Shown here piece by piece: positions 1-64,000 of a DNA stretch of 64,000 bases. The position numbers and the translations under genes were made by a program. The notes beneath the pieces are model-generated. The model was not told the DNA's origin. It was given only the letters and a program-made list of their open reading frames with translations, and searched no databases. This DNA comes from Cytophagaceae bacterium (lineage in GTDB: Bacteria > Bacteroidota > Bacteroidia > Cytophagales > Flexibacteraceae): assembly GCA_947458545.1 (NCBI GenBank), contig CANGYH010000002.1, forward strand, positions 124,001-188,000, given 5' to 3'. Each line of letters begins with the position of its first letter. The stretch's first letter is position 1.

Positions 1-2143
1 CGGGGCCCTTGTAGCCTTGTTGCCGCAAAATAACGGTAGCGTCTAACCCTCCAAGCACGGACATTTGCAGGTCCATCAATACGATGTCTGGCCAGCGTGC
101 CGACACAAGATCTACGGCTTCTGCCCCGTTGTTGGCCAGCACCACCGATGCTCCGGCAGACTCTAGCACCGTTTGCGCCACCAGCCTGTTAAACTCGTTG
201 TCTTCTACGACCATCACCAGCCAGCCATCTAAGCGTTGGGTGCCCGTTTGCTGGGTGGGCGTTTCTATCTGCGCTGCCGGGGCGGCAGGCAGCGCTATAG
301 TAAAGCTGAAAATGCTGCCCTTGCCGGCTTGGCTCTCTACAGACAGGGTGCCCCCCATGGCCTCTACCCACTGCTTGGATATGTTGAGGCCCAGGCCCGT
401 GCCCCCATACTCGCGCGCAATGTTGGCATCTGCCTGGCTGAAGGGGTCAAAAACCCTTTGCAATACCTCGGCGGCCATGCCGATGCCGGTGTCTTCAACG
501 GCAAAGGTTACCTGGCCGGGTGCAGGGCCTGGGCCTATGCGGAGCAAAACGTGCCCATGCTCCGTAAACTTGACGGCATTGCCTGAGAGATTCATCAGCA
601 CCTGGTAAATCCGGTGCCCGTCGCCCAGCACATGGCGCGGCAACGTATCAGCCAGCGAAACCTGGAAGGCAATCTGCTTTTCTTCGGCCTTATACTCCAG
701 CACGTTGGCTACGGCCCGCACCGTCTTGGCCAGGTCGAAGGGGGCCAGGGCCAGTTCCATCTTGCCGGCCCGCAGCTTAGAGAAGTCCAGCACATCGTTG
801 ATGAGCACCAGCAGGTTGCTGGCCGACACCCCGATGGCATCTACATAGCGGCGCTGGCGGTCTTCCAGCATGGTTTTGGCCAGCAACCGCTGCATACCGA
901 TAATGGCATTCATCGGCGTGCGGATCTCGTGGCTCATATTGGTCATAAAGAGCTCTTTGGCCTCAGAGCTTGCCTCAGCGGCAATTTTTGCCTCCTTAAG
1001 GTCTTCTTCTAGCTTCTTACGTTGCGTAATATCCAGGTGGATGCCGATGGACCCAACCACCTCGCCTTTGGCATTGTACCTCGGCGCGCCACTCACCAAA
1101 AACCATATCTGTGTGCCGTCTTTGCGCCTGCAGGGGATCTCGTACACGTCCATCTGGCCTTCTTGCCGCAAGGCCGCTTTTTCTAGCAATAGCTCTGTAA
1201 CTGTGCCATCGGTCAGCAAATCGGTAGCCCGGTTGCCAATTAGCTCTTGGGGGGTGTAGCCTGTCATATGCTGCAGGCTATGGTTGGCATACTGGATGTA
1301 GTCTTGGTTATCTACCTCTAGCAGGCCAAGGTTCATGTTCTCGATCAGCGTCCGGTATTTTTCCTCGCTTTGGGCCAGGTTGCGCCGCTGGTTTTCTGCC
1401 AGGGTCACGTCGCGGTAGCGCCACATGTGGCCCAGATACTTGGGCCCAGCCCAAACTGGAATGTAGTCTCGCTCCAAGATTCGGCCATCGGCCATCTCCA
1501 GTATCTCGGCCAATGCCCTTTTTCTGTTTTGCAGTATCTCAGCCACGCGGCTCAAAAACCCCTCAGGGTCGGCAAACAGGGCCTTGCTTTGCTCAGCTGC
1601 CCGGCTGCAGTCTGCCCCGCGCAAGGCAGCGGGAGGGGCGGGTATACCAAAAATTTGGCAAAAGGGCTGGTTGGTTAGTACAATCTGCCGCTGCTCGTTT
1701 TCTACCAGCAGCGCGTCTTGCAAATTGCCAATCAGGCTTTCTAGGCGCTGCAAGGTAGCTTTTAGCTCGTAACGCACGAGGGTAGCATCCGTAAACTCGC
1801 GCAGAATGACGGCGCAGCTGCCGTCTGGCCCTCTATGCCCGATGCCTGGCCAATAGTACTCGCCGTTCAGCTTTATGGTCGAGATCTGGGTCAGATTACG
1901 CTCAGCAAAACGCCTGAGCGTCCGCAAGTAGTCGGCCAGGGGCCGTTTGCGCTTGCTGGCTGTCTCGCTTACCAGGCGCAAAAAGGCTCCATTGGCTTCC
2001 AGAATTTGGTCTTGCGCATCAAGCCTAACAATCGGAGACCTAGCCTCTAAAGCAATTGAGGCCCAGGCGTTAACCTGGGCCAGTTTTTGCTTAAGGGCTT
2101 CGTTTTCTGCGCGTAGGTCTTGCAGGCTTGCCGCGTCGGTCAT
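1..2143 (-). CDS. Hybrid sensor histidine kinase (C-terminal end cut by window)
   Basis: A soluble hybrid kinase; no membrane segment or signal peptide is seen. It starts with a short coiled-coil-like stretch, followed by three PAS-like segments (about residues 25-120, 135-250 and 260-375; the last has the typical PAS-PAC ending GIHLDITQRK). A HisKA domain carries MSHEIRTPMNAIIG with the phospho-accepting His near residue 402. The HATPase domain has a G1 box DTGIGMA and a G2-type GGTGLGL. A receiver domain begins at VMVVEDNEFNRL with its Asp in IVLMDLQMS near residue 689. The window ends inside the receiver, so 714 codons are visible and the C-terminus is missing. Its ATG overlaps the stop of the upstream regulator gene in an ATGA, so the two are probably translationally coupled and form a cognate pair. 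Confidence 0.9.
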   Translation of the reverse strand, partial: MTDAASLQDLRAENEALKQKLAQVNAWASIALEARSPIVRLDAQDQILEANGAFLRLVSETASKRKRPLADYLRTLRRFAERNLTQISTIKLNGEYYWPGIGHRGPDGSCAVILREFTDATLVRYELKATLQRLESLIGNLQDALLVENEQRQIVLTNQPFCQIFGIPAPPAALRGADCSRAAEQSKALFADPEGFLSRVAEILQNRKRALAEILEMADGRILERDYIPVWAGPKYLGHMWRYRDVTLAENQRRNLAQSEEKYRTLIENMNLGLLEVDNQDYIQYANHSLQHMTGYTPQELIGNRATDLLTDGTVTELLLEKAALRQEGQMDVYEIPCRRKDGTQIWFLVSGAPRYNAKGEVVGSIGIHLDITQRKKLEEDLKEAKIAAEASSEAKELFMTNMSHEIRTPMNAIIGMQRLLAKTMLEDRQRRYVDAIGVSASNLLVLINDVLDFSKLRAGKMELALAPFDLAKTVRAVANVLEYKAEEKQIAFQVSLADTLPRHVLGDGHRIYQVLMNLSGNAVKFTEHGHVLLRIGPGPAPGQVTFAVEDTGIGMAAEVLQRVFDPFSQADANIAREYGGTGLGLNISKQWVEAMGGTLSVESQAGKGSIFSFTIALPAAPAAQIETPTQQTGTQRLDGWLVMVVEDNEFNRLVAQTVLESAGASVVLANNGAEAVDLVSARWPDIVLMDLQMSVLGGLDATVILRQQGYKGP

Positions 2144-3489
2144 ACTACCACTTCGCCGGCTTTTATCAGTTGGTAAATTTTTGACTTGCTGATCTGCAAC
2201 ACCTCGGCGGCCTTTAGCACATTGCCCTTGCAGCGACGCACGGCCGCAGCAATCACCTCCCGCTCTATCTGAGCCAGCGGTTTTGTGGTGTCTTCTAGGG
2301 CAGTGGGGCTAGGCACGTTCAACACAATGTCAGCTTCTGTAATCTCTGGCCCTTCGCTCAGGGTAAGGGCGGCTTCTACCACGGCACGTAGCTCGCTGGT
2401 ATTGCCGGGCCATGCATAAGATAGTATTTTCTCTTTAGCGGCTTCTGTTAAAGGCTTTGCGCGCAGCCGGTTTTCGCGCGCAAAGTCTTCCATAAATGCC
2501 TTTGCTAAGATAAGGGTATCTACCCCCCGCTCTCGCAGCGGTGCCAGCGGTATGGTGATGCCCATAAGCCGGTAAAAGAGGTCTTCGCGGAAGTTGCCCT
2601 CCAACACCTCCTCCGCTAGGTTGCGGTTAGAGGCCACCACCAGGCGCAAGTCTATCGGAATGGGCGTACTGCTGCCCAGCCGTCGCATTTGTTTGTCTAC
2701 AATTACGCGCAGCAGCTTGGCCTGCAAAGACCCATCCAACTCTTGAATGGCATTGATAAACAGCGTGCCCCCGTTAGACTCTTCTATCCGGCCTATGCGG
2801 CGATGCGAGGCACCCGGCCAGGCACCCTGCTCGTAGCCGAAGAGTTCGGTTTCAAAATAATCTTGCGGCACGGTGCTAAGGTCCACCAGCACCAGTGGCT
2901 CGTGGTGGCGGGGGCTGTTGTAATGGATGGCCTTGGCCACCATGCCCTTGCCTGTGCCTGCCTCGCCAAAGACAGACACCGGTATGTTGGTGCGGGCCGC
3001 CTTTTCTATCAGCGGGATGATGCGTTGTATGGCGGCAGACTGCCCTTTGATAAGATTTTGCAGTTGGTACTTCTGCGTTACCTCTTGCCGAAGTTTATCT
3101 ACCTGCCGGCGCAGAGCCTGCTTTTCGCGCGCGTTCTGAATGCTGTTGCTGAGCTGTGTGAAGGTATCAGGCGTCTTTTGGATGTAGTCGTAGGCGCCCA
3201 GCTTGAGCAATTGGACGGCCGTGCTAACCTCATCTTGCCCAGAGATGATGATTACATCCGTCTCTGGCGAGGCCTCCAGCATCTTGCGCAGTACCTGTGT
3301 GCCGTCCAGGTCTGGTAGGGTGTAGTCTAATGTAACCAGATTCGGCTTTTTGTGCATTTTGGCCAGCGCCTCCTTGCCCGTAGTGAAGCGGTGGAGTTCG
3401 TAGTCTGCATTACGACCCAGATAGAACGCCAACAGCTGTGCATAGGCAGTATCGTCTTCGACGATGAATATTTTGAAGGGAGCAGCCAT
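2140..3489 (-). CDS. NtrC-type response regulator with degenerate AAA+ motifs
   Basis: 449 residues in the order receiver, AAA+, Fis-type HTH. The receiver starts FKIFIVEDD and has its phospho-acceptor Asp in LVTLDYTLPD. The AAA+ domain has the layout of sigma-54 activators, but the key motifs are changed: Walker A is GEAGTGKG, the sigma-54-contacting GAFTGA loop reads GAWPGA, the Walker B DE pair is NA (TLFINAIQEL), and the sensor II motif WPGNVREL reads WPGNTSEL. The arginine-finger region FREDLFYRL is kept. The C-terminus has a Fis-like helix-turn-helix (KAAEVLQISKSKIYQLI). A longer start at 3507 would use a TTG that lies inside the -7 promoter element, so the ATG at 3489 is chosen. It probably binds DNA in response to phosphorylation; classical sigma-54 remodelling looks doubtful. 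Confidence 0.9.
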   Translation of the reverse strand: MAAPFKIFIVEDDTAYAQLLAFYLGRNADYELHRFTTGKEALAKMHKKPNLVTLDYTLPDLDGTQVLRKMLEASPETDVIIISGQDEVSTAVQLLKLGAYDYIQKTPDTFTQLSNSIQNAREKQALRRQVDKLRQEVTQKYQLQNLIKGQSAAIQRIIPLIEKAARTNIPVSVFGEAGTGKGMVAKAIHYNSPRHHEPLVLVDLSTVPQDYFETELFGYEQGAWPGASHRRIGRIEESNGGTLFINAIQELDGSLQAKLLRVIVDKQMRRLGSSTPIPIDLRLVVASNRNLAEEVLEGNFREDLFYRLMGITIPLAPLRERGVDTLILAKAFMEDFARENRLRAKPLTEAAKEKILSYAWPGNTSELRAVVEAALTLSEGPEITEADIVLNVPSPTALEDTTKPLAQIEREVIAAAVRRCKGNVLKAAEVLQISKSKIYQLIKAGEVVV

Positions 3490-3504
3490 AAAGTGGTTAT
3501 ACGT

Positions 3505-3512
3505 CAAAATTA
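3505..3512 (-). promoter_or_regulatory. Bacteroidota -7 promoter element (TAATTTTG)
   Basis: On the minus strand this reads TAATTTTG, an exact TAnnTTTG match, 15 bases before the ATG of the response regulator. It is the likely promoter of the regulator-kinase operon. Confidence 0.6.
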
Positions 3513-3883
3513 TACGCTAAAGAGCCACTGAGACCTTCATTTGTTTTGCCATAAGCACCCTCTGCTTAAGTAAGCCAAGGCCGCATTATACCATCTAAAG
3601 TAGATTATTTTTATTCCTTATTACGGAAACAATATAACAATGTGCACTTAGCTGTAATAATGCTTGCGCTTTTCATACTGTCCTATTTCAACTGTATAGT
3701 GCTTTAAAAAATTATACTTATTTGATAATTGTAATAATAGAAAATAAAAGTGCAAATGGTATTCCAATCTGTGGAATGTTATTTTTCAGCCTTCTACCAT
3801 GTAAGGTTTTTGTCTTGGCCGTTTTGTAATGGGTTGAAAATCAGCACGGGCAGGCGCACTTTTTTTTGAGACAAAATCGCTGG
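3513..3883. other. AT-rich intergenic region with small dyad
   Basis: About 370 bp without a convincing gene, clearly more AT-rich than the flanks. It separates the end of gldG from the promoter of the two-component operon. It contains a short dyad, ATTCCA at 3761-3766 and TGGAAT at 3772-3777, which could be an operator. A 9-bp inverted repeat (3847-3855 with 3893-3901, the second arm inside the last gldG codons) could act as a weak terminator for gldG, but its loop is long. No sigma-54 -24/-12 motif was recognised. Confidence 0.5.
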
Positions 3884-5563
3884 CTAAATTTTGCCTGCCC
3901 GGTTAGTTGCGTATCTGCGGCCGCGCAGCCAGGCCCGCGTCACCCCAAACAGCGCCAGTAGTAGGAGCGGCCCGCCCAGGTTTAAGGCTTGCCATGTCGT
4001 TTTCTCTTCTTTGAGGCGAGGTTTGTCTAGCGGGCGCAAGGTTACCTCCTTTTGCCGGGCCAGGATGAGGCCATCCTCGTCGAGCAGGTAGCTCAAAGCG
4101 TTGAGCACGAAGTCTTTGTTGCCGAAGGTGATGCCTGTCAGCCGGTCGTATCCGGTGGGGTACACCACTTGCTTGCGGGGGTTAAACTCGTTGAGAGCAA
4201 AGTCTCCGTCGCCTACCACCAGCACGGCCCCAGGCATATCGCGCTCGGCAAATTTGAACTTCTCTGCCGTTACCGGGGCCAGCCGGTTGGCGTAGAGGCT
4301 GGTAAAGCTGCCCTCTAGCAGCACGGCCAGGGGCAGGTTTTGCTTGTTGAACAGCGCCGGCGTAGGCTGCACACGCGCCTCGTTGAAGCTGACCGTAACC
4401 GGGCTGGCCGCCAGCCGGCTGTATTTGCCCGTAGAGGCTAGCACCGTCTTACGGATGCCCGGCACGGCAACGGTATCTACCGTACCCCCAAACCGAAACC
4501 AGAGCGCATCTGAGTTGCGCGTAATGGGGTGGGCCGCAAACGTGTTCACAATCGGGAAGTAGTACCAGGGCACGGGCATCGTCTGCGGTTGGTTGCCCAT
4601 GTAGCCCACCACCAGCGGCACAGAGGCGCAGTTTTGGTCTTGTACCAGGTCTGCGTTGGCGCGCGCGCCGTACTTGAATAGCAGGTCTGACAGGTTCAGG
4701 TCTATCGGCAAAAAGACGTTGTTGTCTGGCTTGAGCGAGTCTAGCACGATGGGGAACGGCTCCAAAAAAAACAAGAGCTTGCCCCCGTGCACCAGCAATT
4801 GGTCTAGCTTATACTTGTCTGGCTCAGAGAAGGGCTGCGTCGGCTTAAAGACGAGGGCTGCGTCGTAGCCGTCTAGGCTCATCTTGCGGTCTAGCAGAAC
4901 GGTGTCCAGCTCGTAGAGTCCTTTCAGGCTGGTGGCCAGGTCGTTAAGCTCTATGCCCGTATGCTCGCCGTGGCCGCGGATGATGGCCAGGCGCTTCTTT
5001 TTGGGCTGGCTAACCTTGCGGATGGCCAAGGCAAGCTCGTATTCTACGCCTTCCACGCTCTGGTTGAGGCGGGTCTGGGGCCCTGCGGCCTGGTTCCCTT
5101 TGAGCAGTGTGACGGCCTCCTCGCGCCCACCCATCTGCACGATGGCCCCAGGCCAGATGATCTTCTCTGAGCGTTTGCCGTTTTCGTCGGCCGTCAGGTT
5201 GGTAGGTTGAAGGCCCCGCTCAAACAGGCGTTTGTAGAGCTCGTTGCGCTGCTTCTCGTTCGGGTTGGCGCTGGGGTCGGTAAAGGTGAACTGGACATTG
5301 TCGCCCGCGTAGGCCTGAAACTCCTCCAGCGTCTCGCGGATGGCCTTTTGCAGGCGCTCGAACCCGGCCGGAAACTCGCCCTCCAGAAAGACCTCTACCA
5401 CCACAGGGTCTTTGATCGTCTCTAGCAGGCGCTGCGTGGCAGGCATCAGCGAGTAGCGCTTGTCTTGCGTCAGGTCTGCCCGCACAAAGTAGGCCGAGCC
5501 TATCACATTGATGGCTATCAAGGCCAACAGCACCAAGGCACCACGTACCAGCTTGCTTTTCAT
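3884..5563 (-). CDS. gldG: Gliding-motility ABC transporter auxiliary protein GldG
   Basis: 559 residues with a membrane anchor near the N-terminus (about residues 7-27) and another near the C-terminus (about 530-547, GGPLLLLALFGVTRAWL). Between them is the large extracytoplasmic ABC_transp_aux domain, with the characteristic stretch RLAIIRGHGEHTGIELNDL. In Flavobacterium GldG works with the permease GldF and the ATPase GldA in gliding and is usually encoded next to gldF. Here the upstream gene is a PhoD-like phosphatase 116 bp away and no gldF is in sight. Related GldG/IldG-type proteins also occur in non-gliding species, so a motility role is inferred from family, not shown. Confidence 0.85.
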   Translation of the reverse strand: MKSKLVRGALVLLALIAINVIGSAYFVRADLTQDKRYSLMPATQRLLETIKDPVVVEVFLEGEFPAGFERLQKAIRETLEEFQAYAGDNVQFTFTDPSANPNEKQRNELYKRLFERGLQPTNLTADENGKRSEKIIWPGAIVQMGGREEAVTLLKGNQAAGPQTRLNQSVEGVEYELALAIRKVSQPKKKRLAIIRGHGEHTGIELNDLATSLKGLYELDTVLLDRKMSLDGYDAALVFKPTQPFSEPDKYKLDQLLVHGGKLLFFLEPFPIVLDSLKPDNNVFLPIDLNLSDLLFKYGARANADLVQDQNCASVPLVVGYMGNQPQTMPVPWYYFPIVNTFAAHPITRNSDALWFRFGGTVDTVAVPGIRKTVLASTGKYSRLAASPVTVSFNEARVQPTPALFNKQNLPLAVLLEGSFTSLYANRLAPVTAEKFKFAERDMPGAVLVVGDGDFALNEFNPRKQVVYPTGYDRLTGITFGNKDFVLNALSYLLDEDGLILARQKEVTLRPLDKPRLKEEKTTWQALNLGGPLLLLALFGVTRAWLRGRRYATNRAGKI

Positions 5564-5576
5564 AGTATATCGCCTG

Positions 5577-5584
5577 CAAAAGTA
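5577..5584 (-). promoter_or_regulatory. -7 promoter element for gldG (TACTTTTG)
   Basis: Minus strand reads TACTTTTG with 13 bases between it and the gldG ATG, an exact TAnnTTTG match. It implies that gldG has its own promoter and a very short leader. Confidence 0.6.
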
Positions 5585-5679
5585 AAAGACAGCCCGTATG
5601 GCGCCTTTGTGTCAGCGCTAGCAAAAAGCCCAGGCCATGCAGCCTGGGCTCCTGCAAACAAGGTCTTTCCGCAAGGGGG

Positions 5680-7047
5680 CTATTTCAGCTCTGCGGCGCG
5701 GAGCTCCCGTGTCCAGGCGATGCCGCCGTCGGCTTTCAGGATGGTGATCTTGAGCACCCTGTCGCTATTGGGCCCGCTGAAGGAGAGCAGGGCCGCATTG
5801 TGCGTAGCTACTACCGTCTCGGGGATAACGTACGGATTGGGCTCGTTGCGGGGCGCGTGGCTGCCTGCCGTCAGCGAGCTGGCCGTCAGCTCGTAGAGCG
5901 GGTAGGTGCCCGGCCGGTCCATCTTCTGGAAGGAGGTATGGTGCCGGTCGCCACTTAGCAGTATGATACCGCTGGCACCGCTCTCTTGCAGCACCTTCAA
6001 GAAACGTTCGCGCTCGGCTGGGTAGCGTGCAAGCGTCTCCAGCTCGATCTTGCGGCCGTTGTCGCCGGCAATCTCAAACACCGGGTTGAGCAGTTGGCCC
6101 CCGTTGGCAATAATCTTAAACCGGGCCCTGGAGCCGGTGAGCGCGTCTTTTAGCCATTGCAACTGCACCTGGCCAAAGTAGTCTCGGTTGGGGTCTTTGT
6201 CGTCGTTGGGCGCGCGGAACCAGCGGTCGTCTAGCAGAAAGACCTGGGCATCTCCCCACATAAAGGTGCTCGTCTTGCTGCCGGGGCCTGCCAGGCCGGT
6301 GTTCATGCTGGGGAAGAAGGCCGAGAAGATTTCTGACGTCATGGCCTTGCCCCAGTAGCTGCGGTCGGCGTCGTTGGGGCCGTAGTCGTGGTCGTCCCAG
6401 GTGGCGTAGTGGTGGGTGCTGGCCAGCAGCGGCTGCAGTTGGGGCAAAGATCTTGTATGCGAGTACCGGTGCAAGATGCCGGTGCGTGTGTTCCAGTCGG
6501 CCTCGCGGGTGTAGGTGTTGTCGCCCAGCCAGAGCATGGCATCGGGTTTGGCCTGGGCCAGCACTTCCATCATCTGGTAGTCAGAGCCGTAGCCTTTGCC
6601 AGGCCGGTCGTAGATGCTGTCGTTGACGTACAGGCAACTGCCCACTGCCATCGTAAACGCGGGTGCATCCTTGCGGAACTGCCACAGCTCCTGGGCCTGG
6701 AACTCTGTCGGGTAGGGGAGGGTAATTTTCTTGCTGTTCAGGTACACGTCGTAGGTGTAGCGCTTGCCGGGCTGCACCTGGTCTGCCACTACGGTGGCGG
6801 TGTGGGCCAGATGGTCTGCTGTGGCCACCTCGGCCGTGCGGAGCTCCGGGCCGTCCGAGCCTTTGATACGGTAGCGCACCTGCACCTTGGCGGGCTTCTG
6901 CGCCTGCACCCAGATGGCGCACTCTCTAAAGTCTGACCAGGCCAGCATGGGCCCGCTTTTCAACAAGCCCTTCTGTGCCAGGGCAGGCCAGTTGGGGGCC
7001 GTTGCTAAAACTACCCAAACCAAAAAGTAACGGAGAGAACGAATCAT
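5680..7047 (-). CDS. PhoD-like phosphatase / alkaline phosphatase D family protein
   Basis: 455 residues with an N-terminal signal peptide (LVWVVLATAPNWPALA, cleavage near residue 24), so periplasmic or exported. An Fn3-like N-terminal domain is followed by a metallophosphoesterase domain with the metal-binding series GSC, WLGDNTYTREAD, WDDHDYGPNDAD, NGGQ and SGDRHH. PhoD enzymes hydrolyse phosphate mono- and diesters using Fe/Ca-type metal centres. It is followed by gldG on the same strand, 116 bp downstream, which may be chance. The exact substrate cannot be read from sequence. Confidence 0.88.
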   Translation of the reverse strand: MIRSLRYFLVWVVLATAPNWPALAQKGLLKSGPMLAWSDFRECAIWVQAQKPAKVQVRYRIKGSDGPELRTAEVATADHLAHTATVVADQVQPGKRYTYDVYLNSKKITLPYPTEFQAQELWQFRKDAPAFTMAVGSCLYVNDSIYDRPGKGYGSDYQMMEVLAQAKPDAMLWLGDNTYTREADWNTRTGILHRYSHTRSLPQLQPLLASTHHYATWDDHDYGPNDADRSYWGKAMTSEIFSAFFPSMNTGLAGPGSKTSTFMWGDAQVFLLDDRWFRAPNDDKDPNRDYFGQVQLQWLKDALTGSRARFKIIANGGQLLNPVFEIAGDNGRKIELETLARYPAERERFLKVLQESGASGIILLSGDRHHTSFQKMDRPGTYPLYELTASSLTAGSHAPRNEPNPYVIPETVVATHNAALLSFSGPNSDRVLKITILKADGGIAWTRELRAAELK

Positions 7048-7051
7048 GCCA

Positions 7052-7059
7052 CAAAGGTG
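7052..7059 (-). promoter_or_regulatory. -7-like element upstream of the phoD-like gene (CACCTTTG)
   Basis: Minus strand CACCTTTG, a one-base variant of TAnnTTTG, lies 4 bases before the ATG. The short spacing suggests a leaderless or near-leaderless message. Confidence 0.4.
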
Positions 7060-7145
7060 GCAATGGCAGGCCTAACCGTAGCGCCTTGGACGACTCAGAA
7101 TTCTGGCGGAGTTAGCAACTGCACGTACCCACAGCGCGGCCGCAG

Positions 7146-7185
7146 AAAAGCAGAAAGCCGTTCGGCAAGAGCCGACGGCTTTCTG
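7146..7185 (-). terminator. Stem-loop terminator after the STAS gene
   Basis: The 11-bp arms at 7151-7161 and 7175-7185 are extended by an inner CGGC/GCCG stem around an AAGA loop, with one bulged T. On the minus strand the hairpin is followed by CTTTTC. It lies between the STAS stop at 7293 and the next gene at 7047. Confidence 0.75.
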
Positions 7186-7292
7186 GGAAGTCCAGAGGCA
7201 CAGCCATAGTAGCTGTGGCTTTGGTCTATCACAAATAACGCAAATCTGTTTGGTTAGTTCCAAACAAATAGCTGACATTTCTCACATAACTG

Positions 7293-7679
7293 TTAAGATT
7301 CCATCCCCCCCTCGCGGCGCAGCTCGGCTTCGATATCGCCCAGCATCACGTTCTCGATGGCTTCGTCGCGTGTAGGGACGATGTTGAGCACATGCTCCAG
7401 CTGCGAGAGGCGGATGAGCTTCATGGTATGGTCAGAGATGCCTGCAATGGCCAGCGTGCCGCCACTGTCTTTGCAGATGCGATTGGCCACCAGTATGGCC
7501 GACAGGCCGCTGGAGTCGGTGTACTTCACCTTCGTCAGGTCTAGCACCATGTTCCGCACGCCCTCCGCATTGAGCGTAACCAGTTCTGACTTCAACAGCG
7601 GGCTCACGGCAGAGTCCAGCCGATCTTCTTCCAGGGCGATTAAGGTGTAGTTGTCTTGCTTATCGAGTAGATACTTCAT
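7293..7679 (-). CDS. STAS-domain anti-sigma-factor antagonist
   Basis: 128 residues forming a single STAS domain. The conserved phosphorylatable Ser is in YTDSSGLSAIL (about residues 54-64), as in SpoIIAA/RsbV proteins, which bind and release an anti-sigma-factor kinase depending on phosphorylation. The C-terminal 20 residues are acidic and variable. It lies 29 bp downstream of purC on the same strand and ends at a strong terminator, so the two may share a transcript. No RsbW-type kinase is nearby; a SpoIIE-type phosphatase is at 46458-48533, and a functional link between them is only an inference. Confidence 0.88.
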   Translation of the reverse strand: MKYLLDKQDNYTLIALEEDRLDSAVSPLLKSELVTLNAEGVRNMVLDLTKVKYTDSSGLSAILVANRICKDSGGTLAIAGISDHTMKLIRLSQLEHVLNIVPTRDEAIENVMLGDIEAELRREGGMES

Positions 7680-7708
7680 TTTGGAGGGTTTGTTGGGAGT
7701 ATGGAGCG

Positions 7709-8677
7709 TTAAACGTCAGAAAGGTGCATCGGGTTGCGATGGGCAAGGTAGGCCTGCAGGGCCCGCTCTATGCGCTCGGCCGGAGGAAGATCAGGGTCTG
7801 GGGCCACAAAAGGCTTGCCAAGCACCTGCTCGTAAAGTTCGATGTACCGGGCCGAAATTCCTAGCACGCGGGCATCGTCCATTTGGGGCACGGTTTGCCC
7901 GGCCTGGCCAGAAAACCCCTCCTCTAACAGCCATTGCCGCACAAACTCTTTACTCAGTTGGCGCTGGGGCTGGGCCTGGGCCTGGCGCTCGGCATAGCCT
8001 TCGGCGTAAAAGTACCGGCTGCTGTCGGGCGTATGCACCTCGTCTATCAGCAGAATCTGGCCCTGGTGCAGGCCGAACTCATACTTGGTATCGGCCAAAA
8101 TCAGCCCGCGCTCTGCGGCCTGCCGCTGCCCTTCGGCAAAGAGGGTAAGGGCGTAGCGTTCCAGCACAGTATAATGTGCCTCGCTCACCAGGCCGCGCGC
8201 CAAGATTTCTGCCCGGCTGATGTCTTCATCATGGCCCTCGTGCGCCTTGGTGGTAGGCGTAATGATGGGAGCAGGCAGCGGGTCGTTTTCGCGGAGCCCA
8301 TCGGGCAGTGCCACACCGCAGAGGATGCGCTTGCCGCTCTGGTAGGTGCGCCAGGCATGGCCCACCAGATAACCGCGCACCACCATCTCTACCGGAAAAG
8401 GATCGGCCAGCAAACCGACCGATACCTGCGGGTCTGGCGTGGCCTGCAGCCAATTCGGCACCAGGTGCCGGGTGCTGTCCAGAAAAGCCGCAGCCACCCC
8501 ATTAAGCACAGCGCCTTTATGCGGAATGGCCCGAGGCAGCACTACGTCAAAAGCAGAGATACGGTCTGAGGCTACGGCCACCATAAAGCCATCAAACCGG
8601 TACACGTCGCGCACCTTGCCCCGATAAAAGCTCTGCTGCCCGGGCAAGGTAAAGCTGGTAGAATCTAGCGCCTGCAT
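7709..8677 (-). CDS. purC: Phosphoribosylaminoimidazole-succinocarboxamide synthase (SAICAR synthetase)
   Basis: 322 residues. PurC joins CAIR and aspartate using ATP in purine biosynthesis. Family motifs seen are [12 protein letters not shown] near the N-terminus, [11 protein letters not shown], the substrate-binding [13 protein letters not shown], and LADTKYEFG followed by [14 protein letters not shown]. The start at 8677 (MQALDSTSF) gives a normal PurC N-terminus; extending further upstream would run into the divergent comEC leader. It is a stand-alone pur gene, followed at 29 bp by the STAS gene. Confidence 0.95.
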
Positions 8678-8723
8678 GGCTGCAAAGGTCGGCAAAGGTT
8701 GGGCAGTTGTGGCCTTGGCCTGT

Positions 8724-8746
8724 GGCAGATTTAACACAGATCTGCC
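8724..8746. promoter_or_regulatory. Dyad in the purC/comEC divergent region
   Basis: 7-bp inverted arms (GGCAGAT at 8724-8730 and ATCTGCC at 8740-8746) separated by 9 bases, in the 91-bp space between the divergent starts of purC and comEC. Possible operator; no regulator is known. Confidence 0.3.
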
Positions 8747-8768
8747 TGGCTTCTCTATCTTGCCTGGC

Positions 8769-10700
8769 ATGCTCAAGCCTACGCCGTTTGCCGCCAGACA
8801 GCCCTTGGTGCTGCCGCTATTGGCGTTGTTGGCTGGCATGGCCATGGCCCCCGAGGCTGGCCTGGCTTGGGGGCTGGCATGTGCAGCATCGGGCGTGCTG
8901 ATACTGGGTATTGGCGGCTACCTCTGGCGCAGGGCCTATTGGGCGCTGGTGGGCGCCTTGGTGGCTTTTGCAGGCCTGGGCGTTTTGACAGGCCAAGCTG
9001 CCCACTACCGCCCAGGCCCCGCGCCAGAGGCACTTTTGCCCAACCCAAGGCAAACCGTTTGGGTTGGTACGGCAGCGGCGGGCCAATGGCTGCCCGGCGG
9101 TAAGTATGCCTTCCGCTTGCGGGCAGAGGCCGTAGCCATGGCTCGGCAGTGGCATCCCCTGCATGCGGCCATAAACGTGCGCCTACCGGCCGCCTTGGCA
9201 CCCAGGCCAGGTGCCCGCCTGCTGCTAAAAGGTTATTGGGTGCCCAACCAACCCACCCAGGGCGACCCCTTCTGGCAAGGCTACCGCCAAAACCTGGCCC
9301 GGCAGCAAATAGGCGGCACACTTTATCTGACCCCGCGCACGGGCCTGTTGCAAACCCTGGCAGATGCACCCGCCTTTGGCCTTCAGGGTATGGCCCAGCG
9401 GGCTGCCCGGGCCTGCAATCAGTTGCTAACCCAAGCCTTGGGCAATACCCCAGCCGCTGGCACAGCCAAAGCTCTGCTATTAGGCACCCGCGAGGGCCTC
9501 ACCGACGAGCTGCAGGCCACCTACTCCGCCTGCGGAGCCATCCACTTGCTGGTAGTATCTGGCGGACATTTGGCTTTTTTGTGGGCGGCGGGCTTTGCGC
9601 TTTTGCTGCTGCTGCCACCTGCCTGGCAAGGGCAAAACCGCTGGTTGGGGCGGCTGTTGCTGCTGGCGCTCGTATGGGCCTTTGCCTTTGTGGCCGGCCT
9701 GGCCCCCAGCATGCTGCGGGCGGCCTGGATGCTCACCCTGGCCCAGATAGGCCTCTTGTGGGGGCGGCCATCGGCCAACCTGAACGGCCTTGCCGGCGCT
9801 GCCTGGGTGTTGCTCATGCTAGATCCCTCCGCTGCTTTTAGCCTGAGCTTTCAGCTTAGCTTCGGCTGTGTGGCAGGCATACTGATTATTGGCCAGCGGC
9901 TAGAGCAGGCCTGGCAGCCCCGCAACGCTTTGCTGTCTTTCGGTTGGAAGGCGCTGGCCACCACCCTTGGGGCCCAGGCAGGGGCGCTGCCGTTCACGCT
10001 CATTTACTTCGGGCAGTTGCCGCTTTGGTTTTGGCTGGCCAACCCGCCTGCCATAGTAGGCGCGGCACTCCTTCTGCCTGCCACCGTTGGGCTGGTGGCC
10101 TTGCAAGGCCTGGCCAATGCCATGCCGTGGGCGCAGCCGCTGGCAGACGGCCTGGCCTGGCTGGTTGCCCAGTCGCTTAATCTGCTCAACGGCTGGATGG
10201 CCTGGGTGGCCCACTTACCCTATGCCGTGCAAGAGGGCTACTTTCTGGCTACGGCCCAGGCGGCCTGCCTGGCATTGGCCATACTGTGGTTGGCAGCCTG
10301 GCCTGCACGCCTAACGCTGCGCCATGCCAGGCTGGGTGCGGCGCTGGCTCTGATGTGGTGCCTTGCCACGGTTTGGGCATTGCGGCAGCGAGCCCAAACC
10401 GTCCGGATGGCCTTGGTGCCTGGGCCAGAGGCACCGGTATGGGTGGCTCAACAAGGCCTTTATATGGCTGCGCCTCCCTTTCCTGCCCGGTCCGCCCTGG
10501 CAAATCGCTGGCAAACCGAGCGCTGGCTAAATGTGGCCAGCCCATTGCCACCTTCCGCCGCCTGGCGCATCAACGGCGTCTGGCTAGCGGCCAGCCGTGA
10601 GGCAGCCCCACTCCCATTGCGCAGGCAAGCCCGGCAGGGTACGCTTACCCTTGTGGCGCTAGACAAGCAGCCTGTATTTGAGCTGCCGGCAAAACGGTAG
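8769..10700 (+). CDS. comEC: ComEC/Rec2-family DNA-uptake channel protein
   Basis: 643 residues, a multi-spanning membrane protein. N-terminal helices and a soluble DUF4131-like segment (to about residue 200) precede the Competence domain, with the motifs [36 protein letters not shown] and [14 protein letters not shown]. ComEC forms the inner-membrane pore for single-stranded DNA in transformation. The C-terminal metallo-beta-lactamase domain found in many ComEC proteins is absent: after the last helices only about 80 residues remain. The start at 8769 (MLKPTPF) avoids overlap with purC. No other competence genes are nearby. Confidence 0.85.
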
Positions 10701-10776
10701 AAAACCAAACCCTTGTTTTGCCATATCTTGCGCCGCCGTCTGGCCCCAGCGGGCCAAAAGCGGCATAGCTGTCTTT

Positions 10777-11862
10777 ATGAAAAGGATTATACCCGGAGTT
10801 TTATTAGGCCTTGCGCTGCTGGCGCCTGCCCTGTGCGTTGCCCAAGCGCCGCAAAACAGGTTTACCGCCGCCTTGGCAGCCAAAAATGATGGTCGCATCA
10901 AGGTAGTGCCCAACGAGGCCGAAAAAAAGGTGGATGTGGAGATTGACGGCAAGCCCTTTACCGCCTACCGCTGGGGCTTAGGCAACCGGCCGGTGTTGTT
11001 CCCCATTAACACGCCCAAGCAAAACGCCGTAACCCGCGGCTATCCTGCAGCGCCCCGCCCCAACGAGCGCGTGGATGCCGTCAACCAGGTTGGCTTATGG
11101 ATGAGCTACGGCAAGGTAAACGGCATAGATTTCTGGAACGACGCGCAAAACCCCGGCCCAGACGGTAAAGGGCCCTACGGCACCATCCGCCACAAGGCCA
11201 TCAAACGTGCCCAGAGCGGCAAGCTGCAAGGCCAGCTCGAGGTAGAGGCAGACTGGGTGGGCCCAGACGGTAAAGTCATCGTGCAAGAGGCTACATTGTT
11301 TGTATTTGAGGGCGGTGGGTCAGACCGTACCATCACCCGCACCACCATCCTGACGGCAGTACAAGACGCCGCCTTTACCGACAACCCCAACGGCCTGCTT
11401 GCCCTGCGCCTGGCCCGAGAGTTGGAGCGCCCCACCAAAACCCCCGCCATATTAACCGGGGCCGATGGCAAGCCACAGGCAACGCCCTCTACCGGCGGTG
11501 GTGCCAATGGCACAGTCGTCAACTCAGAGCAAATCAAAGACGACAGCATCAACGCCAAGCGCGCAGAGTGGGTGCTGGTTAACGGCCAGTTTGGCAACGA
11601 GCCCATATCCCTGGTTTTTATTGATCATCCCACCAACCTGGGCCACCCCACGTACTGGAACTACAACGGCAATGGCCTGCTAGGTGCCAACCCCCTCGGC
11701 GTTACGCCCTACACCAAAGGCCGCGAGGTGCTCAATATGCGCATCCCCAAGGGCAATAGCCTAACCCTTAAGCACCGAATCCGCCTACAGTCTGGCAGGC
11801 AACTATCAGAGGCCGATTGCGAGCGCATCTTTGCCCAGTTTTCTCAGGGCGAGGAGGAGTAG
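10777..11862 (+). CDS. Secreted DUF6807 (PmoA-like) protein
   Basis: 361 residues. An N-terminal signal peptide (MKRIIPGVLLGLALLAPAL, cleavage after CVAQ) precedes a domain matching the DUF6807 family, sometimes called PmoA-like: FTAYRWGLGNRPVLFPINTP, VNQVGLWMSYGKVNGIDFW, and near the end VFIDHPTNLGHPTYWNYNGNG. These proteins are common in Bacteroidota and Planctomycetota, often near carbohydrate genes; biochemical function is unknown. The ATG at 10777 is chosen because it begins the signal peptide. The next gene follows on the same strand. Confidence 0.8.
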   Translation: MKRIIPGVLLGLALLAPALCVAQAPQNRFTAALAAKNDGRIKVVPNEAEKKVDVEIDGKPFTAYRWGLGNRPVLFPINTPKQNAVTRGYPAAPRPNERVDAVNQVGLWMSYGKVNGIDFWNDAQNPGPDGKGPYGTIRHKAIKRAQSGKLQGQLEVEADWVGPDGKVIVQEATLFVFEGGGSDRTITRTTILTAVQDAAFTDNPNGLLALRLARELERPTKTPAILTGADGKPQATPSTGGGANGTVVNSEQIKDDSINAKRAEWVLVNGQFGNEPISLVFIDHPTNLGHPTYWNYNGNGLLGANPLGVTPYTKGREVLNMRIPKGNSLTLKHRIRLQSGRQLSEADCERIFAQFSQGEEE

Positions 11863-11911
11863 TCATTTCGCCTTCGGCTCGCTTTGCGAGCTGCCCTCGT
11901 CTTGCCACATC

Positions 11912-12694
11912 GTGCTAGCATCGCTACAATCTTTTATTGCCCAGGCCCGTGCCCGCCAACGCGACGCCCGCCTGGCTGCTATGCCCCGCCATACGCAGGG
12001 TACAGATCTATTGGGGGGGCATACCGTCTGCTTTAATGATGCAGCGGCCTACCTGCAGCAGCGCAACGAGATCTTCTACCGAGGCATATACCACTTTAAG
12101 CCCGTGCAGGCCCAACCCCGCGTCTTAGACTGTGGCGGTAATCTGGGCCTGTCAGCCATCTTTTTCCGGCAGCAGTATCCCTCGGCCCGTGTTACGGTTT
12201 TTGAGCCAGACCCTGCCATTGCCGATATCTGCGCCCATAACCTGGCAGCCTTCGGGTATCAGGATGATGTAGAGTTGGTGCGCAAAGCCGTCTGGACGCA
12301 CGACACCACCTTGCACTTTGATGCCAAGGGGGCCGCGGCCGGGCGCGTTGTAGAGGGTAATGCCGCAACCGTAGAAGTGCCTGCCACAGCCCTGCGCTCC
12401 TACCTGGAGCGAGAAGCTGTAGTCGATATGGTCAAGATTGACATTGAAGGCGCAGAGCATGCCGTACTACCCGCCATAGCAGACCAACTGCATAAAGTGG
12501 CCAACCTCTTTGTGGAGTATCACAGCTTTGCCGGCCAAGCCCAAAACCTGGCTGGTCTGCTGCAGATTATCACACAGGCGGGGTTTAGGTATTATCTAGA
12601 GACCGAGGTCAAAATTGCGGATGCCCCCTTGCGCGACAAGCTGGAATTTGAGGGTATGGATGCAGCCGTCATGATTTTCTGCTACCGGGTCTGA
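11912..12694 (+). CDS. FkbM-family SAM-dependent methyltransferase
   Basis: About 260 residues. The SAM-binding motif I is RVLDCGGNLGLSAIFF, followed by VTVFEPDPAIADICAHNL and the FkbM signature VDMVKIDIEGAEHAVL. FkbM-type enzymes O-methylate sugars, polyketides or other small molecules; the acceptor here is unknown. The start is uncertain: GTG at 11912 is preferred, ATG at 11981 would remove part of the N-terminus, and ATG at 11831 would overlap the preceding gene with unlikely residues. It probably belongs to the same transcript as the DUF6807 gene. Confidence 0.8.
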   Translation: MLASLQSFIAQARARQRDARLAAMPRHTQGTDLLGGHTVCFNDAAAYLQQRNEIFYRGIYHFKPVQAQPRVLDCGGNLGLSAIFFRQQYPSARVTVFEPDPAIADICAHNLAAFGYQDDVELVRKAVWTHDTTLHFDAKGAAAGRVVEGNAATVEVPATALRSYLEREAVVDMVKIDIEGAEHAVLPAIADQLHKVANLFVEYHSFAGQAQNLAGLLQIITQAGFRYYLETEVKIADAPLRDKLEFEGMDAAVMIFCYRV

Positions 12695-12931
12695 GCCCTC
12701 AGTCCCATCTCGGTAGGTTGCCTTAATGGGTTGATGGGCAGCCGTTTACCGGTAGGCCTTGCCGCCGATGCAAGGGTTTTTGCCATAATTAACCTTTTTG
12801 CACGTTTACCAAAGCGCGTCCTTCGGCATCCATACGCAAACTTGCGCTTGCCATCTGGGGTATACATACCGCATGGCCCGGCCCGGCGCTGAAGGCCGAG
12901 CCGATTATTTACCAATCCACCCATCCACTGT

Positions 12932-13915
12932 ATGAAGTTCGACGTAACCATACTCGGCGCAAACTCGGCCAAGTTTGCACATGGGCGGCACCAGACCAGC
13001 CAACTCGTCTGCCACAACGAGCACCTCTTCTTGCTAGACTGCGGCGAGGGTACCCAGCTCCAGCTTATGCGCTACAGGCTCAAAATGAGCCGTATTAATC
13101 AGATCTTTATCACCCACCTGCACGGCGACCATTTTTTAGGCTTGCTCGGCCTGATCCTGACGCTGCACCTCAATGGCCGCACCCAGCGCTTGGAGGTCTT
13201 TGGCCCGCCCGGGCTAGACGAAATTTTGGCCGTGCAGTTGCGCTGGTCAGAGACGGCGCTGTCTTTTCCCCTTATCGTTACGCCGGTGCCCGCGGGGCCC
13301 AGCCGCACCGTTTGGGAGAACGAACACCTTGAAGTGCTCACCATTCCCCTAGAGCACCGGATCCCCTGCAACGGCTACTTTTTTAGAGAGAAGCAAGGCA
13401 AGCGCCGCCTCGTAGCCAGCGCCATAGATACCTACGGCCTGCGGCCCCAGCACATTGCCATGGTTCGCCGTGGCGAGGACGTCTATGCCGATACCGGCGA
13501 GCTGCTCATAGACCACCGCCACGTGACCCTGCCGCCCCATCCGCGCCGGAGCTATGCCTTCTGCTCAGATACCCGCCTGCTGCCGCAAAATGCAGCCCTA
13601 TTGCAGGGTGCAGACTTGCTCTACCACGAGGCTACCTTCTTGCACGAGCAGCAAGACCGTGCCGCGGCAACCTTCCATACCACGGCGCGCCAGGCGGCCG
13701 AGTTTGCAACCCTAGCCCAGGCAAGGCGGCTCATCATAGGCCACTTCTCTAGCCGATACCGCGAGCTTGCCCCCCTGCTAGACGAGGCCCGTACCTACTT
13801 TGCCAGCACCCATCTGGCAGAAGAGGGCGTAACCTTCGACATCCCCTATCCAGACCAAGAGGCAGATGCCTCGTCTGCGGCAGCTGCACCATGGGCAGAG
13901 CCGGTGCAGGCCTAA
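12932..13915 (+). CDS. rnz: Ribonuclease Z
   Basis: 327 residues with a metallo-beta-lactamase fold. RNase Z cuts tRNA precursors at the 3' side of the discriminator base. The metal-binding HxHxDH is THLHGDHFLGLLG (His62, His64, Asp66, His67), followed by AFCSDTR, LLYHEATFL and the late IGHFSSRY. Length and motif order fit the short bacterial RNase Z/ElaC family. The C-terminal 15 residues are an Ala/Glu-rich tail. The stop overlaps by 4 bp the stop of the convergent lipoprotein gene. Confidence 0.93.
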   Translation: MKFDVTILGANSAKFAHGRHQTSQLVCHNEHLFLLDCGEGTQLQLMRYRLKMSRINQIFITHLHGDHFLGLLGLILTLHLNGRTQRLEVFGPPGLDEILAVQLRWSETALSFPLIVTPVPAGPSRTVWENEHLEVLTIPLEHRIPCNGYFFREKQGKRRLVASAIDTYGLRPQHIAMVRRGEDVYADTGELLIDHRHVTLPPHPRRSYAFCSDTRLLPQNAALLQGADLLYHEATFLHEQQDRAAATFHTTARQAAEFATLAQARRLIIGHFSSRYRELAPLLDEARTYFASTHLAEEGVTFDIPYPDQEADASSAAAAPWAEPVQA

Positions 13916-15561
13916 GGAGCGGCGGCAAAAAGGTCGCCTACTTCTACCTCCCAATTGGCTTTAACCTGCACGGGCAGTGTAGGGGGCAGTACCCGCTCGC
14001 CGGGGGTGCGTTGGTTGTAGCTTGGTAAATCTCGCTTTCGGTTGCCGTTTTCATCCACCGTCAGGCGGAAGGTATAGTTGCCCGGCGGCAGCCCCAGCAG
14101 CTCAAAGGTCTTAGCGTCATAAAGTGTCCGCACGGCCACGCCCTGGTCGTTCAGCACTTCAAGTATGGTGTGGGCAAATGCCGCCGCCAGCCTGCCGCGG
14201 ATCAACCCCACCTGCTCCTCTGCCAGCAGCGGGAGGTTAAACGTGTCGGCCCTCAGGGCCGCGCCAGAGGCCAGCAGCCCGCCCTGGCCCAGGTATAGGG
14301 TATAAAATCTGGTAGCCCCCACCGGAAGATCAAACGTCAGCCGGTTGTAGAATCTGTTGACGGTAGGCTTAACCGTCCGTGCTTTTGGCTGGCTGTCGGC
14401 CCGCAGCGCGAGGGTAGGCAGGGCCGAGCCTGGCCGCAGTGGCTCTGGCAGGGTTACGGTAGCCGTAGTGGGCAGGTAGTACCCATTGCCAGCCGCAGGG
14501 CCCTCGGGCCGGGCCCGCAGCACAACCTTAGCTGTATCGGTTTTTGCGCCCCTGGGTGCTTTGTAGGGTGCAATACGCACCAGCGTATCTGTCTTGTTGC
14601 CTGTAGAATCTACCGCCAGCAACCTGAGCGATAGCGTGTCGGCCCAAGCCTGTGGCAGATAAAGCCTGAAGGTAGCCCCCGTAGCATCGGTAGGCTGGCG
14701 GGCAATGGTGTCGGTATTGCGCAGCGCTGTCAGGTTTTGCAGGCCTTCGGCAAAGCGTACTTCTACTTGCCTGCCCGCTGCGGCAGCCACCCGCTCCAGC
14801 CGGGGGGCGTCTTCGTCTACAGTGGCCAGTGTAAGGGGTACGGTTGTGTCGCCTTGCACTGGCAGTGGGCCTGGTACAAAGGCCAGGGCCTCGCGTTTGC
14901 CGCTCCAGCGTGCATTGTTGTTGGCATCCGTAAAGGCTGCCAGTTGATACCGCCCCGCCCGTACGTTCTCTAACCTGTAGATGCCTTGCGCATCTGCCAA
15001 TGCCAGGTACTGCGGCCGCTGCCGACGGATGTCGGTAGTGTCTCGCCAGGGCCAAAGTCCAACCGTTGTGCCGGCTACCGGCTTAGATGTAAGCAGCGCA
15101 GATACTTGCCCCTGTACCAGTATGGTATCCAGCCTTGCGCCGGTGGCAAAGGCCAGGCGCAGGTCTTTGGCAGGCAGCTTCTCGTTGATGTCCGTCACGG
15201 CATTGCGGAAGTTTAAGAACACCGTGGCCGAGTCCGGAAACTCCTTCTCGAAGGTCAGTGTCAGCCTTCTGCCCTTTTGCTTAAACGTATAGGCATTGTC
15301 TTGCACCGGCGACACGATCAACTGCTGCATGATGCCATTGATGGCCACCCACTCGTCAAACTCAAGGGAGACGGTGCGGCCTTTATAGCCTGTTTGTCCC
15401 TGGCTGGGTACGCTGCGCACCAGCCGGGGGGGCAGGCTGTCTTTGGGGCCGCCGCCTGGGGGTACCACACGCGCACAGCTGCCCAGCAGCCCAGCCAGTA
15501 GCAAGGGCAAAGCCACCAATAGGCCCCAGGCAAATCGCTTATGGTTGGGCAAGGCAGGCAA
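13912..15561 (-). CDS. Ig-like-domain lipoprotein
   Basis: 549 residues. The N-terminus is a lipoprotein signal peptide with lipobox LLGSC (Cys about residue 29). An SbsA-type Ig-like domain follows (about residues 40-145: PPRLVRSVPSQGQ and SLEFDEWV), then a stretch resembling a carboxypeptidase-regulatory-like beta domain (VQGQVSALLTSKPVAGTTV, GIYRLENVRAGRYQLAAF), and a repeat of such a segment near the C-terminus (LGLPPGNYTFRLTVDENGN). This architecture is common in Bacteroidota surface lipoproteins of unknown function. It is the last gene of a leftward operon, starting 3 bp after the stop of the small membrane gene. Confidence 0.8.
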   Translation of the reverse strand: MPALPNHKRFAWGLLVALPLLLAGLLGSCARVVPPGGGPKDSLPPRLVRSVPSQGQTGYKGRTVSLEFDEWVAINGIMQQLIVSPVQDNAYTFKQKGRRLTLTFEKEFPDSATVFLNFRNAVTDINEKLPAKDLRLAFATGARLDTILVQGQVSALLTSKPVAGTTVGLWPWRDTTDIRRQRPQYLALADAQGIYRLENVRAGRYQLAAFTDANNNARWSGKREALAFVPGPLPVQGDTTVPLTLATVDEDAPRLERVAAAAGRQVEVRFAEGLQNLTALRNTDTIARQPTDATGATFRLYLPQAWADTLSLRLLAVDSTGNKTDTLVRIAPYKAPRGAKTDTAKVVLRARPEGPAAGNGYYLPTTATVTLPEPLRPGSALPTLALRADSQPKARTVKPTVNRFYNRLTFDLPVGATRFYTLYLGQGGLLASGAALRADTFNLPLLAEEQVGLIRGRLAAAFAHTILEVLNDQGVAVRTLYDAKTFELLGLPPGNYTFRLTVDENGNRKRDLPSYNQRTPGERVLPPTLPVQVKANWEVEVGDLFAAAP

Positions 15562-15564
15562 GGG

Positions 15565-15876
15565 TCAGCGGGTGCGCAGGTTGTAAAGTAAAAACGTAAA
15601 AGAGGCCAGCACCGCCACGCCCGTAGCGGCCAACAGATGCTCGCGCCGGTTGGCGCGTACCTCCTCGGGGCGCAAGGGCCGGGGCTGGTTAATGGTATCT
15701 CTCAAAGCGATGGCACGCTCGGTGGCTGCCCGGGCCGAGTCTGCCTGTGCGGGCAAGGCCTGCCCCCTGGCAGGGCCGCCTACCCCCATGGCCAGGCATA
15801 GGCTGCCGGCAACCATGCAAAGTGCCAGGGCACGCCGGGCGCCAAAGCGCGCAAGCCATTGCAGCATGGGGGCCAA
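15565..15876 (-). CDS. Small predicted membrane protein
   Basis: 103 residues, not recognised. The N-terminal part has a basic segment then a hydrophobic stretch (ALCMVAGSLCLAMGVG), suggesting a signal peptide or anchor. The middle is charged, and a C-terminal hydrophobic helix (LLAATGVAVLASFTFLLYNL) ends in RTR. It lies between a methyltransferase gene (11 bp) and a lipoprotein gene (3 bp) on the same strand, so it is probably a real operon member. The start could be any of the first two Met codons. Confidence 0.6.
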   Translation of the reverse strand: MAPMLQWLARFGARRALALCMVAGSLCLAMGVGGPARGQALPAQADSARAATERAIALRDTINQPRPLRPEEVRANRREHLLAATGVAVLASFTFLLYNLRTR

Positions 15877-15887
15877 GGGTGTAACGG

Positions 15888-16763
15888 CTAAGGTTTGGTA
15901 AAAAGGTGAATCAGGCTGCTGTATTGGCCAGACGTCCGCGCCTTACGGTTGCTGTCTAAGCCAGCCCTCAGGGCTGCCAACAAGCTGCCGCCCCGGTTCC
16001 GTTCAGAAAGCATCGAGACGTAGAAAGCGTCAAACACCATGGGTTTGCGCCCTTGGGCCACAAAGCCATGGCGCACCATCAGCCGGCGCAGCGCATCCGG
16101 GTCAAAGTGATACAGGTGCCGGGGCACGTCGTACGCAGCCCAGCCCGCCCCATACCGCACGGCATCGGCCGAGATGCGGTTGGGCACTGCGATGGCTATG
16201 TGGCCACCGGGCTCCAGGGCCTCAAAAAGGCGGTGCAAGGTATCGTTCAGTTGATGGACATGCTCCAACACGTGCCACATCGTTATCACCTTGTAGCGTT
16301 TATCTGCCGGCAGGTCAAACACGGCGGGCACCACTGCCAGGCCTTTGGCTGCTGCCAAGGCACGTGCACCAGGGTCGGGCTCGGTGCCTTGTACCTGCCA
16401 GCCATGGGCGGCACACTCGGCAAGGAAATGCCCCGTAGCGCAACCTACGTCTAGCAGCGTGGCAGGGCTACCAGCCAGGTGCTCAATCAACTGCCGCTTT
16501 TGGCGCAGCGTACGGTTGCGCACCAGTTGGTAGGCCATATTGATGAGCCCCTTCTTGGTGTCGGTATGGCTCACGTAAGCGTCAGACTGGTAGTAGCGTC
16601 CAATCTCGTCCTCACCGGGCCGGGGGTTGGTAAACACAAGCCCGCAAGCCGCACATTGCTCTAGGCTAAAGCTCTCTTGGCTCACCAGCCAGTCTTTAGC
16701 CACCAAAAAAGGCTGCCTTTTTGGTTCGCCGCAGGCCGGGCAGCGCTCTAAATGCTCAGACAT
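15888..16763 (-). CDS. Class I SAM-dependent methyltransferase with N-terminal zinc ribbon
   Basis: 291 residues. The N-terminus has two Cys pairs typical of a zinc ribbon (CPACGE and CAACGLVFTNPRP). The methyltransferase core has motif I LLDVGCATGHFL, then VQGTEPD, MWHVLEHVH and the late PRHLYHFDPDALRRL. The arrangement resembles methyltransferases of sugar or glycolipid pathways, but the substrate is unknown. The upstream in-frame TTG at 16775 lies within the -7 promoter, so the ATG at 16763 is the better start. First gene of a three-gene leftward operon. Confidence 0.85.
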   Translation of the reverse strand: MSEHLERCPACGEPKRQPFLVAKDWLVSQESFSLEQCAACGLVFTNPRPGEDEIGRYYQSDAYVSHTDTKKGLINMAYQLVRNRTLRQKRQLIEHLAGSPATLLDVGCATGHFLAECAAHGWQVQGTEPDPGARALAAAKGLAVVPAVFDLPADKRYKVITMWHVLEHVHQLNDTLHRLFEALEPGGHIAIAVPNRISADAVRYGAGWAAYDVPRHLYHFDPDALRRLMVRHGFVAQGRKPMVFDAFYVSMLSERNRGGSLLAALRAGLDSNRKARTSGQYSSLIHLFTKP

Positions 16764-16772
16764 AGCAAGGTG

Positions 16773-16780
16773 CAAAAGTA
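16773..16780 (-). promoter_or_regulatory. -7 promoter element (TACTTTTG)
   Basis: Exact TAnnTTTG match on the minus strand, 9 bases before the ATG of the methyltransferase gene; the implied leader is only a few bases. Confidence 0.6.
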
Positions 16781-16894
16781 GGCTTTACGAAGGCTACCAG
16801 GCTGCTTCCCTGCAATCCGCCTACAATTTTGATAATCTTGTTAATATTATAATAAATACCATAGGGCGTTTGCACAACTATCAGCCTGTTGGGT

Positions 16895-16902
16895 TAGCTT
16901 TG
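16895..16902 (+). promoter_or_regulatory. -7 promoter element (TAGCTTTG)
   Basis: Exact TAnnTTTG match 4 bases before the ATG at 16907. The message is expected to be leaderless or nearly so. Confidence 0.6.
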
Positions 16903-16906
16903 TACT

Positions 16907-17446
16907 ATGTCAATCCGTAAACTCGCCTCCTTCTCCCTAGCGGCCTTGGTAGGTTGCCTAACCATGGCTGCCAGTTGCAACGAGCTCAAAGACGCCCTGC
17001 CCGATGTGTCTGCCCCAGTGAGCATAAACATAGCCGTGCGCTCTACCCAGAGCCAGTACCAGCAAACGGATACGCTAAACCTCAACGACAATGCCGACTT
17101 CCGCGACAACAGATCCCAGATCAAATTTGTAGAGGTCTCTGAGGTGCGCCTGCAGGTAGTGCCGGGCAGCTACGGCAACCGCAATACCCGCATAGACCAG
17201 GCCACCCTCGAGTTTGCCCACCCAGACAGCGCCAACTTCAGGCCCATGGGCTCCATTACCAACCTGCGCCTCAAAGACTTAGAAACACCCACCCTACTGC
17301 CCGGCACCACCGACAACTACAACGCCCTGGCAGAGCTGGCCCGCACCAGCACAAAAGGCATTAAAGTCCGCTATGGGTTTCGGGCAGATACCAGCAGCTT
17401 TTCTTTCGACGGTACCCTGACGGTAAGGTTTAAACTTCGATATTAG
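16907..17446 (+). CDS. Hypothetical lipoprotein
   Basis: 179 residues, family not recognised. The N-terminus has a basic start and hydrophobic core with two candidate lipobox Cys residues (LVGC at 17 and AASC at 24). The mature part is polar and rich in Asn, Asp, Thr and Arg with alternating beta-type patterns. The C-terminus ends in GTLTVRFKLRY, with aromatic/hydrophobic alternation. It is followed 30 bp later by an outer-membrane-type protein gene, likely on the same transcript. Confidence 0.7.
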   Translation: MSIRKLASFSLAALVGCLTMAASCNELKDALPDVSAPVSINIAVRSTQSQYQQTDTLNLNDNADFRDNRSQIKFVEVSEVRLQVVPGSYGNRNTRIDQATLEFAHPDSANFRPMGSITNLRLKDLETPTLLPGTTDNYNALAELARTSTKGIKVRYGFRADTSSFSFDGTLTVRFKLRY

Positions 17447-17476
17447 CCGCAGAATCAACCGATACGACTTTAACCT

Positions 17477-18301
17477 GTGAAAAAATACCTACTCTTGGCT
17501 GCCCTGGCGGCCTGCCCACTGCTGGCTACGGCCCAAAGCGTTTTCTCGCTCTCAGAGAGCGGCGGCGGCTTTTATGTAGCTCCGGGCCTCTACACGGCCA
17601 ACGCCCAAGATCAATATGCCAAGCTAGCCCTCGCTACGGTAGGGGGCAACGATGCCGCAGACAATGCCCGCGCCGCTGTAGCATACCCCATGCCCTCTAA
17701 CAGCATGTTGGGTGCGGCCATCGGTGGCTTTGGTTGCCGCAGCGGTATCCTCTTTGGGGGCGAGCTGAACGTTTACTATGGCGCACCCAAAAGCAGCTCT
17801 CTGACAGACCAGACCCTGGCAACAGGCGCTGCCGAGCGCAATTTCACCCTTAAAACCAGTGCCCTGGCGGCCGACTTTCAGGCCCAGGTAGGCGTGGTAG
17901 CGTTCCGCGCGGCAGGCCTGGTGGTAGCGCCCATGGTTGGTATTGGCTACGGCGGCTCAGGCCTCTTCTTGTCAGACAGCCGTGCCAACCGCCAATACCC
18001 CGCCTATGTAGGCACCGGCAACCAAGAGAATAAGTTTGTATACAACAACGGCCTCGTGTTCGACATTGGCCTTGGGGCAGACTATTACCTCGGCGGCAAC
18101 AAAGAGGCAGCCAAGGGCTTCCGCGTCGGCCTTAAGGTAGGCTACCGTATGCAAAGCGCCGGCACCTGGAACGCCACCGGCGGCGGCATAGCTGCCAGAG
18201 ACATCCTCAATGCGCCCATTGCTGCCCCGGCCACCCAAGGCAGCCAGGGCATGTACCTCAAGCTGGTACTCGGCGTTGGGCGCGTGGGCAAAGGCAAGTA
18301 A
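17477..18301 (+). CDS. Predicted outer-membrane beta-barrel-type protein
   Basis: 274 residues starting at a GTG. A signal peptide (MKKYLLLAALAACPLLATAQ) is followed by Gly/aromatic-rich alternating segments such as FYVAPGLY, MLGAAIGGFGC, GGELNVYYG, GLVFDIGLGADYYLGG and GFRVGLKVGYRM, as in small porin-like barrels. Function unknown. It follows the lipoprotein gene and ends just before a terminator-like hairpin. Confidence 0.7.
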   Translation: MKKYLLLAALAACPLLATAQSVFSLSESGGGFYVAPGLYTANAQDQYAKLALATVGGNDAADNARAAVAYPMPSNSMLGAAIGGFGCRSGILFGGELNVYYGAPKSSSLTDQTLATGAAERNFTLKTSALAADFQAQVGVVAFRAAGLVVAPMVGIGYGGSGLFLSDSRANRQYPAYVGTGNQENKFVYNNGLVFDIGLGADYYLGGNKEAAKGFRVGLKVGYRMQSAGTWNATGGGIAARDILNAPIAAPATQGSQGMYLKLVLGVGRVGKGK

Positions 18302-18318
18302 AACGTAGAATCATCTTA

Positions 18319-18326
18319 TACCTTTG
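18319..18326 (+). promoter_or_regulatory. -7 promoter element (TACCTTTG) before a hairpin
   Basis: Exact TAnnTTTG match placed immediately upstream of the hairpin at 18327-18368. If it is active, the esterase gene would have a leader of about 75 bases that carries the hairpin. Confidence 0.4.
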
Positions 18327-18377
18327 GGCGCCCGGTTGCAGGTAGCATAGCGCTTGCGGCCGGGTGCCTGTTTTTTT
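18327..18377 (+). terminator. Stem-loop plus T-run between outer-membrane protein and esterase genes
   Basis: 9-bp arms (18327-18335 with 18360-18368, one G-U pair) are followed by TG and seven T. It fits a terminator for the outer-membrane protein gene, or an attenuator in the esterase leader. Confidence 0.6.
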
Positions 18378-18404
18378 CGCTTTAGTTGGCCCTCCTACAC
18401 ACCT

Positions 18405-19115
18405 ATGCAAGAACAATACCTGCGTACCTACAGCCCCGCACTGGGCAAAGAGATGGAGATGCTCGTCTTCGGCCATGGCGGCCGGCCCGTCATCCTCTTC
18501 CCGACCAGTATGGGCAAGTACTACCAAAACAAAGACTTTAAGCTGGTAGAATCGGTAGCCTGGTTTGTAGAGAATGGCCACATCAAAATCTATTGCCCAG
18601 ACTCTGTGGATGAAGAGAGTTGGTACAATAAAGGCATCCACCCGGCAGACCGTGTCCGCCGCCACATGCAGTACGATGCTTACATCCGCCACGAGGTGCT
18701 GCCCCGCGCCCTGCAAGAGACAGGCCACAGCCGGGTTATCACGGCAGGGGCCAGCTTTGGGGCCTACCATGCCACCAACTTCGGCTTTCGGTATCCGCGC
18801 CTTACCTCGCACGTCTTCAACATGGGCGGGGCCTACGACATCAAAGCCCGCCTAGACGGCTACTACGACGACAACGCCTATTACCACAACCCGGTAGATT
18901 TTATCCCCGGCCTTTCAGACGAGGCCATCTACCACATGGGCGTTGTGCTAGGTGTTGGCGAGCACGACTTTTGCCTAGACGACAACCACCGCCTATCCGA
19001 CATCCTGGCCCGCAAAGGCATGCACCACTGGCTAGACGTCGTCCCCGGCGGTAACCACGACTGGCCCGTTTGGCGCGGCATGTTCCCCCGCTACCTGGGC
19101 GAGGCGCTTAAGTAG
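18405..19115 (+). CDS. Putative esterase (alpha/beta hydrolase)
   Basis: 236 residues, no signal peptide. It resembles the cytosolic members of the putative esterase family (esterase D/PHB-depolymerase-like): the nucleophile elbow is GASFGA (AGASFGAYHA), an acidic residue lies in VGEHDFCLDDN, and the likely catalytic His is in PGGNHDWPVW. N-terminal part: LVFGHGGRPVILFPTS. Natural substrate unknown. The start at 18405 (MQEQYLRTYS) is chosen; the upstream in-frame codons overlap the hairpin. It ends 2 bp before the convergent acr3 gene. Confidence 0.8.
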   Translation: MQEQYLRTYSPALGKEMEMLVFGHGGRPVILFPTSMGKYYQNKDFKLVESVAWFVENGHIKIYCPDSVDEESWYNKGIHPADRVRRHMQYDAYIRHEVLPRALQETGHSRVITAGASFGAYHATNFGFRYPRLTSHVFNMGGAYDIKARLDGYYDDNAYYHNPVDFIPGLSDEAIYHMGVVLGVGEHDFCLDDNHRLSDILARKGMHHWLDVVPGGNHDWPVWRGMFPRYLGEALK

Positions 19116-19117
19116 GG

Positions 19118-20137
19118 CTAGCGGCTGGGCTGGTTGCGCACCCATCGCACCATCATCATCAATACCGGCACCTCTATCAGCGGGCCTACAATGGCGGCAA
19201 AGGCTTGGTCTGACGCTATGCCGAAGACCGATATGGCCACGGCTATACCAAGCTCAAAATTGTTGCCCGCTGCCGTAAAGGCCAGGCTGGTCGCTTTCTC
19301 TTTAGAGGTGCCCGCTTTTACTGAAATGAAATAAGAGCCAAAGAACATAATGGCGAAATAGCCTGCCAAGGGCAAAGAAATCTGCGCAAGCTCTAGCGGT
19401 AAAGAGAATAGCAGAAACCCCTTAAGAGAGAACATCACCGCTATCGTAAACAGCAAAGCAAGCAGCGTAATAGGGCTGATGGCAGGCAGAAAAGTCTGCT
19501 CTAGCCAGGTGCGGCTCTTTATCCGAGGCACCAATACCTGCGTTAGGATGCCTGCCAGAAAGGGCACGCCCAGATACAGCAATACGCTTTGCGCCACCTC
19601 TGTAAATGAAATGGAAACCTCATACCCCTGCAAGCCGAAAACGCCCGGCAGCACGGTAATAAAAAACCACGCATAAAGCGGATAAAACAATACCTGAAAT
19701 ACCGAATTAAAGGCCACCAGCCCCGCCGTATAAAGCCTGTCTCCGCCTGCCAGATCATTCCATACGATAACCATTGCAATGCATCGTGCAATACCGATCA
19801 GCATCAACCCCGCCAGGTAGCCCGGTTGGCCCGCCAAAAACAGCGCCGCAAGGGCAAACATCAAAACCGGCCCCAAAATCCAGTTTTGCAGCAGCGACAG
19901 CAGCAAAATGCGCTTGTCGGCAAATACCTGGCCCAATTGGCTGTATTGCACCTTGGCCAGCGGAGGATACATCATCAAGATGAGGCCCGCCGCCAGAAAC
20001 GCCTGCATGCCAGATGCCTGGCTTGTAGCAGGGTTTTGCTGCACACCTGGCCAGAAATGGCCGATGGCCAACCCAACCAACATAGCAGCCAATATCCAGG
20101 CAGAGAGGTATCGGTCTAGAAAAGAAAGGCGTTTCAT
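19118..20137 (-). CDS. acr3: ACR3-family arsenite efflux transporter
   Basis: 339 residues with about ten membrane helices. ACR3 (BART superfamily) exports arsenite using the proton motive force. Typical features: LSFLDRYLSAWILAAM at the N-terminus, IGIARCIAMVIVWNDLAGGD with the conserved functional Cys in helix 4, and the helix 9 stretch FTAAGNNFELGIAVAISVFG. The start at 20137 lies 4 bp after the arsC stop. Last gene of arsR-arsC-acr3, presumably induced when ArsR leaves the operator at 21181-21200. Confidence 0.93.
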   Translation of the reverse strand: MKRLSFLDRYLSAWILAAMLVGLAIGHFWPGVQQNPATSQASGMQAFLAAGLILMMYPPLAKVQYSQLGQVFADKRILLLSLLQNWILGPVLMFALAALFLAGQPGYLAGLMLIGIARCIAMVIVWNDLAGGDRLYTAGLVAFNSVFQVLFYPLYAWFFITVLPGVFGLQGYEVSISFTEVAQSVLLYLGVPFLAGILTQVLVPRIKSRTWLEQTFLPAISPITLLALLFTIAVMFSLKGFLLFSLPLELAQISLPLAGYFAIMFFGSYFISVKAGTSKEKATSLAFTAAGNNFELGIAVAISVFGIASDQAFAAIVGPLIEVPVLMMMVRWVRNQPSR

Positions 20138-20141
20138 ATCG

Positions 20142-20771
20142 TTAGGCCGTCTGGGCTTTGGCGTTTTCAATTACCCAGAGCATCTCTTGCGCAATGGTTT
20201 TGCAGGCCAGGTCGTAGGCTTCGTCTTGGGCGGCAGATTGGTCGGCGTGCTTAGGATCGGTATAGGGCAGCGCAAACCGTGCCTCTGCCCCCGGTATCAC
20301 TGGGCAGCCCAGGTCGGCCTCGTTGCAAACCATAATGGCTGCAAAGCCTTGGCCCGGGTTTGGCGGCGCGGCAAAGTGCTTGGAGTAGGCGACAACCTGC
20401 TCAGGGCCTTCCGTCCCATAGGCAATGGCATAGTGCGGATTGGCCCCGTCTGCCAGTCGGTTAATGCTTGCACCGGCGCGCGCAAGTGCCGCCAGGGTAT
20501 TGGGGTGGCAGGCCGTAGCCTCGGTGCCACCGCTGTAGGCAACCAAGTCGGCACCCACCATGGCCGCCGCAGAAGCCAGCCAAAACTGGCCCAGGTGCGA
20601 GCGCCTGCTGTTGTGGGTGCAGATCACAACCAATTGCGCCCCTGTGCCGGCAGCCTGCTTTTGGGCCAGATAGGCAGACAACCGGACAAGCTCTGGTTGG
20701 CGTGGGCTGCTGGCCACGTTAAAGGTGGCTTGGCAACCTTGCAAATAGTCTCTAATGGGCGAAAGCAGCAT
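20142..20771 (-). CDS. arsC: Thioredoxin-type arsenate reductase (low-molecular-weight phosphatase fold)
   Basis: 209 residues. The P-loop CX5R is CTHNSRR (Cys51-Arg57), and the two further redox Cys are in VCNEADLGCPVIPG (Cys149 and Cys156), the pattern of the Staphylococcus-type ArsC that passes a disulfide to thioredoxin. An N-terminal extension of about 45 residues precedes the P-loop. The ATG at 20771 lies 11 bp after the arsR stop. It reduces arsenate to arsenite for export by the downstream acr3 product. Confidence 0.88.
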   Translation of the reverse strand: MLLSPIRDYLQGCQATFNVASSPRQPELVRLSAYLAQKQAAGTGAQLVVICTHNSRRSHLGQFWLASAAAMVGADLVAYSGGTEATACHPNTLAALARAGASINRLADGANPHYAIAYGTEGPEQVVAYSKHFAAPPNPGQGFAAIMVCNEADLGCPVIPGAEARFALPYTDPKHADQSAAQDEAYDLACKTIAQEMLWVIENAKAQTA

Positions 20772-20782
20772 ACGATCTTGAG

Positions 20783-21151
20783 TTAACAGGTAGAAGCGCC
20801 TGTGGCGCAGCAAAGTGGCTCGCCCGGCTCGGGCGAGTTGGGTAGCAAGCCATCAAACAAGGCGGCGAAAGCGGCCCCGGCAGCCCTAAGCCCTTCCCTT
20901 TGCAGGCAGTAGCAGACCCTGGGGCCATCTATCTCGCCTTGCACCAAACCTGCCTGCTTAAGCTCTTTCAGATGCTGAGAGACCGTCGCCTGCGACAGCG
21001 GCAGCCCCTCTACCACCTGGCTGCAAACGCAGGTGCCGCGCTGCGCCAGCAACCGCAGTATCGCAATCCGCGCCGGGTGGGCCATAGCCTTGGCCAGCAG
21101 CGCCAACTGCCTGTCTTCTGCCGAGAATGCCGCTGCCTTGGTATATGCCAT
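20783..21151 (-). CDS. arsR: ArsR-family arsenic-responsive repressor
   Basis: 122 residues with a winged-helix DNA-binding domain (AMAHPARIAILRLLAQRG, recognition helix near LSQATVSQHLKEL). A CVC pair (Cys41, Cys43) sits at the start of the helix-turn-helix, as in classic ArsR arsenite sites, and the C-terminus has further Cys (CC at 114-115, Cys122) that could complete or add a metal site. First gene of the operon; its own promoter lies within a perfect palindrome about 30 bp upstream. Confidence 0.93.
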   Translation of the reverse strand: MAYTKAAAFSAEDRQLALLAKAMAHPARIAILRLLAQRGTCVCSQVVEGLPLSQATVSQHLKELKQAGLVQGEIDGPRVCYCLQREGLRAAGAAFAALFDGLLPNSPEPGEPLCCATGASTC

Positions 21152-21180
21152 TGTAAAGCCTGTATTAGTGAGAATTTTGT

Positions 21181-21200
21181 TAATCGCAAATATACGATTA
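21181..21200 (-). promoter_or_regulatory. ArsR operator palindrome with embedded -7 promoter
   Basis: Perfect 6-bp inverted arms TAATCG (21181-21186) and CGATTA (21195-21200) separated by 8 bases. The spacer on the minus strand reads TATATTTG, an exact -7 element, so repressor binding would directly cover the promoter of arsR-arsC-acr3. Confidence 0.7.
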
Positions 21201-21264
21201 TTGGTACATGGCTGCTTAGTCTGACCTTGCCAAGGGCTTATATCCTACTTTACCAAATTGGACT

Positions 21265-21272
21265 TATATTTG
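21265..21272 (+). promoter_or_regulatory. -7 promoter element (TATATTTG)
   Basis: Exact match on the plus strand, about 110 bases upstream of the ATP-grasp gene start at 21383, implying a leader of about 100 bases with no structure that I recognise. Confidence 0.4.
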
Positions 21273-21382
21273 TGCAACGCGCTTCTGCAGCGCAGCCCTG
21301 GGTTATCTGGGTGCCTCCGGCTCTGTCAATCCAGTTTTCCTTTTATCTAGCCCTTGCAAAAGGCCTAGCCCCAACGCAAACC

Positions 21383-22447
21383 ATGAAAAAAATTGGTATT
21401 CTCCACGGCCAAGAGCGTAGCTTCCCCGCTGCCGTTACAGAGCGCATCAACCAAAAGGCCGAAAAGGGCATCGTAGCCGAGGCCTTCCTTTTCGATAAAG
21501 TTATTCAGGCAGAAGCCAACGGGTTCGATGTCATCTTAGACCGTATCAGCCAAGACGTACCCTTCTACCGCGGTATGCTCAAAAACGCGGCCATTGCGGG
21601 CACGGCCGTGGTAAATAACCCATTCTGGTGGTCGGCAGACGAAAAGTTCTTCAACAATGCCCTGGCAGAAAAAATCGGCGTACCCGTGCCCCGCACGGCC
21701 CTGCTGCCCAGCAACCAACTGCCCGACAGCACCACCTCCGATAGCTTTACCAACCAGGCCTACCCCATGGACTGGGACGGCATCTTTAACTACGTAGGCT
21801 GGCCAGCCTACTTTAAGCCCTTCGACGGCGGCGGCTGGAAAAACGTCTATAAACTCACCGGGCCCGACGATTTCTTCCGTGCCTACAACGAGACGGGCCA
21901 GCTCGTTATGATGCTGCAAGAAGAAATCATCTTCGACGAGTACTTCCGCTGCTACTGCATCGGCGGCAAAGACGTCCGCATCATGCAGTACGACCCGCGC
22001 AACCCGCACCACGCCAGGTACGTGGAGGGTGGTAGCCCCGTCAGCAAAAAACTGCTAGATCTGGTAAAGAAATACACCCTGGCCCTAAACCAGGCCCTGG
22101 GCTACGATTTCAACACCGTAGAGTTCGCCGTGCGCAACGGCGTACCCATCGCCATAGATTTCTGCAACCCTGCCCCAGATGCCGACATCCGCTCCGTAGG
22201 GCAAGAAAACTTCGAGTGGGTGGTAGAGACGGCAGCCGACTTCTTAATCCGCCGTGCCAAAGCCCACAAGCCCGGCCAAATGAACCTGACCTGGGGCACC
22301 TTTGTGCAAGATGCCGCCACCGGCAAAGCTCCCAAGCTGATGACAGGCGCCTCCGCCGAGGCCAAGCCCGCCGCCAAAGCAGCCGAGCCCAAGGCCGACA
22401 AGCCCAAGGCAGCCAAAAAGCCCGCCAAGAAACCCGTAGAGGTTTAG
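21383..22447 (+). CDS. ATP-grasp-type protein with Lys/Ala/Pro-rich tail
   Basis: 354 residues. The body (1-about 315) looks like a glutathione-synthetase/RimK-like ATP-grasp protein: an N-terminal region MKKIGILHGQERSFPAA, a nucleotide-binding lysine region PAYFKPFDGGGWKNVYKL, an acidic DEYFRCYCIGGKDVRIMQYD, and the metal-binding FNTVEFAVRNGVPIAIDFCN with E and N. The C-terminal ~35 residues are an Ala/Lys/Pro-rich tail of histone-H1-like composition. The amino or carboxyl substrate is unknown. The start at 21383 is the first good Met; upstream codons are unlikely. Ends at a strong terminator. Confidence 0.75.
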   Translation: MKKIGILHGQERSFPAAVTERINQKAEKGIVAEAFLFDKVIQAEANGFDVILDRISQDVPFYRGMLKNAAIAGTAVVNNPFWWSADEKFFNNALAEKIGVPVPRTALLPSNQLPDSTTSDSFTNQAYPMDWDGIFNYVGWPAYFKPFDGGGWKNVYKLTGPDDFFRAYNETGQLVMMLQEEIIFDEYFRCYCIGGKDVRIMQYDPRNPHHARYVEGGSPVSKKLLDLVKKYTLALNQALGYDFNTVEFAVRNGVPIAIDFCNPAPDADIRSVGQENFEWVVETAADFLIRRAKAHKPGQMNLTWGTFVQDAATGKAPKLMTGASAEAKPAAKAAEPKADKPKAAKKPAKKPVEV

Positions 22448-22498
22448 GCATAAAGACTAGTATTTGGCCAAGGGGAGATCCCCAGGCCCACGTACGAA

Positions 22499-22540
22499 GC
22501 GGCCCCATGCGTCAGGTAGATGCTGGGGCCGCGTCTTTTT
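22499..22540 (+). terminator. Rho-independent terminator of the ATP-grasp gene
   Basis: Perfect 9-bp arms GCGGCCCCA (22499-22507) and TGGGGCCGC (22524-22532) followed by GTCTTTTT. Confidence 0.85.
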
Positions 22541-22551
22541 AGGGCCATGGC

Positions 22552-23061
22552 TTAGGCTGGCACCCTGCGCCAAACCTGCCAGGTAAAGGCATGGTCGTTG
22601 CGCTCGTTTTGGGGGTAGGGGGTGCTTTCGGCTAATGCCCAGGCATCGGCCGCAAGGTCCGGAAAGGTGGTATCACCCACGGGCTCGGCATCTACTAGGC
22701 TTTTGTACACCACGTCTGCCAGGGGCAGCGCCTGCCGGTAAATCTGCCCCCCGCCAATAACGCAGACCACCTCGCCGCCTGGCGCGGCTGCGGCGGCCTC
22801 TAGGGCGGCCTCTAGGCTGGTGTAGCCCGTAAAGCCCTCTGCCGTTATGGGGTTGCGGCTCACCACCAGGTTGGCCCGGCCGGGTAGGGGTTTGCAGCCC
22901 AGCGCCTCCATCGTTTTGCGCCCCATCACCACGGGGTGCCCCAGGGTGGTTTGCTTAAACAGCGCCAGATCGTCGCGCAGGCGCCAAGGCAAGGCCTGCT
23001 CTCGGCCGATGATGCCATTGCGGGCAGCGGCTACCACTAAGGCTATCACAGAGACTTTCAT
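22552..23061 (-). CDS. folA: Dihydrofolate reductase
   Basis: 169 residues, normal length. It reduces dihydrofolate to tetrahydrofolate with NADPH. Motifs: VVAAARNGIIGREQALPWRL with the active-site Trp, the acidic residue in LRDDLALFKQTT, HPVVMGRKTMEALG, VVSRNP, and the cofactor-binding CVIGGGQIYRQAL. Its ATG shares bases with the stop of the upstream MFS gene (TGATG), so expression is probably coupled to that transporter. Confidence 0.95.
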   Translation of the reverse strand: MKVSVIALVVAAARNGIIGREQALPWRLRDDLALFKQTTLGHPVVMGRKTMEALGCKPLPGRANLVVSRNPITAEGFTGYTSLEAALEAAAAAPGGEVVCVIGGGQIYRQALPLADVVYKSLVDAEPVGDTTFPDLAADAWALAESTPYPQNERNDHAFTWQVWRRVPA

Positions 23062-24326
23062 CAGGCGGCTGATTCTACAAAGTCCATATCGCGGTGAAAA
23101 GTGTCTTGCATGCCCACCCAGCCCGCCAAAGCAATGGCATAAACGATTACACCCGTGTACAGCGCACCGTCTAGCAGGCCCACACCGTCTTTGAGCGTTA
23201 AGAAAAGCATGTTCATCGGCACCAACGAGCCTCGCACAAAGTTGGGCACCGTCGTAGTCACCGTAGCCCGGATGTTGGTGCCAAATTGCTCGCTAGACAT
23301 TGTCGTGAACAAGATCCAATAGCCGGCCCCCAGCCCCAGGGCAAAGCAAATGGCATAAAAAGACCCCGCCGACGCCCCATAGGCATATCTGAACACAAAC
23401 GTAAACACCAACCCCGCCACCAGGTAAAAGAGCATTACCCGCTTGCGGTTTTGCAGCCACTGGCTAAAGAGCCCGCTGCCCAGGTCGCCAAAAATCTGCC
23501 CCGCGTAGCACAGCGGCACGGCTACCACTGGGTCTACCGGGGCCGCCCCCAGTTCTAGCCCCATTTCTTTGGCATTGGTCATCAAAATGCCCACCACAAA
23601 CCAAACCGGCAGCCCTACAAGGATGCACCGCAGGTAGCGCGTAAACGTAGGCAAGTCTCTGAAAAGCAACAAGAAATTGCCCCGGGCAATGCCCGCATCC
23701 CGCGTCTGGTGGAAAAGCCCGCTCTCGTTGGCACCAATGCGCAGGGCCAGCAGCAAAAAGCCCAGGATGCCTCCGCTGTAGTAGCACCACCGCCACGAGG
23801 GCAGGTAAGCCACCGCCAGGCCCGCCAGCAGCGCCCCAGACAGCCCCAGCCCAGCCACGATGGCCGTGGCCAGGCCGCGCTTATGCTTGGGCGCCGTCTC
23901 TGCCACAAGGGTAATGCCTACGCCCAGCTCGCCCGCCAGGCCGATGCCCGCAATCAGCCGCCAGAAACCATACCAGAACAATGAATCTACCGCACCGTTG
24001 GCCAGGTTGGCTATGGAGTACATGATGATAGAGCCATAAAGCGTAGACAGCCGCCCCTTCTTGTCGCCCAAGATGCCCCACAGCAGCCCACCCAGCAGCA
24101 TGCCGATCATCTGCCAGTTAAACATCGTGCTGCCTTCTTGCAGCAGGGCATCGCCTTGGTAGCCAAGGTCTTGTAGGCTGCGGTTGCGCAGCATAGAGAA
24201 CAATACCAGGTCGTAGATGTCCACAAAGTAGCCCAGGGCCGCAATCATCACGGCAGGCGACAGCAGCCGCGCCTCGGCACCGCCAGAGGGCAAGGCGGCC
24301 GGCTTCATTTGAATTTTCTGGTGCAT
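23061..24326 (-). CDS. MFS transporter
   Basis: 421 residues with about 12 membrane helices. Signature motif A between helices 2 and 3 is GDKKGRLSTLYGS, and the first helix region is ALGYFVDIYDLVLFSML, as in the sugar/metabolite-H+ symporter group. The stretch RLIAGIGLAGELGVGITLVAE is the helix 4 motif. Substrate cannot be assigned; the overlap with folA might hint at a folate or precursor link, but that is speculation. A second in-frame Met at 24308 is an alternative start. Confidence 0.85.
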   Translation of the reverse strand: MHQKIQMKPAALPSGGAEARLLSPAVMIAALGYFVDIYDLVLFSMLRNRSLQDLGYQGDALLQEGSTMFNWQMIGMLLGGLLWGILGDKKGRLSTLYGSIIMYSIANLANGAVDSLFWYGFWRLIAGIGLAGELGVGITLVAETAPKHKRGLATAIVAGLGLSGALLAGLAVAYLPSWRWCYYSGGILGFLLLALRIGANESGLFHQTRDAGIARGNFLLLFRDLPTFTRYLRCILVGLPVWFVVGILMTNAKEMGLELGAAPVDPVVAVPLCYAGQIFGDLGSGLFSQWLQNRKRVMLFYLVAGLVFTFVFRYAYGASAGSFYAICFALGLGAGYWILFTTMSSEQFGTNIRATVTTTVPNFVRGSLVPMNMLFLTLKDGVGLLDGALYTGVIVYAIALAGWVGMQDTFHRDMDFVESAA

Positions 24327-24431
24327 TTAGCCTGCAAACTAAAGGGTGTCCGGCCAAATGCCCGCCAAGGCAGGCAACCTGCCAAAAGGCCCGCCGTACC
24401 TGCTTGGGCAAAAACACAATCCAACAGCGTT

Positions 24432-25301
24432 ATGAGCACCCCATCAACCTCCATAGACAAGGTCATCCCGCCGCAAAGCCAGCGCCCCCAACCCGGTGCC
24501 GAAGAAGAGATGACGCCCCGCCCCACCTACATCCGCCCCGGCTATAAGGGCAGCGACAAACTGCTCAACAAAGTGGCCCTCATCACGGGCGGAGACTCTG
24601 GCATAGGCCGGGCCGTGGCCGTCCATTATGCACGCGAGGGTGCCCATGTGGCCATAATTTACCTGCCCGCCGAACAAGAAGATGCCACCAAAACCCAGCG
24701 CCTGGTAGAGGCCGAGGGCCGCGCCTGCCTCCTGCTGCCCGGCGACATTGCCGACCCCATGTTTTGCCGCAGCGCCATAGGCAAAACCGTGGCCGAGCTC
24801 GGCCGCCTAGACGTGCTGGTAAACAACGCAGCCCAGCAATACCCCCAGCCAGACTTGGCCGACGTGTCTGACGCGCAGCTCGAGCATACCTTCCGCGTCA
24901 ACATCTTCTCTATGTTTTACCTCACGCAAGAGGCGCTCCACCACCTGCCAGACGGCGGCAGCATCATCAACACGGCCTCCGTCACCGCGTTTGAGGGCCA
25001 CAAGCAGCTTATAGACTATGCCAGTACCAAGGGCGCCATTGTAGCCTTCACACGATCACTGGCGGCCAACCTGGCCGGCAAGGGTATCCGCGTAAACGCC
25101 GTAGCCCCCGGCCCCATCTGGACACCGCTCATCCCGGCCTCTTTCCCGGCGGCGCAGGTGGCCACTTTCGGGCGAGACGTGCCCCTCGGCCGCCCCGGCC
25201 AGCCTGCGGAGCTTGGCCCGGCCTACGTTTTTCTGGCGGCAGAAGACAGCAGCTACATGACGGCCCAGGTGCTCCACATCAATGGCGGCAACGCCTACTG
25301 A
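24432..25301 (+). CDS. Short-chain dehydrogenase/reductase of the YghA/GSP39-like group
   Basis: 289 residues. An N-terminal extension rich in Pro and Gln (PPQSQRPQPGAEEEM) precedes the Rossmann core; this extension is typical of the stress-associated SDR group with E. coli YghA and Bacillus GSP39. Motifs: cofactor site LITGGDSGIGRA, VNNAAQQYP, catalytic Ser in NTASVTAF and YASTKGA (Tyr, Lys), PGPIWTPLIP. It probably oxidises or reduces a small alcohol/aldehyde with NAD(P). Divergent from the MFS transporter across 105 bp; convergent with the Hpt gene. Confidence 0.88.
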   Translation: MSTPSTSIDKVIPPQSQRPQPGAEEEMTPRPTYIRPGYKGSDKLLNKVALITGGDSGIGRAVAVHYAREGAHVAIIYLPAEQEDATKTQRLVEAEGRACLLLPGDIADPMFCRSAIGKTVAELGRLDVLVNNAAQQYPQPDLADVSDAQLEHTFRVNIFSMFYLTQEALHHLPDGGSIINTASVTAFEGHKQLIDYASTKGAIVAFTRSLAANLAGKGIRVNAVAPGPIWTPLIPASFPAAQVATFGRDVPLGRPGQPAELGPAYVFLAAEDSSYMTAQVLHINGGNAY

Positions 25302-25321
25302 TGCTCTGTGCTTCGGGTCTG

Positions 25322-25657
25322 TTATCGGCTAATCTCTTGCTCTATGGCCGCAACAAGGGCCTGGCAATGCTGTTGCACCTGCTGTAGGGTGTCGGCCAGT
25401 TCGCCTTGGGGCGGCAGCGCCAGGGTGGCCCTATGGAGCAGGCGGTCAAGATCATCCATCCCGGCCATGCGCACGCTGGCCTTCACCTTATGCACCAAGA
25501 GCCGGACCTGCTCTAAATCGCCTGTTTGCAGGGCTTGCTCAAACTCGGCCGGAAAAACCAGAAAGCTGCGGTGGTACTGCCCTAGTAGCTCTTGGCAAAA
25601 CTCTGGGTCGTCTTCGGCAAGGTTCAGAATCGGTTGCAGGTCTATCTGTTGGTGCAT
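25322..25657 (-). CDS. Hpt phosphotransfer protein
   Basis: 111 residues forming a four-helix Hpt domain, with the phospho-accepting His in LVHKVKASVRMAGMDDL. It lies 40 bp downstream of a hybrid histidine kinase with a terminal receiver domain, on the same strand, so it is the obvious next step in that phosphorelay. No response regulator follows, so the final output is encoded elsewhere. Confidence 0.85.
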   Translation of the reverse strand: MHQQIDLQPILNLAEDDPEFCQELLGQYHRSFLVFPAEFEQALQTGDLEQVRLLVHKVKASVRMAGMDDLDRLLHRATLALPPQGELADTLQQVQQHCQALVAAIEQEISR

Positions 25658-25697
25658 AGCTGAGTCTTGGTCACAGATACTGCCCCAGCCGACGTAC

Positions 25698-28600
25698 CTA
25701 GCCGTTTAGCTTGTGGAGTATCGCCTGCAAATCTGCAGGATTAAATGGTTTAGACAAAGTTGCCGTCATCCCCGCCTCGGCCACCTGTTGCTCTACCTCG
25801 GCTGTACTGGCCGCCGTTAGCGCGATGATGGGCAACACATCGGCACCGCAGCCGGGCAATTGTCTTATTTGTCGGCTGGCTTCAAAACCATCTAGCAAGG
25901 GCATTTGCAGGTCCATCAACACCAGGTCATAGGTCTTGCTTGTGCAGGCTGCCACAGCCTCTTTGCCGTGTACGGCAATGTCTGGCTCTAGCCCCCAGCG
26001 CTTCAGAAATTTGGTGGCTACCAGGCGGTTTATATCGTTATCTTCTACCAGCAGCACCCGCAGATGGCCAAGATTGGTTTCTGTAATCGTATGAGGAATG
26101 GTCAGCGTCATGTTTGCGGTTTGGGCTATGGGCAGCGTAAGCGAGAAGGAGAATCGAGAGCCCTTGCCAGGCTCAGAGGTTAGTTGGATGTGTGTGCCGA
26201 AGAGATCTAGCAGGCGCTTGGTGATAGACAGCCCCAACCCAGAACCACCATAGAGCCGTGTAGTGCTGTTTTCGGCCTGGGTAAAACTCTCGAAGATGGC
26301 CGCCTGCTTATCTAATGGTATGCCGATGCCCGTATCCTGCACCTCAAAGCGCAGGCAGATTTCACCGTCGGCACGGCCCTCGGTGCGGGCCTGCAGCAGC
26401 ACGCCGCCCACCTGCGTAAACTTGACGGCATTGCCCACCAGGTTGGTTAGTATCTGTGTCAGGCGCACGGGATCTCCCAACACCTGCGCAGGCAAATCTG
26501 CGGGCATGTCCAGCCGCATCTCGATGCCTTTCTCTAGGGCCTGGTGTTTGAAGGTGGCCGCCACCCCCTGCAGTACCTCTTGCAGGCTGAAGGGTATCTT
26601 CTCTAAAGAAACCTTTTGCGCCTCCAGCTTGCCAAAGTCTAGCACGTCGTTAATCAGCGCCAGCAAGTTTTTGCTAGAGAAGAGCATCGTCTGCAGGTTT
26701 TCTGCCTGGTCAGGCCGAGGGGCGTCCTCCAGCAGCAGATGCGATAGCCCGATCACGCAATTGAGGGGCGTGCGCATCTCATGGCTCATCGCGTTGATAA
26801 AGGCTTGCCGAGCCTGGGCGGCCTGCTCGGCCACGTGGCGCGCAAGCTCGAGGGCTTCTTCCGTACGCTTCTGCTCGGTAATTTCTATGCCGTTGCCAAC
26901 AACCATGCGCACATTGCCATCCGCATCCAAAATGGGGCAAAAGCTCCGCTTATAGTACCGCATCAGCCCGTCTGGCCCGGCCGACTCCTCTACCCAGTGC
27001 AGTACCTGCTTGCTCTGTAGTGCCTGCGCAAATTTGGCTTTGCGCATGGCAGGCACGGTAGGTGTGCCACCTATCAGCGCGTAGTATTCAGCATCGTTGC
27101 GGCCCAACAGCAGCTTGCGCCGCTCGGGCAGGGGTACAGCGGCAGGGTTCAAAAAAGTGTAGCGCTGGTCTAAGGTAAGTACCACCACCTCAGACGGCAG
27201 ATGATTCAGAATCGTCTCGTAAAACGTTTTTTGGGCCTTCAGCTCCTGGTCAGCTTGCCTTTCGGCGGTAATGTCGGTAAGGGTAAGCACCAGCCCCTCT
27301 GGCAGCGATGCCGTGTAAATGCGCAGCAAACGTGGTTGGCCTGCTAGGGTGAGCGTTCGCTCTGCCTCGCGTGGCTGCCTGAGCCTCAGGCCCTGCAGGC
27401 ACCAGTTTTGTAGTTCCTCTGCCTCTTGCGCTGGCAATACGTCTGCCAATATCTTACCCTCAAGCGCTTCTGTGCCAAAGAGCCTTTGCGCCATAGGATT
27501 GGCCAAGGCCCACTCCAGGTGCAGCAAGTCGCCGCTGGCATCGTACACCGGCCTCAGTGTAGAGATGGCGTCTTCGGCCGATTGCAGTACGGCCTCCAGC
27601 ATGCGCTGCTGGCTGTCTTTCTCTTGGGCCAGCCTGTGTAGCGTGGTAAGATCCCTTGCAATGAACTGAAAGCGCACCACCCGGCCATCGCCGTTGTAAA
27701 TCGTGTTGCCCGTCTGCCCCAGCCAGATCTCCTCGCCCGAGCGGGCCACGATCGGAAACTCATAATAGGTAGATTCTACCCGGCCGTCTATCGTTTGTTG
27801 GTAATAATGTGCCAGGCGTTCGCGGAAATCCTTGTGCACGAAGGTCATGTAAGATATCGTGCGGAATTCAGCCTTTAGTATCCCCAGCCGGGCCAGCAGG
27901 GCCGGGCTGGCGTATAAAAACCGCCCGTCGTACGAAACTTCGTAGATAAAATCGGCGCTGTTTTCTACCAGCGCCCGGTAGCGCTCCTCGCGTGCCGATA
28001 TATCATCCAGCCGTTGGTACAGCGCCCGGTGGGCCCGCTTCAGGTTGCGTAGCTGGGCCAGCTTTTTGCCATATCTGCTGGCCAGCCTGTTCACCAGCCG
28101 GCGGGTAGCCTCAATGCTGGGGTAGGTTGCAAATAGCCCGACGCCCACCACTACCAAGGCAAGCAAACCCAGCACCAGGTACTGGGCAAGGTTGTAGGCC
28201 CTTATCGCATCCAGGTGCAGGGCCTCTATGCGGGCAATGATGCGCTCGGTTTGGGCCAGGCACCCTTCGTCTTGCACCAACATTTTGCGCGTCAGCCCCT
28301 CGCCCCGTGCAGACCCTACCGGCTCGGCCAGCATCGTGCGGATGGTGCCTTGCAGCTCGCTCATCTGCCCGGTGCCTTGGCTCAGCAATTCTTGCAGAGC
28401 AGGGTCTTGCGTTGGTTCTAGGCCTAGGGCGGCATCGCCAAGCCAAAGTCCGCGCTGCACATGATGCCATTGGGCAAGGTTGGCATCCAGGGCCCTGGCA
28501 GCGTCTTTATCTGCCGGATGATGGTGCAGCCAAAGCGCCAGCTTGCTCACCCGCTGCGAGAGGGCCCGCTGCTGGGTGGCCAGGCTAAGCTGGCGGTACA

Positions 28601-28733
28601 TCTGCTTTTGTGCCACCACAGCACGCTGCTGGGCCAGCATACTTGCCAGCGCGGCGCCCAACATCAGCGCAGTGCTCAGCGCCAATACGCGCAGCAGCCT
28701 CTGCCTAACCCGTTGTGCAAGCCGGTGCTCCAT
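25698..28733 (-). CDS. Membrane hybrid histidine kinase with PilJ/NIT-like sensor and receiver domain
   Basis: 1011 residues. Two membrane helices (about residues 16-36 and 182-205) enclose a periplasmic helical domain carrying QQRALSQRVSKLAL, like the P-box of NarX/PilJ-type four-helix sensors. Then come a coiled coil, about three PAS domains (residues about 260-630), HisKA with AMSHEMRTPLNCVIG (His near residue 649), HATPase (NAVKFT, DTGIGIP, GGSGLGLSI), and a C-terminal receiver (LLVEDNDINRL, Asp in LVLMDLQMP near residue 940). The ATG at 28733 is chosen over a TTG at 28745. The Hpt gene follows. Confidence 0.9.
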   Translation of the reverse strand: MEHRLAQRVRQRLLRVLALSTALMLGAALASMLAQQRAVVAQKQMYRQLSLATQQRALSQRVSKLALWLHHHPADKDAARALDANLAQWHHVQRGLWLGDAALGLEPTQDPALQELLSQGTGQMSELQGTIRTMLAEPVGSARGEGLTRKMLVQDEGCLAQTERIIARIEALHLDAIRAYNLAQYLVLGLLALVVVGVGLFATYPSIEATRRLVNRLASRYGKKLAQLRNLKRAHRALYQRLDDISAREERYRALVENSADFIYEVSYDGRFLYASPALLARLGILKAEFRTISYMTFVHKDFRERLAHYYQQTIDGRVESTYYEFPIVARSGEEIWLGQTGNTIYNGDGRVVRFQFIARDLTTLHRLAQEKDSQQRMLEAVLQSAEDAISTLRPVYDASGDLLHLEWALANPMAQRLFGTEALEGKILADVLPAQEAEELQNWCLQGLRLRQPREAERTLTLAGQPRLLRIYTASLPEGLVLTLTDITAERQADQELKAQKTFYETILNHLPSEVVVLTLDQRYTFLNPAAVPLPERRKLLLGRNDAEYYALIGGTPTVPAMRKAKFAQALQSKQVLHWVEESAGPDGLMRYYKRSFCPILDADGNVRMVVGNGIEITEQKRTEEALELARHVAEQAAQARQAFINAMSHEMRTPLNCVIGLSHLLLEDAPRPDQAENLQTMLFSSKNLLALINDVLDFGKLEAQKVSLEKIPFSLQEVLQGVAATFKHQALEKGIEMRLDMPADLPAQVLGDPVRLTQILTNLVGNAVKFTQVGGVLLQARTEGRADGEICLRFEVQDTGIGIPLDKQAAIFESFTQAENSTTRLYGGSGLGLSITKRLLDLFGTHIQLTSEPGKGSRFSFSLTLPIAQTANMTLTIPHTITETNLGHLRVLLVEDNDINRLVATKFLKRWGLEPDIAVHGKEAVAACTSKTYDLVLMDLQMPLLDGFEASRQIRQLPGCGADVLPIIALTAASTAEVEQQVAEAGMTATLSKPFNPADLQAILHKLNG

Positions 28734-28863
28734 AAGCAGCAGCAAAATGCCCTATCTGCCATTGAAGTTGCACCAACTCTTGGCAAACACTTTTACGGAT
28801 GTAGGAAACCCGCCCAAAAAAGCGCAACCTGCCCAAAAAATGCACAAACCTCTACCCCTCTCG

Positions 28864-29943
28864 CTAGGGTAGAGGCTTGGGCATCTTCTCGAGCTTTGGG
28901 GCGGGCACGGGGGCTTGCCGCCTGCGCCGCAAGGCATCTAGCGCCATCCAGGCGGCAGCCCGGGTAGAGCCTGCCTCTGCCCGCTGCTTGCCTGCAATGT
29001 CGAAGGCCGTGCCATGGGCCGGGCTTGTGCGCACCAGCGGCAGCCCAGCCGTGAAGTTTACCCCCTCGTCGGCAGCCAGCGCCTTAAAGGGTATCAGCCC
29101 TTGGTCGTGGTAGAGGGCCAGCACGCCGTCAAACCGGCGGTATTGGTGCCTGCCAAAGAAGGCATCTGCCGCAAAAGGCCCCAGCAATGTCGGCATCTGG
29201 CCTTTCAGCTCTTGCAGGGCCGGGCCCAGCACATCAATCTCTTCTCGGCCCAGGGTGCCGTCTTCGCCGGCATGGGGGTTCAGGCCCAGCACGGCAATTT
29301 TGGGATGCAAGGCCCCAAAATCTTTGCGCAGGCTGTCGGCAAACAGTTGGAGCCGCTCCTTAAGCCGCTGGGGCGTCAGGGCACGCGGCACGTCTTTGAG
29401 GGGGATATGGTCCGTCAGCAGGGCTACGCGCATAAACTCTGTGGCCATCACCATCAGGCTCTTGCCGCCGCCAAGCTCTCGGGCCAGGTAATCTGTATGG
29501 CCCGTGGCGGCAAAGGCTTCGGGCATATTGCTCTTGGCAATGGGGGCCGTCACCAGGGCTTGGAGGGTGCCTGCCTTGGCATCTGCCACGGCTTTGGCCA
29601 GGCTCAGGTAGGCAGCCTGTCCACTCTCGGCGGTGGGTTTGCCCAGTTGTACCTCCCAGTCGTCTTCCCAAGCCGAGAGCAGGTTGATCTTTTTAGGGTT
29701 TACCTGCTCCAGCGACGAGATGAAGTGCCAAGGCAGATCCTCGCCTTGGTCTGCCATGGCCTTGCGATACCGCCTGACGAGCCTACCGTTGCCATAAACC
29801 ACAGGTACGCACAAATTGAGCAGGCGAGGGTCGGCCAGCGTTTTGAGCACAACCTCTGGCCCGATGCCGTTGGTGTCGCCGAGCGTGAAGCCCAACAAGG
29901 GGCGTTGTGGGTCTCGGCCTTCGGGCCCGGGTTTAACTTGCAT
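28864..29943 (-). CDS. pdxA: 4-hydroxythreonine-4-phosphate dehydrogenase
   Basis: 359 residues. PdxA oxidises 4-phosphohydroxy-L-threonine on the way to pyridoxal 5'-phosphate. Motifs: GFTLGDTNGIGPEVVLKTL, TAPIAKSNM, FAATGHTDYLA (metal His), LGLNPHAGEDG, VLALYHDQGLIPFK (metal His) and VRTSPAHGTAFDIAGK (metal His). The start at 29943 gives the normal N-terminus. Divergent from gldD with only 17 bp between start codons. Confidence 0.93.
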   Translation of the reverse strand: MQVKPGPEGRDPQRPLLGFTLGDTNGIGPEVVLKTLADPRLLNLCVPVVYGNGRLVRRYRKAMADQGEDLPWHFISSLEQVNPKKINLLSAWEDDWEVQLGKPTAESGQAAYLSLAKAVADAKAGTLQALVTAPIAKSNMPEAFAATGHTDYLARELGGGKSLMVMATEFMRVALLTDHIPLKDVPRALTPQRLKERLQLFADSLRKDFGALHPKIAVLGLNPHAGEDGTLGREEIDVLGPALQELKGQMPTLLGPFAADAFFGRHQYRRFDGVLALYHDQGLIPFKALAADEGVNFTAGLPLVRTSPAHGTAFDIAGKQRAEAGSTRAAAWMALDALRRRRQAPVPAPKLEKMPKPLP

Positions 29944-29960
29944 CAGATTTGCTGTTGATG

Positions 29961-30584
29961 ATGGAAAAGCCGCCTGCCTCTGTACGGTCGCGCAAAAGTA
30001 GATGCTTGGCCCTGCTTGCCGCTTGCCTGCTGGCCATACCCGCCTGCACGGCAGACTTTGTGCCAAAGCCTAAGGGCTACCCCCATGTAGCCTTGCCAGC
30101 CCCAGCCTACAAACCGCTAGAGCTGGCCACGCCCTACACGTTTAAGCACAGCACCCACGCCCTTGCCGCCCCAGACAGCGACGGCCACACCGAGCCCGGC
30201 TGGATAGACCTCTACTACCCGGCCTTCGACGCCACCGTAGAGTTTACCTATAAGCCCTTGCGCAACGGCCAGGGTCCAGACGGCAAATCGCTCAACTCGT
30301 ACATAGAAGATGCCCGCCGCCTTGCCAACAAACATCAGGTAAAAGCCAGCGGCATAGACGAGCAACAGCGCCGCACTCTGGCTGGCAACCGAGCCATCCT
30401 CTTCAGGCTCAGTGGCCAGGTGCCCACCCAGGTGCAGTTCTATGTCACAGACTCTGCCCGCCACTTCTTGCGCGGCGCCCTGTACTTTAAAACGGCCACC
30501 AAAAACGACAGCCTGGCCCCCATGATCAACTACATTGCCCGAGACATGGATACCCTGCTGGCCACCCTGCAATGGCGCCGCTAG
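29961..30584 (+). CDS. gldD: Gliding-motility lipoprotein GldD
   Basis: 207 residues. A basic N-terminus and hydrophobic core (CLALLAACLLAIPAC) end in a lipobox Cys. The mature protein matches GldD: DFVPKPKGYPHVALP, TPYTFKHSTHALA, PGWIDLYYPAFDATVEFTYK, SYIEDARRLANKHQVKA, and VQFYVTDSARHFLRGALYFK. GldD is needed for gliding in Flavobacterium johnsoniae and is associated there with the type IX secretion/gliding apparatus; its biochemical role is unknown. The start could be ATG 29958 or 29961. Overlaps the GSCFA gene by 13 bp. Confidence 0.88.
   Translation: MEKPPASVRSRKSRCLALLAACLLAIPACTADFVPKPKGYPHVALPAPAYKPLELATPYTFKHSTHALAAPDSDGHTEPGWIDLYYPAFDATVEFTYKPLRNGQGPDGKSLNSYIEDARRLANKHQVKASGIDEQQRRTLAGNRAILFRLSGQVPTQVQFYVTDSARHFLRGALYFKTATKNDSLAPMINYIARDMDTLLATLQWRR
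29993..30000 (-). promoter_or_regulatory. -7 promoter element for pdxA inside gldD (TACTTTTG)
   Basis: Exact TAnnTTTG on the minus strand, 49 bases before the pdxA ATG but within the 5' coding part of the divergent gldD gene. Confidence 0.5.
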
Positions 30585-31540
30585 ATACGCTGAGGCTCCA
30601 GGTGCGTCCGCTGGCACCAGAGGGCTGGCTAGGCTACCAATCTGCAGGCATGCTGCTGGGCTCTTGCTTTGCCACCGAGATAGGCCAGCGCCTGCAAACA
30701 GATGGCTTCGGGTGTACGATAAACCCGTATGGCAACATCTTTAACCCCATATCGCTCTTCGGCAGTCTAAGCCTGACGGCCGAGCAGGTAGAGGCCTCCC
30801 TCGTCGGCCGAGACGGTATCTACACCAGCTTCCTGCTCCACTCCGACGTTTGGGGTGCAACCCCGCAAGCCCTGCTGGCCCAGTTTGCCCACCAACGCCA
30901 ACGCCTGCTGGCCGCACTTGATGAGGCTTCCTGGCTGGCCATCACGCTCGGCACGGCCTGGGTCTATACAGATAACGAGACAGGCCTGCTCTGCACCAAC
31001 CTGCACAAACAGCCCGCAGCCCGCTTTGGCCGAAGGCTATTATCGGTAGAAGAGATCCTGCAAGCCTGGCAAATATTCTACGATGCGTTGCCTGCCACAG
31101 CGCGGCAACGCATCATCGTCACCATAAGTCCCGTTATCCACGGGCGCGATGGCCTGGCAGACAACAGCCTGAGCAAGGCCGTACTCACCGTAGCCGCCCA
31201 CCAAATGACGCGATGGCCCGGCGTGGCCTACTTTCCGGCCCAAGAGATCGTCCGAGACGAGCTGCGAGACTACCGCTTCTATGCCGACGACATGCAGCAC
31301 CCTTCGGCCCAAGCGGCAGACATCGTCTATCAGCGTTTTTTAGACTATGCCATGGCACCCGCCGATGCAGAAACCCTCCGCAACTATCGCAGCCTGGCCG
31401 CCTTTGCACGCCACCGCCCTCGCCTGGTAGATACCGCCCAATACCAGGCCAAGCTAACGGCGCTAGAGGCCTTGCCCGTGCCAGAGGCTGCCAAAGCGCC
31501 CCTGCGCACGCTGCTCGCTGCCCATTTAGCCCAGGGCTAA
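30572..31540 (+). CDS. GSCFA-domain protein
   Basis: 322 residues. The family signature is LLGSCFATEIG near residue 30, followed by NPYGNIFNPISL, ITLGTAWVYTD and ISPVIHGRDGLADNSLSKAVL, with the later YFPAQEIVRDELRDYRFY. GSCFA proteins are related to SGNH/GDSL-like hydrolases and are common in Bacteroidota; their substrate is unknown. It overlaps gldD by 13 bp and the convergent DUF3109 gene by 4 bp. Confidence 0.87.
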   Translation: MAPLDTLRLQVRPLAPEGWLGYQSAGMLLGSCFATEIGQRLQTDGFGCTINPYGNIFNPISLFGSLSLTAEQVEASLVGRDGIYTSFLLHSDVWGATPQALLAQFAHQRQRLLAALDEASWLAITLGTAWVYTDNETGLLCTNLHKQPAARFGRRLLSVEEILQAWQIFYDALPATARQRIIVTISPVIHGRDGLADNSLSKAVLTVAAHQMTRWPGVAYFPAQEIVRDELRDYRFYADDMQHPSAQAADIVYQRFLDYAMAPADAETLRNYRSLAAFARHRPRLVDTAQYQAKLTALEALPVPEAAKAPLRTLLAAHLAQG

Positions 31541-32115
31541 AGTTTGGGCTTTAGCAGCGGCTGGGCTTTTTGGTCGAGCTCATCATACCAGGCCTGGCCA
31601 AATCGCCTAATCAGCGGCTTGCGCAAAAACTGGTAAACCGGCACCTGCAGCGCCTCGCCAAGGCTGCACGCCGGCGAGCAGATATGCCACTGGTGATAAT
31701 TGATGGCCTCATATTGGTCGTACCGGGTAATGCGTATTGGGTAAAGGTGGCAGCTTATGGGCTTAGGCCAGTCTATCACGCCCTCCTCGTAGGCTTTCTC
31801 AAAGGCGCACTTCAAATGCCCGTTGGCCTCATAAAAGGCAAACACGCACTCCCTGCCGTTTACGGTACTGGTAGAGTAGTCGCCTTCATGGTCTTTGATG
31901 TAAGGCCCCTGAGCCGCAAGTGCGGCACGACCTTCGGCGCTCATATAGGGCAACACCTTATCTACCAGGGCCTCCACCACAGGCAGCTCGTCTTCTTCCA
32001 GAGGCGCGCCCAGATCTCCCTCTACGCAGCAGGCACCCTTGCATTTGTTCAGGTCGCACACAAAGCGGCGCTCTGCTACGTCGTCAGACAATACCGTATT
32101 CCCGATTACAATCAT
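31537..32115 (-). CDS. DUF3109 cysteine-rich protein
   Basis: 192 residues. The N-terminus has RFVCDLNKCKGACCVEGD and later CVFAF, HLKCAF, ISCHLYPIRI and WHICSPACSLG, giving a Cys set suited to an Fe-S cluster or zinc site, related to the YkgJ-type cluster-binding families. Conserved in Bacteroidota; function unknown. The ATG at 32115 (MIVIGNTV) is the conserved start. Not obviously linked to neighbours. Confidence 0.85.
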   Translation of the reverse strand: MIVIGNTVLSDDVAERRFVCDLNKCKGACCVEGDLGAPLEEDELPVVEALVDKVLPYMSAEGRAALAAQGPYIKDHEGDYSTSTVNGRECVFAFYEANGHLKCAFEKAYEEGVIDWPKPISCHLYPIRITRYDQYEAINYHQWHICSPACSLGEALQVPVYQFLRKPLIRRFGQAWYDELDQKAQPLLKPKL

Positions 32116-32228
32116 CCCTCCCTGGCCGAAGCAGCTAAAGCTGCTGATACGACGCGCCCCAAAGGTAAAAAGTTCGGCCCGCGCCCTGCTAGCCCGCTGG
32201 CAGATAGCCTTACACCTTACTATACATA

Positions 32229-32260
32229 AAAGGCCCGCCACCTCATCGGGCCGGGCCTTT
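32229..32260 (-). terminator. Terminator after the small membrane gene
   Basis: 8-bp arms AAAGGCCC (32229-32236) and GGGCCTTT (32253-32260) with a GC-rich inner part; on the minus strand the hairpin ends in CCTTTTA. It serves the 52-residue membrane gene at 32285-32443. Confidence 0.7.
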
Positions 32261-32284
32261 GCAGCAGGTTTAGAGCAGGCGCCG

Positions 32285-32443
32285 TCAGGCACTGGCCCCG
32301 CGCACCACACGCAGCAGCACAGCCACAATGGCCAGCACCAGCAAAATGTGGATAAAATTGCCGACGGCCTGGCCGAAGCCTAAGAAGCCAACCAGCCACA
32401 ATACAATCAGTATGACGGCCACGTAATAGAGTAGATTGCCCAT
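32285..32443 (-). CDS. Lmo0937-type small membrane protein
   Basis: 52 residues: starts MGNLLYYVAVILIVLWLVGF, followed by LGFGQAVGNFIHILLVLAIV, and ends RVVRGASA. Two hydrophobic helices joined by a Gly-rich turn match the small lmo0937/DUF5670-type membrane proteins, which are widespread in Bacteroidota and of unknown function, often stress-linked. It has its own terminator downstream. Confidence 0.75.
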   Translation of the reverse strand: MGNLLYYVAVILIVLWLVGFLGFGQAVGNFIHILLVLAIVAVLLRVVRGASA

Positions 32444-32491
32444 TTTGCGTTGAGAGGTTTGGGTTTAGGTTACCCTACCTTCTACGCCAGG

Positions 32492-33256
32492 CTAGGGGCG
32501 GGGTTGCGCAAGGGCGGCCTCTACAAGGGGCAGCCAAAAGGCGGGGTTGTACTTGCCAACGGCGTGTACAACCAGCGGCAAGGCCTGGCCCTCGGCGGGC
32601 AGCTGGGTTTCCATGGCAAATGTTGCCGCCGTTTGGGCATCTGGCAGGGTAAAAAAGGGCAGGGCAGGGGCCAGCACCTGCGTCCAAAAGACATCCTCTT
32701 GCCGGTGGGCGGCAAGCCAGTCTGCCTCTTTGGGGCCGTGGGCGGCATACCAAAGCCATGCCCGCAGAAAATGGCCTATGCGCCGCAGGCTGGCCCCACC
32801 GTTGCCCACCGCTGGCACCAGCCTGCCGGCAGGCTGGCCCCAGCGTTTTTGGGCGTAGGCCTGCACGCCTGGCAGCCAGGCGGCCTGCTCCCAAGGGGCG
32901 CCCAGGTAGCTGTAACCCGCCTGCAACCAAGGCTCCAGGTTGCCGTGCAACAGACAGGCATCCGTTTGCACCAGCAGCATATACCTGTAGCGTGCAAAGC
33001 GCAGGTAAAAGCCCGGGCTGGCCGTAAGCTTGCTGTAGGCCTCTACAGAGGCAAAATGCCTTGGTGCAAAGGGCTGCACCTTTGCGCCAGGCACCAACCT
33101 GAGGTAAGCCGCCAAAGGCAGCCCCTCTGGCGCGGCAAACACAATCGGGTAACGCCCACCCAGCAACTGCAACGAGCGCAGCGCCAGCACCTCGTCGGCC
33201 GAGGGCGCGGGTGCATAGATGGGCACCACCACCACACAGCGGTTGTCTTTAGCCAC
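32492..33256 (-). CDS. DUF5672 glycosyltransferase-like protein
   Basis: 254 residues. Typical features: an N-terminal beta strand VVVVPIYAP, the pattern YRYMLLVQTDACLLHGNLEPWLQAGYSYLGAPW with a DxD-like acidic site, then GNGGASLRRIGHFL and HRQEDVFWTQV. DUF5672 proteins lie in the GT-A-like glycosyltransferase group and often sit in polysaccharide clusters. It starts within the last codons of the upstream glycosyltransferase gene (8 bp overlap). Confidence 0.8.
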   Translation of the reverse strand: MAKDNRCVVVVPIYAPAPSADEVLALRSLQLLGGRYPIVFAAPEGLPLAAYLRLVPGAKVQPFAPRHFASVEAYSKLTASPGFYLRFARYRYMLLVQTDACLLHGNLEPWLQAGYSYLGAPWEQAAWLPGVQAYAQKRWGQPAGRLVPAVGNGGASLRRIGHFLRAWLWYAAHGPKEADWLAAHRQEDVFWTQVLAPALPFFTLPDAQTAATFAMETQLPAEGQALPLVVHAVGKYNPAFWLPLVEAALAQPRP

Positions 33257-34181
33257 GCCCGGTTAATTTTTCTTTCAGTTTGCGCCAAAGCCCTTTGGCC
33301 AGCTCGCTAAAGGCATAATAGCGGTGGAAGTGCTGCCCTCTGTAAAAGAAAGCCTGCTCCCATGCCCAAGACCGTGCCATATACGGCGGATGCGCCAGTG
33401 GCCAGGCCAGCGCCTCTGCCTGCAGGCCAGCCGATGGATGGGCATCGTCTAAGGCATTGGTAGCCCCCTCGCCAAAGCCTACGTTCACAACCAGGTTCTG
33501 GGCCGGTATGGCACACAGGCCATTCTGTGCCAGCATCGAGTATGCCCAGCGGAACCCCCAGCTCTTCATCGCGCCCGTCTTCAGATCCGCCACGATCTTT
33601 TCTTCAAACGCACGCCGAAAGGGATCGGGGTAGTGCAGCGCCAGGCTACCGTCGGTGGCCATGGCATCAAAATGGGCCAGGTCTGCCCGGTACCATGCCC
33701 AGCGGTCTCGCCAGGTGGCCCACCCCCAGATGAGCGGATGCGTCGAAAAAAAGTAGCTGTACTCGGCCCCTTGCACCAGGTTCAAATTGCAGCCGCCTAC
33801 CATGCCCACGCGCTTGTCGTGGCGGTAACGCTCAATAAGCTCCTCGCAAAACGCAAAGAAGTCTGGCGTAGGTACGGTATCATCCTCTAGAATGATGCCT
33901 GCCTCTTCCTCCTCAAAAAACCAGGTGATGGCCTGCTCTACATGACGCTGCAAGCCCAGATTTTCTGGCTGTTGCCTGTAAAACCGCTGCCCTCCGCCAC
34001 CTATGGCCCTCAGCATGGCCCTGACGGCAGGCACAGCCTCGGCGTCGCCCGCATGGCCGGGGCGTGGGCCGTCTTGGGCCAGGTAGAGGCGCGCGGGCCC
34101 GTAAGCCTCGATGGCATCAAGCACCAGCCGGGTTTGCGCCGTTTTGTTGAAGGTGAGCAGTAAGATGGGCAGCTTGGCCAT
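33249..34181 (-). CDS. GT-A family glycosyltransferase (hemolytic-protein-HlpA-like)
   Basis: 310 residues starting MAKLPILLLTFNKTAQ. A GT-A-like core has the acidic site AGIILEDDTVPTPDFF, preceded by LAQDGPRPG and NLGLQRHVEQAI, and followed by GGCNLNL, FSTHPLIWGWATWRDRW and a C-terminal helical part. This matches nucleotide-sugar transferases annotated as HlpA-like in other genomes. Acceptor unknown. Lies between asnB (33 bp) and the DUF5672 gene on the same strand. Confidence 0.78.
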   Translation of the reverse strand: MAKLPILLLTFNKTAQTRLVLDAIEAYGPARLYLAQDGPRPGHAGDAEAVPAVRAMLRAIGGGGQRFYRQQPENLGLQRHVEQAITWFFEEEEAGIILEDDTVPTPDFFAFCEELIERYRHDKRVGMVGGCNLNLVQGAEYSYFFSTHPLIWGWATWRDRWAWYRADLAHFDAMATDGSLALHYPDPFRRAFEEKIVADLKTGAMKSWGFRWAYSMLAQNGLCAIPAQNLVVNVGFGEGATNALDDAHPSAGLQAEALAWPLAHPPYMARSWAWEQAFFYRGQHFHRYYAFSELAKGLWRKLKEKLTGRG

Positions 34182-34209
34182 GCACAAAGCGCCACCGCCG
34201 TGGCGGCAG

Positions 34210-34217
34210 CAAAACTA
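34210..34217 (-). promoter_or_regulatory. -7 promoter element (TAGTTTTG)
   Basis: Exact match on the minus strand, 28 bases before the glycosyltransferase ATG at 34181 and overlapping the asnB stop codon, so the glycosyltransferase pair could be expressed apart from asnB. Confidence 0.45.
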
Positions 34218-36218
34218 CGGCTTAGGGCCGTGGTACACATGTTTAAACCAAAGCCCCAGCGCCCCGAGGCGAAAAAGCCGGTGCGGGTCTTGGGCCAGCG
34301 CCTTCTTCATCAGGCCGTCCCAGTCTTGATGCAGGTGGTTTATGTGTACAAAATCCTCCATGCCCGGGGTCAGCACGGCCTCCTTCAACGTGGCCGACAG
34401 GTGCTCCATCCAAAGTTTGTTGGGCCCCTCAAAGCCTGTCTTGTTGCGGCGGGCCAGCACGGCCTGCGGCACCCACGGCCGCACGGCAGAGCGCAGTAGG
34501 CTCTTGTTCTGCCCGTTTTTAATCTTGTAGACGGCAGGCACGCGCTGCACATATTCTATCAGCGCGGCAGAGTCTGCAAACGGCACGCGGCTCTCGATAC
34601 CAAAGCGCATCGAGTTGCGATCTGCCAGTCGCAGGTGCCCGCGCAGCATGGGGCCTGTCAGGTCTTGCGTAAGCATCTGGTTCAGGCCTGCGGCAACCCC
34701 GTTAAGCTCGGGGCCAAGGCGCCGTTTTTGAACGTCCCAAAAACTGTTGCGCAGATAGCTAAGCTCGGCATAGCGCCCCCGGTAGGCAGCCTCTTGCGCC
34801 CCGCGTTTCGAAAACCGGCCTGAGAGGCGCTTGTAAAACGTTTTGAGCGTCTGCGTGCGGTTGGCAAAGTTGTTGTTGGCCTGCAAAAACTGCAGGGCAG
34901 CCTGCCCATAATGCCCCCGGCTCACCAACTGCATCATATAGGCCTGGAAGTGCGCCGCGTACCCCCCAAAGAGCTCGTCTGCCCCTTGCCCATCTAGCGT
35001 AATGCGGACACCTGCCTGCGCGGCCGTTTGCATCACCCGGTACTGGGCGTAGGTGCTGGGCGTTTGCAAGGGTACGTCGTGGGTGGTTACAAAATCTACC
35101 AGATCTGCCTCCAGCTCTTGCACCGAGGGGCTAACCCCGTGCCAGATGGCACCTGCCGCCTCAGCCGTCTGCCGGGCCAGTGCGCCTTCGTCAAACACTT
35201 GGCCAGGGAAGGTAGCCGTAAACACCGGCAGCCCCGCAGCCTGGCCTTGCGCCTGCAGCATGGGCCCGGCCAGCCCCACCAGCGCCGCAGAGTCTATCCC
35301 GCCAGAGAGGCATGCTCCCAGTGCCACGTCTGCCCGCAGGCGCAGGGCAACGCTTTGTTGCAGCAGCTCGGCTACGCGGTTGCGGTGCCGCTTGTATTGG
35401 CTTTCGCGGTAGTGCTCGCCACGTACGTTGGGTTCGGTCTTGTACCACTCCCAGGTCTTGGCCGTGCCCGTATCCAGGTTGTACTCCAGGCAATGGCCGG
35501 GGGCAAGCTCGCGGACGGCTTTTATCATGCCCGTGTCTCTGCCGTCGTGGTGGCCCTGCACCAAAAACTCAAACACGGCCGTCTTGCTCACGCGCCTGTT
35601 CAGGAAGGGTAATTGGTACAGAGCCTTCTGCTCAGAGGCAAAGGCAAAGCCTTCTGGTGCATCTACATAATAGAGCGGTTTTACGCCAAGCCGGTCTCGG
35701 CAGGCAAAAATCCGTCGTTGGTGCGGGTCATAAATCGCAAAGGCAAACATGCCTTCTAACCGCACCAAGGCCCGCTCTTGCCAGGCCAGGTATGCCTGCA
35801 GCAGCACCTCCGTGTCAGACTGGGTGGCAAACGTATGGCCGGCCTCCTCCAGCTCTCGGCGCAGCTCGGGGTAGTTGTAAATGGCCCCGTTAAAAACCAT
35901 AGCGCACCCCTGCCCATGCATCGGCTGATGCCCCTGTGCAGACGTGTCGAAGATGGATAGCCGCCGATGCCCCAGCCCCCCATGCCAGGGCTGCCCCTGG
36001 GCATCTTGAAGGGTGGCGCCCTTCAGCCTTTGGGCCACCTCTAGAACGGTATCGGGCCCGCAGATGGGCACAAGGGCTTGCCCCGTCTGTTCGGCACCTA
36101 GCAGGGCATAGCCTTCGTCGTCGGGCCCGCGGTGGGCAAGGGCACGCGTCATCTGCCCCAGCAGTGGCACGGCTTGCGCGCCGGCCTTGCGCAAAAACAG
36201 GCCGGTTATGCCACACAT
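34215..36218 (-). CDS. asnB: Asparagine synthase (glutamine-hydrolysing) type amidotransferase
   Basis: 667 residues. The N-terminal class II glutamine amidotransferase domain begins MCGITGLF with catalytic Cys2; VFNGAIYNYPELR and DTEVLLQAYL follow. The synthetase domain has the ATP P-loop ACLSGGIDSAALVGLAG near residue 305, and later LDGQGADELFGGYAAHF and RNKTGFEGP. AsnB makes asparagine from aspartate, but paralogues in glycan clusters amidate sugars or other carboxylates. Here two glycosyltransferases follow on the same strand and a sialic-acid-synthase-like gene lies 4 kb away, so a glycan role is possible. The length is somewhat above AsnB's usual 550-630. Confidence 0.9.
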   Translation of the reverse strand: MCGITGLFLRKAGAQAVPLLGQMTRALAHRGPDDEGYALLGAEQTGQALVPICGPDTVLEVAQRLKGATLQDAQGQPWHGGLGHRRLSIFDTSAQGHQPMHGQGCAMVFNGAIYNYPELRRELEEAGHTFATQSDTEVLLQAYLAWQERALVRLEGMFAFAIYDPHQRRIFACRDRLGVKPLYYVDAPEGFAFASEQKALYQLPFLNRRVSKTAVFEFLVQGHHDGRDTGMIKAVRELAPGHCLEYNLDTGTAKTWEWYKTEPNVRGEHYRESQYKRHRNRVAELLQQSVALRLRADVALGACLSGGIDSAALVGLAGPMLQAQGQAAGLPVFTATFPGQVFDEGALARQTAEAAGAIWHGVSPSVQELEADLVDFVTTHDVPLQTPSTYAQYRVMQTAAQAGVRITLDGQGADELFGGYAAHFQAYMMQLVSRGHYGQAALQFLQANNNFANRTQTLKTFYKRLSGRFSKRGAQEAAYRGRYAELSYLRNSFWDVQKRRLGPELNGVAAGLNQMLTQDLTGPMLRGHLRLADRNSMRFGIESRVPFADSAALIEYVQRVPAVYKIKNGQNKSLLRSAVRPWVPQAVLARRNKTGFEGPNKLWMEHLSATLKEAVLTPGMEDFVHINHLHQDWDGLMKKALAQDPHRLFRLGALGLWFKHVYHGPKP

Positions 36219-36278
36219 GGTAAGTTCAAAATCAAGTGGTTATCAGAATGGTGTGACTGGCAACGCACCCTTTGTGCG

Positions 36279-37832
36279 CTACTGGCTTTGGGCCGCAACC
36301 GGCAAATTAACAAAATACAACCCGGTTGCCGCATCATAACCTGGCCTTTTATATCCCCAAGGCAACACAGGTAACCCGGCCTCGTTCAGCACGGCCCACT
36401 CGGCCCCACGGCGGGCCACAAACTGCCCCGGTGCAGCAGGCAGCAGCACATCATACCAAGCTGGTATTTGCCACAAGCCCCCCGCTGACAGAAGCCCCCA
36501 CGCCGAGCCTTGCCGCGCGCAGATTTTATCCCCCGCGGGCAATACGGCCGTAAGGCCCTCCAGCTTGCCTTGTCTGCTCCAGATCTGAACCCTGCCCGGC
36601 GCGGCCAACAGCCAGCCTGCCAGGGCAGTATCGAAGCGGGCGCTATCTGCCCAGGGTTGCACAAGCAAGCGCTCGGCAGCGTCTATCAAGCCCCATTTGC
36701 TGCCTATCTGTACGGCCACCGCCCCCTCTGCAAAAGCCCGAACAGCCCTGTATCGCGGCGCTATGCGTACAAACCCCAGCCTATCTATAAAGCCCCAAAG
36801 GCCGCCTGCCAGTTGTACGGGTGCCAACCCATCGGCAAAAGGCCCCAGGGCTTGCACTTGCGGCACTTTTAGCAATGTGCTTGCCAGGCCCGGGTGGCCC
36901 AACAAATACCACTGGCCCTTCCGCTCTACAACCAACTGGCCGGTGCCTGCCTGCTCGATGGCTTTCTTTACACCAGGCACCAATTGGCCTGCGCCATTCC
37001 GCACCTGTACGCCTTTGGCCTGTGGCAGCAGGCAGCTTTGCCTGCCCACCGCCACAGGCGCAGCTGCACAGGCAAACATCTGCAAGGTTGGCAGGTGGAG
37101 CGCCGTCCAGGCCCCACCCTGGCGGTAGCCAAGCCAGGCTGCATTCAACACCGCAGCCTGCTCTAGCCGGCGCGGCCCCACGGGTTTACCTTCGGGTGTG
37201 TAAAGTTGCGCCTTGCCCTGGGCAAAGGCCAGCACCAGCCCCCCCACAGGCCCGCAGATAGAATCATAGATGGCCGGCAGCCGCGCATGGCCCCCACCCT
37301 CAGACGGTTGCCACAAACCCCAACGGCGATTGCCCGCCACTTGGGTGCCGTAAGCCAACAGGTCGCCGGCCAGGGCCGTGGCCGTATCAGTGCCTTGGGG
37401 CAGCGTTTGGGGTTGGCCTCCGCTGCGGTGCAGGGCCAGGCAGGTCTGGTTTTGGAAGGCCAGCATCCAGCCCTGGCCTGCGGGCCGGGCTGCATCTGCC
37501 ACAGATACCTGCGCCCTGTCGTCTCCGCAAACCAGCAGCTTACGCCCGGCCACCGTAGAGGCCTGCCAGCCAAAGGCATCTTGCCGCACCTGGGGCAACA
37601 CCGCCTCTGCAATCTGCGTACCGTCTGCACTCCTGTACAAGTGCCAGGTGCCTGCGCTTCGGCCCAACAGCAGCCCACCCAAAACCTGCGCAGAATCTAC
37701 CCCGGCCAAGGTATATGCCACCTTGCCGCGCGCGTCGTAGGCCCTGATGCCTTGGGCCGCACTGGGTTGTATGCTGCCCAAAAGTTCTAAAATGCCAAGG
37801 GCCACCACACCGGCCCAGCGATTCGGTCGCAC
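36279..37832 (-). CDS. WG-repeat secreted protein
   Basis: About 517 residues from a GTG at 37832, which opens a plausible signal peptide (WAGVVALGILELLGSIQPSAA). The second half has WG repeats, e.g. FADGLAPVQLAGGLWGFID, AEGAVAVQIGSKWGLIDAAE and a third weaker copy WGLLSAG; the first half has a beta-propeller-like pattern without a clear family. WG-repeat proteins are common in Bacteroidota and have no known function. An upstream in-frame ATG at 37952 would overlap the divergent radical SAM gene, so it is less likely. The reading frame is clear; the start is not. Confidence 0.7.
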   Translation of the reverse strand: MRPNRWAGVVALGILELLGSIQPSAAQGIRAYDARGKVAYTLAGVDSAQVLGGLLLGRSAGTWHLYRSADGTQIAEAVLPQVRQDAFGWQASTVAGRKLLVCGDDRAQVSVADAARPAGQGWMLAFQNQTCLALHRSGGQPQTLPQGTDTATALAGDLLAYGTQVAGNRRWGLWQPSEGGGHARLPAIYDSICGPVGGLVLAFAQGKAQLYTPEGKPVGPRRLEQAAVLNAAWLGYRQGGAWTALHLPTLQMFACAAAPVAVGRQSCLLPQAKGVQVRNGAGQLVPGVKKAIEQAGTGQLVVERKGQWYLLGHPGLASTLLKVPQVQALGPFADGLAPVQLAGGLWGFIDRLGFVRIAPRYRAVRAFAEGAVAVQIGSKWGLIDAAERLLVQPWADSARFDTALAGWLLAAPGRVQIWSRQGKLEGLTAVLPAGDKICARQGSAWGLLSAGGLWQIPAWYDVLLPAAPGQFVARRGAEWAVLNEAGLPVLPWGYKRPGYDAATGLYFVNLPVAAQSQ

Positions 37833-37840
37833 CGGGTAAA

Positions 37841-37848
37841 TATATTTG
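37841..37848 (+). promoter_or_regulatory. -7 promoter element (TATATTTG)
   Basis: Exact TAnnTTTG on the plus strand, 5 bases before the ATG of the radical SAM gene at 37854. Confidence 0.6.
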
Positions 37849-37853
37849 TCTGC

Positions 37854-38990
37854 ATGGGCAAAGACCTGCCAGCCACCGAGCCAGCCTTCGAGCCAGACTC
37901 CCCCTCGCTGGCCGAGCTTCTGCCTTCGGCAGCAGGCCCGGCTAAGTCGCAACGCCGCCCCTACTGGCAGCGCCGCCTGGCCGACGCCTGGGCCATAGCC
38001 CAGGCAGCAGGCCCCATGCGGCTGGCCAACTTGGCCATGCTGTGGGCAGGTTTCTGGTATAGCCGCCTGCGCAAGCGCCCAACCATGTGGGGCCTGCCCT
38101 TTGCCGCCAGCCTAGAGCCTACCACCAGTTGCAACCTACGCTGCCCAGAGTGCCTATCGGGCCTGCGCGCCTTTACCCGCCCCCGCGGTATGCTCTCGCC
38201 CGAGGTGGCCGCGCCCGTATTGGCTCAGCTGCGCCGCCAAGGGTTTTACCTAAACTTCTACTTTCAAGGCGAGCCCTTCTTGAACCCCGATTTCCTCGCC
38301 CTGGTAGCCGAGGCGCGGCGGCAGGGGTTTTACGTAGCCACCAGCACCAACGCGCATTACCTGACACCCGCCGTGGCGCAGGCTACCGTGGCCTCGGGCC
38401 TCAGCCGCATCATCGTTTCGTTAGACGGCACCACGCAAGAGACCTATGCCCAATACCGGGTAGGCGGGCGTATAGACAAGGTGCTGGCTGGCATCGGCAA
38501 CCTGGTGGCAGCCCGCAATGCCGCCCGCACGGCCGGGCCTTACATCATCTTGCAGTTTTTGGTGGTGGGCCCCAACGAGCACCAGCTAGACGAGGCCCGC
38601 ACCCTGGCCGAGCAGCTTGGGGTAGATGAGATACGTTTTAAAACAGCGCAGATTGACGATTACAAAAATGGCCACCCCCTTATCCCCAAAAACGCCCGGT
38701 ACAGCCGCTACCGCCGCCGGCCAGACGGCACCTTCCGCCTGGCACACAAGCTAGAGGATGCCTGCTGGCGCAGTTGGAGCAGCCTCGTCGTAACCTGGGA
38801 CGGTACCGTAGCCCCCTGCTGCTTCGACAAAGACGCCAGCCACGCCATGGGCAACCTGGCACAGCAAAGTCTGCCCTCCCTCTGGCATGGCCAGGCGTAC
38901 CAGGCCTTCCGCCAACAAATCCTCACCGGCCGCAGCCAGATAGAGATGTGCCGCAACTGCACCGAAGGCGGCAAAGTGTTTGAAGATTAG
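37854..38990 (+). CDS. Radical SAM / SPASM-domain protein
   Basis: 378 residues. The radical SAM cluster motif is CNLRCPEC (Cys93, Cys97, Cys100), with the GGE-like element QGEPFLNPDF and STNAHYL. The C-terminal SPASM part has CWRSWSSLVVTWDGTVAPCC and later QIEMCRNC, which can bind one or two further Fe-S clusters. An N-terminal tail of about 80 residues precedes the barrel. SPASM enzymes modify peptides or act on sugars; no precursor peptide gene is visible. Located at the edge of a glycan-type cluster. Confidence 0.87.
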   Translation: MGKDLPATEPAFEPDSPSLAELLPSAAGPAKSQRRPYWQRRLADAWAIAQAAGPMRLANLAMLWAGFWYSRLRKRPTMWGLPFAASLEPTTSCNLRCPECLSGLRAFTRPRGMLSPEVAAPVLAQLRRQGFYLNFYFQGEPFLNPDFLALVAEARRQGFYVATSTNAHYLTPAVAQATVASGLSRIIVSLDGTTQETYAQYRVGGRIDKVLAGIGNLVAARNAARTAGPYIILQFLVVGPNEHQLDEARTLAEQLGVDEIRFKTAQIDDYKNGHPLIPKNARYSRYRRRPDGTFRLAHKLEDACWRSWSSLVVTWDGTVAPCCFDKDASHAMGNLAQQSLPSLWHGQAYQAFRQQILTGRSQIEMCRNCTEGGKVFED

Positions 38991-39005
38991 CCCCAGGCAC
39001 CTGAA

Positions 39006-39050
39006 AACACAAAACGGCCCGCAGACCTGGTCTGCGGGCCGTTTTGTGTT
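39006..39050. terminator. Perfect 45-base palindromic bidirectional terminator
   Basis: 22-bp arms (39006-39027 and 39029-39050) are perfectly complementary around a single T, with T-rich edges in both directions. It lies between the convergent radical SAM and arginine deiminase genes. Confidence 0.85.
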
Positions 39051-39063
39051 GTGTCTTGGCAAG

Positions 39064-40299
39064 CTAGAAGTCTTGCCGGTCTAGCGCCATCGTCATGCAG
39101 CGGGGGCCGCCCAGGCCCCGGCTCAGCTCCGAGCTTGGGATGCGCAACACCTCTACCCCGGCCTCGCGCAGCGATCGGTTGGTGTGGATGTTGCGGTTGT
39201 AGCTGATCACCCGGCGCGGCCCGATGGCAAACACGTTGGCCCCGTCGTACCACTGCTCCCGGCTGGCGTAGTCTGGGTTGCCATCTCCGGTGGCAATCAC
39301 CTCCAGGTAGTCAATCTCGCGGCGCAGCACATCAATAACAGACTCGTGCAGCACCTCCGTTTTGATGATCGGGTCGCCCTCGGCGTCAAAGCCTTCCAGA
39401 TGGTGAATGCGCGTCTCCAGCACGGCCTCCATGGCATCGGGGTAGGTTACCACCAGGTTCTCGTCTATGATGGTAAACACCGTATCCAGGTGCATGAAGT
39501 TGCGCTGCTTGGGCAGCACCACCTCATAGATGCGCTCTACCTGGCCTTTTCCCAGCACGTTCCAGGCTACTTCTTCAATGGCCGCCTGGTCTGTCCGCTC
39601 AGAGTTGCCAATGGCCAAGGCCTTCTCTGATAGAATCACAATATCACCACCCTCAATATTAGGATAGTTGCCCGTGATGGTCTTCTCGGCATCGTGCCGG
39701 GGGTATATCAGGTTGAAGCTGCCGCGGAAGAGCGGGTGGTTCTCAAAAATCATCCGCATCAGGTAGCTCTCCCGGTTGCGGGCGTTGTACTTCATCTGGC
39801 AGCAGATGACGCCCGCCTGCACCACGGCGGCAGGGTCTCGCATAAAGTACGTGTTCGGGTTGGGCGGAATCACAAACGAGTGCTCGCCCATGTCGTCTAG
39901 CAGGCGGTGGGTAAACTTCCGCTTCAGCTCGCGCACTTTAATGCCGCCCATCAGCGCCGTGGCACACTCCGTCGTAGAGAGGCGGGCAATAATGTCGGGG
40001 GCCATCTCGCTCATGCCTACCTCCAGCAAGGCTGCCTGCATCGTCTTCAGCAGCAGGTCGTCGTTGATGAGTACATCCACCAGCAAGTCTTGCAGGCGGA
40101 AAACCGTCGCCCCGCAAGCTCCTTTGATGATAGACCGAAACTCGTCGTGCTCGCGCTGCATGGCCTCCAGGTAAGGCACATCCTCAAACAAGAAGTTTTC
40201 GCAGTTGTAGGGCGTCAGGCGGTCAATCTCGCGGCCGGGGCGGTGCATCAATACGGCCTTCAAAGTGCCGTATTCAGAGTTCAGCTTAAGCGGAAGCAT
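39064..40299 (-). CDS. arcA: Arginine deiminase
   Basis: 411 residues. Arginine deiminase converts arginine to citrulline and ammonia. Family motifs are complete: LKAVLMHRPGREIDRLTPYN, FEDVPYLEAMQREHDEF, NTYFMRDPA, NIEGGD, FMHLDTVFTIID with the catalytic His, and GGPRCMTMAL with the catalytic Cys. No ornithine carbamoyltransferase or carbamate kinase gene is adjacent, so this is not a classic arc operon. The ATG at 40299 is preferred over an upstream Met that overlaps the promoter. Confidence 0.92.
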   Translation of the reverse strand: MLPLKLNSEYGTLKAVLMHRPGREIDRLTPYNCENFLFEDVPYLEAMQREHDEFRSIIKGACGATVFRLQDLLVDVLINDDLLLKTMQAALLEVGMSEMAPDIIARLSTTECATALMGGIKVRELKRKFTHRLLDDMGEHSFVIPPNPNTYFMRDPAAVVQAGVICCQMKYNARNRESYLMRMIFENHPLFRGSFNLIYPRHDAEKTITGNYPNIEGGDIVILSEKALAIGNSERTDQAAIEEVAWNVLGKGQVERIYEVVLPKQRNFMHLDTVFTIIDENLVVTYPDAMEAVLETRIHHLEGFDAEGDPIIKTEVLHESVIDVLRREIDYLEVIATGDGNPDYASREQWYDGANVFAIGPRRVISYNRNIHTNRSLREAGVEVLRIPSSELSRGLGGPRCMTMALDRQDF

Positions 40300-40316
40300 A
40301 CGTGTGTGTCTCTTAG

Positions 40317-40324
40317 CAAAGGTA
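40317..40324 (-). promoter_or_regulatory. -7 promoter element (TACCTTTG)
   Basis: Exact TAnnTTTG on the minus strand, 17 bases before the arginine deiminase ATG. Confidence 0.55.
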
Positions 40325-40387
40325 AGCCGTGGCCGCGCCGTGCCCATGCCATACCCTTGGTTTAGCCAATTGAGTTGGAGATAACCA

Positions 40388-40419
40388 CAAAAAAAAGGCA
40401 GCCCCCATAGAGCTGCCTT
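40388..40419 (-). terminator. Terminator after the NeuB-like gene
   Basis: Arms AAGGCAGC (40395-40402) and GCTGCCTT (40412-40419); on the minus strand the hairpin is followed by a run of T. A textbook rho-independent terminator. Confidence 0.85.
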
Positions 40420-40442
40420 ATGACTGTAAATGCCGGCCAGGC

Positions 40443-41324
40443 CTACGCCTTGCGATACTTCAGCTTCTCGCGTTGCACGGCCTCAATGTCCAGGATATCG
40501 GCCTGCTTGTAGGCCAGTGCCTCATGGCTGTGGTGCAGGTCTCGCACCATCTTCTGCAGGCCGGGTACCTCCAGGCTGGCGGCATGGTCGGTGCCTTTCC
40601 AGGCGCGGTCTTTGGTAAAGTGCCGCTCTATCCAGCGCGCGCCCAGGGTGTAGGCGGCCACGTCAATAGCAATGCCCAGGTGGTGGCCCGAGAAACCAAT
40701 CTCCTTCACGCGCTTGCCGTAGTTGGCATAGAGGCGGTTAATCTCAAGCAGGCAGATGTCGTTAAACGGCACCGGGTAGCCGCTGGTGCAGCTGTACACA
40801 ACAAGGCGTGTCTGTGCTTGGCCGGTCTCTTCAAAAAAGGCCACCAGGCCGGCAATCTCGTCTTGCGTCGTCATCCCTGTCGATACGTGCACGTCTCCAC
40901 GGTAGGTGTCGCGCAGCAGGCCCAGCATCTCATAGTTGTTGTTGCAGGCCGAGGGCACTTTGATAAAGTCAGGGTTCAGCTCAATAATCTCCCGGGCAGA
41001 GGTCATGTCCCACACAGAGGTCGAGTATCCGATACCGATCTGCTCGCAGTAGGCCTTCAGCTCGGCATGTTGGGCTGCGCTAAACTCCAGCGCCTCGCGG
41101 TGGGCGCCGTAGGTGGGGCCGTAGCTGTTCCAGGGGTTGGGGTGTGGGGCTTCGTATTGTGCCGGGGTCAACAGCTCCCGGTTGTTGCGTTTCTGAAACT
41201 TGGCATAATCGGCACCGCAGTCTTTGCTCAGTTTGATGAGCTCCAGCGCAATGTCGAACTGGCCCATGTGGTTACACCCAATTTCGGCTATTACTTTGGG
41301 TGGCTGGTAATCAAATTCAAACAT
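40443..41324 (-). CDS. NeuB/SpsE-type N-acetylneuraminate-synthase-like protein without SAF domain
   Basis: 293 residues covering only the TIM-barrel domain of NeuB: VIAEIGCNHMGQFDIALELI, GADYAKFQKRN, YSTSVWDMTSAREI, FIKVPSACNNNYEML, VSTGMTTQDEI, YSCTSGYPVPFND, IGFSGHHLGIAIDVAAYTLGA and IERHFTKDRAWKGTDHAASLE. NeuB condenses phosphoenolpyruvate with an amino-sugar to form a nonulosonic acid. The usual C-terminal antifreeze-like/SAF domain (about 60 residues) is missing; the gene ends just after the barrel and is followed by a clean terminator, so this is not a frameshift. Confidence 0.85.
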   Translation of the reverse strand: MFEFDYQPPKVIAEIGCNHMGQFDIALELIKLSKDCGADYAKFQKRNNRELLTPAQYEAPHPNPWNSYGPTYGAHREALEFSAAQHAELKAYCEQIGIGYSTSVWDMTSAREIIELNPDFIKVPSACNNNYEMLGLLRDTYRGDVHVSTGMTTQDEIAGLVAFFEETGQAQTRLVVYSCTSGYPVPFNDICLLEINRLYANYGKRVKEIGFSGHHLGIAIDVAAYTLGARWIERHFTKDRAWKGTDHAASLEVPGLQKMVRDLHHSHEALAYKQADILDIEAVQREKLKYRKA

Positions 41325-41331
41325 GGTTTGC

Positions 41332-41339
41332 CAAAGATA
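41332..41339 (-). promoter_or_regulatory. -7 promoter element (TATCTTTG)
   Basis: Exact match on the minus strand, 7 bases before the NeuB-like ATG. Confidence 0.6.
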
Positions 41340-41408
41340 GAATCTTAGCAGGGGGTAGGGCCATCCAAGCCTGCGGCAAACCTTACATCAACCGGGCCTA
41401 TGTGCCCC

Positions 41409-42521
41409 TCAACCCAAGGCAATCCAGCCTGCGTCGTCGGCCAGGCCTGCTTGGGCCACCACCCGGCGCATACGCTCTCCGGTGGCTTCGGTTACAAACG
41501 CCTGGCCCAGCCTGCCTTGCGCAATCAGCCCCAGCAACCCGGCTATGCGGGTTTCGTCTAGCCGCTCAAAAATATCGTCTAGCAGCAGCAGGGGCATGCG
41601 TTGCGTGCGGGTGGCCAAGAAGTCGTGCATGGCCAGCTTCAAGGCCAGCAAAAAGGTCTTTTGTTGGCCTTGGCTACCCACTTTGCGCACAGGTTGCCCG
41701 TCCATCAGCAGCTCAAACTCGTCTCGGTGGGCACCCATAAGGGTGCGCCCGGCGGCCAGATCACGGTTGCGGCTTAGGTAGTAGTGGTGGGCAAAGTCTG
41801 CCTCCAGCACCTGGGTTTGATAATCTATTTGCGGTACCTCGCGCCCTTGGCTCAATTGGGCATAATAGCCCGTAAATGCAGGCATAAACGCTGCCAGGCA
41901 GGCGGCACGCTCCTGCGCCAGCGTGTAGAAAGCCGCCAGCAGGGGCTCATCGTAAGTATCCAGCAGGGTCATATCCGTGCTGCGGCGCTCCGCCAGGCTT
42001 GCCAGTAGGGCGTTGCGCTGTTGCAAAAGGCGGTTTTGCTTCAGCAGTGCGGCCAGATACGGGGCCGAACTTTGGCTCAACAGATTGTCAAAAAACTTGC
42101 GCCGCTCTTCTGCACCGCCGCGCACCAGCGGCGTATCGTCAGGGTTTACAAACACCACCGGCACCTTGCCAATGTGGTCTGCCAGGCGCTCGGCCACCAA
42201 GCCATTGTCTTTTAAAATCTTGCGCTCGCCACGCCGGTAGGCCAGGCTCACCTGCAGCGCATCGTCTGCCACGGCAAAGGTGCCCGCCACCCGGTAATAG
42301 TCTTGGCCATAGGCAATCAGATCTGGGTCAGACTTCTGAAAGCGGCTCTTTGTAAGGGCCAGCAGGTAGATGGCATCCAGCAGGTTCGTCTTGCCAATGC
42401 CGTTAAGCCCCGTGATGCACGTCAGCCTCGGGGCAAACGTGTAGCGCCCATGCTGGTTCTTAAAATGGGCCACCTCCAGCTGCTGCAGGGTAAGGGCTTG
42501 GGCAAGGGGAGGGCTGGCCAT
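41409..42521 (-). CDS. recF: DNA replication and repair protein RecF
   Basis: 370 residues. SMC-like ATPase that helps load RecA at single-strand gaps. Walker A is GLNGIGKTN (Gly38-Asn46), the ABC signature region is VGSQGQQKTFLLALKLA, and Walker B is PLLLLDDIFERLDE. Mid-protein RecF motifs VFVNPDDTPLVRGGAEERRKF and LMGAHRDEF are present. The start at 42521 (MASPPLAQ) is chosen. Not adjacent to dnaA or dnaN. Confidence 0.93.
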   Translation of the reverse strand: MASPPLAQALTLQQLEVAHFKNQHGRYTFAPRLTCITGLNGIGKTNLLDAIYLLALTKSRFQKSDPDLIAYGQDYYRVAGTFAVADDALQVSLAYRRGERKILKDNGLVAERLADHIGKVPVVFVNPDDTPLVRGGAEERRKFFDNLLSQSSAPYLAALLKQNRLLQQRNALLASLAERRSTDMTLLDTYDEPLLAAFYTLAQERAACLAAFMPAFTGYYAQLSQGREVPQIDYQTQVLEADFAHHYYLSRNRDLAAGRTLMGAHRDEFELLMDGQPVRKVGSQGQQKTFLLALKLAMHDFLATRTQRMPLLLLDDIFERLDETRIAGLLGLIAQGRLGQAFVTEATGERMRRVVAQAGLADDAGWIALG

Positions 42522-42533
42522 AAGGTCTGTGTG

Positions 42534-42541
42534 CAAAGATG
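42534..42541 (-). promoter_or_regulatory. -7-like promoter element (CATCTTTG)
   Basis: Minus-strand CATCTTTG, one base from TAnnTTTG, 12 bases before the recF ATG. The same variant precedes icd, lipB, yajC and the polymerase gene. Confidence 0.45.
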
Positions 42542-42591
42542 CGCCTGCCTTGCCCAGAGCCATCTGGCCCGGCAAGGCCTAACTTTCTGCC

Positions 42592-43002
42592 ATGCATACG
42601 GCAAAGCCTGCCCCGGCAGACGTACTGGCCTACTTTGATTCCCTGCCCACCAATCGGCGCGGCACGGCACTGGCCGTCCACACATACCTGGTGGGCCTGC
42701 CGGGCATAACCTGTGCCATGCGCTACGGCGTGCCCTTTTACAGCGGCCATAAGTGGATAGCCTACCTGGGCACCTCCCACGGCCTGGAGCTTTGCTTTTT
42801 AGAAGCCCGGCACCTGCAAACCCACGCCGGCTTGCTGCAATACCACGGCCGCAAAGCCGTGGCAGGCTTTGCCCTGGAGCCCGCCGACGCCATAGACTGG
42901 GATACTCTGCAAAACGTAATTGCCGACGCTTCGCAAATAGATGCAGACATTGCCGCCAAACGGCTGCTGCCCGGCATAGGCACGGGGCGCCGCAGGCAGT
43001 AA
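42592..43002 (+). CDS. DUF1801-family protein
   Basis: 136 residues. The sequence has the YdhG/DUF1801 pattern: DVLAYFDSLPTNRRGTALAV, MRYGVPFYSGHKWIAYLG, LELCFLEARHL and the late DADIAAKRLL. These small proteins fold like the iron-chaperone-type YdhG domain, and their role is not established. The promoter region is shared with divergent recF. Confidence 0.75.
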   Translation: MHTAKPAPADVLAYFDSLPTNRRGTALAVHTYLVGLPGITCAMRYGVPFYSGHKWIAYLGTSHGLELCFLEARHLQTHAGLLQYHGRKAVAGFALEPADAIDWDTLQNVIADASQIDADIAAKRLLPGIGTGRRRQ

Positions 43003-43114
43003 GGCTGGGGCATGGGCAGCAACAGCATCAGCCACTTACAGGTTAAAGCGCGTTTTTCCTTACACCCACGGCCCACAGCGGCCCGATTCTTGCTACCAAG
43101 CCGCCGACTACCAG

Positions 43115-43122
43115 CATCTTTG
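43115..43122 (+). promoter_or_regulatory. -7-like promoter element (CATCTTTG)
   Basis: 8 bases before the icd ATG on the plus strand; a one-base variant of TAnnTTTG. Confidence 0.5.
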
Positions 43123-43130
43123 CTACCCTA

Positions 43131-44591
43131 ATGGCACACAAGACCCCTATCACCGTCGCCTATGGCGACGGTATCGGCCCAGAAATCATGGAGGCCGTCC
43201 TCCGAATCCTCGATGCAGCCGAGGCACCCATCGAAAAAGAAATCATCGAGATCGGTGAGAAGGTTTATCTCTCAGGCACCTCCTCCGGCATCGGCCCCGA
43301 GGCCTGGGACAGCCTCCGCCGCACCCGCGTATTTCTGAAAGCGCCCATCACCACACCCCAGGGCGGCGGCTACAAATCGCTCAACGTTACCACCCGCAAG
43401 GCCCTGGGCCTTTATGCCAACGTACGCCCCGTCCGCACCTTAGAGCCTTACGTGGCCACCAAGGTGCACATGGACCTGGTCATCGTGCGAGAGAACGAAG
43501 AAGACCTCTACGCCGGCATCGAGCACCAGCAAACGGCAGACGTGGTGCAGTGCCTCAAGCTCATCTCGCGCCCCGGTTGCGAGAAGATCGTGCGCTATGC
43601 CTTTGAGTACGCCAAGGCCTACGGCCGCAAAAAGGTCAGCTGCTTCAGCAAAGACAACATCATGAAGCTGACCGATGGCCTGTTCCACAAAGTCTTTAAC
43701 GAAATCGGCGAAGAGTACCCCGAGATCGAAAAAGACCACCGCATCATCGACATCGGCTCAGCCCTGCTGGCCGAGCAGCCCGAGAAGTTCGACGTCATCG
43801 TGACAGAAAACCTCTATGGTGACATCATCTCCGACATTGCCGCCCAGGTGGCAGGCTCGGTGGGCCTCTGCGGCTCTGCCAACATCGGCGAGCAATGCGC
43901 CATGTTCGAGGCCATTCACGGCTCTGCGCCTGATATCGCCGGCAAGGGCATTGCCAACCCAAGTGGCCTGCTCAACGGTGCCATCATGATGCTGGTGCAC
44001 ATCAATGCGCCCGAGGTAGCCTCTAAAATCCACAACGCCTGGCTCCGTACGCTAGAAGACGGTATCCACACCGCTGACATCTACAAAGAGGGCTCTGAGC
44101 ACAGTGTGCGCAAGGTGAGCACCCAAGCGTTTGCCGATGCCGTCATCGAGCGCCTGGGCCAGTTGCCAGAAAAAATGGCCACGGTTACCTACAACTCAAA
44201 CCGCGAGGCCACCTTCCGCTCCGTACCCCTGTCCACCTATAACCCCGTCAAAACACTGATGGGCGTAGATGTCTTCATAGACTACAAGGGCCGGGATGCC
44301 AATAAGCTAGGTGCCGAGCTCAGCAAGCTCAACGGAGACGGGCTGGTGCTCACCATGATCTCCAATCGGGGCGTCAAAGTCTGGCCAGAGGGCCTGCCAG
44401 AGACCTTTATGACCAACCACTTCCGCCTCCGCTACAAGTCGGAAATTCACCCCGGCGAAGACCCCATCCGCCCCGAGTACATCATCCGCCTCCTGCAGCG
44501 CATCATGGACGCCGGTTTCGACTTCATCAAGATCGAAAACCTCTACATGTTCGACGGTGTCAAAGGCTACACCGCCGGGCAGGGAGAGTAA
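43131..44591 (+). CDS. icd: NADP-dependent isocitrate dehydrogenase
   Basis: 486 residues. It decarboxylates isocitrate to 2-oxoglutarate in the TCA cycle. Motifs: VAYGDGIGPEIMEAVL, VREN EEDLYAGIEH, FSKDNIMKLTDGLF, VIVTENLYGDIISDIAAQVAG, FEAIHGSAPDIAGKGIANPSG. The length and the C-terminal extension of about 150 residues after the core (MGVDVFIDY, MISNRGVKVWPEG, IKIENLYMFDG) match the Thermus/Rickettsia-type enzyme. Ends at a perfect 12-bp stem-loop. Confidence 0.94.
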   Translation: MAHKTPITVAYGDGIGPEIMEAVLRILDAAEAPIEKEIIEIGEKVYLSGTSSGIGPEAWDSLRRTRVFLKAPITTPQGGGYKSLNVTTRKALGLYANVRPVRTLEPYVATKVHMDLVIVRENEEDLYAGIEHQQTADVVQCLKLISRPGCEKIVRYAFEYAKAYGRKKVSCFSKDNIMKLTDGLFHKVFNEIGEEYPEIEKDHRIIDIGSALLAEQPEKFDVIVTENLYGDIISDIAAQVAGSVGLCGSANIGEQCAMFEAIHGSAPDIAGKGIANPSGLLNGAIMMLVHINAPEVASKIHNAWLRTLEDGIHTADIYKEGSEHSVRKVSTQAFADAVIERLGQLPEKMATVTYNSNREATFRSVPLSTYNPVKTLMGVDVFIDYKGRDANKLGAELSKLNGDGLVLTMISNRGVKVWPEGLPETFMTNHFRLRYKSEIHPGEDPIRPEYIIRLLQRIMDAGFDFIKIENLYMFDGVKGYTAGQGE

Positions 44592-44614
44592 CAGACCAGG
44601 TTTTTGCAAACCGA

Positions 44615-44640
44615 AAGTGGCAGCCCCAGGGCTGCCACTT
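44615..44640. terminator. Bidirectional terminator between icd and the zinc-finger gene
   Basis: Perfect 12-bp arms (44615-44626 and 44629-44640) around a 2-base loop, between convergent genes; T-runs are short. Confidence 0.7.
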
Positions 44641-44646
44641 GCATTA

Positions 44647-44967
44647 TCAGTCAAAGTCAAGCTTACTCAGCTTTGGCGGGGGCAGGTTTTTAAACTGCAC
44701 CCCCTGCGCAATGGCCCCGCCTTTGCGGTCTTGCTTGTGGTACAGCTCCTGGGCCTGCTCCTGGCTCACAAGTTGGATTTCAGAATAGCTCGTCTTGCCC
44801 GTAATCACGGCAAAGCCTGCCACCCTGCCCACCTGGCTGCACTGCACGCACGTAAGGGCCGAGGGCAACGCCCGCAGCCGCCCCTCGGGGATAGCCAGCC
44901 CGCAAGCCTTGCACATGCGCCCGGCAGGCGCATGGCCAGGGTCTGGCTTAGGTATGGATGACGCCAC
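44647..44967 (-). CDS. DksA/TraR-type zinc-finger protein
   Basis: 106 residues. A single four-Cys zinc finger in the TraR/DksA style: CKACGLAIPEGRLRALPSALTC then VQCSQ (Cys19, Cys22, Cys40, Cys43). There is no long N-terminal coiled coil as in DksA, so a DksA-like action on RNA polymerase is uncertain. The C-terminal half is polar. It overlaps the upstream hypothetical gene by 20 bp, which makes a shared transcript with lipB likely. Confidence 0.75.
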   Translation of the reverse strand: MASSIPKPDPGHAPAGRMCKACGLAIPEGRLRALPSALTCVQCSQVGRVAGFAVITGKTSYSEIQLVSQEQAQELYHKQDRKGGAIAQGVQFKNLPPPKLSKLDFD

Positions 44968-45364
44968 GCAGCTCTAAGGTAGGGATGTAGCTCAGATTCT
45001 CTTCAATAATAGAGTCTGGCAGAAACAAAAACTTCTTGTCGTAAATCTGAGACCGCTCCTCGTCTTTATAGTAGCTGAGCCAAAACTCGTTCACCAGGTG
45101 GAAAACCTGCGGATCCACCCGCTCTATCGGGGCGGCCTCGCCCGCTTCCACCCGCTCTATCAGGTGGCGCAGCACGCTCGTGCGCTGGGGCTCTCCGTTG
45201 TGCTCGCCGTAGCCTTTGGTGGCCACCAGTACATTTACAATTGGGAAGGGGTTGCTGTTAATTACGTAGGCCGTCCAGTCTATCTGGCCAGGCACCGTAT
45301 CAGACTCTTGTTGGGCTATAGCTATGGAAACACCTTCCACGGCCGGAAAATCAACGTTGCGCAT
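44948..45364 (-). CDS. Conserved Bacteroidota protein of unknown function
   Basis: 138 residues starting MRNVDFPAVEGVSIAIAQQ. It resembles a small conserved protein often seen in Bacteroidota and sometimes labelled phenylalanyl-tRNA synthetase subunit alpha by mistake: WTAYVINSNPFPIVNVLVAT, KGYGEHNGEPQRTSVLRH, VFHLVNEFWLSYY and YDKKFLFLPDSIIEENL. No catalytic motif is visible. It lies between lipB and the zinc-finger gene and overlaps both by 14-20 bp. Confidence 0.75.
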   Translation of the reverse strand: MRNVDFPAVEGVSIAIAQQESDTVPGQIDWTAYVINSNPFPIVNVLVATKGYGEHNGEPQRTSVLRHLIERVEAGEAAPIERVDPQVFHLVNEFWLSYYKDEERSQIYDKKFLFLPDSIIEENLSYIPTLELRGVIHT

Positions 45365-46097
45365 GCGTAGGTTCTGTGCCTGGCAGCGGCTGACCATCGG
45401 GCCAGGGCTGCAGGTGTAAAGAAAACAAAATACTTAACTGGGCCAGCAGCTCAGCTTCTACCTCTGCCAGGGCAGGGGCGTAGCCTAGCTCCCGCTCCAT
45501 ACTGGTTACATCCTTGTCTGCAATGTTGCAGGGAATGATATAACGGAAAAACCGCAAGTCCGGACAAACGTTCAGCGCCAGCCCGTGCATCACCACCCAG
45601 CGGCTGGCCCGCACCCCCATGGCGCAGATCTTGCGGTCGCCAATCCAGACGCCGGTCTGGCCCTCGGAGCGGCCTGCCACAATGCCCCAGCGTGCCAGCG
45701 TGCGTATCACCGCCTCCTCTAGGGTGCGCAGGTAGCGGTGGATGTCGGTAAAATGCCGGTCAAGGTCAAGCAATGGGTACACCACCAACTGCCCTGGCCC
45801 GTGGAAGGTAATGTCGCCCCCGCGGCTCGTCGGGTAAAAGTCTATGCCTTCGGCCTCTAGCTGCGCATGCGGTACCAGCAGATTGGTGGCCTTGCCGCTT
45901 TTGCCCAGCGTAAAAACCGGGTTGTGCTGCAGGCTCACAAGGTAATCTGCCTCCGTATGCCGGGCTGCGTCAGCCGCTTTCTGGGCTAGCAGGTGGCCAA
46001 ACAGCCGCTCTTGCAGGGCCACCCCATCGCCATAGCCCAGCAAGCCGGGCCGCAGCAGGTATGCAGTGCGCATTTGCGCCGGGGCCGCTTCCATCAT
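45351..46097 (-). CDS. lipB: Octanoyl-[acyl carrier protein]:protein N-octanoyltransferase
   Basis: 248 residues. LipB moves octanoate from ACP to lipoyl domains. Motifs: LVSLQHNPVFTLGKSG, TSRGGDITFHGPGQLVVYPL, GVWIGDRKICAMGVR with the catalytic Lys, MHGLALNV, and the catalytic Cys in IIPCNIADKDVTSM. The residue after that Cys is Asn where most LipB proteins have Gly. Start codons at 46097 or 46094 are both possible. First of three overlapping genes. Confidence 0.93.
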   Translation of the reverse strand: MMEAAPAQMRTAYLLRPGLLGYGDGVALQERLFGHLLAQKAADAARHTEADYLVSLQHNPVFTLGKSGKATNLLVPHAQLEAEGIDFYPTSRGGDITFHGPGQLVVYPLLDLDRHFTDIHRYLRTLEEAVIRTLARWGIVAGRSEGQTGVWIGDRKICAMGVRASRWVVMHGLALNVCPDLRFFRYIIPCNIADKDVTSMERELGYAPALAEVEAELLAQLSILFSLHLQPWPDGQPLPGTEPTHAQR

Positions 46098-46100
46098 TTA

Positions 46101-46108
46101 CAAAGATG
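46101..46108 (-). promoter_or_regulatory. -7-like promoter element (CATCTTTG)
   Basis: Minus strand, only 3 bases before the lipB ATG at 46097; a variant of TAnnTTTG. Confidence 0.45.
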
Positions 46109-46224
46109 GCAAATCTGCCAGCCAACGCGGCGGAGCCTTCGGCAAGAAAAGGGCATGTCTTTCACAGCCTTTTCATAACACGCAGCGCCCTTTAGCGTTT
46201 GGCCAAAAGTGCTTATTAACACCA

Positions 46225-46250
46225 AAAATTTGGGGCAGCAGCCAAATTTT
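46225..46250. promoter_or_regulatory. Inverted repeat upstream of the SpoIIE phosphatase gene
   Basis: Perfect 9-bp arms AAAATTTGG (46225-46233) and CCAAATTTT (46242-46250), with an 8-base loop. Between divergent genes, so an operator is more likely than a terminator. Confidence 0.45.
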
Positions 46251-46414
46251 CCAACTTTTTGAAGCCCGGTGGGGTCTTATGTAAAATTTTTGTACTTTTA
46301 TTAAGTTTATTGAAATAATCCGCTAACTTGCGCCAAAGCCGGCAAGCCTTTTTAGTGCGCTGTAATGCCGCTCATGCCAGGCAACTGCCCCCAAAGCCAC
46401 CCAATGCAAATGCC

Positions 46415-46433
46415 TGCAAACCGTCGGTTTGCA
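46415..46433. promoter_or_regulatory. 19-base palindrome upstream of the SpoIIE phosphatase gene
   Basis: Perfect palindrome with 9-bp arms TGCAAACCG (46415-46423) and CGGTTTGCA (46425-46433) around one base, 25 bp before the start. Likely operator of an unknown regulator. Confidence 0.55.
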
Positions 46434-46457
46434 AGCGTCAAAAAATTGTACTAATCT

Positions 46458-48533
46458 TTGAAATCTGCCCTGCCCATTTCCTTGCCGCCCCTTCCTGCCA
46501 ATTTGGGCAGGTGGGTGCTGCTTTGGGCATTGGGCTTGCTGCCAATGGCATCGGCCTGGGGGGCAGCCGCACCCAAAGTTGCAGAGGCAGGTAGCCAACA
46601 GAGCAAGGCTAGCGCCTCTGTACAGCCGCTGGCAAAGGCCGCGCAGCCCCTGGCCCTGGGCCGCAAAAACCTGGCCGAAGGCCGCCTGCTACTGGCCGAG
46701 CAATACCTGGCCACCGCCGCCAAAGAAGTAGAAAAGCAGCCCGCCAGCTTAGAGCAATACGAAGCCTTCTACCTCTATGGCCAGGTGCTGGGTGCGCAAA
46801 GCCAGCACAACCAGGCCCTTAACTACCACTTCAAGGCTAAGCAAACTGCAGAGACCCTCAGAGACGAGGCCCGGCAAGCCCAGGCCCTCAAAGCCGTAGG
46901 CCAAGACTTACTCGCCCTCGACGATCCGGGCCAGGCCGAGCTGTTTCTGCGTAAAGCCTCCAAACTGTACCTAGCCGCTGGCGACGCCCGGCAGGCCGCC
47001 CAGTGCCTGGCCGCCATGGGCGAGTGCTACATCGCAGACCGCCAACCTGCCCGGGCAGCAGGCGCTTTTCGGCAGGCTATGGGCCTGTTTGCCCAGGCGC
47101 AAGACCTACCCGGCCAGGTTGCCAGCCACCAGGGCCTGGCGCGTACCCAGTTAGAGCAAGGCGCACTGCCAGAGGCCATCAATCAACTGCAGATAACCCT
47201 GGGCCTGGCAGACTCTGCCCGCCTGCCAGAGGTAAAAGCTGAGGTGTACCTCATCCTGGCCGAGGCCTACGACAAGTCTGCCGACGAGGCTAAAGCCATT
47301 TTTTATGCCAACATAGGCCTCAGCCTGGGCCAGCGCTACAAGCTGCTGCCTCTGCAAGAGCGGGCCCACCTGCAGCTCTCCAACTACCATACCGCCAAAG
47401 GAGACGATGCCAAGGCCCTGCGCCATTATAAAAACTATGTGGCCCTCAAAGAGCGCATCACCAACGACGTGCGCAACCGTCAGCTTGCCCAGGTACGCCT
47501 CAAATACGAAAACGAAAAGCGCGGCAAAGAAATCGCCGTCCTCACCAGAGAGAAGCGCATCCAGGAGCTAGACCTGACGCGGAAAGAAAACCTGCTCTGG
47601 GCAGGTATAGGCATCATCCTGTTGCTGGGCATCATGGCCGTGCTGCTCCAGCGCAAAAACATGATAGAGCGGGCCGTGAACGCCAAGCTCCACGCCAACA
47701 ACCTCAAAATAGAGCAGCAGCGAGACCAGATTGAGCAGCAAAAGCTAGGCCTCACAGAGGCCCTTGGCCAACTAGAAAGCTCCATCCAGTATGCCAAGCG
47801 TATTCAAGATGCCATCCTGGCCGCCTCGGCACCCTTGCACCCTTTCTTTAAAGACCCGCTCATCTACTACCGCCCCAAGGCCATCGTCTCGGGCGACTTC
47901 TACTGGGCCAGCCACCAAGGCCCAGAGACGGTGGTGGTAGTGGCAGACTGCACCGGACATGGTGTGCCAGGCGCTTTCTTAAGCCTGGTAGGCCACAGCA
48001 CCCTGGTCCGCGCCCTGGCCGCCGTCCCCAGCCTAGACCCCGCCCTCATCCTAACCTTTATAGACCAGGAGATCAGCCGCACGCTCGGCAACCAACCCGG
48101 CCTAGACATTAAGGAGGGCATCGAAATGAGCATCTGCGTGCTCAACCGCACCACCCGCCAGCTCCGCTTTGCCGGCGCCAGGCGCGACGCTTTGGTTGTA
48201 GCCGGCGGCCACGTCCACACCCTAGCCGGTAGCAGACGCAGCGTAGGCGGTATTTATGCCAGGCTGGCTCCAGCCCATTGGCAGTTCGGCACACAAAACC
48301 TCACCATGGTTGCAGGCAGCAGCCTCTACCTACTCACCGACGGATACACAGACCAGCACAACGCCGACGGCCAAGCCAAATTTGGCCTCCCCCGTCTGCG
48401 CGATCTCATCCTAAAAACCAGCGCCCTCTCTGCCCAGGCACAAACCCAGGCGCTAGACCAAGCCCTCACCATCTGGCGGGCCGACACCGACCAAACCGAC
48501 GACATCCTCGTCGTAGGCCTGCGCGTAGAGTAA
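46458..48533 (+). CDS. TPR-containing membrane SpoIIE-type (PP2C) phosphatase
   Basis: 691 residues. An N-terminal signal or anchor helix (WVLLWALGLLPMASAW) is followed by TPR repeats over about residues 60-345 (e.g. EAFYLYGQVLGAQSQHNQAL, AQCLAAMGECYIADRQPARA). A membrane helix (about 379-397, AGIGIILLLGIMAVLL) and a coiled coil follow, and then a SpoIIE/PP2C domain from about 465: SGDFYWASHQG, VVADCTGHGVPGAFLSLVG and LYLLTDGYTDQ with the metal-binding Asp. This layout is typical of Bacteroidota sensors that dephosphorylate STAS proteins. The start is a TTG; a TTG at 46503 would also give a signal peptide. Confidence 0.88.
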   Translation: MKSALPISLPPLPANLGRWVLLWALGLLPMASAWGAAAPKVAEAGSQQSKASASVQPLAKAAQPLALGRKNLAEGRLLLAEQYLATAAKEVEKQPASLEQYEAFYLYGQVLGAQSQHNQALNYHFKAKQTAETLRDEARQAQALKAVGQDLLALDDPGQAELFLRKASKLYLAAGDARQAAQCLAAMGECYIADRQPARAAGAFRQAMGLFAQAQDLPGQVASHQGLARTQLEQGALPEAINQLQITLGLADSARLPEVKAEVYLILAEAYDKSADEAKAIFYANIGLSLGQRYKLLPLQERAHLQLSNYHTAKGDDAKALRHYKNYVALKERITNDVRNRQLAQVRLKYENEKRGKEIAVLTREKRIQELDLTRKENLLWAGIGIILLLGIMAVLLQRKNMIERAVNAKLHANNLKIEQQRDQIEQQKLGLTEALGQLESSIQYAKRIQDAILAASAPLHPFFKDPLIYYRPKAIVSGDFYWASHQGPETVVVVADCTGHGVPGAFLSLVGHSTLVRALAAVPSLDPALILTFIDQEISRTLGNQPGLDIKEGIEMSICVLNRTTRQLRFAGARRDALVVAGGHVHTLAGSRRSVGGIYARLAPAHWQFGTQNLTMVAGSSLYLLTDGYTDQHNADGQAKFGLPRLRDLILKTSALSAQAQTQALDQALTIWRADTDQTDDILVVGLRVE

Positions 48534-48548
48534 CCCACGCCCTCGTCT

Positions 48549-49616
48549 CTAAACCTGGCGCACCGCCACCACGTCTGGCACTGGTTTGCCTACCAGCAGA
48601 TGGTCTGCCAACACCCCGGCCAGCCACGGGGCCAGGCTCACGCCCTTGGTGCCCAAACCCGTAAACACATATTGGTGAGCATGCTCCGGCAGCCACCCCA
48701 CAATCGGCCGCCTGTCTCGCACCGAGGGCCTTATGCCCGCCAGGTGCTTTTCTACCCCGAGCCCTGGCAAGTAAAACTTACCTACCCGTTGTAAGATAGA
48801 AGCCCGCCCTTCTTCCGTAGGGCCCTCCGACTCGTATTGATGCTGGTAGGTGCTCCCCGCCCAAAGCAGGCCGTCTGGGCGCGGGGCCAGGTAGGCGGCC
48901 CTGTTCAGCACCGCTCCGGCCAGGGTAGGAGGGGCCTGCGGTGCCAGCAGCAAAATCTCGCCCTTTAAGGGGGCCAGCGGCAGTTGCGTCAGCAAAGGGT
49001 TGGCCTTGCCCGCCGCGCCCTCTGCCCAGATCACCCCCGCATACGCACGCCCCTGCCAAATAATTCCAGCCTCCGACGATTGCAAATCGGCCGGTACCAC
49101 CTTTTGTTCAAAGAATGCCCCATCTGCAGCCAGCCAGTGGCGCGCCGCCTGGCAAAGCACAGGCACTTCCACATACCCGGCCCTGGGCACCAGCAAGGCC
49201 CCAAAGGGCGCCACCACCTGGTTGGCCGGCGCCCAGGGCAAAACATCCGTCAGCGTCATCCACCCGGCCAGCGGGCCGGCCTGCGTCATGCGCGTGGCCT
49301 CTGCGCGCTCCTCAGCCGTAAGAAGAGGGCGCAGGTTGGGCAGGGCAAAAAAGAAACGTGCATTTAATAGTGCCTCCGCCTGCGGGTAAAAGGCCTCCAA
49401 CACAGGCCACAACTCGTCTGCCAGCCAGGTAAGCTGCATACGCTTGCCTGTTACCGGGTTAAAGGCACCAGCCGCCACCGGGCTGGCGGCCCAGGGCAAA
49501 CCCGCATCGGCCACATGCACCTGCACACCCCTGTTGGCAAGTGTAAGGGCAATTACTGTGCCCGCCAGGCCTTGGCCTACCACCAGCCATCGTTCATTTT
49601 CAGGGCCTTGGGCCAT
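48549..49616 (-). CDS. FAD-dependent oxidoreductase (DAO family)
   Basis: 355 residues. The N-terminal dinucleotide-binding motif is WLVVGQGLAGTVIALTLANRG, ending in the acidic VHVADAG. The DAO fold continues with ASPVAAGAFNPVTGKRM, a substrate domain, and the late FAD contact GIRPSVRDRRPIVGWL plus FTGLGTKGVSLAPWLA. The absence of a C-terminal methyltransferase domain and the short length separate it from MnmC. Substrate unknown, probably an amino acid or amine. Confidence 0.83.
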   Translation of the reverse strand: MAQGPENERWLVVGQGLAGTVIALTLANRGVQVHVADAGLPWAASPVAAGAFNPVTGKRMQLTWLADELWPVLEAFYPQAEALLNARFFFALPNLRPLLTAEERAEATRMTQAGPLAGWMTLTDVLPWAPANQVVAPFGALLVPRAGYVEVPVLCQAARHWLAADGAFFEQKVVPADLQSSEAGIIWQGRAYAGVIWAEGAAGKANPLLTQLPLAPLKGEILLLAPQAPPTLAGAVLNRAAYLAPRPDGLLWAGSTYQHQYESEGPTEEGRASILQRVGKFYLPGLGVEKHLAGIRPSVRDRRPIVGWLPEHAHQYVFTGLGTKGVSLAPWLAGVLADHLLVGKPVPDVVAVRQV

Positions 49617-49807
49617 AGTTTTTTAGGCCCAAGTGCTTTTTAAGCCCCGGTTCGTTTTGTATTTTCAACATTCAGCGCAAAATTTGCCGTTCATACCTCA
49701 TTGTTGCACGGTATTGAGCAAGTGCCGACGGGAGCATTGGCAGCCTGGCCCACCCCTTTGGGGGCGCCGTAGCTGGCAGCGAATGTACCGGCCCCGGCCC
49801 TTCTGAA

Positions 49808-49840
49808 CATCTAAACTCGCCCCCTGGGCAGCTTTAGATG
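49808..49840. promoter_or_regulatory. Dyad upstream of the DUF349 gene
   Basis: 8-bp arms CATCTAAA (49808-49815) and TTTAGATG (49833-49840) with an inner GCCC/GGGC stem, in the 270-bp divergent space (49617-49886) that otherwise shows no gene. Could be a leader hairpin or operator. Confidence 0.35.
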
Positions 49841-49886
49841 GGCGGCCTAGCCGCGCTGTGCACGGTTTTTTTGCCTTCATCCTGTT

Positions 49887-51254
49887 ATGGAAACCCCAAC
49901 ATTAGTAGCGCAGGCCCGCCAGTTTGGCGAAGCCCGCAACGGCAAAGTGTACCGCAAGGCCTTTGCCCAATTCCCAGAGCGCGAGATCGGCGTCGTCAAA
50001 GACACCGACGAGGCTGCCCTCTCATACTTCGTGCGCCGCTTCGAGCTGCTGGCCCAAAAAGTGGCCGAGCTAGAGGCCGACATGGGCAGTGCCGAAAATA
50101 AAGGCAGCTACCTCAACAAAATCCTCCACCTCAGAGACACCCTGCCCGAGGCCAACGCCCTGGGCGATTTTGTGCCCCTGCTGGATAAACTCCAGGCGCT
50201 GGAAGAGTCGCTGCGGTCGTCTATCACCGAGAACCGCAAACGCAACCTAGAGCACAAACTGGCCATGGTAGAAGAGATGGAGGGCCTGGTGGACGAAACC
50301 GACTTCAAATCCCTCTCTACCCGCCTGCGAGAGATCCGCCTCAACTGGATCAAGACCGGCCCCGTGCCCAACGAGGATGCCGAGACCCTCAACGAGCGGT
50401 ACGATAAAATCAACGCCCACTTCTACGAGCAGCGCCGCCAATACATAGAGATGCGCGCCGTCCAGATAGAAGAGCGCACCGCACAGTACAACGCCATCCT
50501 GGCCAAACAGCTCGAGCTTAAAACGCCCGAAGCACAGCTGCACCCCGGCCAGATCATGAAAACGCTAAACGTCCTCTCGCAAGAGTGGAAAGACGTCGGC
50601 AACATCCCTAAAGAGCAGTACGAAGAGCTCAAAGCCAAATTCAAGGCCGACAAAAAGGAGGTGCTGCGCCTCGTCAAACGCCTGGCCAAAAACAAGCGCA
50701 CCGGCAAGCCTGGCGATCCGTTAAAACCCCGCCAGCTCACCCCAGAAGAAATCGAGCAGCTCAAAAACTTCAAAATCAAGCAGACTTTGCTAGAGGAAGC
50801 CAAGGGCATACTCGAAAAAGGCGACTTCCGCGGGGCCTACCCCAAAGTCAAAGAGATGCAGGCCGCCTGGCACAACGTGGGCCCAACCCCCAAAACCAAG
50901 GCCTTCATCAACAAAGAGTTCCTTTACATCTGCGACCGCATCTCTGAGTTCAGCTTCCTCAACAAGATGCTCTACCAGGCCAACCCCTACTACTTCCGCC
51001 TCTCCCCGCGCGATCTGGTCAATGCCAAGATCAACATCATGCGAGACATCATCCGCAAAGAGGAAAACGACATCGAAGTATTCACGGCCCAAATAAAAGA
51101 GAAAGAGGCCAGCGGCGCCGACATGTACAGCCAAGACAACAAAGCCCTCGTGGGCCGCGTCAACAGCCAGACACGCCGCCTAGCCGTTAAAAAGGAGATA
51201 CTCAACGAGCTCCGCACCGAGCTCAACGAGCAGCTCAGCGCAGGTACATACTAG
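49887..51254 (+). CDS. DUF349-repeat protein
   Basis: 455 residues, highly charged and helical. Several DUF349 modules of about 70 residues are seen, e.g. RLREIRLNWIKTGPVPNEDA with LNERYDKINAHFYEQRR, then LSQEWKDVGNIPKEQYEEL with KFKADKKEVL, and MQAAWHNVGPTPKTK. A C-terminal coiled coil follows. DUF349 proteins are conserved in Bacteroidota and a few other groups; function unknown. Long leader region upstream with a hairpin; ends at a strong terminator. Confidence 0.85.
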   Translation: METPTLVAQARQFGEARNGKVYRKAFAQFPEREIGVVKDTDEAALSYFVRRFELLAQKVAELEADMGSAENKGSYLNKILHLRDTLPEANALGDFVPLLDKLQALEESLRSSITENRKRNLEHKLAMVEEMEGLVDETDFKSLSTRLREIRLNWIKTGPVPNEDAETLNERYDKINAHFYEQRRQYIEMRAVQIEERTAQYNAILAKQLELKTPEAQLHPGQIMKTLNVLSQEWKDVGNIPKEQYEELKAKFKADKKEVLRLVKRLAKNKRTGKPGDPLKPRQLTPEEIEQLKNFKIKQTLLEEAKGILEKGDFRGAYPKVKEMQAAWHNVGPTPKTKAFINKEFLYICDRISEFSFLNKMLYQANPYYFRLSPRDLVNAKINIMRDIIRKEENDIEVFTAQIKEKEASGADMYSQDNKALVGRVNSQTRRLAVKKEILNELRTELNEQLSAGTY

Positions 51255-51275
51255 GCGCAGTCAAAACGCCGTTCT

Positions 51276-51310
51276 AAAGGGGTAACTTTCGCCAGAGAGT
51301 TACCCCTTTT
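51276..51310 (+). terminator. Rho-independent terminator of the DUF349 gene
   Basis: Perfect 12-bp arms (51276-51287 and 51298-51309) around a 10-base loop; the 3' arm ends in four T. The next gene's ATG is 3 bp downstream. Confidence 0.85.
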
Positions 51311-51312
51311 CT

Positions 51313-52050
51313 ATGCGCCAGTTATCTGCAGCCTTTATTTGCCTGGCATGCTTATCCTTAGCGCCTGCTTATGCACAAACTAAGCAACGCCCTAACCTAG
51401 AAGCCATACTCAGCAAACCGCCACTAATAACAGACCAAGACACCTTGTTTGCAGGCTTAAAAATCAGATCCATTACTTACGGAGTAGGGTACGGATTTAT
51501 TAATATCCAGTCCGAACTCCCCGCTTACGCCGGCGCTACTATGGTAATGTCTGGCTGTCTTGACGATGGATATTTTACCTCCATACAGCTGCGCCTAACC
51601 AACGACAGTATCATCAACCTTTACCAGCAACACGAGCGCAGCTATTTTTTTGTTAAAGACCATGCCCGCCGTACCGAGAGTGAACCCGAAAGCCCTGAGC
51701 AAGCAGAAGAAGCACTATGTGAGGTCCACTGCATACCCAAAAGCCCAATCTATAATATCTACACCTACAACCTAGGCCCCGTAACCTACGAGGCATTCTT
51801 GGCAAAGCTATTGGTCGGCCTCCGTGTGCTAGTCGGACGCGCCTACACCTTCACAGGCCAGTTTTCTACCCAACCAGACGCACTTTGCCTGGACGTTGAG
51901 GCGCTAGGCGCCCCAATCGTAGCAGCTAAATATTTAAAAGAAAAAATGCCAGGCAAGGGTAAGGGCATGCGCGCCTTATCAACACCCAAGCATTATGATA
52001 TAGACGGAGAATCCGCGCCTGGTTTTGTCAGGCTGGTATCAAATAAATAA
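51313..52050 (+). CDS. Hypothetical secreted protein
   Basis: 245 residues, not recognised. A signal peptide (LSAAFICLACLSLAPAYAQ) is followed by a soluble domain with four Cys, two of them in EALCEVHCIP. GC content is lower than in most neighbours (about half of the bases in the stretch sampled). Its ATG is only 3 bp after the upstream terminator, so either it has a promoter within or just before that hairpin or it depends on read-through. Confidence 0.6.
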   Translation: MRQLSAAFICLACLSLAPAYAQTKQRPNLEAILSKPPLITDQDTLFAGLKIRSITYGVGYGFINIQSELPAYAGATMVMSGCLDDGYFTSIQLRLTNDSIINLYQQHERSYFFVKDHARRTESEPESPEQAEEALCEVHCIPKSPIYNIYTYNLGPVTYEAFLAKLLVGLRVLVGRAYTFTGQFSTQPDALCLDVEALGAPIVAAKYLKEKMPGKGKGMRALSTPKHYDIDGESAPGFVRLVSNK

Positions 52051-52129
52051 CAACATAGGCCTGCCTGGCCAAAACCTCTGGGTTAAAAAAATACGAATAA
52101 ATAGGCTGGCTAGAGCCTGCCAATTTTAC

Positions 52130-52936
52130 TCAAGCATTTAGCCCCAGCGCCTGGCTCCAGTCTTTTTTGCTGGCTGCGCCGTTCAGGTAGAGGCCAAACG
52201 TGTCGCCCCGCAAACCCAGGCGAATGGTCTCTAGCGGAATAACCTCGTTGGGAGCAATATTCCCCAGGTTTACATTGGCCCCCAGCAGCTTAATAAAAAA
52301 CACCTGCTGGCTCTTCTGCGGCGCCTCCCAGATAATCCGCTCAAACGGAATCTGCGTCAATATTTCTTCTACCAAACCCTCGCGCACCTCGCCGCTGCTG
52401 CGGAAAAGCCCCACATTGCCCCCCTCGCGGGCCTCGCCGATTACCTTCCAGGCGCCGGCCTCCAGCTCGGCCCGCATCAGTTGGATCCACTTGTAAGGCG
52501 GGATAATCTTCTCCGCATCCTTAGACCCAACCTCCGACAGCACCGTAGCCCGCTGCGCCAAACGGTTGATGAAATGGCACTTCACATCATGCGGCAACTC
52601 AATAGAGCCATCAGATACCTCGGCATGCTCCAAACCCAGCTCGTCTAGCAGCCGCAGGTAGTCCTCAAACTGATCCCGCACGATAAACGCCTCAAACAAA
52701 GTGCCGCCCAAATAGCAGGGCACCCCCGCGCTTTTATAGACGGCGATTTTCTCTTTCAGGTTCGGCGTCAGGTAAGACGTTGCCCAGCCCAGCTTCACAA
52801 TGTCTATATAGGCCGACGAGGTGGCCATCAAGTCCTCAGCCTCGCGCACAGACAAGCCTTTGTCCATGGCCATCGTATAGCCTGCTTCGCGGGGTTTGGT
52901 GGTTCTTTCTGGTACGTGCGAGAGATTGAAATTCAT
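52130..52936 (-). CDS. comA: Phosphosulfolactate synthase
   Basis: 268 residues of the ComA family: ERTTKPREAGYTMAMDKGLSV near the N-terminus, YIDIVKLGWATSYL, VPCYLGGTLFEAFIV, EVSDGSIELPHD, SEVGSKDAE and the late IWEAPQKSQQVFFIKLLGANVNLGNI. ComA adds sulfite to phosphoenolpyruvate to give phosphosulfolactate, known from coenzyme M biosynthesis in methanogens. In Bacteroidota homologues are candidates for supplying sulfonate precursors of sulfonolipids (capnine type), but that is not shown here. No comB, comC or cysteate gene is adjacent. Confidence 0.9.
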   Translation of the reverse strand: MNFNLSHVPERTTKPREAGYTMAMDKGLSVREAEDLMATSSAYIDIVKLGWATSYLTPNLKEKIAVYKSAGVPCYLGGTLFEAFIVRDQFEDYLRLLDELGLEHAEVSDGSIELPHDVKCHFINRLAQRATVLSEVGSKDAEKIIPPYKWIQLMRAELEAGAWKVIGEAREGGNVGLFRSSGEVREGLVEEILTQIPFERIIWEAPQKSQQVFFIKLLGANVNLGNIAPNEVIPLETIRLGLRGDTFGLYLNGAASKKDWSQALGLNA

Positions 52937-53103
52937 GCTAGGGGTGCGGGCTCCGCCAGGCCGTGGTTTTGGGCCGGGCGCAACAGATACCGAGCCGCGC
53001 TCTTAATGTAATACTCAGCTAGAAATACGAGCTTGGCGGCCCTTTGGTGTAGAGGCCGTCAAACAATTTCCAAAAATAAGCTATGTCGGCGGCTGTGGCC
53101 AGG

Positions 53104-54279
53104 CTAAGCCTCGGCAAGGGCCGCCAGCAGCGTGTCCACGTCCGCGTCGGTGTTGTAGAGTGGGCAAAACGCCACACGTATAATGCCCGGCTCCCGCCAG
53201 TCTCCTACAATGTTACGCTCCATAAGCGCATCAAAAGCCGGGCGCGCGTTAGGGCGGTAAAGGGTCAGCATATTGCCGCTCTCTGCCGCGTCGGGCGTAA
53301 AGACCTGCCAGCCGCCTTGTGCCGACAAGCCCTTGCGGGCGCGCTGCACCAGTTGCCGGCTCTTTTGCCGTAGCTGGGGCATACCCGCTGCCTCAAACAT
53401 AGGCAGGCTCGCCTTCAGCGGGGCCATCGCAAGCACGGGCGGGTTAGAGAGCGCCCACCCATCTGCTGTGGGCACAGGGTCAAACCCTTTGCGCATCTTA
53501 AAGCGGGTCTCTTTCTTGTAGCCCCACCAGCCAGCCAGGCGTGGCACCTCTGGGCCTTGGTTGCGCGTAGGCATAAACAGGCCGCCCAGCGTGCCAGGGC
53601 CGCCGTTCAGGTACTTGTAGCAGCACCACACGGCAAAGTCAGGATCCCAAGCCTCCAGCTGTAGGTCTACATTGCCTACGGCGTGGGCCAGGTCCCATCC
53701 GCAGGCAATACCACGCTCGCGGCAGGCACGGGTTATGGCAGCCATATCCAGCACCTCGCCGCTGATGTACTGCACACCGCCCAAAAACACCAGAGCCAGC
53801 TCGTCTTGGTGGCGGTTTATCAGGTCTAGAATCCGATCTGTACCCAGCAGGTAATTAGCAGGGTCGTGCGCCACCTCAATGATGTCGCGCTCAGGCACCT
53901 GCCCCCGCACCTTCAGATGCGTCTCCACGGCATACTGGTCTGACGGAAAAGCCGGTGCCTCCATCAGTACCTTCACCCGCTTGCCCGCTGGCCTGTAAAA
54001 GCTAGCCAGCATCAGGTGGATATTCACCGACAACGTATTCTGGATAGACACCTGCTCGGGCCGCGCCCCAACTATGTACCCCATCGGCCCCGCCAGCGAC
54101 TCGTGGAACGTCATCCAAGGGTCTTCTCCCACAAAATGACCTTCAACGGCAAGGCTTGCCCAGCGGTCTAGCTCCGTTTGTACATAGGCTTGGGCCCCAG
54201 TGGGTTGCAGGCCCAGGCTGTGCCCACAGAGGTACGTAACTGCATGGCCATTACGGCTCGGCTTCAAAAATTCAGACAT
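53104..54279 (-). CDS. kynU: Kynureninase
   Basis: 391 residues. PLP-dependent cleavage of kynurenine to anthranilate and alanine. Motifs: TYLCGHSLGLQPTGAQ, FHESLAGPMGYIVGA, MEAPAFPSDQYAVETHL, LVFLGGVQYISGEVLDM, IACGWDLAHAVGNV and the PLP lysine in WCCYKYLNGGPG. The N-terminus is about 20 residues shorter than in many kynureninases, but an in-frame stop upstream rules out an extension. No other kyn genes are nearby. Confidence 0.92.
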   Translation of the reverse strand: MSEFLKPSRNGHAVTYLCGHSLGLQPTGAQAYVQTELDRWASLAVEGHFVGEDPWMTFHESLAGPMGYIVGARPEQVSIQNTLSVNIHLMLASFYRPAGKRVKVLMEAPAFPSDQYAVETHLKVRGQVPERDIIEVAHDPANYLLGTDRILDLINRHQDELALVFLGGVQYISGEVLDMAAITRACRERGIACGWDLAHAVGNVDLQLEAWDPDFAVWCCYKYLNGGPGTLGGLFMPTRNQGPEVPRLAGWWGYKKETRFKMRKGFDPVPTADGWALSNPPVLAMAPLKASLPMFEAAGMPQLRQKSRQLVQRARKGLSAQGGWQVFTPDAAESGNMLTLYRPNARPAFDALMERNIVGDWREPGIIRVAFCPLYNTDADVDTLLAALAEA

Positions 54280-54393
54280 GGCTGGTGTAAGTCGGCAGCC
54301 CCGGTGTGCAAACGCAGGCTACCCCGGCCCGAAAATACAGCCTGGCCGAGCCAAGCCCTACCTTAGGTAGCTCTAATCCGTATCAGGCTTGCC

Positions 54394-55098
54394 ATGTCTA
54401 CTTTGCCTCCGCTTGCCCTCGTCACCGGTGCCAACCGTGGCCTCGGGCTAGAGGTCTGTCGCCAATTGGCCCAGCAGGGTTACCAAGTCCTCCTTGCCGC
54501 CAGAGACTCTGCTAAGGCCGCAGCCGCAGCCCAGGCCCTACAATCCGAAGGCCTACCCGTAGAGCAACTCGTCTGCGACGTTGCCAGCCCAACCAGCATA
54601 ACCCAGGCCGCAGCCCAAGTAGAGGCCAGGCACGGCCGCCTAGACGTCCTAATCAACAACGCCGCCATCTGCTACGACGACGGCCAGCTCCCCAGCACCA
54701 CAAGCCTGGCGCAAGTAGAGGCCGCCATGCAAACCAATCTCTACGGCCCGTGGCGTATGTGCCAGGCCTTACTCCCGCTGCTGCGGCAGAGCCCGCACCC
54801 GCGCATCGTCAACGTCAGCTCAGAGGTTGGGTCTTTTGCCTATTTATGGGGCAGCGTGCCTGCCTATGCCACCAGCAAAATCGCCCTCAACGCCCTCACC
54901 CGCAACCTTGCTTTAGAGCTCAAGGGCACGGGCATCCTCGTCAATGCCGTTTGTCCAGGCTGGAGCCAGACCGACATGGGCAACCACGGCGGCCGCCCCG
55001 TGGCAGAGGGTGCCGCCTCCATCGTCTGGGCCGCAACACTGCCAGACGATGGCCCCACCGGCGGGTTCTTCCGAGACAGCCAGCCGCTGCCTTGGTAG
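54394..55098 (+). CDS. Short-chain dehydrogenase/reductase
   Basis: 234 residues. Classical SDR: LALVTGANRGLGLEVCRQLA, VCDVASPTS, LDVLINNAAICY, catalytic IVNVSSEVGS and PAYATSKIALNAL, and CPGWSQTDMG. Closest in pattern to carbonyl-reductase-like SDRs that use NADPH. Substrate unknown. Divergent from kynU over 114 bp. Confidence 0.88.
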   Translation: MSTLPPLALVTGANRGLGLEVCRQLAQQGYQVLLAARDSAKAAAAAQALQSEGLPVEQLVCDVASPTSITQAAAQVEARHGRLDVLINNAAICYDDGQLPSTTSLAQVEAAMQTNLYGPWRMCQALLPLLRQSPHPRIVNVSSEVGSFAYLWGSVPAYATSKIALNALTRNLALELKGTGILVNAVCPGWSQTDMGNHGGRPVAEGAASIVWAATLPDDGPTGGFFRDSQPLPW

Positions 55099-55119
55099 GC
55101 TAGGGGAGAGGCCCCTTGC

Positions 55120-55722
55120 CTAGTAGGCCACCCGCTGCGCAATAGAGCGCGCCAGCGTCAGCTCGTCGGCATATTCCAGCTCTCCGCCTACGGGTATGCC
55201 CCGGGCAATCGTAGAGACCTTCTGCCCAGAGCCTTGGGCCTTCTTCTGGATGTAGAACCCCGTCGTATCGCCTTCTACCGTAGCGCCTAGGGCCAGTATC
55301 ACCTCGCGCACCTCGGCCTCTGGCTGCAAACGGGCCAGCAGCGTTGCCATGTTCAAATCATCAGGCCCCACCCCATCCAGCGGAGAGATTACGCCTCCCA
55401 ACACATGGTACAGGCCCTGGTACTGCCCCGTACTCTCGATGGCCATCACATCTCGGCTGTTCTCTACCACACATAGCAGGCTCCGATCTCGCCGAGGATT
55501 GCTGCACACATGGCATTGCTCCGCCTCAGAGATGTGGTGGCAGGTCTTGCAATAGGTCGTCTTCAGCCGAAGCGTCTCAAGCGCGCGGGCCAGCTCTACA
55601 GATTCTTGCTCGGGGCGGCGCAGCAGGTGGAGCGCCAGCCGCAGGGCCGTCTTGCGGCCTATGCCCGGCAGCTTGGCAATCTCGGTGACGGCGTCCTCTA
55701 CCAGTTTGGTGGGATATTCCAT
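55120..55722 (-). CDS. recR: Recombination protein RecR
   Basis: 200 residues. RecR clamps DNA with RecO and RecF for gap repair. A helix-hairpin-helix (IAKLPGIGRKTALRLALHLL), a C4 zinc finger (CKTCHHISEAEQCHVC), a Toprim domain (LLCVVENSRDVMAIES) and the late VSTIARGIPVGGELEYADELTL are all present. The start at 55722 (MEYPTKLV) is normal. It is followed by a 21-bp gap to the convergent SDR gene. Confidence 0.95.
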   Translation of the reverse strand: MEYPTKLVEDAVTEIAKLPGIGRKTALRLALHLLRRPEQESVELARALETLRLKTTYCKTCHHISEAEQCHVCSNPRRDRSLLCVVENSRDVMAIESTGQYQGLYHVLGGVISPLDGVGPDDLNMATLLARLQPEAEVREVILALGATVEGDTTGFYIQKKAQGSGQKVSTIARGIPVGGELEYADELTLARSIAQRVAY

Positions 55723-55790
55723 AGCGTACAGATACAACCCCATCCCGGGGCAGAAAGTGCCTTCAGCAATCAGTGTCAGCGCCTCAGCGC

Positions 55791-56105
55791 CTACTTGCCG
55801 TCTTCAGCCTGCACCCGCTTGGTAGACTCCATAGAGACAGAGGCACGGTCAAACGTGGCCTTCAGCCCACGGTCAATCTCCAGCACAATCGTCAGGTCAT
55901 CTACAGACACCACCTTGCCATGCATGCCACCGATAGTTACCACACGGTCGCCAGGCTTCACGGCTTCGATAAACTTCTTCTGATCCTTCTGCTTCTGCTG
56001 CTGCGGGCGGATCATAAAGAAGTAAAACACCACGAAAATGGCCACCATCATCACGATCTGGGCCATGCCGCCCCCGGTAGCCTGGGCAAGTATCAAGGTA
56101 ATCAT
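55791..56105 (-). CDS. yajC: Preprotein translocase subunit YajC
   Basis: 104 residues. One membrane helix (about 14-32, AQIVMMVAIFVVFYFFM) is followed by the YajC signature IRPQQQKQKDQKKFI and VKPGDRVVTIGGMHGKVV. YajC associates with SecDF in the inner membrane. No secDF gene is adjacent. The C-terminus is a short charged tail. Confidence 0.94.
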   Translation of the reverse strand: MITLILAQATGGGMAQIVMMVAIFVVFYFFMIRPQQQKQKDQKKFIEAVKPGDRVVTIGGMHGKVVSVDDLTIVLEIDRGLKATFDRASVSMESTKRVQAEDGK

Positions 56106-56113
56106 TGTACCTG

Positions 56114-56121
56114 CAAAGATG
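56114..56121 (-). promoter_or_regulatory. -7-like promoter element (CATCTTTG)
   Basis: Minus strand, 8 bases before the yajC ATG; variant of TAnnTTTG. Confidence 0.45.
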
Positions 56122-56158
56122 CAGACCCCAACCCGCTAACCCCCGGCCACGCCCACCC

Positions 56159-56197
56159 ACAAAAAAGCCCCTTCTACCCGCAATGGGCAGAAGGGGC
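56159..56197 (-). terminator. Terminator of the S46 peptidase gene
   Basis: 9-bp arms GCCCCTTCT (56167-56175) and AGAAGGGGC (56189-56197) with an inner CCC/GGG; followed on the minus strand by six T. About 110 bp after the peptidase stop. Confidence 0.8.
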
Positions 56198-56251
56198 CTT
56201 TGGTGTTAGCTCCCCCTTTCCCCGAAAGGGATTCTGCGCATTGAGCAGAGT

Positions 56252-56269
56252 AGGGGGCTGGGGGGTGAG
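56252..56269. repeat. Intergenic G-rich repeat, copy 1
   Basis: An 18-base motif of the form AGGGGGCTnGnGGGTnAG, found again at 62938-62955. Both copies lie downstream of leftward genes close to terminators. Probably a dispersed intergenic repeat. Confidence 0.4.
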
Positions 56270-56309
56270 CGGGTGCCCCCCACGCACAGAAGCCGAGGAG
56301 GAATACCCC

Positions 56310-58652
56310 TTAGTTGGCAGCGCTGGCCGCAGCACCCGCCTTCTGAGCAGGCACCGGTGCCACAGAGGTCCGGGCGTTCTTTAAGCCAGGCTTCTTGGGT
56401 ACAGGGGGCGTGCCGGGCATAACACCCGTAGCCGGAGCCGGCGTTGGGGCAGGGGCAGGCTCCACATTGCGCACCAGCTTCATCTCTTGCACAAGATTGC
56501 TGGCACCGCCAAGCTTATCTACACAGAACAGCACATAGCGGATGTCACAAATAATCGTCCGCTGGAAGGCCGGGTCATACGCAATGTTGCCTGACATAGA
56601 CTCCCAGTTGCCGTCGAAGGCCGTGCCAATCAGCTCGCCACGCGCATTTATCACCGGCGAGCCAGAGTTGCCACCCGTAATGTCGTTGTCTGTGATGAAG
56701 CCCACATACAGCTTGCCGTTCTCGGCATACTGGCCGTAGTCCTTTTTCTGCCACAGCTCCTTCAGCTTGGCAGGCACCACAAACTCCTCGTTGTTGGGGT
56801 CTTCTTTCTCCATGATACCGTCCAGCGTCGTGTAGTACTCATACTGCACACCATCGCGCGGCTTGTAGTCAATCACCTTGCCGTAGGTCATGCGCATGGT
56901 GCTGTTGGCATTGGGGTAGAGCTTCTTCTTGCCCTCCAGCATCTTCATGGTGCCCTCTACAAACAGACGGTTGGCTTTACCAAGCTCTGCCTGCACCGGG
57001 GCAATCATGCCCTGCTGCATAGCCAAAAACTGCGCCCGCACCGCACCACCAAATTTGATGGCCGGGTCTTCTTTAATCTTCTTGGCATCGGGCTTGGCCA
57101 GGGCGGCCTTCAGCTTGTCGGCGTTCGTCAAGAAAGACTTGGCGTACATGTCAGCCACAAAAGCCTCTACATTACCTTTAAACTTGGCCACCTGCTCTTT
57201 CAGATACGCGGGCTGCTGGTCAGCTGGCACATCCTTCATAAACATGGTAATCATCTGCGCCAGCAGCTTTTGGTCGGTAGCAGCATCATACTCTTTGTAA
57301 ATCTCAGAGGCAGCCTCCTCCAGGTCTTTGCGGGCACCTTCGATAGCCTCAGGCTTGGCGGGGTTGGCGTTCAGCGCATCGGCATAGCCGCTGGCCATAA
57401 AGCCCATCACAGGCAGGGCAGGCGTGCCAGAGAGGAAAGCCTCGCGGTAATACATGGCCGCCATCTCGTAGCTGCGGGCCTTGGTGTAGTTGTCCTTCAG
57501 CGTGCCCAGCACCGCGCCGTAGCGCGCCTGCCGGCCTGCATCCTGGCCTACCCACTGGGCAAAGGCAGCTTCTTCTTGCTGTTTCTGGCCTACTACGTTC
57601 AAACGCAGCAGATCGCGGCGCTCGCCCATAAAGAACTTCCAGTAGTTGGCAATGCTGGCATAGTTAGAGGCGTAGGTCAGGCGCTCTTTGGCACCTTTGT
57701 CCATATACTCCTTCAGCGTCTTCAGCTTACGGTCACGGATCTTCACAATCGTAGGATCCGAGATGTCAATGGCATTCTGCACGCCCCAGCTCGTCAGGTA
57801 ACGGTTGGTGCGGCCAGGGTAGCCAAAGATCATCGAGAAATCGCCCGGCTTCACCCCACTCAGAGAGATGGGCAGATACCAGCGCGGCTTCATCGGCACG
57901 TTGTCGGCACTGTACTCGGCAGGCTTGTTGTCTTTGTTGGCATACACGCGGAACATAGAGAAGTCTCCCGTGTGCCGAGGCCACATCCAGTTGTCGGTGT
58001 CACCGCCAAACTTGCCAATGCTCTCAGGCGGCGTGCCTACCAGGCGGATGTCCTTAAACCGCTCATAGACAAAGAGGTAGTACTCATTGCCGTCAAAGAA
58101 GCTCTTCACGCTGGCCACATAGCCATTGGGCGTAGCGCCACCTTCGGCCTCTTTTTTAATGGCAGCCATCTCGGCTTGGGCAGCAGCGTTGCGCTCTTGC
58201 TCCGTCATGCCGTCGTTCAGCTTGCCCAGCACGCGCTGGCTTACATCTTCCATGCGCACCAAAAAGTCTACAAATAGGCCTTCGGCACGCTTCTCTTCAG
58301 CCTTGTTTTTGGCCCACCAGCCATTCACCAAGATGTTATCCTGTGGTGTAGATAGCTTCGTGATGGCATCATAGCCGCAGTGGTGGTTAGTCAGAATCAA
58401 CCCCTCTGGCGAGATAATCTCACCCGTGCAGAAACCGCCAAAGCTCACGATGGCATCCTTCAGCGAGTTGTTGTTGATGTTGTAGAGCTCGTCTGCCGTC
58501 AGGCGGAGGCCCATCTTCTGCATATCCACATAGTTCAGACGCTTGATGTGGATGGGCAACCACATGCCCTCGTCGGGCGGTGCGGTTGCGTAAGCAGGCC
58601 CCTGCAAGAGGGCGGCGGCAGCCGCCAGGGCCAAAGTGAAACGCTTAAGCAT
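56310..58652 (-). CDS. S46-family dipeptidyl-peptidase (DPP7-like)
   Basis: 780 residues. A signal peptide (MLKRFTLALAAAAALLQG) precedes the chymotrypsin-like S46 enzyme with catalytic His in LILTNHHCGYDAI (about residue 90) and Ser in TGGNSGSPVINARG (about residue 662). Eighteen residues after that Ser is Gly in GTAFDGNWESMSG; in P. gingivalis enzymes Gly at this place marks DPP7 (hydrophobic P1) and Arg marks DPP11 (acidic P1). The enzyme removes dipeptides from periplasmic oligopeptides. The last about 55 residues form a Pro/Ala-rich tail beyond the catalytic domain. The start at 58652 is the first Met of the signal peptide. Confidence 0.92.
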   Translation of the reverse strand: MLKRFTLALAAAAALLQGPAYATAPPDEGMWLPIHIKRLNYVDMQKMGLRLTADELYNINNNSLKDAIVSFGGFCTGEIISPEGLILTNHHCGYDAITKLSTPQDNILVNGWWAKNKAEEKRAEGLFVDFLVRMEDVSQRVLGKLNDGMTEQERNAAAQAEMAAIKKEAEGGATPNGYVASVKSFFDGNEYYLFVYERFKDIRLVGTPPESIGKFGGDTDNWMWPRHTGDFSMFRVYANKDNKPAEYSADNVPMKPRWYLPISLSGVKPGDFSMIFGYPGRTNRYLTSWGVQNAIDISDPTIVKIRDRKLKTLKEYMDKGAKERLTYASNYASIANYWKFFMGERRDLLRLNVVGQKQQEEAAFAQWVGQDAGRQARYGAVLGTLKDNYTKARSYEMAAMYYREAFLSGTPALPVMGFMASGYADALNANPAKPEAIEGARKDLEEAASEIYKEYDAATDQKLLAQMITMFMKDVPADQQPAYLKEQVAKFKGNVEAFVADMYAKSFLTNADKLKAALAKPDAKKIKEDPAIKFGGAVRAQFLAMQQGMIAPVQAELGKANRLFVEGTMKMLEGKKKLYPNANSTMRMTYGKVIDYKPRDGVQYEYYTTLDGIMEKEDPNNEEFVVPAKLKELWQKKDYGQYAENGKLYVGFITDNDITGGNSGSPVINARGELIGTAFDGNWESMSGNIAYDPAFQRTIICDIRYVLFCVDKLGGASNLVQEMKLVRNVEPAPAPTPAPATGVMPGTPPVPKKPGLKNARTSVAPVPAQKAGAAASAAN

Positions 58653-58739
58653 AAGTTGAAAATCTGGAGGAAGCCCACCAGCCACGCCCAAAGCAGCGCG
58701 CCAGCCAAGCCAAACAGGTAGTTAGTACCGAATGTGGTG

Positions 58740-58747
58740 CAAAAGTA
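58740..58747 (-). promoter_or_regulatory. -7 promoter element (TACTTTTG)
   Basis: Exact match on the minus strand, 87 bases before the S46 peptidase ATG; the longer leader is unlike most genes in this window. Confidence 0.5.
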
Positions 58748-58863
58748 GGGCTACCACCCCCAGCCAATCTAACAATCAGGATAAAAGGCCCCACAACCGG
58801 ATGGGCGGCAGGTGAGGCTCGTAGTGGGAGATTTGACGTTTCTTGGTAGGTGGCCTAGTAGCC

Positions 58864-58871
58864 TATCTTCG
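58864..58871 (+). promoter_or_regulatory. Degenerate -7 element (TATCTTCG) before the AT-rich gene
   Basis: One mismatch from TAnnTTTG, 4 bases before the ATG at 58876, the same spacing as native genes. Confidence 0.35.
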
Positions 58872-58875
58872 CCTT

Positions 58876-59910
58876 ATGGCAAACATCCACTATTTTCAAC
58901 GTTACTCACAACCTGAGAACGTAGCTACGAACAATACCCTTCTGCTTTTCTCTAGGTTCTATCAAGAAAAGCCTATCTACCTACAGAAGCTATTACATGC
59001 ACTGATCGAATTTGACGTTACAATTGGTATTACAATCAGACAGCAAGAGGGAGGGCCAAAGGGAATCCCAGACGGTTTCATTAGGCAAAGCAGTTTTGAA
59101 ATTATTATTGAAACTAAAACATCGGATTGGTTTTATCCAGATCAGTTTGAGAGACACATTACGGCATTTTCAAGTTCAGAAGGAAGCAACAAGATTTTGT
59201 TGGCAATCGTAGATGAAATTTCAAATGAAAGGCGAGATTCTCTTTCCAAAGAATTGAATCAGAAATTTGCCGGTAAATTTAAAATCCTAACATTTAAGCA
59301 AATTGCAGATGAGGCCTTAAGTGTTGCTTCAGGCAATTCTTTGCTGGAAGAAATCAGCCAAGAATTTGAAGAATATTGCCAAGCCTCTGGGCTCTATCCT
59401 AAATCTCGGTCACGCATGAAGGTTTTTGCAGCTGGCGAGACACTTGACGAAAATATAAAGTACAGCATGTATTACAGAAATGATGGTACTAAGCACATGT
59501 TCGATGGTTATCAGTTTATAGGAATGTATCACAACAAGGCAATTGGAGCTATAGGGAAGGTGAGAGGCTACATAGACGCTTACGTCATGGAGGGAGATCC
59601 TAGATCAGGTGATGCAAAGTGGTACACTGAAGCCATTGGAGACCTAAAAAATGCTGCAGATGCCTCAGAATTAATGGCCCGCGCTCGAAGTATGTCTTTG
59701 GATAGCCCATACGACATTGCTAGAATTCCACACAGATTTGTTGTTGTAGATGCCTTCCGATTTACATACATGCCTAAAAGCTCTCCAGGTGGAATTAGAG
59801 GGCCCAGAGCTTTTGAGTTACTAGATATTGATGGAATTACGAACGCTGCGATTGATAGTCCTGACTCTACAGAGCTCGCAAATCAGCTGAACGGTAAATC
59901 TTGGGCCTAA
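58876..59910 (+). CDS. AT-rich gene with PD-(D/E)XK nuclease-like motif
   Basis: 344 residues, family not recognised. An N-terminal segment MANIHYFQRYSQPENVATNN is followed by a PD-(D/E)XK pattern: IPDGFI with Asp66, then EIIIETK with Glu79 and Lys81, as in restriction-type nucleases. The middle is charged and helical; the C-terminal half is another unassigned domain (MYYRNDGTKHMFDGYQFIGM, IGKVRGYIDAYVMEG). No signal peptide or membrane helix. Base use is very different from the neighbours: three sampled 60-base lines contain 33-43% GC against 67% in a line from the next gene. Stand-alone, without methylase or helicase. Probably acquired; a defence role is an inference. Confidence 0.7.
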   Translation: MANIHYFQRYSQPENVATNNTLLLFSRFYQEKPIYLQKLLHALIEFDVTIGITIRQQEGGPKGIPDGFIRQSSFEIIIETKTSDWFYPDQFERHITAFSSSEGSNKILLAIVDEISNERRDSLSKELNQKFAGKFKILTFKQIADEALSVASGNSLLEEISQEFEEYCQASGLYPKSRSRMKVFAAGETLDENIKYSMYYRNDGTKHMFDGYQFIGMYHNKAIGAIGKVRGYIDAYVMEGDPRSGDAKWYTEAIGDLKNAADASELMARARSMSLDSPYDIARIPHRFVVVDAFRFTYMPKSSPGGIRGPRAFELLDIDGITNAAIDSPDSTELANQLNGKSWA

Positions 59911-59980
59911 CAGCAGAAAATGGATAGCGTCGGGCGTTTTTTCTATTGTGTATGTTAGTTTAGTCTATAAGTCATTATCA

Positions 59981-60925
59981 GTGAAGGTCTTTTTTATTGC
60001 ATTCTGCCTACTGCTCTCCCTGGCCCTCCAAGCCCAGCCCATCCTGCCCAACTACCAGGTCTTTTGGGGTAAAACCATCAACGGCTGGCTCGTCATCCGC
60101 CGCTGGCAAGACCCTGCCGACACCACCCAAATCGTTTACCTGGGCCTTAACCCCGTCACCTTCCGCACCCGGCCTCTGCGGGGCTTGCCCGTGCAGCCAC
60201 TAAGCCCCATGGCTTGGCACACCGCCACGGCTGCCACACCTTATGGCTTAGCCCTGGCCGCCGAGCGCTTCCGCAGCACCCCCCTGCAAGACGCCGGCCT
60301 ACAACGGGCCGACACCAACCTGCGCGGCTTCAGCCTCACCATAGACCTCTGCCCCAGCCGCAAACCGCTAGACCGCACCTTCTTCGACCGCCTCATCGCC
60401 GCTTTCGACTCTGCTGAGCGGCCCATCCCCGTAGCCATATCCCTCACAGGCCTGTGGCTGAACACCCACCCGGCCGACGTCGTCTACCTCAAGCAGCTGC
60501 AATACAAGCGCAAGCTGGCCATCACCTGGGTAAACCACACCTACCACCACGCCTACAAACCAGCTGCCCCCCTCACACAAAACTTCATCCTAACCCCCGG
60601 CACCAACCCCACCCAAGAGGCCCTACTGGCCGAGCAAGCCATGCTGGCTCGCAACCTGATGCCCAGCCCTTTTTTCCGCTTCCCAGGCCTGGTGTCAGAT
60701 GCTGCCGTCTTCAATCAAATCCTCAGCCTCGGCCTGCTGCCTATGGGGTCAGATGCATGGCTAGCCAAAGGCCAACGCCCCCAAAGCGGCAGTTGGGTCC
60801 TTATCCACGCCAACGGCAACGAGCCCGCCGGCCTGGCAGACTTCTTTGCACTCATCCAATCCAAAAGCACCCAAATAAGAAACCGCCAATACCTCCTCTA
60901 CCCCCTAGAGCAAGGCCTTCCCTAA
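59981..60925 (+). CDS. Secreted polysaccharide-deacetylase-like protein
   Basis: 314 residues from a GTG that opens a signal peptide (KVFFIAFCLLLSLALQAQ). The second half has a deacetylase-like order: SLTIDLCPS with an acidic residue after the first strand, ITWVNHTYHH with two His positioned as the metal pair, and FFRFPGLVSD for the Arg/Pro motif. The first ~120 residues are not recognised. It probably acts on a cell-envelope or imported glycan, but activity needs proof because the motifs are weak. GC-rich again, unlike the gene before it. Confidence 0.65.
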   Translation: MKVFFIAFCLLLSLALQAQPILPNYQVFWGKTINGWLVIRRWQDPADTTQIVYLGLNPVTFRTRPLRGLPVQPLSPMAWHTATAATPYGLALAAERFRSTPLQDAGLQRADTNLRGFSLTIDLCPSRKPLDRTFFDRLIAAFDSAERPIPVAISLTGLWLNTHPADVVYLKQLQYKRKLAITWVNHTYHHAYKPAAPLTQNFILTPGTNPTQEALLAEQAMLARNLMPSPFFRFPGLVSDAAVFNQILSLGLLPMGSDAWLAKGQRPQSGSWVLIHANGNEPAGLADFFALIQSKSTQIRNRQYLLYPLEQGLP

Positions 60926-60929
60926 TTGG

Positions 60930-60957
60930 GAATTAAAAATTAAGAATTAAAAATTAA
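60930..60957. repeat. Tandem 7-bp repeat array, left
   Basis: Four 7-base units alternating GAATTAA and AAATTAA directly after the deacetylase-like gene. It is the inverted counterpart of the array at 61023-61050, with two mismatches in 28 bases. Confidence 0.8.
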
Positions 60958-61022
60958 AAGCGTCTTATTTACCCTAGTCAAAACCTCTCTTCTTTGTTGG
61001 TCATTATATTTTTCCGACTGCC

Positions 61023-61050
61023 TTAATTCTTAATTCTTAATTCTTAATTC
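61023..61050. repeat. Tandem 7-bp repeat array, right
   Basis: Four perfect TTAATTC units; the stop codon of the leftward acetyltransferase gene lies in the last unit. Facing the left array across 65 bp, so a hairpin or cruciform at the ends of two convergent genes is possible. Confidence 0.8.
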
Positions 61051-61607
61051 ACAACAACTCTGGTCCGTTTCACCACCGCCGGGTTTCCCTGGCAAACCGT
61101 GTAGGCAGGCAAGTCTTGCGTAGCCACCGAGCCTGCGGCCAGCACCGCATGGCTGCCCAGCGTCACCCCCGGGCACACCAGCGCCTTGGCCCCCACCCAG
61201 GCCCCGGGCTCAAGCACAATCTCCCCAATCAGCAAGTCAAAGCTGAGTTGCTTGTAATTGTGGCTGCCGCAGAGCAGCATGGCCCCCTGGCTCAGGCAGG
61301 CATGCGCCCCAATCCGCACATCGGCCAGGTTATCAATCCAGACCTGCTCGCCAATCCAGGCATAGTCTCCTACCGTCAGCCGCCAGGGATATTTAATATT
61401 CACGCAGGGCTTAATCACCACACCCCGGCCCACCTTAGCGCCAAAGAGGCGTAGCAGCTCCACCTTAAGTCCGTTTACAGGCCAAAGGCCCGGCTTAAAC
61501 ACTAGCTCGTTTACAAAATACCAGGCCAGCCGCACCAGCGCCCCGCGCCCGGGTTTATACCAGGCATTATCAAACCGAGCCAAATCAGTCTGGCCACGGT
61601 CATCCAT
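61044..61607 (-). CDS. WcaF-type hexapeptide acetyltransferase
   Basis: 187 residues starting MDDRGQTDLARFDN. A left-handed beta-helix protein: FNELV-type N-terminus (YFVNELVFKPGLWPVNGLKV), then hexapeptide turns such as IKPCVNIKYPWRLTVGDYAWIGEQVWIDNLADVRIG, VCPGVTLG and AVLAAGSVATQDL, ending QGNPAVVKRTRVVVN. This matches putative colanic-acid acetyltransferase WcaF and relatives that acetylate surface sugars. Its start overlaps the polymerase gene by 8 bp. Confidence 0.85.
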   Translation of the reverse strand: MDDRGQTDLARFDNAWYKPGRGALVRLAWYFVNELVFKPGLWPVNGLKVELLRLFGAKVGRGVVIKPCVNIKYPWRLTVGDYAWIGEQVWIDNLADVRIGAHACLSQGAMLLCGSHNYKQLSFDLLIGEIVLEPGAWVGAKALVCPGVTLGSHAVLAAGSVATQDLPAYTVCQGNPAVVKRTRVVVN

Positions 61608-62874
61608 GCCGGCGGGGTAGGAGGGGGGCGCTGCTGCCATAACGCTGCCAAAGATAGAGCAACCCCACGGGCAAGGCTAAAAACACGGCCAGATCCACCT
61701 GCTGCGGCAAATACCCGCGCGATATCAGCTGCCACAAAAAGAACGTACCCAGCGGCATCAGCGGTCCCAGGCGCGCCAACTGCCGGCAAAGCCATGCCAG
61801 TGCAGCCATGCCCAGCACCACACCCCACATGCCATAGCCGAGGTAATACTCCTCTAAATTGCTCACGGCCGGGTGTAGTTGTGCCCCGGCAGGGGTAGCG
61901 TCATAAGCTGCGCGGATGTTGCCCAGCAAGGGCGCAACCGGCTTTTGCCCACCCGGCCAAAGGGCTTTGGGTAGGGCCCGCACCGCCACAAAATGCGGGC
62001 TCGCCCCCCAGCCATCGGGCCTGCCGCCCCACGCATGGTAATGCCCCAGCAGCACCCCGAAGGTCTGGCTGTTGTTGGTCTCGTTGGCCAGCAGGCGGGC
62101 ATCAAATTGGGCCAGGTTGTAATCCCACTTCTTATAAAGCCGGGCGCTCACGTTTAGCCTGTTCAGTGTCAGCCAGGCCATGCCCGTAGCCGCCACTGCA
62201 CAAAGGCCCAGCGCCACCAGCCGCTGGCCCCGCGTCTGCGTGCGGAGCAGCGCCGCCAGCAACAGCCCCCCCACCAGCAGCAGCGTCCTATACCGAAAGC
62301 CCGCCAGGGCAAACAGCACCAGGCACAGGGGCAGCGCCAACCACCCCAGCGCATGGCTGGCTGGCAACAAGTAGCCCAGGGTAATCAGGCCGTCTAGCGC
62401 CTTATCTACCAGGGGCACCTTCCAGTGGTAGCCAAACAGATTCAGCACCGTGTCAGACCGCCCAGGGCTGAACCAGGCCGCCAGCGGTATGCCCTGCACC
62501 CAAAGTCCCGTCAGAAAAAGCCCCAGGTAGAGCCCAAGCAAGGCCCATAACCTACCCGGACGCACCCCATCCCAAACCTGCCGCACCCACCGAGTTTCGG
62601 TAGCTGTAGGCAAGGCGGCCCATGTAGCCACAAACACCCCAACCCCAACCCCATACACACCCAGCATCTCTGGCAGATGCGCCGCATAGGCCAACCCGGC
62701 AATGCTACCCTCGCCCCGCCACCAAAGCAGCACCGGCGTAAACCAGGTGTAGAGCCACAGCGAACCCAACGCAAACCCCAGCGGCACCCCCGCGCGCCCC
62801 GCGCGCCAGGCCAGTACGCCCCCCACCAAAAAGGTGCATCCATGCGCCCACCAAAGCCCAGCCAAGCCCATCAT
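61600..62874 (-). CDS. Wzy-like polysaccharide polymerase / multi-spanning membrane protein
   Basis: 424 residues with about ten hydrophobic helices and a long periplasmic loop in the second half (VSARLYKKWDYNLAQFDAR to EEYYLGYGMWG). This layout, including the YLGYGMWGVVLG after the loop, is typical of O-antigen or exopolysaccharide polymerases, which have little sequence conservation. It is translationally linked to a WcaF-type acetyltransferase. An oligosaccharide ligase is an alternative. Confidence 0.65.
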   Translation of the reverse strand: MMGLAGLWWAHGCTFLVGGVLAWRAGRAGVPLGFALGSLWLYTWFTPVLLWWRGEGSIAGLAYAAHLPEMLGVYGVGVGVFVATWAALPTATETRWVRQVWDGVRPGRLWALLGLYLGLFLTGLWVQGIPLAAWFSPGRSDTVLNLFGYHWKVPLVDKALDGLITLGYLLPASHALGWLALPLCLVLFALAGFRYRTLLLVGGLLLAALLRTQTRGQRLVALGLCAVAATGMAWLTLNRLNVSARLYKKWDYNLAQFDARLLANETNNSQTFGVLLGHYHAWGGRPDGWGASPHFVAVRALPKALWPGGQKPVAPLLGNIRAAYDATPAGAQLHPAVSNLEEYYLGYGMWGVVLGMAALAWLCRQLARLGPLMPLGTFFLWQLISRGYLPQQVDLAVFLALPVGLLYLWQRYGSSAPLLPRRHG

Positions 62875-62881
62875 TCTCCAT

Positions 62882-62889
62882 CAAAGATG
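62882..62889 (-). promoter_or_regulatory. -7-like promoter element (CATCTTTG)
   Basis: Minus strand, 7 bases before the polymerase ATG; variant of TAnnTTTG. Confidence 0.45.
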
Positions 62890-62904
62890 CTCCCTCATGG
62901 CCAC

Positions 62905-62943
62905 CAAAAAAACACCCCCTCTCCCCTGGAAGGGAAGAGGGGG
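62905..62943 (-). terminator. Terminator of the outer-membrane protein gene
   Basis: Arms CCCCCTCT (62915-62922) and AGAGGGGG (62936-62943), followed on the minus strand by seven T. Confidence 0.8.
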
Positions 62944-62955
62944 CTAGCGGGTAAG
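62938..62955. repeat. Intergenic G-rich repeat, copy 2
   Basis: Second copy of the AGGGGGCTnGnGGGTnAG motif seen at 56252-56269, overlapping the terminator stem after the outer-membrane protein gene. Confidence 0.4.
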
Positions 62956-62986
62956 GAGAGCTCATCCCTCGCTAATCAAGCCCTTT

Positions 62987-63694
62987 CTAGAAGATATACC
63001 CAATCCGCACCGCAGACTGGATATAAGGCCCTACAGAGAAGCTAGCGTCTTTATCAACCTTGCTCTCGCGCTCCTCGCCTTGGGGCGGCTTCACCTTAGT
63101 GGCAAACGGCGAGGTGTAGGCCAGGCCAAAGCCAAACTCCGTACCGATGTACAGATTCGGAATCAGGTAGATATCCACACCGGCCAAGGCATTGGCGCCG
63201 GCCAGCAAAAAGCCGTTGCGGTTGCGCGTCACCGTTTCTACCACAGAGTTGCCCGAGTCTGTGCTTTCTTCCACCTGGCGGGTCGTATTAAAGCCCAGCA
63301 GCACCTCTGCACCTATGTAGGGCGACAGCCGGTCTGTACCCGCAAAGTGCTTCTCGATACCCGGCCTGATCGTCAGGTTAAAGGCCGAGCTGCGGTCGCG
63401 TAGCTCTTTCTGCGTAGAGCCGCCTGTGCCAGCCTCCTGCGTAATCGTAGAGCTGCGGCTGTAGCTCAGGTTCGCCGTCAGACGCAGCGCCGCCGTAGGC
63501 GAGGTGAACTTCCGATACTTAATGCCCGAGATCAACCCACTGCCCGACAGCTGGAAAGGGTTGTTGACAAACGGGTTCACCTGCACCTCCAGGTTGTTGG
63601 CCCCGGTGGTGGGCTTAAAAATCTTCTCTTGCCCAGAGGCAGAAAGGGCGGCGGCGGCCAGCGCCAGGGTCAGAAACGTAGTTTTCAGTTGCAT
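62987..63694 (-). CDS. Predicted outer-membrane beta-barrel protein
   Basis: 235 residues. A signal peptide (MQLKTTFLTLALAAAALSASG) is followed by alternating polar/aromatic strands: LEVQVNPFVNNPFQLS, AALRLTANLSYSRSS, AFNLTIRPGIEKHF, LSPYIGAEVLLGFN, LYIGTEFGFGLAYTS, and a C-terminus QSAVRIGYIF ending in Phe, as expected for a barrel. Function unknown. The start at 63694 is the first Met of the signal peptide. Confidence 0.78.
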   Translation of the reverse strand: MQLKTTFLTLALAAAALSASGQEKIFKPTTGANNLEVQVNPFVNNPFQLSGSGLISGIKYRKFTSPTAALRLTANLSYSRSSTITQEAGTGGSTQKELRDRSSAFNLTIRPGIEKHFAGTDRLSPYIGAEVLLGFNTTRQVEESTDSGNSVVETVTRNRNGFLLAGANALAGVDIYLIPNLYIGTEFGFGLAYTSPFATKVKPPQGEERESKVDKDASFSVGPYIQSAVRIGYIF

Positions 63695-63775
63695 ATCAGG
63701 TAGCCCGGCCAAGGCACGGGTCTGCGCAAAGGTTTAACACAGCAACCGTATTTCCAAACGGGGCCTTGGTTTCGT

Positions 63776-64000
63776 CTAGCTGGCCTCTGCCGTCGTGGCG
63801 TGTTGGCGCATGGTCGCATCGGGCACATACCCCAAAACCTGCCGCAGCTCCGCGCTCGTCAGCGTACTGCCGTCTGGGCTCCAGCCGGGGGGCTTGGTCA
63901 GGTAGGCCAGTTTCAGCCGCCAGGTGGGGGCCTGCCGCACGTCGCGCCACAGCTTGCGCCACTCCCCAAACAGCAGGCCCAGCGGCTCGGGCCTGTCAAT
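63776..64000 (-). CDS. Sterol desaturase / fatty-acid hydroxylase family protein (C-terminal end, cut by window)
   Basis: Only the last 74 codons are in the window, reading leftward to a TAG at 63776-63778. The visible part contains DRPEPLGLLFGEWRKLWRDV and TWRLKLAYLTKPPGWSPDG, then LTSAELRQVLGYVPDA. The arrangement of a W-D-V segment followed by a PPGWS-D-G motif is typical of the C-terminal tail of Bacteroidota sterol-desaturase-family proteins, whose His-rich catalytic core would lie outside the window. Family call from the tail alone is moderately safe. Confidence 0.55.
   Translation of the reverse strand: MDRPEPLGLLFGEWRKLWRDVRQAPTWRLKLAYLTKPPGWSPDGSTLTSAELRQVLGYVPDATMRQHATTAEAS

Follow-up and report, generated by a model that had tools for sequence, protein, structure and literature searches.

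The window analysed here, a stretch of 64,000 nucleotides from a Cytophagaceae bacterium, holds an AT-rich gene that raises a question of both origin and function: where did it come from, and what does its protein do? The open reading frame at 58876-59910 (+ strand) starts with ATG, is intact, and encodes 344 amino acids; an in-frame TTG upstream of the ATG takes the open frame back to 58843. From the reading frame, its full-length homologs, and an AlphaFold model, we predict a PD-(D/E)XK nuclease followed by a C-terminal PUA-like reader. The gene is present as a single copy in its genome.

At the compositional level, we compared the 56 non-overlapping ORFs of at least 120 amino acids in the window, and this one had the lowest GC (0.410 vs. 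a window mean of 0.594, SD 0.039). Its GC3 was shifted as well (0.368 vs. 0.698, SD 0.067), at about 4.9 SD. This agrees with the earlier note, which had singled it out as the most foreign-looking gene of the window. The low GC given there holds, but the 67% quoted for a neighbour line exceeds the window mean of about 59%. The second most AT-rich ORF of the window (51313-52050, GC 0.49) encodes 245 amino acids with a signal-peptide-like start.

The gene does lie between a peptidase and a deacetylase-like gene, as first described: on one side a divergent S46-type peptidase ORF (56310-58691, - strand), on the other a same-strand ORF (59948-60925, + strand) that is deacetylase-like by eye and has no Pfam match. 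No defence gene adjoins it at the window locus. A host-like promoter spacing had been proposed, but the best Bacteroidota-type site ahead of the gene presented 8 of 10 matches, which 42 of 500 shuffles reached, and is not above chance; a sigma-70 scan gave nothing informative. We found no target-site duplication or convincing repeat flanking the gene. G001 is the nearest relative to carry both flanking genes; they are separated there by about 19 kb and have other neighbours, and a clean empty insertion site was not readable.

None of 58 other genomes of the same family and order carries the gene, so a core gene present in all relatives, the case that had been set against a foreign origin, is not what we observed. 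Relatives were found in 8 of 394 genomes sampled across the rest of the phylum, and a profile search of the class added two further full-length members (G524 and G740). An Oscillospiraceae MAG carries a full-length relative, and a Macrococcus plasmid relative is represented by two near-identical records annotated as 'hypothetical protein'. IMG/VR contigs carry relatives too; several of these contigs, with three serine recombinase genes each, resemble integrative elements more than phages. Altogether, about 25 full-length relatives match the query over its entire length, with identities of 20-34%, patchily spread over Bacteroidota, Clostridia, the Macrococcus plasmid, serine-recombinase elements, and viral contigs. 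No close relatives were found, the nearest known one being at about 30% identity. Known phage genomes gave no relative by tblastn, although the predicted phage protein A0A8S5N646, assigned by its annotation to the PD-(D/E)XK superfamily, matched the model over 326 columns (E 1.4e-13). The GC anomaly, the patchy distribution, and the absence from the 58 relatives support the foreign origin proposed before, and the distribution pattern is the one expected of accessory genes that move between genomes, as opposed to core genes.

In four of the serine-recombinase elements (L036:6970-7998, L038:7018-7998, L035:7012-7998, and L040:7018-8004), the nuclease gene follows almost gapless after a conserved gene of about 330 amino acids, which had no Pfam match in the one member tested (L036). 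It could be a partner of the nuclease or the marker of a hotspot. At the same place in L039 (6358-8004), the gene ahead of the nuclease agrees with the ~330-aa gene over the first ~110 residues; its C-terminal part is different, longer, and has its own PD-(D/E)XK-like motif (DLLI...VVIENK), which suggests a module exchange.

Regarding function, the nuclease half (residues about 1-150; 58876-59325, + strand, as are all the gene features below) was recognised from VIA-align and Foldseek matches, and a linker helix (residues 155-170; 59338-59385; DSSP on the model) joins the two domains. Asp66, Glu79, and Lys81 had been read as a PD-(D/E)XK signature from their spacing, and the homologs reinforce this reading. 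The catalytic Asp66 of the PD motif (GAC, 59071-59073) and both catalytic positions of the Glu79-x-Lys81 ExK motif (59110-59118; E79 is GAA at 59110-59112 and K81 is AAA at 59116-59118) are invariant in 24 of 24 homologs. These homologs are divergent (20-32% identity to the query) and share ten invariant columns; assuming uniform scatter, the chance that three positions named beforehand all fall within ten columns of 344 is about 2e-5. Also invariant (24/24) is the pair E14-N15 of the first helix (58915-58920), which may form part of the active site.

The full-length AlphaFold model presented a pLDDT of 83 and a pTM of 0.68. Foldseek matched it to FokI (probability 1.00, E 9.5e-4) and also to N.BspD6I. 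For the nuclease domain, VIA-align gave Z scores of 8.9 for R.BspD6I2, 8.6 for FokI, and 8.4 for Can2 and AF1548, over 108-133 residues. Having both the D...ExK catalytic residues and a restriction-endonuclease-like fold, the protein is in all probability a PD-(D/E)XK nuclease.

Three further proteins (L025:1471-2469, L026:982-2007, and L027:1399-2385) were considered as family members and left out, since they match in the nuclease half only and their C-terminal domain differs. They are about 330-340 amino acids long, have the nuclease half in common (REN and D-E-K motifs), and end in another conserved domain (MDEVL...SKDSSRST). They are possibly a sister family of two-domain nucleases.

The second, C-terminal domain that had been left unassigned modelled well by itself: residues 172-344 (59389-59907) gave a pLDDT of 89.2 and a pTM of 0.85, and we now liken them to PUA-superfamily readers. 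The top Foldseek match of this domain was VcaM4I (E 8.9e-3, probability 0.95), with YTH domains next. The best 50 VIA rows were all EVE, ASCH, or YTH structures (Z 6.3-7.4, 106-126 residues, rmsd 3.2-4.3), including MJECL36 (EVE, Z 7.4), PH1033 (EVE, Z 6.6), ASCH (Z 7.1), YTH (Z up to 7.1), and the EVE domain of VcaM4I (Z 6.8 over 112 residues); SRA structures were absent among these best 50 rows, and lower rows may hold them. A Z of about 7 is reachable by common folds. The PUA assignment is therefore drawn from the uniformity of the best 50 rows and the coverage of the whole domain, not from single Z values. The domain had no match in Pfam profiles, and hhalign gave an E of 0.07 against EVE (4 sequences) and 0.21 against YTH (3 sequences). 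Neither profile comparison was significant, so it is the fold that the reader assignment rests on.

Thus, the C-terminal domain is probably a PUA-superfamily reader of the EVE/YTH/ASCH-like kind, predicted to recognize a modified base, and the models support a PUA-like pseudo-barrel with moderate strength only. PUA-like domains may also bind RNA or be enzymes (ASCH amidohydrolase or ribonuclease). The fold by itself is no proof of base binding, which we infer. Candidate base-pocket residues are Tyr199 (59470-59472) and Tyr218 (59527-59529), and Lys301 (59776-59778) may contact the DNA backbone; all three are invariant in 24 of 24 homologs. In a local hhalign comparison that was not significant, LDENIKYSMYY aligned with IHRSIKYNIWC of YTHDF2, a stretch 100% identical to PDB 4wqn. 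This would put Tyr199 at the position of the YTH cage Trp and is only a lead.

The same C-terminal domain occurs without the nuclease in a 262-aa protein of G510 (L060:7716-8504, which is L024:1234-2022). Its N-terminal part is predicted by eye to be membrane-spanning, its region has conjugation-type genes, and Lys301 is kept in it. Joined to a nuclease in one case and to a membrane anchor in the other, the domain would behave like a sensor. A bolder idea, which we hold to be unlikely, is that it represents a new branch of PUA-superfamily readers that sequence comparison fails to recognise. Its target would be a phage DNA modification outside the range of every known restriction enzyme, and the domain would have spread as an exchangeable sensing module, fused to a nuclease in this family and to a membrane anchor elsewhere.

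A sensor of this kind could also serve abortive infection: the ligand of the PUA-like domain would not be a DNA base but a phage protein, a nucleotide, or modified RNA, and sensing it would unleash the nuclease on host DNA. The membrane-anchored protein recalls designs in which sensors and effectors are interchangeable; Can2, a nuclease activated by cyclic oligoadenylate, is among the fold matches of the nuclease domain; and the relatives lie in a defence setting. However, we noticed no cyclase, CARF, or SAVED partner in the loci read, and the second domain groups with base readers, not with nucleotide sensors. We regard this explanation as unlikely.

The neighbourhoods of the relatives bear on whether the protein acts in defence. 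In L016, PADLOC models identified BrxA, BrxB, and BrxC (brxA-brxB-brxC) immediately downstream of the homolog, and in L012 they identified BrxL, PglZ, and PglX, together with an E1-E2/JAB gene, around it. A type IIG/DrmMI-like gene lies near the homolog in L011, a type I RM system in L036, and a type II/III methyltransferase in L037; DndD/PbeC-like and DndH-like genes adjoin it in L058. Defence or methyltransferase genes lie near about 11 of 25 loci, a qualitative count from those neighbours that were scanned. Among the auxiliary effectors that accompany BREX and BREX-related loci, a 2026 survey reports PD-(D/E)XK restriction endonucleases as the most prevalent (PMC12839542). In L012 (2983-7792), a trio of metallo-beta-lactamase, E1-E2/JAB, and patatin-like genes stands beside the BREX genes and the nuclease homolog, and may form a defence operon of the ubiquitin-like kind that includes a phospholipase.

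We consider a role in defence or inter-element conflict to be likely. An inactive or selfish mobile passenger, such as a homing-like nuclease or one for competition between elements, would have no host defence role. It would fit the patchy, mobile distribution, the distance to the nearest known relative, and a window locus that has no other defence genes. Yet the catalytic residues are all intact, and BREX, Dnd-like, and RM loci repeatedly contain or adjoin a relative. We hold such a passenger to be the least probable of the alternatives. Of the two functions offered when the gene was first described, a single-gene defence nuclease gained support from the patchy distribution, the D-E-K triad, the fold match, and the relatives in BREX, restriction-modification, and Dnd-like loci. 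The other, a remnant of a restriction system, does not suit a gene that is intact and whose full-length two-domain homologs stand alone elsewhere.

Another explanation is a sequence-specific type II restriction endonuclease, with its methyltransferase adjacent in the viral copies or acting in trans in this genome. On two viral contigs (L030 and L031), a ParB-N/N6_N4 methyltransferase gene ends no more than 10 bases from the start of the nuclease gene, and on a third (L029) a shortened N6/N4 methyltransferase ORF lies just upstream. In L033, the homolog follows a methyltransferase and a type II restriction endonuclease, and the best fold matches of the nuclease domain, FokI and BspD6I, point the same way. 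However, L033 already has that other dedicated endonuclease, most chromosomal loci read, including the window, encode the two-domain protein without an adjacent methyltransferase, and the second domain has the fold of a modified-base reader.

The host genome has one C5 and three N6/N4 methyltransferase matches, on contigs C3, C4, and C7, and the nuclease gene is on C2. No methyltransferase of these two searched families was found on the window contig, so a classical type II enzyme would have no nearby partner, and no cognate methyltransferase stands alongside the gene, as a type II RM system would have it. Overall, the type II explanation seems to us improbable. The C5 match, in G000 (L061, C4:139407-141050), falls in two parts of one ORF of about 600 amino acids, with about 270 residues between them that could be a large insertion for target recognition.

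We favour a stand-alone, NTP-independent, modification-dependent (type IV-like) restriction endonuclease as the more probable function. For its nuclease part, the intact gene, the fold, the invariant catalytic residues, the mobile distribution, and the defence neighbourhoods give support. A single gene with two domains is what the model presents and what many chromosomal homologs without an adjacent methyltransferase present too. In the proposed mechanism, the C-terminal PUA-superfamily domain would take a modified base in phage or plasmid DNA entering the cell and flip it into its pocket, and the N-terminal PD-(D/E)XK domain would then cut nearby through D66, E79, K81, and probably E14. The enzyme would most likely act as a dimer through the nuclease domains. 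A partner methyltransferase would not be needed because the mark itself is the trigger, and a gene that needs no partner can move and work alone.

Since the host bears C5 and N6/N4 methyltransferases, such an enzyme must ignore the host marks: either the surrounding sequence would tell target from host DNA, or the base that it reads would be another one, perhaps hypermodified. The mark that BREX sets is 6mA, and a relative encoded within a BREX locus cannot be one that reads the methylated BREX site, which mildly favours modified pyrimidines as the target.

If this is correct, the protein represents a small family of modification-dependent restriction enzymes, each encoded by a single gene, that is undescribed and occurs in Bacteroidota, Clostridia, and Staphylococcaceae, repeatedly in BREX loci. 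Phages evade BREX, RM, and some CRISPR systems by means of modified DNA, and it is this DNA that enzymes of the type attack; such enzymes are also of practical use as reagents in the mapping of modified bases. Searches against Pfam, NCBIfam, PHROGs, and PDB sequences returned nothing for the protein, and further profile searches gave chance matches only. The initial impression that it has no known family therefore stands: no Pfam, NCBIfam, or PHROG model covers it, which is why its members are annotated as hypothetical proteins. For these otherwise unknown proteins, the PUA-like second domain is a concrete, testable prediction.

Among known systems, PADLOC gave a weak HMM match to PDC-M15A (E 5e-4), confined to the 46 residues of the catalytic stretch (65-110); it leaves the second domain outside and is not a whole-protein match. 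BrxU/GmrSD, the type IV enzyme of BREX islands, is likewise modification-dependent, accompanies BREX, and acts independently (PMC12707154), but it differs in its DUF262-HNH architecture and NTP-stimulated activity. Two-domain modification-dependent endonucleases consist of a nuclease and a PUA-superfamily sensor; they typically dimerize through the nuclease domains and use no NTP (PMC7897488). One of them, VcaM4I, cuts 5mC/5hmC DNA once the base is flipped into its EVE pocket (PMC7897488). Its reader, first in the Foldseek ranking, has the fold of the C-terminal domain described here; in VcaM4I the reader is N-terminal and paired with an HNH nuclease, whereas here it is C-terminal and paired with PD-(D/E)XK.

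Prokaryotic proteins in which a YTH-like or DCD-like domain is joined to a PD(D/E)XK nuclease have been described (Bell et al. 2020, PMC7641849); they have the same general domain combination as here, a likeness that we judge by description. Those fusions were found through an archaeal YTH sequence, while our protein showed no significant profile similarity to human YTH domains or to EVE. Finally, the PvuRts1I family, type IV-like and 5hmC/5ghmC-dependent, has the same order of an N-terminal PD-(D/E)XK domain and a C-terminal SRA reader (PMC4027163), which is of PUA-superfamily type, in a single gene with no NTPase, again likened by description. It differs in that PvuRts1I joins an atypical catalytic domain to SRA, whereas our protein joins a canonical DxnExK to an EVE/YTH/ASCH-like domain. 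The enzyme family is apparently undescribed, and its kind is already known.
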